DNA from: Opitutia bacterium
GTDB lineage: Bacteria; Verrucomicrobiota; Verrucomicrobiia; Opitutales; Coraliomargaritaceae
Direction: 5' to 3'
DNA: 46,163 bases
Assembly: GCA_029248665.1 (NCBI GenBank)
Contig: JAQWIW010000033.1
Span: 1 to 46,163 of the forward strand
In this document: positions 1 to 46,163 of the stretch, piece by piece
How the letters are laid out: each line of letters starts with the position of its first letter
How positions within the stretch are numbered: position 1 is the first letter of the stretch
Notes under the pieces: model-generated
The model's input: the letters and a program-made list of their open reading frames with translations, nothing else
The model's database searches: none
Told to the model about the DNA's origin: nothing
Position numbers and translations under genes: made by a program

Positions 1-47
<47 letters not shown>

Positions 48-73
48 AGACAAAATAGAAACAAACTCAAGGT

Positions 74-122
74 AATCGTCAAGATATCTATGCAAGAAAC
101 TTTATTGAGAAGGTTGACGATT
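74..122. repeat. 9-bp inverted repeat in the pyrH leader
   Basis: AATCGTCAA at 74-82 is perfectly complementary to TTGACGATT at 114-122, with 31 nt between. The right arm contains TTGACG, which resembles a -35 box, but no good -10 follows. It could be an operator or a hairpin in the pyrH 5' leader. No protein or RNA family was recognised, so the function is unknown. Confidence 0.4.
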
Positions 123-151
123 TAAAAAAAGTAAGCTTTAAAGGGTTTTTA

Positions 152-895
152 ATGGAAGATAATAAAATTAATAAAAAGCCTAAATTTAAACGAATAGTTC
201 TCAAGTTAAGTGGAGAAGCATTAAGAAATACAGTAGATGGAGATCCTATTGATGCTTCTATATTAGAAACTATTTGCGAAGAAGTGAAGCAAGTCGCAGC
301 AGCTGGTGTAGAAATAGGACTTGTTATTGGTGGTGGTAATATCTTTCGTGGCTTGAATGGCTCTGAGATGAGAGGTATTGATCGAACCACAGGGGATTAT
401 ATGGGGATGCTTTCTACAGTCATTAACGGTTTAGCAATAATGGATTGTCTTGAAAAGATGGGTGTAACCGTACGTTTGCAAAGTGCTATTCCTATGGATA
501 AACTTGCCGAACCTTTTATTTTGAGACGTGCAACCCGTCACTTAGAACGTGGGCGAGTTGTTATCTTTGCTGGAGGCACTGGAAACCCCTATTTTTCAAC
601 CGATACCACTGCCGCATTGAGAGCCAGTGAAATAGGTGCGGATATCTTATTCAAAGCGACAAAGGTTGATGGTATTTACGATAAAGATCCAGTTAAGGAA
701 CCCAACGCAGTCAAGTATGATCACATTCCTTATATGTCTGCCCTCAAACAAGGTTTAAAAATCATGGACTCAACTGCTTTTTCATTGTGCATGGAAAACA
801 AAATGCCAATCTTAGTTTTTAGTATGCATGAATCAGGCTCTATCTACAAAGCAGTAATGGGCGATTCAATTGGAACTTTAGTCAACGACGAATAA
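152..895 (+). CDS. pyrH: UMP kinase
   Basis: Phosphorylates UMP to UDP with ATP in pyrimidine nucleotide synthesis in the cytoplasm, forming a hexamer in known bacterial members. The 247-residue protein is the usual length for PyrH and shows the amino-acid-kinase fold signatures: KLSGEAL near residue 18, GGGNIFRG at 60-67, and a [14 protein letters not shown] nucleotide-binding stretch in the middle. The start is ATG at 152, with only a weak GGG 7-9 nt upstream. It is first of a tight pyrH-frr-proB run (10 nt to frr). The pyrH-frr pairing is very common in bacteria. Family assignment is secure. Confidence 0.96.
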
Positions 896-905
896 ATAAA
901 ATATT

Positions 906-1463
906 ATGGAAACAAGCCCTATTTTTGATAAGCTTAAAGCAGATATGAATAAAACCATTGAGCACACGCTGAATGAGTTCAATAATTTACATACAGGAAA
1001 AGCATCACCCGCTATGCTCGATGCCGTAAAGGTCAACGCCTACGGAAGCACTATGTCGCTCAAAGAATGTGCCGCTATAACAACGCCTGATGCAAAAACT
1101 ATTGTTGTTCAGCCATGGGATAAAAGCATAATAAGTGATATTGAAAAAGCGATTCAAAATGCCAATTTGGGGCTCAATCCAATTGCTGATGGAGGCATCC
1201 TACGCGTTCCTGTACCAGAGCTCACGGGTGATCGACGCCAGGAACTAGTTAAAACTGCCGGCTCAATTGCCGAAGATGGAAAAATCCGCATAAGACAAAT
1301 TCGACGCGACACTTTAGACCAATTGAAAAACGCACAAAAAGAAGGCCTTTCAGAAGATGACTACAAGCGTTTCGAAAAAGAAGTACAAAAAGAACACGAT
1401 GATTTTATTCAAAAAATAAATGATTATTTGGGTAAAAAGGAAGCGGACTTAAAACAAATATAA
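906..1463 (+). CDS. frr: ribosome recycling factor
   Basis: Splits post-termination ribosomes together with EF-G. The length of 185 residues is standard for RRF. Typical family features are visible: the NxFNNLHTGKASP segment near residues 25-34, the internal beta-rich domain II, and the C-terminal helical RIRQIRRD...LKN region ending in a long charged helix. It follows pyrH by 10 nt with no clear Shine-Dalgarno sequence, and the spacing suggests cotranscription. The gene order pyrH-frr is ancestral in many phyla and supports the call. Confidence 0.96.
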   Translation: METSPIFDKLKADMNKTIEHTLNEFNNLHTGKASPAMLDAVKVNAYGSTMSLKECAAITTPDAKTIVVQPWDKSIISDIEKAIQNANLGLNPIADGGILRVPVPELTGDRRQELVKTAGSIAEDGKIRIRQIRRDTLDQLKNAQKEGLSEDDYKRFEKEVQKEHDDFIQKINDYLGKKEADLKQI

Positions 1464-1485
1464 AACCCTATTTTATTCGATTATT

Positions 1486-2262
1486 GTGGTCCCCCTTTCA
1501 CAGGCTAAAAAAATTGTCATTAAATTAGGCACTGGTATTCTGCGAACCGATCAAGGCTTAGTAAACAATACCTGCATAGAAACTATCTGCAAAGAAGTGG
1601 CTAATCTTAAGGGCCAAGGAATTGATGTCATTCTGGTAAGCTCAGGAGCAATAGGCTTAGGTATGGCTCGATTAAAAATTAAGAAACGCCCTAGTGCTTT
1701 AAATGAACTGCAAACTTGTGCAGCTATTGGACAGACTCAACTAATCAATCTATGGCAAAATAAATTTGACGGCTATGATCTAACCGTAGCCCAAATTTTG
1801 CTCACGCAAGACGACATTTCTTCATCCAGCCGCCATTCAGCTGTCATCAATACCATAGATCATATTTTATCAACCAATGCCATTCCCGTGGTCAATGAAA
1901 ACGATACCGTAAGTTCCGAGGAAATTAAATTTGGCGATAACGATACTTTATCTGCTCTGGTAGCCAAAGCAATTGGAGCAGACCTTCTACTCATTTTATC
2001 CAATGTTTCAGGCTTGATGGACCCAAACAATAACAATGCCATCATTCCAGTTGTTAATGAAATTAATTCAGAAATCAAAGCATTAGCCAGTGGCACACAA
2101 AATGAAATGTCTGTTGGAGGAATGATTAGTAAACTCTCTGCAGCCCAAATAGCTACGGAAAATAATTGCGGTATGTTTATTGGTAGCGGAGACGACCCAG
2201 AACTTTTCCAGAAGATACTCCAAGGCGAAAATGTTGGAACTTATTTCCCTCCCCAAAGCTAA
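1486..2262 (+). CDS. proB: glutamate 5-kinase, short form without PUA domain
   Basis: Catalyses the ATP-dependent phosphorylation of glutamate, the first step of proline synthesis. Visible motifs are KLGTGIL at the N-terminus, SSGAIGLG, and NENDTVSSEE followed by FGDNDTLSALVA, all characteristic of ProB. At 258 residues it ends after the kinase domain, so the C-terminal PUA domain of the E. coli enzyme (about 367 residues) is absent; this short form is found in several phyla. The start is GTG at 1486, placed so that the lysine of the first kinase motif sits close to the N-terminus. It is 22 nt after frr and convergent with gpmI. No proA is present in the window. Confidence 0.93.
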   Translation: MVPLSQAKKIVIKLGTGILRTDQGLVNNTCIETICKEVANLKGQGIDVILVSSGAIGLGMARLKIKKRPSALNELQTCAAIGQTQLINLWQNKFDGYDLTVAQILLTQDDISSSSRHSAVINTIDHILSTNAIPVVNENDTVSSEEIKFGDNDTLSALVAKAIGADLLLILSNVSGLMDPNNNNAIIPVVNEINSEIKALASGTQNEMSVGGMISKLSAAQIATENNCGMFIGSGDDPELFQKILQGENVGTYFPPQS

Positions 2263-2332
2263 GCGTTAATTCGACTAAGCTGAATAAGACCGAATAAGGT
2301 TGAGCACTTAACTTTTAATTGCTGATAAAACT

Positions 2333-3910
2333 TTACTGAATTAAGGAGTCTTCGGACATCGCCTCAGGCTTACTTAAGCCCATTAAATCCAATAATGTTG
2401 GCGCTATATTTCCTAAACAACCTTTTTGCTTAAGCTCCAATTCTTTGCAACCTTCACCATACACCACAACTTCAACAGGATTTAAAGTGTGTGCGGTATG
2501 TGCTGAATCAGTTGCTTCATTCCATAATTTATCAGAATTACCATGATCTGCGGTGATCAATGCTTTACCCGATACTTTATCCAATGACTTCAAAATATCA
2601 TTTAGGCATCCATCCACGACCTCACACGCTTTGATACAAGCTTTAATCACCCCTGTATGCCCCACCATATCAGGATTGGCAAAATTAATGATAATCAAAC
2701 CATATTTCTTTGACTCAATAGCTTTAACAGCGGCATCACGAACCTCATAAGCGGACATCTCTGGTTTCTCATCGTAAGTAGAACAATCTTTAGGGCTTTG
2801 GATTAAAGCACGATCTTCTAATGGGAACGGCTCTTCACGATAGTCATTAAAAAAGAATGTTACATGAGGGAACTTTTCTGTTTCCGCACACCTAAACTGA
2901 GGGATATTATTTTCTGAAACATACGCACCTAAGATGGAATCCATTTTCTCTGGTTTCATAAATATCACATTCGGACAAAGTCCCTTTTGATATTCAGTCA
3001 TTGTTACGTAAAAAATAGATTTTTTATCACCACGATCAAAGTCAGAAAAGCCATCTTCAATAAAGGCTCTAGTTAATTCTCTTGGACGATCTCCACGAAA
3101 ATTAAAAAAGATGACTGAATCCCCATCATCAATTGTCGCTAAAGGATTTCCATCTTCTCCCAAAATTACAGAAGGTGGACAAAATTCATCCCCTAAAGTA
3201 CCCTCTTTTTCTGGGTGATCGTAATGATGTTGTATTGCCTCAGTTGCAGACGAAAAAGCCAGCTTCTTTGTTTTCCCAGTTAAGGCATTGTAAGCCCTTT
3301 CAACTCTATCCCAACGATTATCACGATCCATTGACCAATAACGCCCCACGATTGAAGCAATCTTCCCCACCGAGTGCTCCTCCATGAATGACTCAATTGA
3401 TTCAATAAATCCTTTACCAGTAAAAGGTCCAGTATCACGACCATCAGTAAAGGCATGTAAATAAATATTTTCTATCCCTGATTTTTTAGCCAACAAAATC
3501 AAACCAAATAAATGGTCCAGCATTGCATGTACCCCTGCATCAGAAATCAAACCCATTAAATGTAAATTCGACCCCTTATCCTTTACTTGAGCAAATGCTG
3601 ATTGTAATACTGCGTTGTCCGAAATCTGACCAGTTTCAATACCTTTATTAATTCGTACAATCTCTTGGTCTACAATTCGACCCGCACCGATATTTTGATG
3701 CCCAACTTCAGAATTACCCATAATCCCTTCAGGCAGACCCACTGGTAAGCCAGAAGCCTCAATCTCAGTCCTAGGCCATTCAGCTGTCAATGCATCGGAT
3801 GTCGGTGTGTTCGACAATTTAACCGCATTATACGCTTTTTCATTTTTATTATGATTTTCACCCCATCCATCTCGGATAACGAGCACCACTGGCTTATATT
3901 CTTTTTCCAT
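2333..3910 (-). CDS. gpmI: 2,3-bisphosphoglycerate-independent phosphoglycerate mutase
   Basis: Interconverts 3- and 2-phosphoglycerate in glycolysis and gluconeogenesis. The 525-residue length fits iPGM (about 510). Metal and catalytic motifs of the alkaline-phosphatase superfamily are visible: RDGWG at 13-17, the phosphoserine motif GNSEVGH with Ser67, [21 protein letters not shown] and ITADHGN. The start is ATG at 3910. It lies 30 nt downstream of the exchanger gene when the preferred stop of that gene is counted, so the two may share a transcript. It is convergent with proB, with about 70 bp between the stops and no clear hairpin terminator. Confidence 0.95.
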
Positions 3911-3940
3911 AAAATTTTTAATAAAATATAAATATTCCCA

Positions 3941-4894
3941 TCACTTTAGTCCAATGAAAAGAATCACAAATAAGTAAAAAGTAATTAAAATTATACCACG
4001 CTTCCATCCGATCCTTGAATCTGTATTTCTTAAAAAGAAAAATAAGATAAAGGTTGAAAATATTAAGAGCGGGAATTCGAGCCAAAAGAAACTCGGATCG
4101 ACAGGAAATGGGTAAAAAGAAGCAGATGTACCGCCTATTAAAGCTAAATTAAATAAATTCGAACCAATCACATTGCCAATGCAGAGTGAATTTTTCTTAG
4201 CAAAGCTAGCAGATATGGAAGCCGCCAGTTCAGGCAAACTAGTCCCCAATGCCACTACAGATATACCGACAAAAACTTCACTCACACCTAATCTTAAAGC
4301 AAGTTGTTGGGCACTTCCTACAAGGCATTGAGCGCCTAAAGATAAAAATACAGCTCCTAAAATAATCCATATCAATGCAAAGAAGAGATTTGAACGTGAA
4401 GCTGAGATAAAGCCCAATTCTTCATTCAAATTATTATTTGTGGACTCTTTCACTGAATTAAAAACTACCCAAACGATATAAGCAAAGGCTAAGCCTAATA
4501 AAATAATTCCTTCAAACCGACTGAACCCACCTAAAGCAAACCAAACAAATAATAGTGTCAAAAAAATCAAAAATGGTAGCTCCTTTCGAATCAGTCGGAT
4601 ATCTGAAGCCAATGGGGCTATCAAAGCCGAGATTCCTAAAATAAGCCCTACATTTGCAATATTGCTACCAATAATACTCCCTAAAGCTAAATCCGCACTT
4701 TCTTGAATAGCGGTTAAACAAGTGAACATTTCAGGCATAGATGTTGCAATTGAGACCACCGTCAGCCCTACAATCAAGGGACTAATATTGAAAAAGCCTG
4801 AAATACCAATCGCACCATCAGTCAGCCAATGCCCTCCAAAAACCAGGCAAGCAATCCCTAGTAAAACAAAGAATAAGAGAAGACTGGTCGGCAT
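3941..4894 (-). CDS. CaCA-family sodium/calcium exchanger (YrbG-like)
   Basis: Integral membrane cation antiporter, probably exchanging Ca2+ for Na+ or H+. About ten hydrophobic segments form two inverted repeats. Each carries an alpha-repeat signature: SPLIVGLTVVSIATSMPEM with GSNIANVGLILG in the first half, and VGISVVALGTSLPEL with GSNLFNLALIGG in the second. The reading frame opens at a TTG at 4945, but the ATG at 4894 (MPTSLLLFF) gives the standard N-terminus of the family, starting directly in the first membrane segment. That start is chosen, giving 317 residues. It is divergent from ileS and probably cotranscribed with gpmI. Ion specificity cannot be read from the sequence. Confidence 0.9.
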   Translation of the reverse strand: MPTSLLLFFVLLGIACLVFGGHWLTDGAIGISGFFNISPLIVGLTVVSIATSMPEMFTCLTAIQESADLALGSIIGSNIANVGLILGISALIAPLASDIRLIRKELPFLIFLTLLFVWFALGGFSRFEGIILLGLAFAYIVWVVFNSVKESTNNNLNEELGFISASRSNLFFALIWIILGAVFLSLGAQCLVGSAQQLALRLGVSEVFVGISVVALGTSLPELAASISASFAKKNSLCIGNVIGSNLFNLALIGGTSASFYPFPVDPSFFWLEFPLLIFSTFILFFFLRNTDSRIGWKRGIILITFYLFVILFIGLK

Positions 4895-5066
4895 AAAGCT
4901 GAAATCAAAACTGATCAATAAATCGAGCACTATAACAATATTCAAAAGACAGAACTCTATCTTTTCGCAAGAATAATAAAAAAATCGATAAAATTAAGGT
5001 GTATGCTTGACTTGCTCATGCAAAAAAACAGACTCCCGCAAATCTTGCACTTTTTGCATTACAATC

Positions 5067-7886
5067 ATGTCGATTGATCTAAAAAATACACTTAACCTTC
5101 CTCAAACTGAATTCCCAATGCGTGGAGATTTGGTACGGAGAGAACCACAAAGAATTGCCCATTGGAATAAGCTTGGTTTATATGAAGCCATAGCCGAAAA
5201 AAACAATGGCAATAAAAGCTACATTTTGCATGACGGTCCACCCTTTACCAATGGCGACTTACACCTAGGTCACGCCTTAAATAAGACGCTAAAAGACACT
5301 ATTCTACGCTATAAATGGATGCAAGGCTACGACGCACCCTACATCCCAGGTTGGGATAGTCATGGATTGCCCATTGAATATAAAGTCTCCAAGCAATTAC
5401 AAGAAGCAGGCAAAACCGATTATACGGTACTCGAAGTAAGAGAAGAATGTGCAAGATTTGCTGACAATTTTAAACAAATACAATCCAAACAATTTTCACG
5501 TTTAGGTGTCTTAGCCGATTGGAAAAACGAATATTGGACAATTCATCCAGAGTACGAAGCCGAAGAACTAAGAACTTTTGCCAAATTTGTTGAAAAAGAA
5601 CTGGTATATCGAAGCAAAAAGCCAGTTTATTGGTCTATTCCTTGCAAAACCGCCCTTGCTGAAGCGGAGATCGAATACAAAAACCATAAAAGCATTTCTG
5701 TATATATCCGCTTCGCATTAACCAATAAAGCAAAAGACGAACTTCAACTCAAAGATGACGCAAGTTTTGTCATATGGACGACCACTCCATGGACACTCCC
5801 CGCTAACCTAGCTGTAGCGATACACCCAGAGATTGAATACGCTTTAATTCAAAGCGATAAAGGAAACCTAATCGTTGCTAAAGACTTAGTCGAAATAACC
5901 AGCGAAACCTGCTCACTAGGCAATGTACAAATACTGAAAACTTTTAAAGGACAGTCTCTGGAAAATCTTGAAACCCAACACCCATTTGTCGATCGCCTAA
6001 GTCCAGTCGTCTTAGCTGACTATGTGACAACAGAAAGCGGTACTGGTTGCGTGCATACCGCTCCTGGACACGGACTAGATGACTACATGACGGGCCTCAA
6101 ATACAAACTCGAAATATATTGCCCACTCGATGATGAAGGTTGCTACATAGATGATGGACAAATACCTGAAGCACTGATTGGACAATCTGTCCTAGAGAAA
6201 GATGGATCGATCAGTGATGCCAACCGAGGTGTATTAAAGATTTGTGCTGAAAACAAAAGCCTACTTTTTAAAAAAAGCATTGAGCACAGTTATCCGCATT
6301 GCTGGCGTTCCAAAACTCCAGTTATCTTTAGAGCGATGGATCAATGGTTTATTGCCCTCGATAAAGATCAAACTCGAGATAAGGCTATCGAACACCTTTC
6401 CCAAGTAAATTTCATTCCTGAATGGGGAGAAAAACGAATGCGTGCTGCCGTAGAAAATAGACCTGATTGGTGTATTAGTCGTCAGCGTGCTTGGGGCGTA
6501 CCGATTCCCGCATTTTACGATGAAGACGGCAATGCTTATATCGATGGAAAAGTCATTGAACAAATTGCGGACAAAATAGAAACACAGGGTACGAACCTCT
6601 GGTTCAAAGAATCCGCAGAAACGATTCTTAAAGGTATTCAGTGCCCTACTGATTGGCCGAATGCAGATAAACTGCAATGCGGGACCGATACACTAGATGT
6701 ATGGATAGATTCAGGATGCAGTCACCGCTCAGTCTTACAAAAAAGAAATAATTTACATAGCCCTGCTGATCTTTACCTAGAAGGCAGTGATCAACACCGA
6801 GGCTGGTTTCAGAGCTCGCTTTGGACTGGCACAATTGCGGATGATGCTGCTCCTTTTAAGAGTATTTTAACTCACGGCTTTATCGTTAAAGAAGATGGTA
6901 CTAAATTATCTAAGAGCGATGGTGCTGCACGACCACTTGAAGATTGGATAAAAAAATATGGTGCCGATATTGTTCGTCTATGGATTTGCTCTCAAGATTA
7001 TCGTGGTGATGTACCCGTTTCCGATAAAATCGTTAGCAATGTCACTAATAATTATCGAACCATCCGTAATACCTTAAGATTCCTAATTGGAAACCTACAC
7101 GACTTTGACTTTACTAAAGATGCTGTAGCCTTAGATGAATTGCACCCTATAGACCAGTGGGCACTCAATGAATTATCGCAATTAGTCGAACACGTTACAC
7201 AAGCCTATGATGCTTATGAATTTCATCGTGCATTCAAAGAATATATTGATCCATTCTGTGCCAACACCCTTTCAGCAACCTACCATGCTATTCTGAAAGA
7301 TAGACTCTACACCATGGCTCCAAATGATCCAATCAGACGTTCTTCACAAACTGTATTGCATCATATATTTTCAACTTTCACTAAACTGATTGCACCATTA
7401 TTGCCATTCACCGCAGATGAAGCCTATGCTTTCTTTCATACCAATACAGACTTTGATCAAAGCCCTGTAGCACTCATGGATTGGCCTAAAAAAAATACAG
7501 ACTGGGAATTCAGTCAAACTGCTAACGACATCAATCAGCTTCTCCAGTTTTTAAACGGTCATCTCAATGAAAGATTAGAAGCTCTCCGCCAAGAAAAAAC
7601 AATAGGACAAAGCCTAGACGCAAAAGCGATGATATCTGGACCAGGAAATAACCCTATCATCCAATTGCTGAAAAAATACGAAAAGGATTTAGCTGAATTA
7701 TTTATCTTATCTCAGGTCGAAATCTCCCTTAATGAAGAGCTTAAAGACCTTGAAATTTCTGTTGCTCATGCCGATGGCGAAAAATGCCCAAGAAGTTGGC
7801 GCTGGGTATCTAAGCTTGTAGATACCGACCAATGGGGTCCTGTTTCACCTCGATGCAAAGAGGCACTTGAAGCAATCAATCTTTAA
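5067..7886 (+). CDS. ileS: isoleucyl-tRNA synthetase
   Basis: Charges tRNA-Ile with isoleucine and edits valine. The class I motifs are present: GPPFTNGDLHLGHA (HIGH-type) near the N-terminus and TKLSKSDG (KMSKS-type). The CP1 editing domain carries the WTTTPWTLPANLA and GTGCVHTAPGHG motifs. The frame is open from a TTG at 5007, but ATG at 5067 (MSIDLKNTL) gives the usual N-terminus and a 939-residue protein, matching the bacterial type. The C-terminal zinc finger looks degenerate: E. coli has CxxC...CxxC, while here only CPRS and SPRC remain, so two of four cysteines are serine. It is first of a likely ileS-to-ruvA run. Confidence 0.96.
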   Translation: MSIDLKNTLNLPQTEFPMRGDLVRREPQRIAHWNKLGLYEAIAEKNNGNKSYILHDGPPFTNGDLHLGHALNKTLKDTILRYKWMQGYDAPYIPGWDSHGLPIEYKVSKQLQEAGKTDYTVLEVREECARFADNFKQIQSKQFSRLGVLADWKNEYWTIHPEYEAEELRTFAKFVEKELVYRSKKPVYWSIPCKTALAEAEIEYKNHKSISVYIRFALTNKAKDELQLKDDASFVIWTTTPWTLPANLAVAIHPEIEYALIQSDKGNLIVAKDLVEITSETCSLGNVQILKTFKGQSLENLETQHPFVDRLSPVVLADYVTTESGTGCVHTAPGHGLDDYMTGLKYKLEIYCPLDDEGCYIDDGQIPEALIGQSVLEKDGSISDANRGVLKICAENKSLLFKKSIEHSYPHCWRSKTPVIFRAMDQWFIALDKDQTRDKAIEHLSQVNFIPEWGEKRMRAAVENRPDWCISRQRAWGVPIPAFYDEDGNAYIDGKVIEQIADKIETQGTNLWFKESAETILKGIQCPTDWPNADKLQCGTDTLDVWIDSGCSHRSVLQKRNNLHSPADLYLEGSDQHRGWFQSSLWTGTIADDAAPFKSILTHGFIVKEDGTKLSKSDGAARPLEDWIKKYGADIVRLWICSQDYRGDVPVSDKIVSNVTNNYRTIRNTLRFLIGNLHDFDFTKDAVALDELHPIDQWALNELSQLVEHVTQAYDAYEFHRAFKEYIDPFCANTLSATYHAILKDRLYTMAPNDPIRRSSQTVLHHIFSTFTKLIAPLLPFTADEAYAFFHTNTDFDQSPVALMDWPKKNTDWEFSQTANDINQLLQFLNGHLNERLEALRQEKTIGQSLDAKAMISGPGNNPIIQLLKKYEKDLAELFILSQVEISLNEELKDLEISVAHADGEKCPRSWRWVSKLVDTDQWGPVSPRCKEALEAINL

Positions 7887-7918
7887 TTTTAAAATTCCAA
7901 ACTGAATACATATTTATT

Positions 7919-8902
7919 ATGGCGACTCAAAAAAAGAAAAATACAAAAAAAGTAACTGCAAAGAAAGCTGTTAAAAAAGTGACTGTCAAAAAGACTGTAG
8001 CGAAGAAAGCGACTGTTAAGAAGGCCGTAGCCAAAAAGACACCTGTAAAAAAGACCGTAGCGAAGAAAGCTCCTACTAAGAGGGCGACAAAATCGGCAAC
8101 TAAGAAAACGGTAAAAGCAACATCTACAGCCTCAAAACCTAATAAAAAAGCTTCGACCAAAGCAGAAATTTCTAAGTCGGTTCAATTAAACTCTGATCAA
8201 TCCGAAAAATCAGACACTACAAGAGGTGCACCGATTGCATTCTCTCTTGAAGATGTTGAAGCACTTGTAGCGAACAGAAAAGAAGACCCAAGCGAAACTA
8301 AAACTAAGGTAGCAAAAAAGAAAGCACCTACCAAGGCAGTTAAAGTAAAGCCTGCAAAAGTTCAAAAACATGCCGCCGCTTCCATTGCAGATATCCTTGG
8401 GTTCAATCCCAATCAGAAAAAGTCTTCTGAGGATATTTTAGAAAAAGACATTCCAGCAAAGTGGAAAAAGTACTATAAATTATTACTCGAATTAAGAGAC
8501 CACATTAAAGAAGAATTAGCCTTACATACTTCAGAAACTCTTAAACAATCTTCCAAAGATAATTCAGGCGATTTATCTGGGTATGGCAGTCATCAAGCGG
8601 ATGTAGGCACTGAGACTTTTGACCGAGATTTCGCATTGGGTATTTTATCCAATGAGCAAGATGCTTTAAATGAAATCGAAGAAGCCATCTATCGAATTAA
8701 AAATGGTACTTATGGAGTCTGTGAAGAAACGGGTAAACCGATTAATAAACAGCGTCTTTCTGTTGTTCCATTCACTCGTTTCTCATTAGAAGGACAAGTA
8801 GCATTTGAGAAAAATAATCACAAACGCCGAAATAAGGTCGTGACTGGGCTCTTTGAAGATAATTCAGATTCATTAAATCTTGGTACAGATTCAGACGAGT
8901 AA
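7919..8902 (+). CDS. histone-H1-like tail fused to a zinc-less DksA/TraR domain
   Basis: A 327-residue two-part protein. Residues 1-80 are built from repeated Lys/Ala/Val/Thr units (KKTVAKKA type) like histone H1-like and other low-complexity DNA-binding tails. A linker with a second KKKAPTKA patch follows. Residues 180-305 match the DksA/TraR/YteA architecture: a helical coiled coil, then IYRIKNGTYGVCEETGKPI. The C4 zinc-finger positions are C268, T271, S289 and G292, so only one cysteine is left and zinc binding is unlikely. DksA-family proteins modulate RNA polymerase; here nucleoid binding plus polymerase contact is an inference. It lies between ileS (32 nt) and lspA (27 nt). Confidence 0.82.
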   Translation: MATQKKKNTKKVTAKKAVKKVTVKKTVAKKATVKKAVAKKTPVKKTVAKKAPTKRATKSATKKTVKATSTASKPNKKASTKAEISKSVQLNSDQSEKSDTTRGAPIAFSLEDVEALVANRKEDPSETKTKVAKKKAPTKAVKVKPAKVQKHAAASIADILGFNPNQKKSSEDILEKDIPAKWKKYYKLLLELRDHIKEELALHTSETLKQSSKDNSGDLSGYGSHQADVGTETFDRDFALGILSNEQDALNEIEEAIYRIKNGTYGVCEETGKPINKQRLSVVPFTRFSLEGQVAFEKNNHKRRNKVVTGLFEDNSDSLNLGTDSDE

Positions 8903-8929
8903 TAAGCGACTCAATGAGTCTATTTTGAC

Positions 8930-9448
8930 ATGTCAAAAATCACATATCATCGATTATTTGGAATCACAGGAGTCATTTTAGTTCTAGACCAAATAACCAA
9001 AGTTTTAATTCAATATTCAATCCCCTTTGAAACAAGCTATTACCCACCTGATCGAATCACCCTCATTGAAAATTTCTTTTACTTAGTCCATATCGGAAAT
9101 GAAGGTGCGGCCTGGGGTATGTTTTCAGAATATCGAGAAATTCTGACTATCTTAGCTTTCGCGGTGCTTCTTTTCATTTATCTCTTAAGGAAACATTTAG
9201 AATTGAATCGCCACTCAATACAAATCGCTTTCGGTTTATTGATTGGTGGTATAATTGGCAATTTGGTTGATCGCCTTCGAGTCGGTCATGTTATTGATTT
9301 TATTGATGTCCATTTGCCATTCACTCTACCCTATATTTTGCCCTATGGACGCTGGCCTGCATTCAACATAGCAGACAGTGCAATTGTCATTGGAATGTTT
9401 GTCTATTTATTCCTGAATGTATCCGATGCAACGAAGAAAATTCATTAG
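8930..9448 (+). CDS. lspA: lipoprotein signal peptidase II
   Basis: Membrane aspartic protease that removes signal peptides from prolipoproteins. The length of 172 residues is typical, with four hydrophobic segments. Family motifs are visible: D20QITK in the first segment, HIGNEGAAWG, then GNLVDRL...VIDFIDV and FNIADSAI, whose aspartates form the catalytic pair. The start is ATG at 8930 with no clear ribosome-binding site. Adjacency to ileS, here separated by the DksA-like gene, is a widespread arrangement. Likely substrates in this window include the OmpA-like and M48 lipoproteins. Confidence 0.95.
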   Translation: MSKITYHRLFGITGVILVLDQITKVLIQYSIPFETSYYPPDRITLIENFFYLVHIGNEGAAWGMFSEYREILTILAFAVLLFIYLLRKHLELNRHSIQIAFGLLIGGIIGNLVDRLRVGHVIDFIDVHLPFTLPYILPYGRWPAFNIADSAIVIGMFVYLFLNVSDATKKIH

Positions 9449-9515
9449 ACATTTTCAGAGGAAGCTAGTAATTTTTCATCGACTTAAATCAATAGCACCT
9501 CTAACTATTTAAATT

Positions 9516-10406
9516 ATGGCGACACACGCATTTAAAGGAACCTACACTGCACTGGCTACACCATTGAAAAATAATCAGGTTGATTACGATGATCTCGCTA
9601 CATTGATAGAGCATCAAATAAATGGAGGTATTAGCGGACTCGTCTCTGTAGGAACAACGGGAGAATCTCCGACTTTGTCGCACGATGAACATTTATCGAC
9701 TATCAAAGCTACAGTAGACCTCGCCAAAGGAAAAGTTCCGGTTTATGCAGGCACTGGTTCCAATTCCACATCGGAGGCCATAGAATTAACCAAGAAAGCA
9801 GATAAGGCCGGAGTTGATGGATTTTTATTAGTCGCACCCTACTATAATAAGCCTAGCCAAGATGGACTCTTTGCTCACTTTAGTGCCATTGCTGAAGTCA
9901 CCGATAAACCGATCATTTTATACTCTATTCCCTCTCGTTGTGGCATAGAAATATCAGTAGACGTAACTGCGAGATTATACGAAAAATACGCACATGTTTG
10001 TTGTATGAAAGCGGCAGAAGGATCTTGCGATAAAGTCGCTCAATACGTTAAAGCCCTTGGAAATGAATTTAGTGTACTCAGTGGTGATGATGGATTAACT
10101 CTACCATTCATGACCTGCGGTGCCAAAGGCGTAATTTCTGTAGCCTCTAATCTGATCGCAAGCCCTCTTGTTGAAATGGTGAACGCCGCAAACAATAATG
10201 ATTATGCAAGTGCTCAAGCCATCTTTCTAAAGTACTATCACTTCTTCAATGCCATATTCCTTGAACCAAATCCAGTACCCATCAAATATTGCTTAAAACA
10301 AGCAGGTATTATTAATTCAGATGCTGTACGCTTACCTCTGTCTGCATTAAAAGAAGAAACTAAAAATGTACTTGATTCACTACTTAATGATTTTCAACTA
10401 GTCTAA
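9516..10406 (+). CDS. dapA: 4-hydroxy-tetrahydrodipicolinate synthase
   Basis: Condenses pyruvate with aspartate semialdehyde in the lysine/diaminopimelate pathway. The (beta/alpha)8 protein of 296 residues has the expected catalytic residues: GTTGES with Thr47-Thr48, Tyr136 in ILYSIPSR with Arg141, and the Schiff-base Lys165 in CCMKAAEG. ATG at 9516 was chosen because it gives the standard N-terminus. The stop overlaps the dapB start by one base (TAATG), so the two are probably translationally coupled. The neighbour makes the next enzyme of the same pathway. Confidence 0.95.
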   Translation: MATHAFKGTYTALATPLKNNQVDYDDLATLIEHQINGGISGLVSVGTTGESPTLSHDEHLSTIKATVDLAKGKVPVYAGTGSNSTSEAIELTKKADKAGVDGFLLVAPYYNKPSQDGLFAHFSAIAEVTDKPIILYSIPSRCGIEISVDVTARLYEKYAHVCCMKAAEGSCDKVAQYVKALGNEFSVLSGDDGLTLPFMTCGAKGVISVASNLIASPLVEMVNAANNNDYASAQAIFLKYYHFFNAIFLEPNPVPIKYCLKQAGIINSDAVRLPLSALKEETKNVLDSLLNDFQLV

Positions 10407-11149
10407 TGAACACCGCTATTAATATTTTACTCATCGGAGCAAAAGGCAGAATGGGACAAGCTATCATTGAATGTGCCTCAGCTCAAAATGCTAAAATCAT
10501 CGGTGCCTGTGATGTAAATGATGATCCGTCCGAATTTATCAGTGATTGTGATGTTATTATTGATTTTAGTTTTTACCAAACTACCCTCGATATTGCAGCA
10601 TTAGCAGTAAAACACAACAAAGGCTTAGTTATTGGCACGACTGGACATGATGCTGATACTAAAACGAAAATTATAGATACAATCTCCGGTAAAATTCCGG
10701 TAGTTTGGGCAGGAAATTATTCAATTGGGGTTAATACCTTAAATTATTTAACTAAAAAGGCCTCAAAGTTACTTCATGAACAATTTGAGGCAGAGGTGCT
10801 TGAAATGCATCACCATGATAAAAAAGACGCTCCTAGTGGTACGGCAGAACGCTTAATCGAAATCTTAAAAGATCAATACAATTTAAATTCTGATCAATGT
10901 GTCCACGGCAGAGAAGGGCAAGTAGGTGCAAGACCTAAACAAGAAATCGGCGTACATGCTCTACGAGGAGGTGATATCGTAGGAGAGCATACTGTGTTCT
11001 TTTGTGGTGATGGCGAGCGAGTTGAACTCACCCATAAAGCTACCGATCGAAAAATCTTTGCTAAAGGTGCGTTATTTGCTGCCCATTGGACAAAAACAGC
11101 AAGCAATGGACTCTTCAATATGGAAGATGTCTTAGGCATCTCTGAATAA
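10406..11149 (+). CDS. dapB: 4-hydroxy-tetrahydrodipicolinate reductase
   Basis: NAD(P)H-dependent reduction that follows DapA in diaminopimelate/lysine synthesis. The 247-residue length fits the family (about 240-270). Visible features are the Rossmann loop GAKGRMGQAI at 13-22, the IGTTGHD segment, and the catalytic/substrate motif HHHDKKDAPSGTA. It overlaps dapA by one nucleotide and is 12 nt before ruvA. The assignment is clear from the sequence and is reinforced by the dapA neighbour. Confidence 0.96.
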   Translation: MNTAINILLIGAKGRMGQAIIECASAQNAKIIGACDVNDDPSEFISDCDVIIDFSFYQTTLDIAALAVKHNKGLVIGTTGHDADTKTKIIDTISGKIPVVWAGNYSIGVNTLNYLTKKASKLLHEQFEAEVLEMHHHDKKDAPSGTAERLIEILKDQYNLNSDQCVHGREGQVGARPKQEIGVHALRGGDIVGEHTVFFCGDGERVELTHKATDRKIFAKGALFAAHWTKTASNGLFNMEDVLGISE

Positions 11150-11161
11150 TTTCGACACTCA

Positions 11162-11770
11162 ATGATAGCATATCTTAAAGGAACCGTTCTCGAATCAAGT
11201 CCTCTGGAACTGATTCTTGATGTTCAAGGCGTTGGTTATTCTATACAAATACCGATCACCACAGCGGAAAAAATACCACCGATAGGACAAGCTTGTGAAT
11301 TACATATTCATTCCGTTTACAGAGAAGACAGTGCTTCACTCTATGGATTTATATCAAAAAATGACAAAGAGTTCTTTCGCTTAATCATTGAAAAAGTTTC
11401 TGGAATTGGACCAAGGATTGCCTTAAGTATACTCAGCAAAATGTCAGTCGAAATTCTCCAAAATGCAATTTTTAATCAAGACACGACACTCCTTGCACAA
11501 TGCCCTGGTATCGGAAAAAAAACTGCCGAACGCTTAGTCATAGAATTGAAAGACAAAGTGAGTGCCCACAGTCAAGCAAGCACAACAGGAATCACCACGG
11601 ACAATGCAAATACCAATTTTCAAAATTCCAAATATCAAGATGCTGTATCTAGTTTAATAACTTTAGGTTATAAATTACCTGAAGCAGATAAACGGGTATC
11701 CAAGGCCCTGCAAAATCTTGGGACCAACGTCCCTACAGAATTAATTATCAAGGAAGCCCTAGGGTCTTAA
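11162..11770 (+). CDS. ruvA: Holliday junction branch migration protein RuvA
   Basis: Binds four-way DNA junctions and loads the RuvB motor. The 202-residue length is standard. The N-terminal OB-fold starts MIAYLKGTV. Tandem helix-hairpin-helix motifs are visible (SGIGPRIALSIL and CPGIGKKTAERLVIEL). A C-terminal UBA-like domain III (DAVSSLITLGY) follows a variable linker. It is the last gene of the ileS-ruvA run, 12 nt after dapB and convergent with ribD. ruvB and ruvC are not in the window. Confidence 0.95.
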   Translation: MIAYLKGTVLESSPLELILDVQGVGYSIQIPITTAEKIPPIGQACELHIHSVYREDSASLYGFISKNDKEFFRLIIEKVSGIGPRIALSILSKMSVEILQNAIFNQDTTLLAQCPGIGKKTAERLVIELKDKVSAHSQASTTGITTDNANTNFQNSKYQDAVSSLITLGYKLPEADKRVSKALQNLGTNVPTELIIKEALGS

Positions 11771-11791
11771 TCTAAGATTTCAATTGATGGC

Positions 11792-12913
11792 TTAAGGCTT
11801 AAGGTAGCCTCTTATTAAAGCGTCCTCACCAAATTGCTGCCGCTTTATATCTATAAGCTCTATACTCTCATCCATAACTTGGGAAAAACGATCAACTCCT
11901 AGAGAATAACCCTTTTGGTCTATTAATAATTTTGGAGCCTGATAGATAAAAAGATAATCCGCCAGACCATTTGCAATTAAATCAGTGGCCAATTTCGGAC
12001 CAGGTTCTATGAAAATTCCAGGAATTTCTTTTTCCGCACAAAGTCTCAAAAATTCTCCGATGTCTAGTTTACCTTCTGATTCATTTATTTTCCAAGATTC
12101 TATTCCATTTGCTTCCAGTGTTTTTACATGATCCTTAGAAGCTTTGTCTCCATAGACAACTGTGGTGGCTGACTTAAAATCATCGGTAAATAGATGGTAG
12201 TTTTTGTAATTTTCCAAATCACGTAATTCACGATTAAAAACAAAACGTCGAGAGCTAAAAATCTCATCCTCTATACGACTTGTTAACTTAGGGTTATCCG
12301 AAGAAACTGTATTTTGAGTCACTGCTATTGCTGGAAACAAACGTCGCCAAGACATAACATCTTTTCTCGCAACCTCTCCTGTGACCCACTTTGAATGACC
12401 TGTAGATGCTGCCATACAGCCATCTATAGTCATCGCTAGCTTTATAGCACAAAAGGGGCGTTTGTGTACTATCCAATGATTGAAAATCATATTCATTTCC
12501 CGACACTCTTCTTCCAAAACTCCAACCTTTACGGTAATTCCAGCAGATTCTAAAAGTGCGATACCCCCTCCTCTATGTCGAGGGTTTGGATCTAAGGTTC
12601 CGATCACGACATGCTTTATTCCAGAGGCAATGATTGCAGCAGTACAGGCCCCAGTTCGACCTTCTGATGAACAGGGTTCTAATGTAACGAATAAGGTAGT
12701 TTCTTCTTTTGGGCTTCCTTCATAAGATTCTAAAGCAATGATTTCAGCATGCTTCCCGCCTGATCGTTTATGATAACCTTCAGAAACAATCTGACCCTCT
12801 TCCACTATTATTGCACCAACCATAGGATTCGTATGTGTTTGACCCCATGCCTTTTTCGCTAGGTGAATCGCGTACCTCATATGGGCGATAAGCTCTTCCG
12901 ATTCTTCTATCAT
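11792..12913 (-). CDS. ribD: riboflavin biosynthesis deaminase/reductase
   Basis: Bifunctional enzyme of the second and third steps of riboflavin synthesis. The N-terminal cytidine-deaminase-like domain shows HAEIIALE and EPCSSEGRTGAC with the zinc ligands His, Cys and Cys. The usual SH of the PCSHxGRTPPC motif is SS here. The C-terminal reductase domain shows KLAMTIDGCMA and NTVSSDNPKLTSR. The 373-residue length is normal for RibD. Its ATG overlaps the upstream hydrolase stop by four bases (ATGA), suggesting coupled translation. No other rib genes are in view, so the pathway is dispersed in this genome. Confidence 0.93.
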   Translation of the reverse strand: MIEESEELIAHMRYAIHLAKKAWGQTHTNPMVGAIIVEEGQIVSEGYHKRSGGKHAEIIALESYEGSPKEETTLFVTLEPCSSEGRTGACTAAIIASGIKHVVIGTLDPNPRHRGGGIALLESAGITVKVGVLEEECREMNMIFNHWIVHKRPFCAIKLAMTIDGCMAASTGHSKWVTGEVARKDVMSWRRLFPAIAVTQNTVSSDNPKLTSRIEDEIFSSRRFVFNRELRDLENYKNYHLFTDDFKSATTVVYGDKASKDHVKTLEANGIESWKINESEGKLDIGEFLRLCAEKEIPGIFIEPGPKLATDLIANGLADYLFIYQAPKLLIDQKGYSLGVDRFSQVMDESIELIDIKRQQFGEDALIRGYLKP

Positions 12914-13542
12914 ATTTGTACAAATGGATTATCCTGTTTTTCAGCTAATACCGTGGTTATAGGCCCATGACCTGAATAAAGCTTTGTCTCATTTGGAAGT
13001 GAATAAATATTTTTAAGAATAGAATTTTTCAATGTATCAAAATTCCCACCCGGCAAATCACAACGACCGATACCACGACAAAAGATAGCATCTCCAACAA
13101 AAGCCAAAGACTCTTGTTTTAAATAAAATAAAAGGCTTCCTGGACAATGACCCGGCACTTCAGAAACTTTCATTTCAAACCCAGCAATGCTTATATCCTC
13201 ATTTTCTTTCAGCCATTGATTAATAGAAAAGCCATTAAACTCAATTCCAGGAATTGAAAAAGAGGCCATAACTTCAGGTTTTTCAAATAACATCTTGTCT
13301 GCTTCATGACCCATAATATCAATCCCCTTTTCAGCAAAAAGATGTGCGTCTAAAATATGGTCCCAATGGCCATGCGTTAACAATAAACTGACTATTTCGC
13401 ACTCTAATGAATTGCTGAGAGCTTCTGCCCAGGCAAAAGCACCTAATGGTGCATCCACGACAAAAGCCTGCTTTGATTCTTCATTAGCGACAAAGTAAGC
13501 ATTGGTTCCAATCGGTTCTAATTCAGCACACTCTAAAAACAT
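12910..13542 (-). CDS. metallo-beta-lactamase-fold hydrolase (glyoxalase II-like)
   Basis: A 210-residue hydrolase with the metallo-beta-lactamase metal site: THGHWDH at 56-62, PGHCPGSL, GDAIFCRGIGR with the bridging aspartate, and a final SGHG histidine. The motif set and size match the small GloB-like group that hydrolyses thioesters. The substrate cannot be read from the sequence, and the long C-terminal substrate domain of classical glyoxalase II is absent. It overlaps ribD by four bases and is divergent from the TPR gene. A hydroxyacylglutathione hydrolase role is possible but unproven. Confidence 0.87.
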   Translation of the reverse strand: MFLECAELEPIGTNAYFVANEESKQAFVVDAPLGAFAWAEALSNSLECEIVSLLLTHGHWDHILDAHLFAEKGIDIMGHEADKMLFEKPEVMASFSIPGIEFNGFSINQWLKENEDISIAGFEMKVSEVPGHCPGSLLFYLKQESLAFVGDAIFCRGIGRCDLPGGNFDTLKNSILKNIYSLPNETKLYSGHGPITTVLAEKQDNPFVQI

Positions 13543-13610
13543 TATATTTGTATTCCTTAAAGAACATTAGAATAAAATTATATTGGCAAATACAATAGAA
13601 TAAATTATAC

Positions 13611-14528
13611 ATGATGACATATATGAAAGACTGCTTACTGCTTTATGCCCTTTTTTACTGTATAGTTTTTTCAAACTTATATGGACAAGTAGAAACAACT
13701 ATGCCTGATCAGCCGGAAGTAATCATTGTCAATACGAGCCAGTTAGATGCGTTTCAAAATTTAGAGGCTAAGAATTATGAATTAGCGATAGAACAATTCG
13801 ATCAACTACTTAAAGAAAGACCCAATTATATTTCTGCCTTAATGGGAAAGGCCAAGAGTTACTTAGAATTTGGCCAATATCAAGAAGCCTACGATGCCTA
13901 TTTGAAGGCATTAGAGAAAGACCCATCGGATCATTATTCATTAGAAGGGTTAGGACATGCCGCAATGTTTCTCAATCAAGCTGATTTAGCCTTAACCTAC
14001 TATAAGAGAGCCCTTGTTTACAGACCCTATGATGCTCAGCTATATGAAGCAATTGCTGTATCACAAATGTGTACTAATAATTATTTAAATGCCGCAGAAT
14101 CAGCAAAAATGGCTTCTTTAATGTATAATAAAAAAAATATTGCAGCTCCTTATCCATTAATCCTGTCCTACTTTTCCTACGCCTTAATCAATGACCAAGA
14201 AAATATGAATCAAGTCTTAGCATATACTAAAGACTTCAATTTTTCACAGATATGGCCTTATCCTATTATACAATTTATAAAAGGAGATATAGACGCTTTA
14301 AAAGTCATTAGCCACATTCAGTCAGAAAAACAAGAAATTGAAGCTCATACTTATATAGGATTAAAGCTTAGACTGAATCAGCTATTTGATGAATCAGAAA
14401 TACACCTAGATTGGGTACGCAATTCAGGCAAAAATAATGTTTTAGAAACACTCATTGCAAAACACACTCCAAAGCATCCTGAAGGCAGCGATTCTGAAGA
14501 CAGCATTAGTCGCTTATTTCATGATTAG
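13611..14528 (+). CDS. secreted TPR-repeat protein
   Basis: A 305-residue protein with a hydrophobic N-terminal stretch (CLLLYALFYCIVFSNLYG) that looks like a signal peptide or anchor. Residues about 45-185 contain three to four tetratricopeptide repeats, for example YELAIEQFDQLLKERPNY and YQEAYDAYLKALEKDPSD, a protein-protein interaction scaffold. The rest is helical, with an acidic tail. Start is ATG at 13611; in-frame ATGs at 13614 and 13623 are alternatives. Its 3' end overlaps the convergent murJ by 23 bp. A periplasmic or envelope assembly role is possible. The partner is unknown. Confidence 0.75.
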   Translation: MMTYMKDCLLLYALFYCIVFSNLYGQVETTMPDQPEVIIVNTSQLDAFQNLEAKNYELAIEQFDQLLKERPNYISALMGKAKSYLEFGQYQEAYDAYLKALEKDPSDHYSLEGLGHAAMFLNQADLALTYYKRALVYRPYDAQLYEAIAVSQMCTNNYLNAAESAKMASLMYNKKNIAAPYPLILSYFSYALINDQENMNQVLAYTKDFNFSQIWPYPIIQFIKGDIDALKVISHIQSEKQEIEAHTYIGLKLRLNQLFDESEIHLDWVRNSGKNNVLETLIAKHTPKHPEGSDSEDSISRLFHD

Positions 14529-16065
14529 ATTTCAAAGATTTCACAAAAGAAAGGTCTGAAATCTTAAAAATTTTAAGTACGCAAAAGTAGCACCCTACGC
14601 TCATTGGAATTAATAAAGAGACGCTTACAAAAGCATAAATTTTATGGGTGAAATCAAAATAAGATAACCCTACTTTACCTAAGAGACAAATCACGGTAAT
14701 CATCGATAATCCGATAAGGATTGGCAGAAAAAGATCTTTCAACCCTTTCCTAAAGGAAATCATGTAGCTTTCCTTCATTGCTTGTACTGCAAAAATAGTA
14801 TGCAAAATGGCTGATAAGAGATTGGCAAAAGCAAGTCCATAAACACCCCAAATATTCATAAATATAATGCTAAAAATAGTATTCAAAATCAAAACTATTA
14901 TCGATAAACGAACCGGCAATTTCATATTTTTTCCAGCATAAAAACAACGAATGGCGTATGTCGTAATCGAATAAAAAGGTAAGGCTAAAGTATAGATGAC
15001 TAGAATTGGAACTGTCGCATTAACGTCAGATAAGTCAAAGGAACCCCATTCAAATAATACGATTAAAATTTCCTTCGAAAGTACACTTAAACCTACTGAC
15101 GCCGGTAACACTATAATTAAAATAAAACGTGTACCTCTAAGTATCACTTCAATAAATGAATCAAGTGAATCTTCTTCAAAGGTTCGAGACATCATTGGGA
15201 AAAATACAGTAACAATCGCAATTGTAAAAACACCTAATGGCAATTCCATCAATCGACTCGACACATACAAAAAAGAAACTGCAGTATCATCTAGCGTATG
15301 GGCTAATAGACGACTGACTAAAATATTTATTTGCAATACAGCCGCCCCTAATAAGCTTGGAAAAAATAATAACCAAAAAGATTGAAAGGATTCTGAAAAC
15401 TCAGCCGCATCACTTTTTCGATCAAGACTCCATCCCTGATTTCTTAAATCCATTAGAGGCAAAAGCAACTGAAGCAAGCCTCCCAGTAAAACACCACCAC
15501 AAAGCCAAATAATTATTCCTGATTCACCTCCACCTTTGCTGATACCAATTAAAACAGTAATAATTAAAACGAGATTAAACAATACTGGGGCAAAGGAAGC
15601 TGAAAAAAATCGACCGATAGAATTTAAAGCGCCACTAAAAATAGCGGCTAAACAAATAAAAATCATATATGGCAATAGCCATTGAAATATTTTTAAAGAA
15701 AGTACCCAACGTTCAGGCAAAGCATCGATACTTAAAAATACCTGCACAAGCAAAACCAAAACTACTGCTAATCCAGCCAATAAATAAGTCCATCTTGCGA
15801 TAAAATGACTAAAAAAAGCCAAAGCTGATTGAACATTCTTTTTTTTAACAATCGTTGAAAAGACAGGAATAAAAGCTGAAGACAGTGCTCCTTCACCAAA
15901 GAGGCGACGAAATAGATTGGGTATAGTAAACCCTACAATAAATGCTGAGCTCCAAGCACTTGCACCCAGAGCAGCAAAAATCAAGACATCACGAAGCAAC
16001 CCGGTCACACGGGATAATACGGTAGTCAAACTGACCGACACTACATTTTTTAGATCTTTGCTCAC
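14506..16065 (-). CDS. murJ: lipid II flippase MurJ
   Basis: Integral membrane flippase of the MOP superfamily that moves lipid II across the inner membrane for peptidoglycan synthesis. The 519-residue length and about 14 hydrophobic segments fit MurJ/MviN. Characteristic motifs are seen near the N-terminus (SRVTGLLRDVLIFAALG, FTIPNLFRRLFGEGALSSAF) and in the middle (SSRLMELPLGVF, TVFFPMMSR). The start is GTG at 16065. The 3' end overlaps the TPR gene on the other strand. The gene is divergent from pta with about 150 bp of AT-rich sequence between. Confidence 0.94.
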   Translation of the reverse strand: MSKDLKNVVSVSLTTVLSRVTGLLRDVLIFAALGASAWSSAFIVGFTIPNLFRRLFGEGALSSAFIPVFSTIVKKKNVQSALAFFSHFIARWTYLLAGLAVVLVLLVQVFLSIDALPERWVLSLKIFQWLLPYMIFICLAAIFSGALNSIGRFFSASFAPVLFNLVLIITVLIGISKGGGESGIIIWLCGGVLLGGLLQLLLPLMDLRNQGWSLDRKSDAAEFSESFQSFWLLFFPSLLGAAVLQINILVSRLLAHTLDDTAVSFLYVSSRLMELPLGVFTIAIVTVFFPMMSRTFEEDSLDSFIEVILRGTRFILIIVLPASVGLSVLSKEILIVLFEWGSFDLSDVNATVPILVIYTLALPFYSITTYAIRCFYAGKNMKLPVRLSIIVLILNTIFSIIFMNIWGVYGLAFANLLSAILHTIFAVQAMKESYMISFRKGLKDLFLPILIGLSMITVICLLGKVGLSYFDFTHKIYAFVSVSLLIPMSVGCYFCVLKIFKISDLSFVKSLKSNHEISD

Positions 16066-16183
16066 AATTGAAATTGAATTTAAGATAATAGGATGTAATT
16101 GATAAAATTGAAGTAAATTATTTATGAAAAAAACGATAAAGCTCGATTTATTTCATGAAACAATTATTCGATAGAGTATCAGG

Positions 16184-16189
16184 TATAAT
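16184..16189 (+). promoter_or_regulatory. candidate -10 element for pta
   Basis: A perfect TATAAT hexamer lies 30 bp before the pta ATG, in the intergenic region shared with murJ. No convincing -35 box is found 16-18 bp upstream (the bases there read CAATTA), so this is a weak candidate. Confidence 0.35.
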
Positions 16190-16218
16190 TATCTTTCAAT
16201 TAATTCGTTAAAATCAAG

Positions 16219-17298
16219 ATGTCTTTAATCAATAATTTATGCATACGACTAGAACGTCACCCGAAACGGGTAGTCTTCCCAGAAGGCAATGACGAACGAA
16301 TACTACAAGCTGCACGTAAATTTGCCGTCAAAAAATTAGGCATACCTATTCTCTTAGGGGATCGAACAGAAATCAAGACTCTAGCCAATCAATTAGATAT
16401 CAAACTTGATCATATTAGAATCATTGACCCTCTGAAATCAGAAGAGCGACCTCGCTTCAAACAATTCCTGCAATCCATATACCGTTTTAGAGATAAAGGC
16501 GAAATTGACTTAGAGGATCTCCTTAACAAAAATACCTATTTTGCCACATTAATGTTAGCCACTAGTCAAGCTGACGCCATGGTCTCAGGGGCAAATTCTC
16601 AAGCTTCAAGTTCATTAAGACCGCTTTTACGAGTCATTCCATTTCAGAATAAAAATAAGCTCATCTCGTCACTTAATATTTTTGATTTAGAAGATCAAAC
16701 CACGGGTAAAGACAAAGAGCTATTTCTTGCTGATTGTGCCGTCGTTCCTGAACCGAGTATCGAAGAACTGGCTCAAATTGCCATTAACACCGCTGTACTT
16801 AGTTATCAATTAACCAATAAAAAGCCGAAGGTGGCATTCTTGAGCTATGCAAGTCATTCCATTGGAAAAGACAGCCATGCTTCAATACAAAAGATGAAAG
16901 CAGCCACTCAGCTAGCAAAAAAAATAGCTAGATCTCTTGAAATAGATATGGATATAGATGGTGAGCTTCAACTAGACGCTGCTCTCGATCCTAGAATCGC
17001 CGAAAATAAATCGCTCACAGGCTCTGTCGCTGGAAATGCAAACGTTCTCATATTCCCTGATTTACAATCAGCCAACATCGCTTCTAAAGCAATTAATTAC
17101 TTTACCCATAGCCGACAATATGGCCCTATTTTAACCGGTTTTTCTAAACCTGCGGCAGAAATCAGTAGAGGTACTTATGCGGGAGATATCTTTGGAACTG
17201 CTGTAATGGTTGCCTCACAGGCCATAGATCATGATCTTCTATACCCTACCCCAGATAATGCACTTAACGTAGACATTAAAGACATTCTCAAACAGTAA
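16219..17298 (+). CDS. pta: phosphate acetyltransferase, catalytic domain only
   Basis: Transfers the acetyl group between CoA and phosphate in acetate metabolism. The 359 residues correspond to the C-terminal catalytic PTA domain of the long E. coli enzyme (714 residues). Visible family segments are VVFPEGNDERILQAA at the N-terminus, ATLMLATSQADAMVSGA, FLADCAVVPEPS, GELQLDAALDP and NVLIFPDLQSANIASKA. The N-terminal P-loop and DRTGG portion is not fused here; a protein with exactly those domains is encoded 17 nt downstream. An ackA partner is not visible in the window. Confidence 0.93.
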   Translation: MSLINNLCIRLERHPKRVVFPEGNDERILQAARKFAVKKLGIPILLGDRTEIKTLANQLDIKLDHIRIIDPLKSEERPRFKQFLQSIYRFRDKGEIDLEDLLNKNTYFATLMLATSQADAMVSGANSQASSSLRPLLRVIPFQNKNKLISSLNIFDLEDQTTGKDKELFLADCAVVPEPSIEELAQIAINTAVLSYQLTNKKPKVAFLSYASHSIGKDSHASIQKMKAATQLAKKIARSLEIDMDIDGELQLDAALDPRIAENKSLTGSVAGNANVLIFPDLQSANIASKAINYFTHSRQYGPILTGFSKPAAEISRGTYAGDIFGTAVMVASQAIDHDLLYPTPDNALNVDIKDILKQ

Positions 17299-17315
17299 GG
17301 TTATAAATAATCATA

Positions 17316-18479
17316 ATGGACATCCAATCACTATTCGAAGGGCCTGATGACTCTGAAATATTAAAATTGCCTAGAAATAAGAGCACTAAAAGGATCTTTA
17401 TTGCTGCCACCCGAATGAATGACGGTAAAACGACAACAAGCCTTGGACTTTATTCGGCGCTCAATTACGGAGAAAAGAAAATAGGCTACATTAAGCCCGT
17501 AGGACAAAGATTTGTTAATATAGACGGGGAAAAGATTGATGAAGACAGTTTCCTTCTCACTAAAACATTTGATGTATCTACACCCATACAAGCAATGAGC
17601 CCCATTGTAGTGGATAAAGATTTCACCAAAATCTTTTTAGATGATTCAGAAAAAATTTATCCAAAAATCGCAAATCGCTTGTGCCGCTCTTTTGATCGAG
17701 CTGCCTATGAAAAAGACTATATTATTATTGAAGGAACTGGTCATGCCGGCGTCGGATCTGTATTTAATCTATCCAATGCCCAAGTAGCTAAAATGCTAAA
17801 CGCTAAGGTTATAATTGTCGCTAGTGGTGGCATAGGAAGACCCATAGATGAAATTGCCTTAAATCAAGCTCTCTTTGAAAAAGTAGGTGCCGACATTATA
17901 GGTGTTATTATAAATAAAGTTCAGCCCAATAAATTTGATTTCATTAAGCACTATTGCGGTAAGGCTCTAAAAAAAATGAATTTGGAACTTCTCGGAGTCA
18001 TCCCTGAAAATTCTAAACTTGCAGAACCTAGCCTCTCTCAAATCATTAATGAAATAAACGGAGAATGCCTCAATTCCACCAATAATATTGAGTCAAAGAA
18101 AATCAAAAAAGTCATCGTTGGAGCAAAAACGGGACTCAGTACCATTGATGATATTGAAGAAGGAACATTAATTATTTCCTCTGCTGACCGTGAAGACATC
18201 ATTCAGTCCTGTATTAAATCTAATAAAGCAGTCATGCTATCTGGGATTATCTTAACAGGGCCAATCAAACCCAACGATGGAACACTAGCTGACATTCAAG
18301 CATCACAAATTCCTTTCATCCTTTCAAATGATAATAGTTATTCGGTAATCAGTCGTATGAATAAAATAAATATCAAAATACAACCGCATGACACTGATAA
18401 GATATCAATCATTAAGGAAATTCTAAAGTCGAATGTAGACTTAAAGAAAATTGAGGCAGCCTTTGAACTAAGCCTTTGA
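17316..18479 (+). CDS. P-loop (BioD-like) + DRTGG protein, detached Pta regulatory half
   Basis: A 387-residue protein starting with a BioD/CobB-type nucleotide-binding domain: P-loop variant MNDGKTTTSLGL near residues 34-45, YIKPVGQ, IIEGTGHAGVGSVF, and IGVIINKVQP. It continues into a DRTGG-like domain (IEEGTLIISSADREDI...AVMLSGIILTG). This is the domain order of the N-terminal half of long phosphotransacetylases, where it acts as a sensory/regulatory part. Immediate linkage to a short pta (17 nt) suggests the two proteins assemble into the equivalent complex; that is an inference. Its 3' end overlaps the convergent chelatase gene by 12 bp. Confidence 0.82.
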   Translation: MDIQSLFEGPDDSEILKLPRNKSTKRIFIAATRMNDGKTTTSLGLYSALNYGEKKIGYIKPVGQRFVNIDGEKIDEDSFLLTKTFDVSTPIQAMSPIVVDKDFTKIFLDDSEKIYPKIANRLCRSFDRAAYEKDYIIIEGTGHAGVGSVFNLSNAQVAKMLNAKVIIVASGGIGRPIDEIALNQALFEKVGADIIGVIINKVQPNKFDFIKHYCGKALKKMNLELLGVIPENSKLAEPSLSQIINEINGECLNSTNNIESKKIKKVIVGAKTGLSTIDDIEEGTLIISSADREDIIQSCIKSNKAVMLSGIILTGPIKPNDGTLADIQASQIPFILSNDNSYSVISRMNKINIKIQPHDTDKISIIKEILKSNVDLKKIEAAFELSL

Positions 18480-19325
18480 TTCGCCTACTAAAACAGATTT
18501 TACTCTATCTTCTAAAATAGAGTAAATTAGTGGATGAGTCGCAATTAAATCAGTCTTAATAAAATTTTTGATTTTTTCACCCTCCACTAAACCTTGTAAA
18601 ATTTCGTCGACATCGCCTCCCTCGCCTGCATGACGGCCAGGTAATAAAAAAAACATAGCGACGACTAAAGTTTCCAAGCTTTTTGAAGTTTCTTCGATTG
18701 GAATAGATTCAAGTAAAGGATCATTAAATGCATAAGCGTCACCCTCTCTTCGCTCCATTGAACAAGCGATAGTATGACTCACCGAATCCTGAAGTAATTC
18801 TTTAAGTTGATTCGTCACTGTATTCCTTAATATAGCCAGCTTTTCAATGGGGGAACCATGATCCACCAAAACTAAACTCAAGGTATTGGCTAGATCATGT
18901 TGTTTGATTAAAGCATTTACTTGGTCCGCTAAAATTCTTGCTATTCGAGCATCAGGATGATGCACATCCCATCCTGCAAGAGGAGGCGCTACTAATATTT
19001 CAATTTCAGGACACAGCACCTTGGCTTCTTTGATTAACTCCATCAAATAATCTGTGATTGCTAAACTAGGGCCCAAAAACAAAGGAAGGCATATAAAATG
19101 ATGTTCTCCATTCGCAATACCATGCTTGAAACGCCTACGAATGATTGTGGCAGGCTCGCCATTTAATTTTTCTGGCTCAATCTTATGGGAATGAAGCAAA
19201 CTTACTGGCTCAACTTGCATTCCTAACTGTTCACTTAGATTACTTGCAATCGCTCTAAGCGCAAATGTAGCATTTGTTCTTAAAGAACCATTATCAAAAA
19301 GAAGTACTGTGTATTGTTTTTTCAA
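18468..19325 (-). CDS. CbiX/SirB-like chelatase family protein, two halves
   Basis: A 285-residue protein resembling a duplicated CbiX-type (sirohydrochlorin chelatase) domain. The C-terminal half retains the metal-binding pattern VDHGS with His156 and PGRHAGEGGDV with His232. The N-terminal half has DNGS (residues 11-14) where DHGS is expected, so only one half may bind metal. Such enzymes insert Co2+ or Fe2+ into sirohydrochlorin for cobalamin or siroheme. The substrate here is not evident, and no tetrapyrrole genes are nearby. The start is TTG at 19325: an in-frame stop lies just upstream and no ATG is available. Confidence 0.72.
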   Translation of the reverse strand: MKKQYTVLLFDNGSLRTNATFALRAIASNLSEQLGMQVEPVSLLHSHKIEPEKLNGEPATIIRRRFKHGIANGEHHFICLPLFLGPSLAITDYLMELIKEAKVLCPEIEILVAPPLAGWDVHHPDARIARILADQVNALIKQHDLANTLSLVLVDHGSPIEKLAILRNTVTNQLKELLQDSVSHTIACSMERREGDAYAFNDPLLESIPIEETSKSLETLVVAMFFLLPGRHAGEGGDVDEILQGLVEGEKIKNFIKTDLIATHPLIYSILEDRVKSVLVGESKA

Positions 19326-19382
19326 ATTTATTTACGGAATATTGGAAAAAGGATTGCGACTCAAATTAAATCCTCATAAAAA

Positions 19383-19946
19383 ATGATTATGTTTCGTTTT
19401 AATGGACCTCATATACTAATACTATCACTAAGCATTTTTTTCGTATCATGCTCAACTACAAAGCAAGATAAGCCTAGTCCGTCTGGTCCTATCGGCTTAA
19501 GCGAAACTGTTTTTGATGATGGTTCTACTTTAAATTTTGGCCCAGATGCAGGAAATTTAAAGACCAGAAATGGTAAGTTTAGCAATGAACTATATAATGG
19601 AAAACAAATGATTCTTGATCTTTTTGATCCTATTTATTTTACATTCGATTCAATGGCAGTCGACGGAACGCAAAGACCTATTCTCTTAAATGCAGTCACT
19701 TATTTAAAAGAAAACCCAGAATATGAAATACTCATTAAAGGTCGCTGTGATTGGTACGGAACTGAAGAATACAATCTCACACTTGGCGATTTAAGAGCAA
19801 ATAGCGTTGCTCTTTATATGGAAGATTTGGGTATTCAGTCAGGACGAATACACACGGTTTCTATAGGTAGTTTAGAAGCTCAAATTGGCCTCTCTAAATC
19901 AAAAGCACAAATTGATCGTAGAGCAGACCTAATTCTATTGAAATAA
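19383..19946 (+). CDS. Pal/OmpA-family outer membrane lipoprotein
   Basis: A 187-residue lipoprotein with a hydrophobic signal and lipobox IFFVSC, the lipidated residue being Cys23. The C-terminal 110 residues form an OmpA-type peptidoglycan-binding domain: FDSMAVD near the start, LIKGRCDWYGTEEYNLTLGD, RANSVALYM, then DRRADL at the end. Expected to tether the outer membrane to peptidoglycan, as Pal does. It is not next to tol genes, so a true Pal role is unproven. Start ATG 19383; the ATG at 19389 is a possible alternative. Divergent from the chelatase gene. Confidence 0.88.
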   Translation: MIMFRFNGPHILILSLSIFFVSCSTTKQDKPSPSGPIGLSETVFDDGSTLNFGPDAGNLKTRNGKFSNELYNGKQMILDLFDPIYFTFDSMAVDGTQRPILLNAVTYLKENPEYEILIKGRCDWYGTEEYNLTLGDLRANSVALYMEDLGIQSGRIHTVSIGSLEAQIGLSKSKAQIDRRADLILLK

Positions 19947-19991
19947 TAAATTAGAAGCAACCTAGTCGCTCTCTAGCTTTAGCTAAGCATT

Positions 19992-21371
19992 CTATTTTCG
20001 TTTTCCCAAAGAACGGAAAATATTTGCAAATGTCTCAGTAGCTTTCTGCATCAACCCAATATCAAAGCTTTCATTTGGCGCATGCAAATTATCTTCTGGC
20101 GTAAACAAACCCACCATAATTGCATCTAGACCCGCACGATTCTTGAAGTCGGCAATTACTGGAATACTACCACCTTCACGAAGATAGAGCGGTGACTTCT
20201 TAAATTCTTTACTGATCGAGGAGTCTGTAAAAGAAAAGGCATCAATTAAAAAATCAGAACACTGCGCACTTTCAGATTTATTAGGAGGAATAATGCTATA
20301 AGCATTTGCGAAGCATCCACGACGCACCTCAACTTCAACTCCATCTGGGCAACGGTCTTCTATCGCTTTCACTACTTGATTTTGAACATAATCACCTTCC
20401 TGATTAGCCACTAAACGACAGGTTATTTTAGCAAAAGCTTCACTCGGAATAATTGTTTTTGTGCCCTCACCTTGATAACCACCGCCCATTCCATTGATCT
20501 CCAAAGTAGGCTCAAAGCGAACTGCTTCCAAAGGCGTAAATCCTCTAGGTGAATAAAACCCAGGGACTCCAAGCATGGATTTATATTCTGATAGATTCAT
20601 TGGGTAGCGTTTTAGTTCATCTCGCTCCCATTGTTCAATTTGGGAAACTCCCTCATAAAATCCAGGAATATTCACACTCCCATCCTTATTGTGCAAAGAT
20701 GCGATTATCTCAGATAAAGCATGCAAAGGATTGTAAACGGCACCACCATAGATTCCTGAATGCAAATCACTCTTAGGGCCTTTTACTTTTATTTCTAGTT
20801 CAACTAAGCCGCGCAATGCTGTTGTAATAACAATTTGATCGGTTGTTGGGCTCCCTGTATCTGAAACAAACATCATGTCTGCTTTAGATAATCGCTCAGC
20901 ATAGCGGTCGAAGAACTTAGGCATACTGGGACTCCCCATTTCTTCTTCGCCTTCTATAACGTAAGTAATATTAAGTGCTAAGTCAGGCTGTTCCGATAAA
21001 ACTTTATGCAAGGCTCCAATGTGAACAATCGTTGGACCTTTATTATCTGCAGAGCCTCGTCCATAAATCCGCCCATTTCGTATCTCTGGCTGAAAAGGTG
21101 AACTCTCCCATAAATTCAATGGATCTGCTGGCTGAACATCATAATGTCCATATAAGACAATATGCGGCAAGCCTTCCCCAACAAAACGTTCTGCAAAAAT
21201 AATTGGGTGGCATTCCGTATCAACCAATTCTATGGAAAAGCCTATATTTTTTAATAGCTCACTAACAAAGTCTCGAGCACCTTTCATGCCTTCATGAAAA
21301 TCCTTATCGGTAGATACCGAAGGATATCGAAGGTATGATTTTAGAATCTCTAAAGCATCAAAATTTTCCAT
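19992..21371 (-). CDS. M20-family dipeptidase/carboxypeptidase
   Basis: A 459-residue zinc peptidase of the M20 family. Metal and catalytic motifs are visible: YGHYDVQPA, GRGSADNKGP, EGEEEMGSP with the catalytic glutamate, a metal-binding SDTGS, and a late His in GLFTPEDNLHAPNE. The middle insert (about 190-330) is the usual dimerisation lid. Probably cytosolic, since no signal peptide is seen. It trims small peptides, but specificity cannot be read. It sits downstream of the M48 peptidase gene on the same strand, 40 nt away. Confidence 0.9.
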   Translation of the reverse strand: MENFDALEILKSYLRYPSVSTDKDFHEGMKGARDFVSELLKNIGFSIELVDTECHPIIFAERFVGEGLPHIVLYGHYDVQPADPLNLWESSPFQPEIRNGRIYGRGSADNKGPTIVHIGALHKVLSEQPDLALNITYVIEGEEEMGSPSMPKFFDRYAERLSKADMMFVSDTGSPTTDQIVITTALRGLVELEIKVKGPKSDLHSGIYGGAVYNPLHALSEIIASLHNKDGSVNIPGFYEGVSQIEQWERDELKRYPMNLSEYKSMLGVPGFYSPRGFTPLEAVRFEPTLEINGMGGGYQGEGTKTIIPSEAFAKITCRLVANQEGDYVQNQVVKAIEDRCPDGVEVEVRRGCFANAYSIIPPNKSESAQCSDFLIDAFSFTDSSISKEFKKSPLYLREGGSIPVIADFKNRAGLDAIMVGLFTPEDNLHAPNESFDIGLMQKATETFANIFRSLGKRK

Positions 21372-21411
21372 GGCTAATATAATTATTTGAGACGCTTAAG
21401 TCTCACTCGTC

Positions 21412-22194
21412 TCATTCTTCATTATAATAAACCATAGCTTCATCCATTAATGAGCGCAATTCCATAATTCTGTTTTCGCTTGAAGGGTGTGTTGAAATAA
21501 ACTCTGGAATTTTAAATGATTTTTCTTTTTCCATACGCTCCCAAAAAGGAATAGCGACACGTGGGTCATAGCCAGCTTGTGCCATATATATTAAGCCCAA
21601 ACGATCGGCTTCCGTTTCGTGTAATCGACTGTAAGGCAATAAGACTCCCAAAGAAGAACCAAGTCCATAAATCATAAACAAACGCTCACGATCTTTCTGA
21701 GAATCACCCCTAGTCGCATGAGACAGTATAATGCTTCCCCCTAATGCGAGCATATTCTGAGACATCCGTTCGCCTCCGTGCTTTGCAACGACATGAGCCA
21801 TTTCATGTCCTATCACTACTGCTAGGTCTGACTCACTCTTAACTATTTTAAACAAGCCTGTATACACCCCAATTTTTGCACTCGGCATAGCAAAAGCATT
21901 TATTAGATCATCATCCTCTATCAATATAAATTCCCAGTCATTAGAACTGAGCCCATCGGGTATCGGCACATAAGGTGACAACCTATCAACCACTCTCTCA
22001 ATTTGAGCTAAATATTTTTTGTTTTCTGAAAGCGTTGATTTATTCTTAAGTTTATCAAACTCCTGATTCGAACGCTCAATTAATTGTTCTTGAGGTATTA
22101 ACTGTAAAGAATTACGCTCTAAGCTATCAACTGATGTACAACTGATGACAGTAAACATCATAAATGAAATTAAGAAAATATGAGAATAATACAT
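21412..22194 (-). CDS. M48-family metallopeptidase lipoprotein (LoiP/BepA-like)
   Basis: A 260-residue envelope zinc protease. The N-terminus has a signal with lipobox TVISC (Cys19). The active site is GHEMAH (His130, Glu131, His134), with a third ligand expected in ETEAD (Glu193). A C-terminal FISTHPSSENRI motif is typical of M48 periplasmic proteases involved in outer-membrane quality control. Probably anchored to a membrane and facing the periplasm. Only 28 bp separate its start from the divergent YHYH gene, so their promoters must overlap. Confidence 0.9.
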   Translation of the reverse strand: MYYSHIFLISFMMFTVISCTSVDSLERNSLQLIPQEQLIERSNQEFDKLKNKSTLSENKKYLAQIERVVDRLSPYVPIPDGLSSNDWEFILIEDDDLINAFAMPSAKIGVYTGLFKIVKSESDLAVVIGHEMAHVVAKHGGERMSQNMLALGGSIILSHATRGDSQKDRERLFMIYGLGSSLGVLLPYSRLHETEADRLGLIYMAQAGYDPRVAIPFWERMEKEKSFKIPEFISTHPSSENRIMELRSLMDEAMVYYNEE

Positions 22195-22222
22195 AGGCTA
22201 AATTAATTACTTTATAAGTTAT

Positions 22223-24040
22223 ATGATGAACTTAACTAAAAATTATATAAATATTAAAAAATTACAAATCCTTCTTTACACATTAATCACTCAATCTCTT
22301 TGCTTACAGGCAATTCCTATCAACATAGATGAGGCAAGTGCAGAGATGCTTTCACAGGGCTCATTAAGAATAAGCTTAAATGGAGAAGATGGCGTTTCCT
22401 ACTATTTAAGAAATTCAGAAAATCTTGATGAATGGAATCTAGTTGATGGAAACCCGATCCAAGGTACGGGCAACAGTGCCACTATTGATGTCAACTTAGA
22501 TGCCCCTACTGAGAAAAAATTCTTCCAAATAGAAAGTAGATTTGAAAGACGTGCACGTCTATTTATCAATAATTACAACAATCAAATCACTAATGGTGGC
22601 CCAGAAATCCTTACTATTGACGGACAGCCCACCCAAAGCGAAATCCTTATCGAGGAAGATCGCACCAATGATCAGATTATAATCACCGCAAACGGTATCC
22701 CTAACTACACTCCTACCATAATGGGACTTGATGTCTCCAATGGCTGGAACTCAGTAATGGAAGGAGGTTTTGTCAGTGTTAAATTCAGCGAAAATAATTT
22801 GGGTGATGCCAACGGAGCCGGTAACAACCCAAACTCTGTAGTCGAAGCAGAAGAAATATTTCGCATACCTTTAAATCCTGTTTATAATGAAACCCCAACT
22901 GATACAGCACTCGGTAGCGTAGGCGTTTCTGTAAACGGAATACCTATTTACAATCCCTTTGAAGATCAAAATGAAACCAGTGCTTATGGTCGAATTTTTT
23001 CTTCTTGTTGTGGCCACCCTCAAAGAGACGGGGTATACCATTATCACAAATACCCAACATGCTTAAGGTTTATTCAGGGGTCCACCTGGCAATCGGAGAA
23101 AGAAAAATGCGATACCCTCGATGCCCTATTAGAATCAGACGGACACTCCCCATTAATCGGCTTTGCCTTGGATGGATGGCCCATCTACGGACCTGTTGGT
23201 TGGCTCAACGTAGATCGCAATAGTATCCTGCTAAGCACTAGCTATACTGGTACAGTAGACAGTGCAGGCAACCCTAGCTATGTCGCTAATTCAGGCAATT
23301 TAGATATTTGCAATGGTATCAATTCGCCTACCCCCGAATTCCCTGAAGGCATTTACCATTATGTCATGAGTGTTCGAGCCAATGAAGATGGATCTGTATT
23401 CCGCTATATCAATCCCCATTTTGGCTACGATGTTCGCAATACCCTCAAGAAGCATTCTGTTATGCCAAATTCTTGGGAAAACGATAGTGCTTATATTGGA
23501 GCACTTCAATCGGGCTTCACTATTAATCAAATCACTATCCCTGGAACAAATGATTATAATACCTTTGTAGAATTTATCGAAGGCATGATCACACGACTTA
23601 ACAATAATCAACTCTCTGCCATAGCCGATGAATTCCAAACTATGCAAATCGAATACCCTTATACGATCAGACGTTATCGAGGCACACCAACAACCGCTAA
23701 TAATAACGGTGGCGACGGCACTGATACAGGCACAGAAATCAATAATCGAATTCAATCCGTCAGCCCAGGTAGTGGCAGCCGAGGAAGCAGTCAGACTATA
23801 ACTATCATTTTCAATGGAAACACCCGCCCTCCATTGCCTCCAGTCAATCCCAACAACGTCACTGCTAACGGGATTAGCCTAAGCAATGTGACTTACAACA
23901 ATAGTAATAGTATCGTCACTGGAACCTTAAGCCTGCCCAATAATGCGACACTCGGGACAGGTGATGTAATTGTTAGTTTCCCCACTCCTAATGGCACCCT
24001 AAGTTTTATTTCTGAGAATAGCTTCTCGGTTACTCAGTAG
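22223..24040 (+). CDS. secreted YHYH-domain protein with C-terminal IPT-like domain
   Basis: A 605-residue exported protein. After a signal-like N-terminus (to about residue 30) comes a short module with SENLDEW...KKFFQIESR, similar in style to other verrucomicrobial surface modules. The central YHYH region contains SSCCGHPQRDGVYHYHKYP, IGFALDGWPIYG and GIYHYVMSV, a His/Cys-rich arrangement that suggests metal binding. A Gly/Asn/Thr-rich linker precedes an IPT/TIG-like beta domain (IQSVSPGSGSRG...FSVTQ) at the end. The biochemical function of YHYH proteins is not known to me. It starts at a double ATG (22223, 22226) and ends 7 bp from the convergent gcvP. Confidence 0.75.
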   Translation: MMNLTKNYINIKKLQILLYTLITQSLCLQAIPINIDEASAEMLSQGSLRISLNGEDGVSYYLRNSENLDEWNLVDGNPIQGTGNSATIDVNLDAPTEKKFFQIESRFERRARLFINNYNNQITNGGPEILTIDGQPTQSEILIEEDRTNDQIIITANGIPNYTPTIMGLDVSNGWNSVMEGGFVSVKFSENNLGDANGAGNNPNSVVEAEEIFRIPLNPVYNETPTDTALGSVGVSVNGIPIYNPFEDQNETSAYGRIFSSCCGHPQRDGVYHYHKYPTCLRFIQGSTWQSEKEKCDTLDALLESDGHSPLIGFALDGWPIYGPVGWLNVDRNSILLSTSYTGTVDSAGNPSYVANSGNLDICNGINSPTPEFPEGIYHYVMSVRANEDGSVFRYINPHFGYDVRNTLKKHSVMPNSWENDSAYIGALQSGFTINQITIPGTNDYNTFVEFIEGMITRLNNNQLSAIADEFQTMQIEYPYTIRRYRGTPTTANNNGGDGTDTGTEINNRIQSVSPGSGSRGSSQTITIIFNGNTRPPLPPVNPNNVTANGISLSNVTYNNSNSIVTGTLSLPNNATLGTGDVIVSFPTPNGTLSFISENSFSVTQ

Positions 24041-24047
24041 TAGAGAT

Positions 24048-26888
24048 TTATTTCGCTAACTCTTCTACTGTAGGACAACTACAGATTAAATTGCGATCGC
24101 CTAAAGCATTATCGATACGAGTTACTGGTGCCCAGAACTTCCGCTCTTTATTCAGACCATTCGGCCAGCCTGCTTGAGTCCGAGAAAAACTATAAGGCCA
24201 AACATCTGCACTCACCACCGCGATGCTAAAAGGTGCATGCTTTAAGACATTATCTTCAGCATCAGATTCACCTTTTTCGATCAATCCAATTTCTTCACGG
24301 ATTGCGATCATCGCATCAACAAAACGATCCAATTCTTCAATTGTCTCACTTTCTGTTGGCTCAATCATAATCGTACCAATCACTGGCCATGACATGGTCG
24401 GAGCATGAAACCCATAATCAATCAAACGCTTACAGACATCATTCACATCAATGCCCACGCTTTTCTTAAACGGCCTCAAATCAATAATTCCTTCGTGAGC
24501 GACCAATCCACCTTCACCGCGATAAAGGATATCATAATGCTTACTCAAGCGATTCAGCATATAATTTGCATTTAAAATCGCGACTTGTGATGCTTTTTTC
24601 AGACCACTCGCCCCCATTGATTGGATATACATCCAAGGAATTGATAAAATTAAAGCACTACCAAAATTAGCACCTGCAACCGGTCGACTGAATTCTGTAT
24701 CTAATTCGCAAGGATCCGAAGGCAAGAAAGGTGCTAGATGTTCAGCAACTCCGATCGGTCCCGAACCTGGCCCACCGCCACCATGAGGAATACAAAATGT
24801 TTTATGTAGATTGAGATGACACACATCTGCGCCGAAGTCACCAGGACGACACAGTCCCACCATTGCATTCATATTGGCACCGTCCATATAAACCTGACCG
24901 CCATACTTATGGATGATTGTACAAATCTCTTTCACTTTAGATTCATAAATTCCGTAGGTTGAAGGATAGGTTAGCATAAAGGCTCCCAAATGCTCTTGGT
25001 ACTGTTCCGCTTTCGCTTCTAAATCCGCCAAGTCCACACAACCTCCTGAACAAGCAATCGAAATAACTTTGAATCCAACCAATGAGGCACTGGCTGGATT
25101 GGTTCCATGAGCACTCTCAGGTATTAAACAAATGTTTCGTGCTTTATCACCAACATCACCACGGCTTTCATGATAACTACGAATAGCCACCAATCCTGCA
25201 TACTCCCCTGAAGCACCTGAATTAGGCTGCAAAGACACCGAATGAAAGCCGGTTATTTCAGCTAACCAATCACTCAACTCATCTATCAGTTGTAAATATC
25301 CTTCAGCTTGTTTCTTTGGAATTAAAGGGTGTAATTGGTTTAAAGAATCCCACGACACTGGATCCAACTCACTAGCTGAATTCAATTTCATAGTGCACGA
25401 ACCTAATGGAATCATCGAATCAACAAGCGTTAAATCTTTTTTAGCTAAACTAAAAATATAACGAGTGATTTCCAATTCACTACGATTGCGATTAAAAATC
25501 GGGTGCTTTAGGAATCCTGTTTTTCTGAACAAGGACTTAGACACAGTATCTACTTCTTGTCCTAATATCGACTCCCATGAATCCACATTAAAACCGAAGA
25601 TTTGACCCAGTGATTTTAAAATATTAGCATCCACGGTTTCATCGATTGAAAAACCAAGTTCCGTATTTGAATAATAGCGAAGGTTAATTCGTTCTTCGGC
25701 TGCACGAGACTGTATCGCTTTCATCGCCACTTCGCTCACCGACATTTTGATCGTGTCAAAGCGAGCCCCAGCTTCTATAGCGTAACCTGTTTCCCTTAAT
25801 TTCGCTTCTAAATAAATATTTATGGAATGTGCTGTTTCGGCAATCGAACGTAAGTTGTTCGCTCCATGGTACAAAGCAAACATCGAAGCCATAACCGCAG
25901 GCAAAACTTGAGCCGTACAAATATTACTCGTCGCCTTCTCTCTTCGAATATGTTGCTCGCGAGTTTGCAAAGCAAGACGCAAGGCATCTTGACCAGAGCT
26001 ATCTTTCGAACGGCCTACAATTCGACCAGGAATCATCCGTTTATAATCTTCCTTTGTCGCAAAAAAGGCAGCGTGTGGGCCACCAAATCCCATTGGACAA
26101 CCAAATCGTTGAGTACTCCCCACAGCTACATCAGCACCCCAAGATGCTGGCTCAGCAAAAAGGGTCAAAGCAAGTAGATCAGTAGCTGCTACCACCAAAA
26201 CCCCATTCTCATGCATTCGCTCACTGAACTCAGTGAAATCGTGCAATACACCATCCGTTTCAGGATACTGTACCACTGCGGCAAAACTGCCTTCACTAGG
26301 TGTATAAGTTTTCCAATTCCCAACCACTACTGTCCATCCCAATAACTCAGAACGTGCACGACAAATAGCAATGGTTTGTGGGTGACATTTGTCTGATAAA
26401 AATACCTCACTTCCTTTAGAGCGATTCGCACGGTGACAGAGCATAATTGCCTCAGCGACTGCCGTTGGCTCATCCAACAAAGAAGCATTGGCTATCGGTA
26501 AGCCCGTCAAATCGCTAACCATTGTTTGAAAATTGAATAAGGCCTCTAAACGCCCTTGAGAAATCTCCGCCTGATAAGGTGTATAGCCGGAGTACCAAGC
26601 GGGATTCTCTAAAATATTTCTCCGTATGACAGGCGGTGTAATCGTACCATAATAACCCTGTCCAATTAGGCTATGAAACAAATCATTCTTTTCTGCTATT
26701 TTCAATAAACGAGCCGTTGCTTCAGTCTCAGATAAGGCATCGGGCACATTAAGCTTTTCCTTAAATTGTATATTTCCAGGAATCAGTTTATTGGTGAGCG
26801 AATCAAGGGAATCATACCCAAGATAGTTCAGCATCCAATCAATTGACGTGTCTGTTGGTCCGATGTGGCGATATGTAAACTCAATCAT
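24048..26888 (-). CDS. gcvP: glycine dehydrogenase (decarboxylating), P protein
   Basis: PLP-dependent decarboxylating subunit of the glycine cleavage system. The 946 residues form the single-chain homodimeric type, with alpha and beta halves fused. The PLP lysine lies in HLNLHKTFCIPHGGGGPG in the C-terminal half. The N-terminal FTYRHIGPTD and GYYGTITPPVI segments, and MIPLGSCTMKLN at the half junction, are typical. It is the last gene of the purF-purH-lipM/lplA-gcvT-gcvH-gcvP unit, 8 nt after gcvH. Identity is secure. Confidence 0.97.
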   Translation of the reverse strand: MIEFTYRHIGPTDTSIDWMLNYLGYDSLDSLTNKLIPGNIQFKEKLNVPDALSETEATARLLKIAEKNDLFHSLIGQGYYGTITPPVIRRNILENPAWYSGYTPYQAEISQGRLEALFNFQTMVSDLTGLPIANASLLDEPTAVAEAIMLCHRANRSKGSEVFLSDKCHPQTIAICRARSELLGWTVVVGNWKTYTPSEGSFAAVVQYPETDGVLHDFTEFSERMHENGVLVVAATDLLALTLFAEPASWGADVAVGSTQRFGCPMGFGGPHAAFFATKEDYKRMIPGRIVGRSKDSSGQDALRLALQTREQHIRREKATSNICTAQVLPAVMASMFALYHGANNLRSIAETAHSINIYLEAKLRETGYAIEAGARFDTIKMSVSEVAMKAIQSRAAEERINLRYYSNTELGFSIDETVDANILKSLGQIFGFNVDSWESILGQEVDTVSKSLFRKTGFLKHPIFNRNRSELEITRYIFSLAKKDLTLVDSMIPLGSCTMKLNSASELDPVSWDSLNQLHPLIPKKQAEGYLQLIDELSDWLAEITGFHSVSLQPNSGASGEYAGLVAIRSYHESRGDVGDKARNICLIPESAHGTNPASASLVGFKVISIACSGGCVDLADLEAKAEQYQEHLGAFMLTYPSTYGIYESKVKEICTIIHKYGGQVYMDGANMNAMVGLCRPGDFGADVCHLNLHKTFCIPHGGGGPGSGPIGVAEHLAPFLPSDPCELDTEFSRPVAGANFGSALILSIPWMYIQSMGASGLKKASQVAILNANYMLNRLSKHYDILYRGEGGLVAHEGIIDLRPFKKSVGIDVNDVCKRLIDYGFHAPTMSWPVIGTIMIEPTESETIEELDRFVDAMIAIREEIGLIEKGESDAEDNVLKHAPFSIAVVSADVWPYSFSRTQAGWPNGLNKERKFWAPVTRIDNALGDRNLICSCPTVEELAK

Positions 26889-26896
26889 TCTCTCAA

Positions 26897-27280
26897 TTAC
26901 TCAACGTAGTCTTTTTGATAAGTTTCATGGTCCACTAAATGTCCATCCTCTACATCGGCATCGCTCAAACGAATCTTAAACAACCAACCGTCTTCATAAG
27001 GAGATGAATTCACCATTGTTGGCTCAGATTCCAAAGCCTCGTTAACCGCCTCAATAGTACCCGCAAGCGGAGCATAAATATCTGAAGCCGCCTTCACGCT
27101 TTCAATCACTGCCATTGGCTCATTGTTTTCCACCACTCGGCCAATTTCAGGTAATTCGATAAACACGATATCGCCCAAAAGCTCTTGGGCATGATCACTA
27201 ATTCCTACTGTGATTAAGTCTCCTTCTTTTGAAACCCATTCATGAGTCTTTGCATACTTTAAATTTTTAGATTCGCTCAT
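26897..27280 (-). CDS. gcvH: glycine cleavage system H protein
   Basis: Lipoylated shuttle protein that carries the aminomethyl group between P, T and L proteins. The 127-residue length is standard. The lipoylation site is Lys63 in [15 protein letters not shown]. It lies between gcvT (17 nt) and gcvP (8 nt). The lipoyl/octanoyl transferase gene two genes upstream may modify this lysine. Confidence 0.97.
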
Positions 27281-27297
27281 AATTGTAATTAATTAAT

Positions 27298-28368
27298 TTA
27301 AATTATCCCTCTTTTCACAAACATCAAAGAATATTTTCTATTTCTGATGAAAATTGTGTATTTTTCTGATTCATTCAGAGCAATTTTAGCATTGATCAAG
27401 GCGAAACCAATCCCATCACCTGTCATTGGAGACAAACAACCACTTGTAACCTTCCCAATCGAATGCTCGCCTTCAAAAATCTCATAGCCATTTCTCGGAG
27501 GCGGTGCTTTCTCCAATATCTTAAAATAGGCAATCTTTGGCAAATTAGTCGGGAGATTCTCTTTCAGTGCTTGCTTGAGCTCAGCACCAACAAAAAAACC
27601 AAGCCCAGCTTGTATCGGTGTCAAAGAAGTATTCAATTCATTCCCATATAAAGGGTAACCCGCTTCAATTCGTAAAGTATCACGGCTACCTAAGCCACAA
27701 ACATGGCATTCCAAACCTAAATCATTATTGAGAAGCCTGTCCCATAAAGCACGTCCTTCTTCGATATCCGTAAAGACTTCAAAGCCATCGCTTCCTGTAT
27801 AGCCAGTTCGTGCCACTACCATACTGTCGCTTTCTCCATCCACCACCTTTAAGTCATTTTTCTTTAACTGACTGAAATCAATTTCTGTAAAAATTCCCTG
27901 CATCAATGCCTCTGCATCTTTTCCTTGAACCGCAATTGATACCACCGCACCACTACGATTTCCCAAACGCACATCCGCTTCTCCGATACACCCAATCAAA
28001 TGATCCACTACTGCGTCCACTCCTGATGCGTTCGGAACTACTAAGTATACATCCTCAGCTAAGCGATAAACAATTAAATCATCAATCACACCACCATTCT
28101 CATTCAGTAAAAAAGAATAATGAGCCTGCTCTACCGCCAAAGATTCTAAATCATTCGCCAAATGCTGATTCAACCAAACAGAAGATTCTCGGCCGGAAAT
28201 AAAAACCGCACCCATATGGCTAATATCAAAGAGGCCTATCGAGTTTCTCACATAAAGATGCTCCTTTAAGATACTTCCATAATGGAGTGGCATTTGCCAT
28301 CCAGAAAAATCGGTAAAAGTCGCCCCAAGGGCTTTATGCTGTTCATTTAATGGGGATAGAAGACTCAT
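27298..28368 (-). CDS. gcvT: glycine cleavage system T protein (aminomethyltransferase)
   Basis: Tetrahydrofolate-dependent subunit that releases ammonia and forms 5,10-methylene-THF. The 356-residue protein has typical segments: ATFTDFSGWQMPLHY, GLFDISHMG, DDLIVYRL, VARTGYTGSDGFEVF and GLGSRDTLRIEAGYPLYG. Its ATG overlaps the upstream transferase stop by four bases (ATGA), implying translational coupling. The methylene-THF it generates can be converted to formyl-THF used by PurH, encoded upstream in the same unit. Confidence 0.96.
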   Translation of the reverse strand: MSLLSPLNEQHKALGATFTDFSGWQMPLHYGSILKEHLYVRNSIGLFDISHMGAVFISGRESSVWLNQHLANDLESLAVEQAHYSFLLNENGGVIDDLIVYRLAEDVYLVVPNASGVDAVVDHLIGCIGEADVRLGNRSGAVVSIAVQGKDAEALMQGIFTEIDFSQLKKNDLKVVDGESDSMVVARTGYTGSDGFEVFTDIEEGRALWDRLLNNDLGLECHVCGLGSRDTLRIEAGYPLYGNELNTSLTPIQAGLGFFVGAELKQALKENLPTNLPKIAYFKILEKAPPPRNGYEIFEGEHSIGKVTSGCLSPMTGDGIGFALINAKIALNESEKYTIFIRNRKYSLMFVKRGII

Positions 28369-29045
28369 AATTTAAAATTCCAATCGTCACTTGTAAATTG
28401 ATTGCAGAAATCACGCCAATGACAACACATTCGTGGATTTTCTCTCGGTGTTTTGATAGATTCTAGATCAAAAGTTTCCATCATTTCTTTTAGAAACTGC
28501 TCTGCAAATAATTCCACTTGAAAATCGACCGCCAAACTTCCTTGAATCAGGATACCTTTTTTCGATTTTTTAATCGCCGAACCTCCCAACTTAGCTCCAT
28601 TTTCACAACTCAAAAGATCAAAACGATTTGGCGAATCGAAACAAAAATCTGGTAAAGTCTTCACACATTCCTCGTATAATTCAGCCTCTAAGGAGAAATA
28701 TTTAAATACACGATTCACAAGACTATGAATCTCATTGTATAAATCCCCTAGCTTTAATTCATACAAAGCATGTTGGCTTGGTATCGTTAACGTATAAATT
28801 AAGTCATCACCATGAAATACAGTACCACCACCAGTCGGTCTTCGTACCAATGTCTTATGAGCTTCCGTACGCTCTTTGATCAGATCAAACTTTTGATTAC
28901 GTCCAATCGTGCAGGTCTCCGCCATCTGATACACTCGAAAACCAAAAGACGAACACTTGTCTGTCTGCAAAAGCATCCATTCATCTGTAGCCATCTGTTC
29001 CTCTGAACTAAATGCAAAATTTTCTGAATAAAAATAAGCATCCAT
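28365..29045 (-). CDS. LipM/LplA-like lipoyl or octanoyl transferase
   Basis: A 226-residue member of the biotin/lipoate protein ligase superfamily. The signature RRPTGGGTVFHGDDLIYTL is visible at 68-86, and the conserved lysine lies in NGAKLGGSA (about Lys152). No C-terminal accessory domain is present, so a classical LplA that activates free lipoate seems unlikely. The segment DFCFDSPNRFDL places Cys135 where LipM octanoyltransferases have a catalytic cysteine (CFDAPS-like). An octanoyl-ACP:GcvH transferase role is therefore my preferred reading. The gene overlaps gcvT by four bases and sits two genes before gcvH. Product could still be a lipoate ligase. Confidence 0.75.
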   Translation of the reverse strand: MDAYFYSENFAFSSEEQMATDEWMLLQTDKCSSFGFRVYQMAETCTIGRNQKFDLIKERTEAHKTLVRRPTGGGTVFHGDDLIYTLTIPSQHALYELKLGDLYNEIHSLVNRVFKYFSLEAELYEECVKTLPDFCFDSPNRFDLLSCENGAKLGGSAIKKSKKGILIQGSLAVDFQVELFAEQFLKEMMETFDLESIKTPRENPRMCCHWRDFCNQFTSDDWNFKL

Positions 29046-29074
29046 TTCTCTGAAAACTTAAACGATTACCTGAA

Positions 29075-30634
29075 TTAGTGTTTAAAGTGGCGTCTTCCCG
29101 TGAAAATCATTGTCATGTTTCGCTCATCGGCCGCCGCAATTACTTCTGCATCACGAACTGAACCACCTGGCTGAACCACTGCCGTCGCTCCTGCCTCAGC
29201 CGCGGCAATTAAGCCATCCGCAAATGGGAAAAATGCATCGGAACAAATTGCAGAACCTTCCAAACTTAAATTAGCTTCACCTGCTTTCCAGACTGCAATT
29301 TTTGAACTATCGACACGGGACATTTGCCCCGCTCCAACCCCTAAGGTAGTCTCATCACCTGCGTAAACAATCGCATTTGATTTTACGTGTTTCACCACAT
29401 TCCAACCAAACATCAATGAACGCATCTCTGCTTCGGTTGGTTGACGCTTTGTCACAACCTTCCAATCAGACACCTTTGATGTGCCCATATCTCGATCCTG
29501 TAAAAGTAGTCCACCAATCACAGATCGCACTTCACGTAAAGAATCCGCAGGCAAACTACCATTCGCTACCATAAGTCGAAGGTTTTTCTTTTTAGCAAAG
29601 ATGGCTAAAGCTTCCTCCGTAAAAGAAGGAGCGATAATCACTTCTGAAAAGATACTCGATACCATTTCTGCAAAGTCCTTATCGACAGTTTGGTTGACTA
29701 CGATAATCCCGCCAAAAGGTGCTTGTGTATCTGTAGCAAAAGCTTTTTCCCATGCTTTCACTAAATCCTCATCACTCGCAACTCCACAAGGATTCGTGTG
29801 TTTTAAAATTCCCACAGTAGGCTTTTGGAATTCGCCAATCAAATAAGTTGCCGCCGTGATATCGATTATATTATTAAAGCTCAATTCCTTGCCTTGTAAT
29901 TGATCAAAGCAGTCAAAAAAGTCACCATAAAGAGCTGCCTTTTGATGCGGGTTTTCTCCATAGCGTAATACTTTAGCCTGCTTCAAGGATAGATCAAATG
30001 TACTTGGGATATCTGAGATCAGACTTAAGTCTGGTTCATCAGCTGCTTCATTTTGAGCCTTTTCCAAATAATCGGCAATCGCTCGATCATAGCTAGCAGT
30101 GCGTTGAAAAACCTTAAGTGCTAAAGTTTTTCTTAATGCAAGCAAAGCAGACTCATCCTCCAAAGTATTTAAATAAACATCATAATCCTCTGCATCTACA
30201 ATCACACTCACCGAAGCATGGTTTTTCGCTGCACTTCGCAACATCGAAGGACCGCCAATATCAATATTTTCAATCGCTAGTTCATAAGTCGTATCAGGCT
30301 TAGCCACAGTCGCTTCAAAAGGATATAAATTCACTACCACTAAATCAATCATTTCTATTGAATGATCCGCTGCAGACTGCATGTGAGATTCTTTATCTCT
30401 ACGAGCCAATAAGCCACCATGGATCTTCGGGTGCAAGGTCTTCACACGGCCTTCCATCATCTCAGGAAATCCAGTATATTCACTCACCTCAGTAGTTGGA
30501 ATGCCTTCGCTCTCCAAAAGCTTCGCTGTTCCCCCTGTGGAAAGAATCTTATAATTATATTTTTCAACCAATGTTTGGACAAAAGGGACGATCCCTGATT
30601 TGTCGCTAACTGAAATGAGTGCTAATCTTTGCAT
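29075..30634 (-). CDS. purH: bifunctional AICAR transformylase/IMP cyclohydrolase
   Basis: Catalyses the last two steps of IMP synthesis. The N-terminal cyclohydrolase domain begins [11 protein letters not shown] and shows [17 protein letters not shown]. The C-terminal transformylase domain carries [10 protein letters not shown] and a terminal [10 protein letters not shown]...TGRRHFKH, which is diagnostic for PurH. The frame is open from a TTG at 30649, but the ATG at 30634 gives the canonical N-terminus, so 519 residues are annotated. It follows purF by 19 nt and precedes the transferase gene by 29 nt. Its second substrate is 10-formyl-THF. Confidence 0.96.
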
Positions 30635-30653
30635 AGTAATTAAGTTCAATAAA

Positions 30654-32567
30654 TTAGTAGGCGCGTTCGTTTTTATCTTCGTAAAAATTTATATACGCTT
30701 TGTTCAATACGGATAGACCGCCATGGGTCGGATAATTGCCCGTGAAATACCAATCACCATCATGCCCGACCAAGGCCTCTTTCATCTTCTCCACTTTAAG
30801 GAATAAAATTTCCAATTCCCCATTCCAAGGCACGTCTTTCGGGTAGACTAATTCCGCAATCTTTTCGGAAATTCTTTCATCCGTGTAACGATCATAAATT
30901 TGCCTCACATGATTTTTCATCTCGGAAGGTGCCTTATCTCGCTGAGCTAAACAGTCTTGGTAAATATCCTTAAGCAACTCCTCTGCACCGTCATCTTTAA
31001 CCAGTTCAATCACCGCTTTAAACGCAATGAAGTTAGACAACTTAGACATATCAATACCGTAGCAATCTGGATAGCGAATCTGAGGTGCTGTTGAAGCAAT
31101 GACGATTTTCTTTGGATTCGTTCGTGTTAAAATCTTCAAAATCGATTCTTTCAAGGTAGTACCACGTACAATCGAATCATCAATCACCACTAAAGTATCC
31201 TCCTCCGATACCACTCCATAGGTGATATCATAGACATGTGACACCATCTGCTTACGTCCTTTTTCTTGTGCAATAAAAGTACGCATCTTAACATCTTTAT
31301 GAGCGATCTTTTCACCTCTAGGCCAATTACCCATAATTAAGTCGTCGATCAAGGCTTCATCCAAGGACCCTTCTTTATGAGCTTTCATCAATTCAGACTT
31401 CACTTCAGTACGACGATGCAAACGTAAGGATTCAAGCAAACCATAATATGCAATCTCAGCCGTGTTCGGCACAAAACTAAAAACACTTTGCCCAAAATCA
31501 TTCCCGATTGAAGCGACTACTTGATCTTTCAATGCTGCTCCAAGCGCTTTTCGCTCTTGATAGATTTCTGGGTCATTCCCTCGAGAAAAATAAATTCGTT
31601 CAAACGAACATGGGATATTTGGTTTTGCCTCAATAAAGCGATCAGAATAGACTTTGCCACTTCGCTTTACAACCAAGGCACTTCCTGGATCTAGCTCCTG
31701 TATGTCCGAAGCTTTTTGATTAAAAATCGTCATCAATGCCACACGTTCAGATGCTGCAGCCATAATTTCGTCATTTTGAAAATAGAAGCATGGTCGAATA
31801 CCATTCGGATCTCGCATGATGAAGCTATCCCCATTTCCAATAATCCCTGCAATGGTATAACCACCGTCCCAATTTGCCGCAGAAGATTTTAATATACGAA
31901 TAGGGTCTAAGTCTTCACTAATAATTTTAGGGATCTCAGCTCCTTTAATATTATCTTTTCGCATCTTACGATAAATTGCATCGTGGGCTTCATCTAGGTG
32001 AAATCCAATTTCTTCTAAGATTGCCTGTGTATCCGTACCATAAATCGGATGTTGTCCATGGTCGATTAACTGCTGGTTAATCTCTTTCTCATTGGTAATT
32101 GTAAAATTACCTGCAAGCATCAATCGCTTCGTTGGCCAATTGGATTCACGCACAAAGGGATGGCAATTTTTCGTAGTGTAGACACCAGAAGTTCCATAAC
32201 GCAAATGCCCTAAAAGGATTTCCCCCCCAAAAGAAAAATTCTCTTTAACCGAATCAGGAAATTCTGGAAAGATAACACCCTCATTCATCTTATTATTATA
32301 TTCGCCTAAAAGCTTATTAAAAATGACGGCTAAAGGATTTGTCTCTATACTTCTCTCTCGGAAAATATAGGGATGCCCCACAGGCGTATTTAGCTTTAAA
32401 CAACCAACACCAGCACCATCTTGACCTCGATTGTGCTGCTTCTCCATCAATAAAAATAATTGATTAAATCCATAGAGCGATGAACCATATTTTTCTTTAT
32501 AGTAACTAATCGGCTTTAAAAGGCGTATCATTGCGATACCACATTCGTGCTTTAAAAAATCGCTCAT
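30654..32567 (-). CDS. purF: amidophosphoribosyltransferase, long Bacteroides-like type
   Basis: First committed step of purine synthesis: transfers glutamine-derived ammonia to PRPP. The catalytic N-terminal cysteine would be Cys9 in KHECGIAMI, after a short propeptide that must be removed. [11 protein letters not shown] belongs to the glutaminase domain. The PRPP-binding loop [15 protein letters not shown] lies in the C-terminal part. At 637 residues it is longer than E. coli PurF (about 505) and resembles the long variant known from Bacteroidota. It heads the purF-purH-gcv unit, with a strong AT palindrome upstream (32663-32690). Confidence 0.92.
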
Positions 32568-32662
32568 AGTTCAGTCGTTTATAGGAAAATTGCTTTAAGA
32601 ATAAGTTATGTATCCAACCATCAAAAATAAAATCAGGATTGCAAGTCATTATCTGTCGCTTC

Positions 32663-32690
32663 TTTATAATAATGAAAGTATTATTATAAA
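32663..32690. promoter_or_regulatory. perfect 11-bp AT palindrome between purF and the nuclease gene
   Basis: TTTATAATAAT at 32663-32673 and its exact complement ATTATTATAAA at 32680-32690 flank a 6-nt spacer, about 100 bp upstream of purF and 54 bp before the divergent nuclease ATG. Perfect dyads of this size between divergent genes often bind regulators. The arms also contain TATAAT in both orientations, so promoter elements may overlap. No regulator family can be named. Confidence 0.45.
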
Positions 32691-32743
32691 AACTCGCATT
32701 TGATGATAAAAATATCTCAAGCAATTAATCTTAATAATTGAAT

Positions 32744-34102
32744 ATGGAATTTATAGACCTTAACCGTTATGGAGAAATTGGATCCAATTCTACTTTTTTA
32801 TCCATTGGTTCATTTAACATACTCATTGATAGCGGATTACACCCAAAAAAATCAGGTAAAGATTCGCTTCCCGACTTTAACCAAATTCAGGGTAAAGCCA
32901 TCGATTTAATCATTCTCACCCACTGCCATTTAGATCATCTAGGCTCTCTACCACTTATTGCCCGAAATCATCCAGAAGCCCCAATCCTCACAAGTTTACC
33001 CAACCTTTCTCTAGCACCCAGAATGCTACGAAACTCCATCAATGTGATGAAACGCCAAAGAGAAGAATCTGGTATTACTGATTACCCCCTCTATGTACAC
33101 CGAGACATCGATCATGTGAAACGCTCAATTATTGCTGCCCCTTTTGAAAAATCTGAATTTTTTTATAAGAAAAAAGATAAATTAGAAGTTAAACTCCATC
33201 CCTCTGGACATGTTGTTGGAGCCGCAGCCATAGAAATCATTCACGAAGGCAAACGCATAGTGCATACGGGTGATGTTTTGTTTGAAGCCCAAAGAACATT
33301 GCCTGGAGCCTATTTACCTAACGGAAAAATAGACACCCTCTTTTTGGAAACCACCCGAGGTGCCACCGTCAGAGCCAAAGAATCCACACGCGAAAACGAA
33401 ATCAAGCACCTCATAGACAGTATCAATGAAATACTCGATCAAGACGGTACCTGCCTGATTCCAGTCTTCGCACTAGGACGGATGCAAGAGCTCTTCAAAA
33501 TTATTTTAGAATCCATGCAATTTGGCATCCTTAGGAAAGCCCCCGTTTACTCGACTGGACTCGGAATGGATATCTGCAACTACTTTGATAAAATCAATAA
33601 ACGCACTGGACTCATCAATTTTGATTTAAAAATCCTAAAGCAATTAGATATTCAGACCATTGATCCTAAATTAAGACCTGGAAAAAACATTAAAAAGAAA
33701 GGTATCTATATCGTCAGTAGCGGAATGCTAGTTGAACGCACCCCATCCTATAACGTTGCGGCCTCATTGCTCAATACACCTTCAAATGGAATTTTCTTTA
33801 TTGGCTATTGCGACCCAGATACCCCAGGCGGTCAATTACTAGCAAACAAAGACGCTGATACTTTTTATTTTAATGCCTACGATTACCTATCTCCATTACG
33901 AGCTTCCATTAAAAAATTCGACCTGAGCGGACATGCCGATAGAGAATCACTCATCGATTATGCGGTGCAAGCAAAGCCCGAAACAATCGTGCTCACTCAC
34001 GGAGAAACCGAGGCCCGAAATTGGTTTGAGCAAAACCTGAATCAATCTTTGCCTGAGACAAAAATAATTGACCCAAAACCCAGCCAAACCTACTCCATCT
34101 AA
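32744..34102 (+). CDS. beta-CASP metallo-beta-lactamase nuclease (CPSF73-like)
   Basis: An RNA-processing type nuclease of the metallo-beta-lactamase/beta-CASP superfamily. Motif 2 is THCHLDHLGSLPL. Further ligands lie in PSGHVVGA and HTGDV. The beta-CASP part contains VSSGMLVERTPSY and FDLSGHADRESL, and a terminal VLTHGE histidine follows. The size (453 residues) and motif set match bacterial homologues of CPSF-73/Ysh1, often annotated as mRNA 3'-processing factor-like exonucleases. A TTG at 32738 also opens the frame, but ATG at 32744 is chosen. Divergent from purF. Substrate RNA is unknown. Confidence 0.88.
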   Translation: MEFIDLNRYGEIGSNSTFLSIGSFNILIDSGLHPKKSGKDSLPDFNQIQGKAIDLIILTHCHLDHLGSLPLIARNHPEAPILTSLPNLSLAPRMLRNSINVMKRQREESGITDYPLYVHRDIDHVKRSIIAAPFEKSEFFYKKKDKLEVKLHPSGHVVGAAAIEIIHEGKRIVHTGDVLFEAQRTLPGAYLPNGKIDTLFLETTRGATVRAKESTRENEIKHLIDSINEILDQDGTCLIPVFALGRMQELFKIILESMQFGILRKAPVYSTGLGMDICNYFDKINKRTGLINFDLKILKQLDIQTIDPKLRPGKNIKKKGIYIVSSGMLVERTPSYNVAASLLNTPSNGIFFIGYCDPDTPGGQLLANKDADTFYFNAYDYLSPLRASIKKFDLSGHADRESLIDYAVQAKPETIVLTHGETEARNWFEQNLNQSLPETKIIDPKPSQTYSI

Positions 34103-34183
34103 AAATTAATTCATCAAATAACTTGCTACTATTCTAAATTCATTCATTTGAACTCTAAGAATAGAACCACACACAAAGATTTG

Positions 34184-36016
34184 ATGAACGCTGATTTAAT
34201 TAGAAATATTGCTATTATTGCCCATGTTGACCATGGCAAAACCACTCTTGTTGACTGCCTGCTTAAACAAAGCGGAACCTTTAGAGAGAATCAATCCACA
34301 GAAGAACGCATGATGGATTCAATGGATCTCGAAAGAGAAAAAGGGATCACTATCAAGGCAAAAAATACTGCGATTAAGTGGACCAACCCTAAAGACGATA
34401 AAACATACACCATTAATATTGTCGACACCCCAGGACACGCCGACTTTGGTGCGGAAGTTGAACGAGTCATGAAAATGGTCGATGGAGTACTTCTTCTCAC
34501 TGATGCCGTTGGTGGCCCACAAGCCCAAACCCGCTGGGTGCTTAAAAAAGCTCTTAGCCAAGGACTTAAAACCATTTGTGTGATTAATAAAATCGATCGT
34601 GATACCGCTCGCTCCGAATGGGTACACGATAAAGTACTCGAACTCTTTTTAGACCTAGAGGCTGATGATGATCAATTCAATGCCCCATTCTTATATGCCT
34701 CTGCCAAAAATGGTTTTGCCGATAGAGAGGCCGACGGCCCAAGAGAAAACATGACCGCACTCTTTGAAACCGTCGTAGAACGAATTCCTCCTCCCGTTAT
34801 TGAAACCGGCGATTTTCGTATGCTTGTCTCAAATATCGAATGGGATGACTATGTAGGGCGTATGGCCATCGGAAGAATCCTCTCTGGAGAGATCAAACAA
34901 GGCCAAACCATCCACGCTCTACACAAAGACGGCACCACTAAACGTGTTAAAATCACTAAAATGAAAACTTTTTCCGGTTTAAAAACAGACGATATTGAAG
35001 TGGCCTATGCCGGAGATATTGTCGGTATTGCTGGATTCGATGCAATTGATATTGGTGACACCTTATCCCTCACCTCCGAAGGTGAAGCACTTCCCTTTGT
35101 TGAAATTGACCCCCCTACCATCCAAATGGAATTTTCCGTCAACGATGGACCTCTTGCTGGGCAGGACGGCAAAAAAGTCACTTCTCGACAAATCAAAGAA
35201 CGTCTCGAAAGAGAAATGCAATCAAACATATCCATTTCACTTGAAGAAGCCACCGAAAGTACACGCTTCCTCGTTAATGCTCGTGGATCCATGCAAATTG
35301 CCGTCTTGGTTGAGACCATGCGACGTGAAGGATTTGAGCTACTCGTTTCTCGTCCTACTGTACTTTATAAGGAAATTGATGGCAAACGCTGTGAACCCTT
35401 CGAGCAAATTTGGGTAGAGATCACGGAAGATGCCCTAGGAGGTGTCATGGAAAACCTTTCTAAGCGTAAAGCAAAAATCACAAACCTAGAGCACCATAAT
35501 GCCGGTGTTACCGTTGAAGCCGAAGCACCCACTCGTGGAATCATCGGCTTTGAAAGTGATTTGACCACCATGACCTCAGGTCACGGTGTGATGAGTCATT
35601 CTTATTTAGAATATCGCCCTTATTGCGGAGAAATCAATACACGCCTAACTGGAACTCTCGTAAGTATGGATCAAGGTAAATCCATGCCATATGCGCTAGA
35701 TATGATTCAAAACCGAGGCAAACTCTTTATCGCTCCTAGTGAAGGCGTCTATGAAGGACAAATCATTGGAGAGAATCCGCGAAAAGAAGACCTACCCGTC
35801 AATCCAACAAAGGCCAAGCAGCTAGACAACATGCGTGCTTCTGGTTCAGATAAAGGCATCCAACTCGCTCCACCTCAAAGATTTTCTCTTGAACGAGCCA
35901 TTGAGTACATCACCTCTGATGAACTTGTGGAAGCTACTCCAAACCACCTAAGACTTCGTAAACGAGTGCTCGATTCAAACATTCGAAGAAAATTAGCCAA
36001 GGCAGAGAAAAAATAA
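34184..36016 (+). CDS. typA: ribosome-associated GTPase BipA/TypA
   Basis: Translational GTPase that binds ribosomes and assists 50S assembly and stress responses. GTPase motifs are visible: AHVDHGKTTLVD (G1), DTPGHADFG (G3) and VINKIDRDTA (G4). EF-G-like domains and the BipA-specific C-terminal region with NTRLTGTLVSMDQGKS follow. The open frame starts at TTG 34148, but ATG at 34184 (MNADLIRNIAIIAHVD) gives the normal N-terminus and 610 residues, the usual length. It follows the nuclease gene by about 80 bp of AT-rich sequence with no recognised element. Confidence 0.95.
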   Translation: MNADLIRNIAIIAHVDHGKTTLVDCLLKQSGTFRENQSTEERMMDSMDLEREKGITIKAKNTAIKWTNPKDDKTYTINIVDTPGHADFGAEVERVMKMVDGVLLLTDAVGGPQAQTRWVLKKALSQGLKTICVINKIDRDTARSEWVHDKVLELFLDLEADDDQFNAPFLYASAKNGFADREADGPRENMTALFETVVERIPPPVIETGDFRMLVSNIEWDDYVGRMAIGRILSGEIKQGQTIHALHKDGTTKRVKITKMKTFSGLKTDDIEVAYAGDIVGIAGFDAIDIGDTLSLTSEGEALPFVEIDPPTIQMEFSVNDGPLAGQDGKKVTSRQIKERLEREMQSNISISLEEATESTRFLVNARGSMQIAVLVETMRREGFELLVSRPTVLYKEIDGKRCEPFEQIWVEITEDALGGVMENLSKRKAKITNLEHHNAGVTVEAEAPTRGIIGFESDLTTMTSGHGVMSHSYLEYRPYCGEINTRLTGTLVSMDQGKSMPYALDMIQNRGKLFIAPSEGVYEGQIIGENPRKEDLPVNPTKAKQLDNMRASGSDKGIQLAPPQRFSLERAIEYITSDELVEATPNHLRLRKRVLDSNIRRKLAKAEKK

Positions 36017-36054
36017 TAGCTCCATCTGTGAGCTAAAAGATTTACTCAAGCTAA

Positions 36055-36555
36055 CTAATTATTTGAATTAGCTAATAAACTTTTCAAGTGATCTATATAG
36101 GCCTCAGGACCGCCTCTTAGGTAGCCTGTTTTCCCCAATACCTCACCTTCAGCATCCACTAAGATGATTGTGGGGAAACTATTAACACCATATTTGTCCA
36201 TCAGCTTGTGATTTTGATCCACAAGAGATTCTTCCTGTTCCACACCTCGAGGAAAATCCACTGTCATAAGTATTAAATGCTCATTCGCATATTCGATGAA
36301 AGCTGGTTTGGAAAAAACCTCTTTTTTCAGTTTAATACACCAACCACACCAATTCGAACCCGTAAAGTCCATTAAAATAGGTTTTCCTTCTTCTTGTGCC
36401 TTAGCTTGCACCACAGATAAGTCGGTCAGCCAATTCGCACTATCCTCAACTACGATCGTCGAATCAGAGTCCACAGAATTCACGCTTTTTTGATTCATTA
36501 ATGAATACAAAAAAATGGCAGCAGTAATAACAATAAAAAATGCTAGATATCTCAT
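36055..36555 (-). CDS. membrane-anchored or exported thioredoxin-like protein
   Basis: A 166-residue protein. An N-terminal hydrophobic segment (residues 3-19) acts as anchor or signal, followed by a thioredoxin fold with active site SNWCGWCIKL (Cys70, Cys73) and the cis-proline motif NSFPTIILV. The CGWC site and EVFSKPAFIEYA segment match the thioredoxin_7/DsbD-gamma-like group that acts on envelope thiols. A disulfide reductase or isomerase role in the periplasm is likely; the partner is unknown. Convergent with typA. Confidence 0.85.
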   Translation of the reverse strand: MRYLAFFIVITAAIFLYSLMNQKSVNSVDSDSTIVVEDSANWLTDLSVVQAKAQEEGKPILMDFTGSNWCGWCIKLKKEVFSKPAFIEYANEHLILMTVDFPRGVEQEESLVDQNHKLMDKYGVNSFPTIILVDAEGEVLGKTGYLRGGPEAYIDHLKSLLANSNN

Positions 36556-36647
36556 GCATCTAAAGTAAGCTGAATGACTAAAATGTCAGTAAAAAAACTT
36601 AAAGATTTGATTGGAAAAATCAAAAAAATAGACTATATATTATATAA

Positions 36648-37310
36648 ATGAATTTCTTATTATTAATCATCATTCCGATCATCGTTGGACTATATGCACA
36701 AATGCGTATCAAGAGTGCTTACAATAAAAACATTAAGTGCCAATCTAAAGGACGAATTACTGGTCGAGAAGCCGCACAAGCCGTTATGCAAAGTGCTGGC
36801 ATCAATGATGTAGAGATAGTTGAATGTCGCGGAGAATTGACCGACCACTACGACCCCACCCATAAAAGACTCGTGCTCAGTGCTGAAAACTATCGTGGAT
36901 CCAGTCTTGCCGCCCTCGGTGTAGCTGCTCATGAAGCCGGACACGCCATCCAACATAAACAACAATACGCTCCACTCAATTTGAGAATGGCACTCGTCCC
37001 CGTTACAAATTTCGCCTCTCAATTATTACCCATGGTCATGTTTGGCGGATTCTTTTTCGGTTTAGGCCCTATGTTACTCAATATCGGTATTTTCGTTTAT
37101 CTAGTACTTACCATTTTTCAGCTGATCACACTACCCGTTGAGTTTGATGCTAGTATCCGAGCCAAAAAACAACTCGTAGGCCTTGGAATAGTAGAACAAG
37201 ATGAAATCAAAGGCGTTAATGAAACCCTCGATGCCGCAGCATTTACTTATGTCGCTGCCTTTATTTCAAGTCTTGGTTGGTTACTCTACATGCTTGCACA
37301 AAGACGATAG
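36648..37310 (+). CDS. neutral zinc metallopeptidase, YugP-like
   Basis: A 220-residue membrane protein with an N-terminal segment (MNFLLLIIIPIIVGLY), a zinc-protease motif AAHEAGHAIQH (His95, Glu96, His99) and two to three hydrophobic segments toward the C-terminus. LPVEFDASIRAKKQL and the position of HEAGH match the YugP (Zn_peptidase_2) family, whose substrates are not established. Start ATG at 36648. A small TTTGATT/AATCAAA inverted repeat (36606-36624) lies 24 bp upstream and may belong to its promoter region. Confidence 0.88.
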   Translation: MNFLLLIIIPIIVGLYAQMRIKSAYNKNIKCQSKGRITGREAAQAVMQSAGINDVEIVECRGELTDHYDPTHKRLVLSAENYRGSSLAALGVAAHEAGHAIQHKQQYAPLNLRMALVPVTNFASQLLPMVMFGGFFFGLGPMLLNIGIFVYLVLTIFQLITLPVEFDASIRAKKQLVGLGIVEQDEIKGVNETLDAAAFTYVAAFISSLGWLLYMLAQRR

Positions 37311-37389
37311 CTTTTTCTTCGCTCACCTCCGACAGTCACATCAACCTCAAGAATTACTCACATAATGATTCCTTATACTTTATCAAAAG

Positions 37390-38991
37390 GTGAAATCTAC
37401 AAACATCAATCAGTCAAAAATAAGAAAACATTCTAGAACATCGTTCTACTTGTTCATCTTATGCTTTGTTTTTGCTACACCATGTCAGGCTATTATTCTT
37501 TATAGCGGAGACAATAATGCCAATTTAACCGCCCCTGACACTGCTCGAGAAGCTGTTTTTAATTCTGTCGCAAAAATATCACTTGCAAATGGTTCTAGTA
37601 TTGTAGGTTCAGCCGTACATATTAAAGACAAGTATCTGCTTACTGCAGGACATGTACTCTACAAAGATGTTACACCCAGGCGAACTCATATCACCTTCGA
37701 TGGCATCACCTATTGGGCTATTGATCTCAATTTCTTACCCATTCAAATAGGAACAGCTGACTTAGTTTTATTCAAACTCGTTCAAAATCCAAACCTTACC
37801 GAGACTCCATTATACAGTTCAACCAATGAGAACTTCAAAACCGGGACCTTAGTTGGCTGGGGCTTTGGAAGAGACCCTAACCAAGCAGATGAAACAGCTC
37901 TTAATCGCACCTGGAATTGGGGTGATAGCTCAACTATTGTCAAACGCTGGGGTACTAATCGGATTGAAAATACTGGAAACACAATTTTACCCTACAGCTA
38001 CTTCTTTACTCGTTTAAATTCTAATCAAGGTAGCAATGAAGCCGCATTTGCTTACTATGATTCTGGCTCAGGATTTTTTGTATCCAATTCAGATACTTGG
38101 CAACTTGCAGGCATCTCCACCGCAGTTTCTACTTCCGAAAGTTCAACCTTTGCCCAATTCAGTGGAAGCCAAGATGCCAATTACTTTGTCCGCATCTCCC
38201 AATACCGACAAACCATTTTAAACAACATACCTGACACTTCCACCTACTCAGGCTGGGCGATTGACCAAAGCCTATATGGGACAGATGCAGAAACCACTGC
38301 TGATCCAGATGCAGATGGACTAGACAACCAAACTGAATTCAATTTAGGCACAAATCCTAATCTTTCAGATACGGATAGCGATGGCCTTTCAGATGGCGAA
38401 GAGAGCAATACCTACAGCACCGATCCCCTTGATGCCGATAGCGATGACGATGGCCTTTCTGATGGTGAGGAGATCAATACCTACAATTCCGACCCCTTTG
38501 ATACCGATAGCGATAATGACGGCCTCACTGATGGCGACGAAGTCAATACCTACGGTACCGATCCAAGCGATAGTGACAGCGATGATGACAGTCTTACAGA
38601 TAGTGCTGAAATCAATACCCATAATACCGACCCTAATGACGCTGACAGCGATGATGACGGCCTCACCGATAGTGCTGAAATCAATACCCACCAAAGTGAT
38701 CCAAACAATGCGGATACTTCCAATGATGGCTTAAGCGACAAAGCACTCGTAGATTATGGACTCGATCCAAATGCGGATCACACCCTTTTATATAATGCAA
38801 TCGCCCAAAGTATTGCTGATTTGAGAGCAGGTTCCACCTTAATTCAGGTCATCGATAATCAAGCCATTATTACACTCAATTTAGAAGCCAGCGATGATTT
38901 ACAATCTTGGACAGAGACCGGCGACACCGCCACTTTACAAGTCCCCGCAAGCAATGATAGCCAATTCTACCGCTTCAAACTCAGCGACTAA
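37390..38991 (+). CDS. secreted trypsin-like protease with calcium-binding repeats
   Basis: A 533-residue exported protein. A signal peptide ends near residue 34 (TPCQA). Residues 45-275 form a trypsin-like domain with His88 in LTAGHVL, Asp124 in TADLVLF, and Ser225 in YYDSGSG. The glycine before DSG in the standard GDSGG motif is Tyr223, so the oxyanion hole is unusual. Residues about 285-445 are DxDxDG thrombospondin-type-3-like repeats of about 23 residues. The C-terminal about 65 residues form a W...FYRFK module shared with the protein at 42634-44253. Start is GTG at 37390, preceded by AAAAGG. The last gene before tRNA-Pro. Confidence 0.8.
   Translation: MKSTNINQSKIRKHSRTSFYLFILCFVFATPCQAIILYSGDNNANLTAPDTAREAVFNSVAKISLANGSSIVGSAVHIKDKYLLTAGHVLYKDVTPRRTHITFDGITYWAIDLNFLPIQIGTADLVLFKLVQNPNLTETPLYSSTNENFKTGTLVGWGFGRDPNQADETALNRTWNWGDSSTIVKRWGTNRIENTGNTILPYSYFFTRLNSNQGSNEAAFAYYDSGSGFFVSNSDTWQLAGISTAVSTSESSTFAQFSGSQDANYFVRISQYRQTILNNIPDTSTYSGWAIDQSLYGTDAETTADPDADGLDNQTEFNLGTNPNLSDTDSDGLSDGEESNTYSTDPLDADSDDDGLSDGEEINTYNSDPFDTDSDNDGLTDGDEVNTYGTDPSDSDSDDDSLTDSAEINTHNTDPNDADSDDDGLTDSAEINTHQSDPNNADTSNDGLSDKALVDYGLDPNADHTLLYNAIAQSIADLRAGSTLIQVIDNQAIITLNLEASDDLQSWTETGDTATLQVPASNDSQFYRFKLSD
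38368..38730 (+). repeat. 69-bp imperfect tandem repeats (calcium-binding repeat coding)
   Basis: Within the protease gene about five units of 69 bp encode 23 residues each, of the form D-S-D-x-D-G-L-x-D-x-x-E-x-N-T-x-x-x-D-P. The units differ at several bases but keep the GATAGCGATGACGATGGCCT core. This pattern can expand or contract by recombination. Confidence 0.8.
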
Positions 38992-39078
38992 GATGCCTAA
39001 TCATTGCTTAGGACTTGACCCAAAACAAAATCACCTAAGAGTTAAGCTTTTAATTAATTACACTGTTTAATTAATCGT

Positions 39079-39157
<79 letters not shown>

Positions 39158-39215
39158 TGCCCCATCCCAATACTTTAAAGGGATAGATGGGAATTAAGGT
39201 TTCTAATTAAACCCC

Positions 39216-39237
39216 TCGTGGCATCTTCGTGGCATCT
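39216..39237 (+). repeat. 11-bp perfect tandem repeat near the recombinase
   Basis: TCGTGGCATCT occurs twice in direct tandem (39216-39226 and 39227-39237), between the tRNA-Pro 3' end and the recombinase gene. Short direct repeats next to attachment sites are often arm-type binding sites for tyrosine recombinases or excisionases. No further copies were noticed in the window. The role is inferred from position. Confidence 0.5.
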
Positions 39238-39242
39238 TTTTC

Positions 39243-39272
39243 TTGACATAATAGTGAACTAATGTTTACATA
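39243..39272 (+). promoter_or_regulatory. candidate promoter of the recombinase
   Basis: TTGACA at 39243-39248 and TACATA at 39267-39272 are separated by 18 bp, a reasonable sigma-70 type pair. The ATG at 39278 lies only 6 bp after the -10, so transcription would begin at or inside the codon. The mRNA may be leaderless, or the true start may be downstream. Confidence 0.5.
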
Positions 39273-39277
39273 TATAT

Positions 39278-40564
39278 ATGAAATATGGTGAAGCAAAAGA
39301 ATATCCTAAGAAATCTGGAATAAGATATAGGTTAAGATTAGATACAAATAATTATGAAGTTAGTGCTGGAGTTCGAATAACTGGTCGAAGGTATAGGTAC
39401 AGCACAGGATTAGATACTCTTGTAAAAGCTAAAGCTCATTGTTTAGAAGTTTCAAAAATGTCTAGAAATACCGATGAAGACTTTAGAGCTCACGACAAAG
39501 CAAGGAAAGTAGCATTTAACAAAATTGGATTAACCGCTACAAAAAGAGGGTTATCCACAAGGCAGATAGAAGAATTGTCCTCAAGAATAATTGATGAAAT
39601 AAAACCAGAGGTTGAATTGAAACTATTATCTGAGGTAATTGAAGACCTTAAAGCAGACAAAGATCTTTGTTATGAAAATAATGCAATCAAGATAAGATCT
39701 TTGAAGATGTTTAAGCATAATTATAATAATGTACTAAAAGAATTTGGCGACTGTTATGTAAGTAATATCACAAAACAGAAAATCACAGATTGGCTATCTA
39801 CCCTATCCTTTGCACCTAAGACAAAAGATATTCGCTATCATTGCTTAAGAGAGATATTAAATCACGCTATTGATAGAGGATTAATTAATGAAAATCCTTG
39901 TAAGCTTACCAAGGGCGAATACGCAAAATATATCGGTAAAACAATATGGAAAGAGCCCAAGATTCTATCTCTGAAGCAAGCTAAAATGATGTTAGAATTC
40001 GCAAGGGATAATCCTAAATACAATCTATTACCTTTCCTCGTGCTTGGATTGTATTGTGGGATAAGGCATGAAGAAATTCAAAAGATTGAATGGAAACAAA
40101 TTTGCTTAGTAGATGAAAAAGTAAGTATTACTGGTTACTACGCAAAAGGCAGAAAAAACAGAACAATAGATCTTCCTAAGTGTGCAGTAGAGTGGCTACG
40201 AAAAGCTCCACGCCCAAGTAAAGCCTTTTACAATATCATTGAAGGTGAGAAGAAATTGGGCCATTGGGTTTCAAAAAACCAATATACAAAACAACATTCA
40301 AAGAATTGGACAAAATTTTGGCGTGATTGCTTAAAAGCAAATGATTTTCCTTATGTAAGATGGGGAGATAATTATGAAAATGCTTTAAGGCATTCCTTCT
40401 CAAGTTACTATCATACCTATTCTGGTTATAACACACAAGCAACCATCAATATTCTTGGACATGATCCAAAAAATAGTAATCTCTTATTCGAACACTACAA
40501 AGCTATTACCAGTAAATCAGATGCAAAAGAGTACTTTGAAATATATCCATTTAAAGAGCCGTAA
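39278..40564 (+). CDS. tyrosine recombinase/integrase
   Basis: A 428-residue site-specific recombinase, the likely integration enzyme of an element in tRNA-Pro. The catalytic domain shows Arg263 in YCGIRHEEI, Lys290 in YAKGRKNRT, Arg371 in ENALRHSF, His395 in ILGHD and the nucleophile Tyr407 in LLFEHY. The first histidine of the usual HxLRH box is Asn368, a change I associate with verrucomicrobial integrases. A core-binding SAM-like domain lies around residues 115-215 and an arm-binding region precedes it. It points away from the tRNA. The region looks more AT-rich than the backbone genes. Confidence 0.92.
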   Translation: MKYGEAKEYPKKSGIRYRLRLDTNNYEVSAGVRITGRRYRYSTGLDTLVKAKAHCLEVSKMSRNTDEDFRAHDKARKVAFNKIGLTATKRGLSTRQIEELSSRIIDEIKPEVELKLLSEVIEDLKADKDLCYENNAIKIRSLKMFKHNYNNVLKEFGDCYVSNITKQKITDWLSTLSFAPKTKDIRYHCLREILNHAIDRGLINENPCKLTKGEYAKYIGKTIWKEPKILSLKQAKMMLEFARDNPKYNLLPFLVLGLYCGIRHEEIQKIEWKQICLVDEKVSITGYYAKGRKNRTIDLPKCAVEWLRKAPRPSKAFYNIIEGEKKLGHWVSKNQYTKQHSKNWTKFWRDCLKANDFPYVRWGDNYENALRHSFSSYYHTYSGYNTQATINILGHDPKNSNLLFEHYKAITSKSDAKEYFEIYPFKEP

Positions 40565-40609
40565 TTAAAAATCTACGGCCCTTTAAATGATAATTTTAGA
40601 AATAAATAA

Positions 40610-40879
40610 TTAACCAATTATTCCTAAATCACGGAGATTTTCTTGAGTAATGCATCTAGCATTTCTCTCATCTGTTGTTCTGACTAATCCATTAGGACTT
40701 TGACACATTTGGTAGACTTGTTTTGGATGCTTCCCAGTAAGTACCCCTACCTCTTTGATGGTTAAGTTACGGCTAGTTTCTTTGATTATTCTTCTTAGTA
40801 TCAATTCCTCAAACATTGAACCAGCAACTTTAGAGACAACATTAAATTGCCCTTGAAACTGTATTTCTTTTTCACTCAT
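40610..40879 (-). CDS. excisionase-like helix-turn-helix protein
   Basis: A small 89-residue protein whose second half reads like a MerR/excisionase-type winged helix: LTIKEVGVLTGKHPKQVYQM as the helix-turn-helix, then a short hairpin (GLVRTTDERNARCI) and a final helix TQENLRDLG. The first 35 residues are specific to it. Its size, fold and location convergent with the recombinase suggest a recombination directionality factor or element repressor; which of these cannot be decided. A good promoter lies upstream on the same strand. Confidence 0.6.
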   Translation of the reverse strand: MSEKEIQFQGQFNVVSKVAGSMFEELILRRIIKETSRNLTIKEVGVLTGKHPKQVYQMCQSPNGLVRTTDERNARCITQENLRDLGIIG

Positions 40880-40924
40880 TTTTTACCTTTTTTAAAGCTA
40901 ACCTTAATTGGCTTCGCCCACTGA

Positions 40925-40953
40925 AATTTAATACATAAAATACTGATTGTCAA
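40925..40953 (-). promoter_or_regulatory. candidate promoter of the excisionase-like gene
   Basis: On the minus strand TTGACA (40953-40948) is followed after exactly 17 bp by TAAATT (40930-40925), about 45 bp before the ATG at 40879. The consensus -35 and ideal spacing make this one of the clearer promoters in the window. Confidence 0.5.
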
Positions 40954-41048
40954 TGCTTTATGTAACTTTTTTGAAAATACTTTACAGAACTAAATCTTTT
41001 TTACGGCAGAACTTTTTTTAAATTTTTTAAATTTTGGAATGCCTTGTT

Positions 41049-41786
41049 TTAATAAAAACACAAAATTTTCTGCTCGTTAAAAACATGATTGATCGCCCAG
41101 TCTAATTGATGAAGCTTGTAGATTGATCTGCATTTTCTACTGGGAAGATTATCCCTATCCCAAAGGTTCGTTAACCCCAGACTCTTTGTATGCCATTCAT
41201 TCCTGTAAGCTTTTGTTCGAACACTGGAATCATTCTTCGTTAGTTTGGTCATGTAGGTAAACCACTTACAAACTTGGAAATAATCTTTGGATAATTCTAC
41301 CAGAATTTCTTCTTTGTCATATTCATAGCCCACGCTTGCTTGGTAGTCTTTGAGTATCTTTTGCCATTTGTTTCTTAAAAGCTTTCTGTAGGTCAATATA
41401 GGGCGATTTTTGGGCAAAATAAGAAAGGCATGAAGGTGCAGATTCTTGTTATTCCTATCATTTTCAGTTATGAAGATTCCTTTAACTTTTAAATGCTCAT
41501 TCAAGTACCTTGTTAGTCTTTTTACAGCGTTCTCGTAGTTAGGAACAAATGATCCGAAATTCGTTTTGAATGTACTTTTACATAAGTGAAAATCCTTATC
41601 TTTGTACTCGTTGTAAGCTCTCGTTAATTTATAATACCAATCAGTTTTCTGTTTCAGTAATCTTTCTAATTCTGGCTTTTGTATCTTCTTTAGGTCTCCA
41701 TAATTAACTAATGGTTTATTCAAGTTCTTATATAGATAATATTCTAATGGATCTTCGTATTCTTTTAATTCTTTAGTAGTAGGCAT
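41049..41786 (-). CDS. putative HUH-endonuclease replication initiator (Rep-like)
   Basis: A 245-residue protein not recognised as a named family, but with the two signatures of rolling-circle initiators. These are an HUH motif in NLHLHAFLIL (His117, His119) between hydrophobic residues, and a YxxK motif in WFTYMTKL (Tyr178, Lys181) about 60 residues later. HUH proteins nick one DNA strand through a tyrosine-DNA bond to start replication or transfer. No helicase or relaxase C-terminal domain is present. Its place between the excisionase-like gene and a repeat-rich intergenic region suggests an element replication protein; a relaxase or transposase relative is possible. Confidence 0.6.
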   Translation of the reverse strand: MPTTKELKEYEDPLEYYLYKNLNKPLVNYGDLKKIQKPELERLLKQKTDWYYKLTRAYNEYKDKDFHLCKSTFKTNFGSFVPNYENAVKRLTRYLNEHLKVKGIFITENDRNNKNLHLHAFLILPKNRPILTYRKLLRNKWQKILKDYQASVGYEYDKEEILVELSKDYFQVCKWFTYMTKLTKNDSSVRTKAYRNEWHTKSLGLTNLWDRDNLPSRKCRSIYKLHQLDWAINHVFNEQKILCFY

Positions 41787-41814
41787 AGCTTTATCTAAAA
41801 GGCTTTACACATGG

Positions 41815-41855
41815 TTGGCATATATTCTTGAAATATATTAGTTTCAGAGTGCCAA
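41815..41855. repeat. nested inverted repeats upstream of the Rep-like gene
   Basis: TTGGCA (41815-41820) pairs with TGCCAA (41850-41855). Inside, TGAAA (41829-41833) pairs with TTTCA (41842-41846). An overlapping alternative dyad is ATATATT (41820-41826) with AATATAT (41832-41838). This cluster lies 29 bp upstream of the Rep-like start and could be a Rep nicking origin or an operator. Confidence 0.45.
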
Positions 41856-41877
41856 AATTCTAAAAAAACTTTCATTG

Positions 41878-41922
41878 CAAATTACAAATTGCCTCCAAAC
41901 CCTCATGAAATAAGGTAATTTG
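41878..41922. repeat. 8-bp inverted repeat with long loop
   Basis: CAAATTAC at 41878-41885 is exactly complementary to GTAATTTG at 41915-41922, with 29 nt between. It lies in the middle of the intergenic region between the Rep-like gene and the 203-residue gene. Its role is unknown; it may be part of an origin. Confidence 0.35.
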
Positions 41923-41967
41923 AAACAGAAAAAAGTTTGTGATTATTTTAGAGAGCTAACTGGGAGT

Positions 41968-41996
41968 GTTTATAAATCATTCTAGATTTTATAAAC
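41968..41996. repeat. 9-bp perfect inverted repeat before the 203-residue gene
   Basis: GTTTATAAA at 41968-41976 and TTTATAAAC at 41988-41996 flank an 11-nt spacer. An AAGGAG-like sequence follows at about 42001, but the annotated ATG is over 30 nt further on. The dyad is a good operator or stem-loop candidate. Confidence 0.45.
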
Positions 41997-42038
41997 AAAA
42001 AAGGAGATCTGCCACAGACTTTTAGTGTAAATAATTAT

Positions 42039-42650
42039 ATGTCTGGATATAATTATGAAGCACGAAGATTAATATCAGCATTGGGGTTTAAGCCAGAGCA
42101 TCATAAAGATCTTATAGATAGTTTAGAATTCGCTTATGAGCTAGAAGATGAACAGAATAGACCCAAAGTTAAATTCACGAAGTTAGATAGCTTAACAAAT
42201 GAATTTTTTGATTCGTTATACGAACCTTTGTCTAAATGTTTTGAATTAGAGTTCTGGAACAGTTACTACGAATACGGAGATGAAGTATATGACTATGATC
42301 TTCTGGTATGCTTTAACAAAAAGTATGGTCTTCAGTTGAGATTCGAAGAGGATCCAGACGAGATAATCCTGGAACTTATCTACCGATATGCAGACAAGGA
42401 GATTCGCCCCAAAGTTGGCTTCAAAGATACAATGCTAAAGTTAGAGCAGTGTTTGAGGCAGACAGAAGTTAAAAGCATCAAGCTAGAGGTCATGGCTATA
42501 TCTTGTCACAGAAGACTGCCCAGGAGGTGGCACACAGAAAGAAACAAGGATACTTTATCCAATAGTGATCTACGAGCTATCTACAAGGAACTGGGATTTG
42601 AAGAATGGGGCAGTGCGATGACCAAGGATATTTCTATTCCGCCATCTTAA
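42039..42650 (+). CDS. acidic protein of unknown function in the element
   Basis: A 203-residue soluble protein I do not recognise. It is rich in Glu, Asp, Tyr and Leu, with stretches such as WNSYYEYGDEVYDYDLLVCF and LQLRFEEDPDEIILELIYRY that look alternately helical and strand-like. A basic patch (SCHRRLPRRWHTERNKD) follows near residues 155-171. No signal peptide or membrane segment. Start ATG 42039; an AAGGAGAT sequence lies about 30 nt upstream, too far for normal initiation. Its 3' end overlaps the convergent secreted-protein gene by 17 bp. Position between a Rep-like gene and possible cargo suggests an accessory gene of the element. Confidence 0.7.
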   Translation: MSGYNYEARRLISALGFKPEHHKDLIDSLEFAYELEDEQNRPKVKFTKLDSLTNEFFDSLYEPLSKCFELEFWNSYYEYGDEVYDYDLLVCFNKKYGLQLRFEEDPDEIILELIYRYADKEIRPKVGFKDTMLKLEQCLRQTEVKSIKLEVMAISCHRRLPRRWHTERNKDTLSNSDLRAIYKELGFEEWGSAMTKDISIPPS

Positions 42651-44253
42651 AACTGAAGAACTTGGTATCTGTATCTGCTGGGATCGTCATAGTGGCTGGA
42701 TCACCCTTATCTTCCCATGTTTGAAGATCCGAACTTTCTTCCATCTGTAACTGCACTGTAGCTTGGTTTCCAGTCACCTCTATCATAGTTGAGCCTGGGC
42801 GGAGGTCTTGGACACTCTGGCTGATTACATTTTTTAGATTCGTATAATCTACAGTAGGATCAAATCCTGCATTAACTACTTCTCCATCTTTTAATCCGTC
42901 ACCAGATGTATCAGCTATGTTTGGATCAGTATTATAAGTTACTTCTTGGGAGTCATCTAATCCATCTGAATCAGTATCCGCTAAGTTCGGATTTGTCCCA
43001 TTAGCTATCTCAACATTATCCAAAATTGTGTCTCCATCACTATCTTCGTTGTTTGGATCTGTGCCAGTATCATTTGGAGAAATATAAATGCCAGTATTCG
43101 TTTCATGGATATTGGGCAATCCATCTCTATCTTTATCGTTTATGCTTTTTACTCTAACTTCTAGGCCCTGTGTAGTATTAATAGGGTAAGCTATCCATTC
43201 TCCATCTGGCGACATTTCTATTATCCCACCAAAAAAATGAGAATTTTCATAATTGTTATTAGATATCTCAATAAATTCAACAATTGTATTATTAGGAACC
43301 CAACTATCTGAAACTAAGGTATAAGTTGTAAGACTTCCTTCGTTTGAATCAGCTTCAGAAGTATTAATAGTAATAGTGTTACCTTCGGCTGAAAGTGCCA
43401 TGTTCTTTGTTCTTCCCGCATACAATATTCCTTGCAATTGGTTTCCTAATCTAACCCATTCATTATTCAAATTTTCAAAAATGGTAATTTGGGAAGCGCC
43501 GTCAGAGTCGGGCCCTGCCGTTTCTAAAGCAATTACATTGCCAGATGAATTTATGTCCGCTGAACACTCGCCACCATAAAAATCTTCACCAGAAATTAAA
43601 GTTTGGCCAATTTGGGAAATTACACCTTCATCTAGTTTAAATATTTTCGTAACACCATCATCTGAAAGAATGAAACTCATTCCATCCGCGCTCATATTAA
43701 TGTTCATAGCGTTTCCATTTTGTTCTGCTGTAAATTCATGAACAACTTCCCATTCAAAATTATTTAATGAGTAAATTTTTGATAAGCCATCAAAATAACT
43801 TCCTACAAATAAAATGTCACCAGCATTATTAAGTATAGAATTATATCCTCCCTCTTGCAAATCTTGTCCATTTTTTTCCCAATAATTAGTTTCTTCATTA
43901 AAATCATAAATTTCAGTTTTATTAGCTCCCCATGAAGAGATTGCAATCCTATCTCCAGAATAGTTGAGAGAAATTGATTCACCTAAAACTTGACCATTAT
44001 AACTTCCTGTAATTGTCTGTCCAACTTGATTCCATAAACCGTTTACATCCTTAAAAATTCTTACTGAACCTATTGCACTCCCCTCGTCCCAGCTATATTC
44101 TCCTTCACTTTTATTTGAAATTGCTATAACCTTCCCGCTTTCTGAAAAGGAAATTCTAATCGGGGAAATTCTATCAAAATTAGGATAAATAATTGGGCCA
44201 ACTGTTCCCCAAACCAAATTATTTAAAAGTAAAAATAAATAAACGAATCTCAT
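42634..44253 (-). CDS. secreted propeller-like protein with calcium-binding repeats
   Basis: A 539-residue exported protein with a signal peptide (MRFVYLFLLLNNLVWG). Residues about 25-370 consist of repeated strands of the type ISFSESGKVIAIS, SLNYSGDRIAIS, NMSADGMSFILS and EMSPDGEWIAYP, resembling a beta-propeller built from WD40-like or FG-GAP-like blades. Residues 372-455 carry DxDxDG calcium-binding repeats. The last about 65 residues form a W...FFSFK module about half identical to that of the protease at 37390-38991. Ligand or function is unknown; a surface-exposed binding role is plausible. It lies within or next to the tRNA-Pro element. Confidence 0.75.
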   Translation of the reverse strand: MRFVYLFLLLNNLVWGTVGPIIYPNFDRISPIRISFSESGKVIAISNKSEGEYSWDEGSAIGSVRIFKDVNGLWNQVGQTITGSYNGQVLGESISLNYSGDRIAISSWGANKTEIYDFNEETNYWEKNGQDLQEGGYNSILNNAGDILFVGSYFDGLSKIYSLNNFEWEVVHEFTAEQNGNAMNINMSADGMSFILSDDGVTKIFKLDEGVISQIGQTLISGEDFYGGECSADINSSGNVIALETAGPDSDGASQITIFENLNNEWVRLGNQLQGILYAGRTKNMALSAEGNTITINTSEADSNEGSLTTYTLVSDSWVPNNTIVEFIEISNNNYENSHFFGGIIEMSPDGEWIAYPINTTQGLEVRVKSINDKDRDGLPNIHETNTGIYISPNDTGTDPNNEDSDGDTILDNVEIANGTNPNLADTDSDGLDDSQEVTYNTDPNIADTSGDGLKDGEVVNAGFDPTVDYTNLKNVISQSVQDLRPGSTMIEVTGNQATVQLQMEESSDLQTWEDKGDPATMTIPADTDTKFFSFKMAE

Positions 44254-44493
44254 ACTTTACAAATAAACTCAAATCCCAAAAACTAAAAGAAAAAACCACC
44301 AAACTTTGAAAGGACGCTCCCCCGAGTAGCTTCTGCGAAATCCACTGGGAGATATAGAAAACGGCCCTCCAACCTCTATGAAAATGAGCGATATAGATAA
44401 GTTAATTTAAACGGGGGGCTAAATTTGTTAATCATCCAGATAAAAATAATTTGCCTAATTACTTTAATATTATGAAATATAGCTAGCTAAGAA

Positions 44494-45036
44494 ATGCGCA
44501 CTTTAAAAAAGAAATTACTCTACATAATTATACCATTAATACTTCTTTCTTTAGTATATATAAGTGCTGAAAGAATGCTTATAAGCAAAATTAAAAACGA
44601 CATAGAGTCATCATTTGGTAATGACTACGCTGTAATAGCCTTACATGTAGCTGGGGAAAACTCGCAAAAACCATCTCTCTGGCGTATGCTAAAGAAGGCC
44701 ATGATATATGAGTTAAACATTAATGGAGAGTATACTCCAACTGGAAGTGGCGGTTACACAGGGAAAAAACATCATCTCGCTATTCTAATTACAAATAATC
44801 AAGAAATTACATTCGGCGAATGGTCCTTCCGTAATTGGAGTTTAATTTTAAGTGATTATTCCTCCTCTTGGGACATAATTGAGAATTTATCTGAGTCCGA
44901 TCAAGAATTATACAGCTATGAAAGAGAAGATCTAAACAAACGAGGTGGAATAAGTTATAAAGACCGAGTCCTTAATGATGATGAGATCTCATTCTATTAT
45001 AGAAGCACCGAAGCTGAATTTCTTCCTAAAGAATAA
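44494..45036 (+). CDS. single-pass membrane protein of unknown function
   Basis: A 180-residue protein with a charged N-terminus (MRTLKKK), one hydrophobic segment (residues 8-23, LLYIIIPLILLSLVYI), then a soluble domain expected outside the cytoplasm. Segments such as GEYTPTGSGGYTGKKHH and ITFGEWSFRNWSLILSDY suggest beta structure. The C-terminus is acidic and charged. I do not recognise the family. It starts at ATG 44494 after a 240-bp intergenic stretch, in an AT-rich context, and is convergent with hsdR. Confidence 0.6.
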   Translation: MRTLKKKLLYIIIPLILLSLVYISAERMLISKIKNDIESSFGNDYAVIALHVAGENSQKPSLWRMLKKAMIYELNINGEYTPTGSGGYTGKKHHLAILITNNQEITFGEWSFRNWSLILSDYSSSWDIIENLSESDQELYSYEREDLNKRGGISYKDRVLNDDEISFYYRSTEAEFLPKE

Positions 45037-45077
45037 GAGACCTAATTTAAAATAGTACAATTGGGCTTAAATAATCA

Positions 45078-46163
45078 TTAGGCTGCCCACTGATCTGCAA
45101 GCGTCTCAGCCTGTTCTATCACCCGAGTGATTGCCGCTTCTTGACCTGCTGGCGGATAACGATAACTACGCAAAAGCTTTTTAATCAACAGACGCATTTT
45201 CGCTCTTACACTCTCCCGCTTCTGCCAATCAACCGTTGCGCTCTTTCTTAGCTGCTCTGTAAGAGCCGTGGCCAACTTCTTGAGTGTTTCATCTCCCATC
45301 GTCTCCAGTACTTCTGGGCGTTCAGCTAAGGCGTCATAAAATGCAATCTCATCGGGGCTTAGACCAAGGGCATCATCCCGCTGCATAGCATCTTGGAAAT
45401 CTTTGGCCATCTGGATGAGTTCTTCAATCACTTGAGCCGTTTCGATAGCCCTATTGTGATACCTTCTCAATGTTTCTTCTAAACGATCTCCATACTTCTT
45501 TTGCTGAACAACATTAGTTTTCGTTCGTGACTTGATACTGTCTCGAATCAACTTTTCTAATAAGTTCATCGCCAAATTTTTATGCGGCATGTTTCGAACA
45601 TCCTCTAGGAACTCTTCTGATAACAAGCCTATATTCGGTTTATCGATACCTGCTAGTTCAAAAATATCAGCGACCCCTTCTGAAACAACCGCATTATCTA
45701 AAATCGCCTTCAATGCACTGTTTCGTTCGGCATCAGTTAGTTTCTTATCCACCGATGTGGATTTCACAATCGCTGCCTTAACAGCACTGAAAAATGCTAT
45801 CTCCAGTTTGAGCGCCTTAGCTTCATCTAAAGTACCACATAAGGAACAAGCACGGGTCATTTGAGTCACGACATCAAGAAAACGTTTTTTGCCATCCTCT
45901 AATCCTAGGATATGATTGGCCGCAGGCACCAATAAGGTATGACCCCTCGTTTCAAAAGCTGAATAATCAAAACCATGAAATAACGCTCGGCAAATATCCA
46001 TTCGCTTGAGTAATTCCTCTAAAGCCTTCTGTGTATCGTGTGTTGGCTGACCCCGACCCTTTGAATCTGAATAAACTTTTAAAGCCGCCTTCAGATCATT
46101 ACCAATACCGATATAATCAACAACTAGTCCACCAGACTTATCCTTAAAGACACGATTAACCCG
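45078..46163 (-). CDS. hsdR: type I restriction enzyme R subunit, C-terminal part
   Basis: The frame is open to the right edge of the window, so the gene is truncated by the window and not by mutation; 361 C-terminal residues are visible. RVNRVFKDK near the edge followed by GGLVVDYIGIG matches the end of the helicase core (motif VI) of HsdR. The rest (for example GLSPDEIAFYDAL and RAKMRLLIKKLLRSYRYPP) matches the C-terminal helical domain that contacts the methyltransferase. HsdR translocates and cleaves unmodified DNA. hsdM and hsdS would be expected nearby, to the right. Confidence 0.92.
   Translation of the reverse strand, partial: RVNRVFKDKSGGLVVDYIGIGNDLKAALKVYSDSKGRGQPTHDTQKALEELLKRMDICRALFHGFDYSAFETRGHTLLVPAANHILGLEDGKKRFLDVVTQMTRACSLCGTLDEAKALKLEIAFFSAVKAAIVKSTSVDKKLTDAERNSALKAILDNAVVSEGVADIFELAGIDKPNIGLLSEEFLEDVRNMPHKNLAMNLLEKLIRDSIKSRTKTNVVQQKKYGDRLEETLRRYHNRAIETAQVIEELIQMAKDFQDAMQRDDALGLSPDEIAFYDALAERPEVLETMGDETLKKLATALTEQLRKSATVDWQKRESVRAKMRLLIKKLLRSYRYPPAGQEAAITRVIEQAETLADQWAA

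Follow-up and report, generated by a model that had tools for sequence, protein, structure and literature searches.

A probable HUH replication initiator of an isolated lineage in a tRNA-integrated element of marine Verrucomicrobiota

Within a 46,163-nucleotide stretch of DNA from an Opitutia bacterium (contig JAQWIW010000033.1, henceforth the window), an intact open reading frame on the minus strand (41049-41786) encodes a 245-residue protein. We consider this protein likely to be a divergent single-tyrosine HUH endonuclease that would start rolling-circle replication of an integrated plasmid, a small integrative element lodged at the 3' end of a tRNA-Pro gene. A HUH single-tyrosine Rep-type nuclease appears to be the best-supported reading of the open reading frame, Pfam, homologue, phage tblastn, alignment and structure comparisons taken together, and the protein most likely represents an orphan lineage of rolling-circle initiators in integrative elements. 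The first-pass annotation of this DNA, made from the letters alone, had suggested that the protein could found a new Rep branch; the lineage does prove isolated, but the kind of protein is already known, as is the kind of element, and what we describe is an odd new relative rather than a new system. That annotation also omitted the integrase, the tRNA attachment site and the partner open reading frame, which form the functional context of the gene.

The Rep-like protein and its affinity to known Reps

The key residues H117, H119, Y178 and K181 lie where the first-pass annotation had placed them. On the minus strand, the H117-L118-H119 codons of the HUH motif occupy 41430-41438, and the codon of Y178, the proposed nucleophile in a YxxK motif, occupies 41253-41255. 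A homologue from another genus of the same family (genome G039, contig C7) is 71% identical to the protein over its whole length and keeps all four residues; loss of His117, His119 and Tyr178 among homologues had been named as grounds for abandoning the HUH reading, and in this one homologue none of them is lost. The two genes differ at 51, 37 and 89 first, second and third codon positions, respectively, over 246 codons, and this excess of divergence at third positions indicates that the open reading frame is a genuine gene subject to purifying selection. The bare motif (H-hydrophobic-H, then YxxK within 100 residues) is weak evidence by itself, since it arises in 3.1% of the composition-matched shuffles of this Tyr- and Lys-rich protein. 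The extended signature E-x8-HxH-x5-P-x15-W, picked post hoc after alignment, occurs in 2 of 200,000 shuffles and matches invariant columns of microviral Reps.

Orthologues are rare. Two of the 43 genomes of the host family carry one, making two orthologues in all, and a search of 387 genomes across the phylum returned nothing but a 16-bit match containing a stop. Scans of IMG/VR with the protein and with the two-row alignment found no relative, GTDB contigs yielded none beyond the G039 contig already found, and phage and plasmid collections gave no match at a significant E-value for either orthologue. The full-length Rep co-occurs with its neighbour ORF203, both being confined to the same two genomes among those searched. 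The earlier description of an unfamiliar, separate Rep branch is borne out to this extent.

The single Pfam family reaching E ≤ 1 in both orthologues was PF23343 (REP_ORF2-G2P). It scored 16.2 bits (E = 0.013) against the 245-residue protein and 24.1 bits (E = 4.6e-5) against the G039 homologue, in which residues 72-146 align with profile positions 7-79 of 99, a span that includes the profile's HUH core. Both scores miss the curated cut-off of 27.8 bits, and we therefore do not assign the protein to PF23343; it probably works like a PF23343-type Rep. The first-pass remark that the protein fits no familiar family is only half right, as PF23343 is the closest profile, reached below its cut-off. 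PHROGs and NCBIfam held no match to the 245-residue protein, and a PDB sequence search gave no meaningful one. Weak PF23343 matches of about 200-230 residues in relatives were left out of the analysis because they may be RAYT-like transposases. Elsewhere in the Verrucomicrobiota, genome G061 has seven PF23343 matches, and its region C1:2900000-2918000 (L037) holds two apparent inovirus-like proviruses, which combine PF23343 Reps with small coat-like proteins and a Zot-like ATPase.

When 50,697 phage records were searched by tblastn with both orthologues, up to E-values of 5-10, five matches to four distinct records were obtained, all of them Microviridae replication initiators; the E-values (2-5 each) are individually non-significant, and no other kind of protein was among the matches. 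Most of these alignments have the HUH motif in register, with H117/H119 on HYH and E108 on the preceding conserved E. When the protein is aligned with 58 Rep domains drawn from microviruses in IMG/VR and from genomes of Verrucomicrobiota, E108, H117, H119 and W141 fall in invariant columns, W50 and T72 in nearly invariant ones. Across a set of 78 Rep domains, all 78 align an E with E108 (codon at 41463-41465, minus strand), a putative third metal ligand, and HxH with H117/H119. The charged N-terminal region of 100 residues, previously regarded as unfamiliar, is partly explained by this register: W50, T72 and R90 match a W, a T and an R found immediately before and after the first beta strand of other Reps. 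The profile-profile comparison that the first-pass annotation had recommended came out mixed. A two-row profile of the orthologues matched the 78 Rep domains in hhalign (E = 0.0028) with the HUH motif in register, beating 59 of 60 column shuffles, but found no match against seven verrucomicrobial PF23343 Reps; a profile built from 67 microviral Reps failed to tell the orthologue pair from shuffles.

Modelled by AlphaFold2 with the two orthologues as sole input, the protein gave a poor prediction (pLDDT 53.6) comprising a strand (66-75), a helix (82-99), two strands (102-109 and 116-125) and a further helix (130-152). Foldseek ranked SIRV1 Rep (2x3g) second for this model, with a probability of 0.97, and IS608 TnpA lower (0.69), among unrelated hits; matches in BFVD include several viral Reps. 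VIA-align was uninformative here, with M16 peptidases on top and SIRV1 Rep (Z 4.3) among unrelated rows. An input alignment containing HUH Reps, which partly impose the fold on the resulting model, raised the pLDDT of the core to 65-85, and the best 19 VIA-align rows for this Rep-guided model consisted entirely of HUH nucleases (Z 8.0-9.3, most of them superposing some 105 residues at 3 A), namely IS200/IS605 transposases and parvovirus NS1, followed by AAV Rep and SIRV1 Rep. In both models H117 and H119 sit on the third strand. Structure prediction, also recommended by the first-pass annotation, puts both histidines on a strand of the central sheet, and an HUH fold seems likely, the high Z scores coming from the Rep-guided model. 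In that model Y178 falls in a short strand within the C-terminal third, the expected tyrosine region, where pLDDT is below 60.

Y178 is a plausible nucleophile and, after the HUH motif, belongs to the sole conserved YxxK other than that of Y223. In the family alignment it lies outside the tyrosine column, and its placement is not fixed by the alignments; Y194 or Y169 may be the catalytic tyrosine instead. Of the proposed single-tyrosine HUH initiator, the HUH component is probably right, on the PF23343 match of the G039 homologue, the register with Reps and the matches to HUH structures, whereas the tyrosine is placed as Y178 by neither alignment nor model.

Two tRNA-integrated elements and their common cassette

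The Rep gene lies about 2 kb from a tRNA-Pro(GGG) gene (39081-39157, plus strand; ARAGORN, and 61.4 bits with Rfam tRNA), the apparent integration target. Over the 3' end of this gene lies a 32-bp attL core (39131-39162, plus strand), CAAGTTCAAATCTTGTCGGCCCGACCATGCCC, which recurs in the same genome on contig C13 as an identical 32-bp copy (30-61) and a near-copy (from 2794), both without the remainder of the tRNA. The tRNA is followed by a gene for a tyrosine recombinase (integrase) of 428 residues (39278-40564, plus strand; Pfam Phage_integrase 7.5e-9, PHROG integrase 2.8e-29) and then by one for an 89-residue protein (40610-40879, minus strand). The latter has no significant family match in Pfam, PHROGs or NCBIfam, and its position and sequence character suggest a small helix-turn-helix or excisionase-like protein. 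Beyond the Rep gene, a divergent intergenic region of 252 bp (41787-42038), candidate for the origin and promoters, leads to ORF203 (42039-42650, plus strand), a 203-residue protein with no family assigned, whose 70% identical homologue occupies the same place in G039.

The remaining genes are probable cargo: a 539-residue secreted protein with TSP3 repeats (42634-44253, minus strand; Pfam TSP3_bac 1.3e-7), a 180-residue protein with a hydrophobic N-terminal segment, an open reading frame of no Pfam family (44494-45036, plus strand), and an HsdR subunit of type I restriction, represented by its C-terminal part (45078-46163, minus strand; Pfam T1RH-like_C 3.8e-118). The HsdR frame is open to the end of the window, with TIGR00348 positions 637-672 matched where the contig stops, and a search of the same assembly found no further HsdR piece; the assembly therefore probably breaks inside the restriction genes. 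Before the tRNA-Pro, a protease-like gene (37390-38991) encodes a protein that, judged by eye, resembles the TSP3 protein in its terminal TSP3-like repeats and in its C-terminal tail, DLR.GST..I.V..N.A; repeats and tail together are perhaps a common sorting or surface domain.

Neither attR nor any right end of the element was found in the window contig. The far end of C13 carries a hydrolase gene, a relative of which comes immediately after tRNA-Pro in an element-free genome from the same genus, and on the strength of this gene and the att-core copies C13 probably flanks the window locus on its right. We take the window element to be a tRNA-integrated integrative element, with attL in the window and the matching copy on C13. 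On C13 itself (L020, 30-2825), a 2.7-kb stretch lies between the two att-core copies, each of which comes after the same right-end sequence, about TTACCTTAAGTAAAATAAGTnCCTA. It holds one gene, for a 701-residue secreted protein, and no integrase, and is possibly a non-autonomous cargo unit mobilised by the integrase of a neighbour. The same genome carries a second element on contig C5 (L021, 1100-3987), with an integrase 28% identical to that of the window, an HTH_17/Tn916-Xis-like gene and a chorismate synthase-like neighbour; a second Rep in that element was rejected, as no Rep match occurs there.

The G039 homologue resides in a 6.9-kb element, of which 2.35 kb read N, with perfect 39-bp direct repeats at both ends, 6.9 kb apart. 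The repeats correspond to the 5' half of a tRNA-Arg(CCG), and this element, too, is a tRNA-integrated integrative element flanked by direct repeats of part of its tRNA. The two elements have in common a 1.6-kb cassette (41047-42641; 72.7% nucleotide identity over 1610 columns) that runs from the Rep stop codon, through the 252-bp gap upstream of Rep, to the end of the divergent ORF203. Outside the cassette they share almost nothing beyond a 91-bp match where the next gene begins. The integrases are 22% identical, and tRNAs and cargo also differ between the two independently integrated elements. The short match (window 44228-44316, L003 12239-12324) is 70% identical, includes the near-perfect block CTTTCAAAGTTTGGTGGTTTTTTCT and lies at the starts of different secreted-protein cargo genes. 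Folding of the intergenic region (41787-42038) as single-stranded DNA gave a weak signal (z = -1.9 for the plus and -1.2 for the minus strand), and a search for an origin hairpin or iterons by folding and repeats found nothing prominent or common to both elements.

Proposed mechanism and alternative explanations

We propose that the integrase, perhaps together with the small helix-turn-helix protein, would excise the element as a circle, and that Rep would bind an origin most likely situated in the 252 bp that precede its own gene. A site formed by H117, H119 and E108 would coordinate a divalent metal, and one strand would be nicked by a tyrosine, probably Y178, that stays attached to the 5' end. 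Host helicase and polymerase would displace a single strand, and Rep would then religate the ends; copies of the element could re-integrate, or reach another cell by a route that is not visibly encoded. ORF203 may serve this replicon as an accessory protein or in copy control. The parts of this scheme for which the sequence speaks are the tRNA-adjacent integrase, the recurring att core and the cassette that is also present in an independently integrated element. Possible but doubtful, in our estimation, is a broader proposal in which the new HUH Rep lineage, ORF203 and the common origin region would make up a portable replication cassette that unrelated tyrosine integrases of marine Verrucomicrobiota exchange among themselves, and in which ORF203 would be required as a second factor for replication or transfer.

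Other activities could account for some of these observations. An HUH relaxase mobilising the element, by nicking an oriT and piloting the strand into a helper's mating pore as do Rep-like relaxases of some integrative elements, would fit the place of the protein in an integrated element and its lack of a helicase domain. The sole plasmid tblastn match was a MobQ relaxase, aligned along the HUH stretch (E = 0.5, with z of 10.8 for the 245-residue protein and 3.9 for its G039 homologue). We nonetheless hold a relaxase to be unlikely: the visible part of the element has no coupling protein or transfer gene, no relaxase family was matched in Pfam or NCBIfam, the G039 homologue has no plasmid match, and MobQ-type relaxases carry their tyrosine N-terminal to the HUH motif. 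For a Y1-type transposase or RAYT relative (IS200/IS605 fold), which would move or trim DNA and not initiate replication, speak the closest solved folds to the Rep-guided model, IS200/IS605 TnpA (Z 8.2-9.3), and a RAYT (4er8) among the Foldseek matches. The lead of TnpA may reflect how few ORF2/G2P-type Y1 Rep structures have been solved, Pfam gave no Y1_Tnp match at E ≤ 1 for either orthologue, the sequence matches are Reps with no transposase among them, and the conserved cassette accompanies different tyrosine integrases; we give a transposase a very slim chance.

The strongest sequence affinity of the protein, to Microviridae Reps and PF23343, would also suit a gene that replicates the remnant or a satellite of an ssDNA phage (microvirus or inovirus) instead of a plasmid, and the same phylum seems to harbour inovirus-like proviruses whose Reps match PF23343 (L037). 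Yet no capsid, pilot, coat or Zot-type gene was recognised across 39-46 kb and the rest of the element resembles host-type cargo, although the stretch of N in the G039 element could hide a phage gene; we consider a phage origin just as improbable as a transposase. Very unlikely, too, is that the protein is no HUH nuclease, its motif having arisen by chance in a DNA-binding protein of the element that is rich in lysine and tyrosine. The frequency of the bare motif among shuffles and the two negative profile tests, with the seven verrucomicrobial and the 67 microviral Reps, would allow this. Against it stand the PF23343 match of the G039 homologue, the register of E108, H117, H119 and W141 across Reps, the fact that every phage match is a Rep, and the matches of the two-orthologue model to HUH structures. 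The replicon reading is favoured over a relaxase or transposase on account of a clear PF23343 Rep in another genome of the same bacterial family (G008), whose neighbours are an HTH-like gene, a gene of integrase size and a tRNA-Tyr, and of the known integrated HUH replicons (PMC6668415).

Significance and comparison with known systems

If the replicon reading is true, an orphan branch is added to the HUH Reps, and small tRNA-integrated islands of streamlined marine Verrucomicrobiota bring along their own replication cassette, combinable with different integrases. It would also offer a testable answer to how islands with secreted proteins, and possibly restriction systems, replicate after excision.

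The closest relatives of the protein are the PF23343 Reps of microviruses, inoviruses and related replicons, with which it shares an HxH with a hydrophobic middle residue, an E nine residues before it, a conserved W after it and the order beta-alpha-beta-beta-alpha. It differs from them in scoring under the family cut-off, in having a tyrosine region that is not alignable and in having neither the RPHYH consensus nor the N-terminal VPCGxCxxC motif of gokushovirus-type Reps. All phage tblastn matches were to the VP4 initiators of Microviridae (gokushovirus type), with W, T, R, E, HxH and W in register. Unlike these, the protein belongs to a tRNA-integrated element with an integrase and with no phage structural genes recognised nearby, and goes unrecognised by a microvirus-only profile. 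Integrated HUH replicons without viral structural genes have already been described (Kazlauskas et al., 2019; PMC6668415), and like those integrated plasmids and mobile elements, the window element has its Rep in a site-specifically integrated element free of viral structural genes. The integrated pCRESS Reps of that study have a nuclease-helicase organisation, whereas here a protein of nuclease size stands alone with ORF203. In its border tRNA, tyrosine recombinase, variable cargo and aquatic bacterial host, the element resembles the tycheposons, tRNA-targeted integrase islands (PMC10872708), from which, as described there, it is set apart by carrying a Rep cassette.
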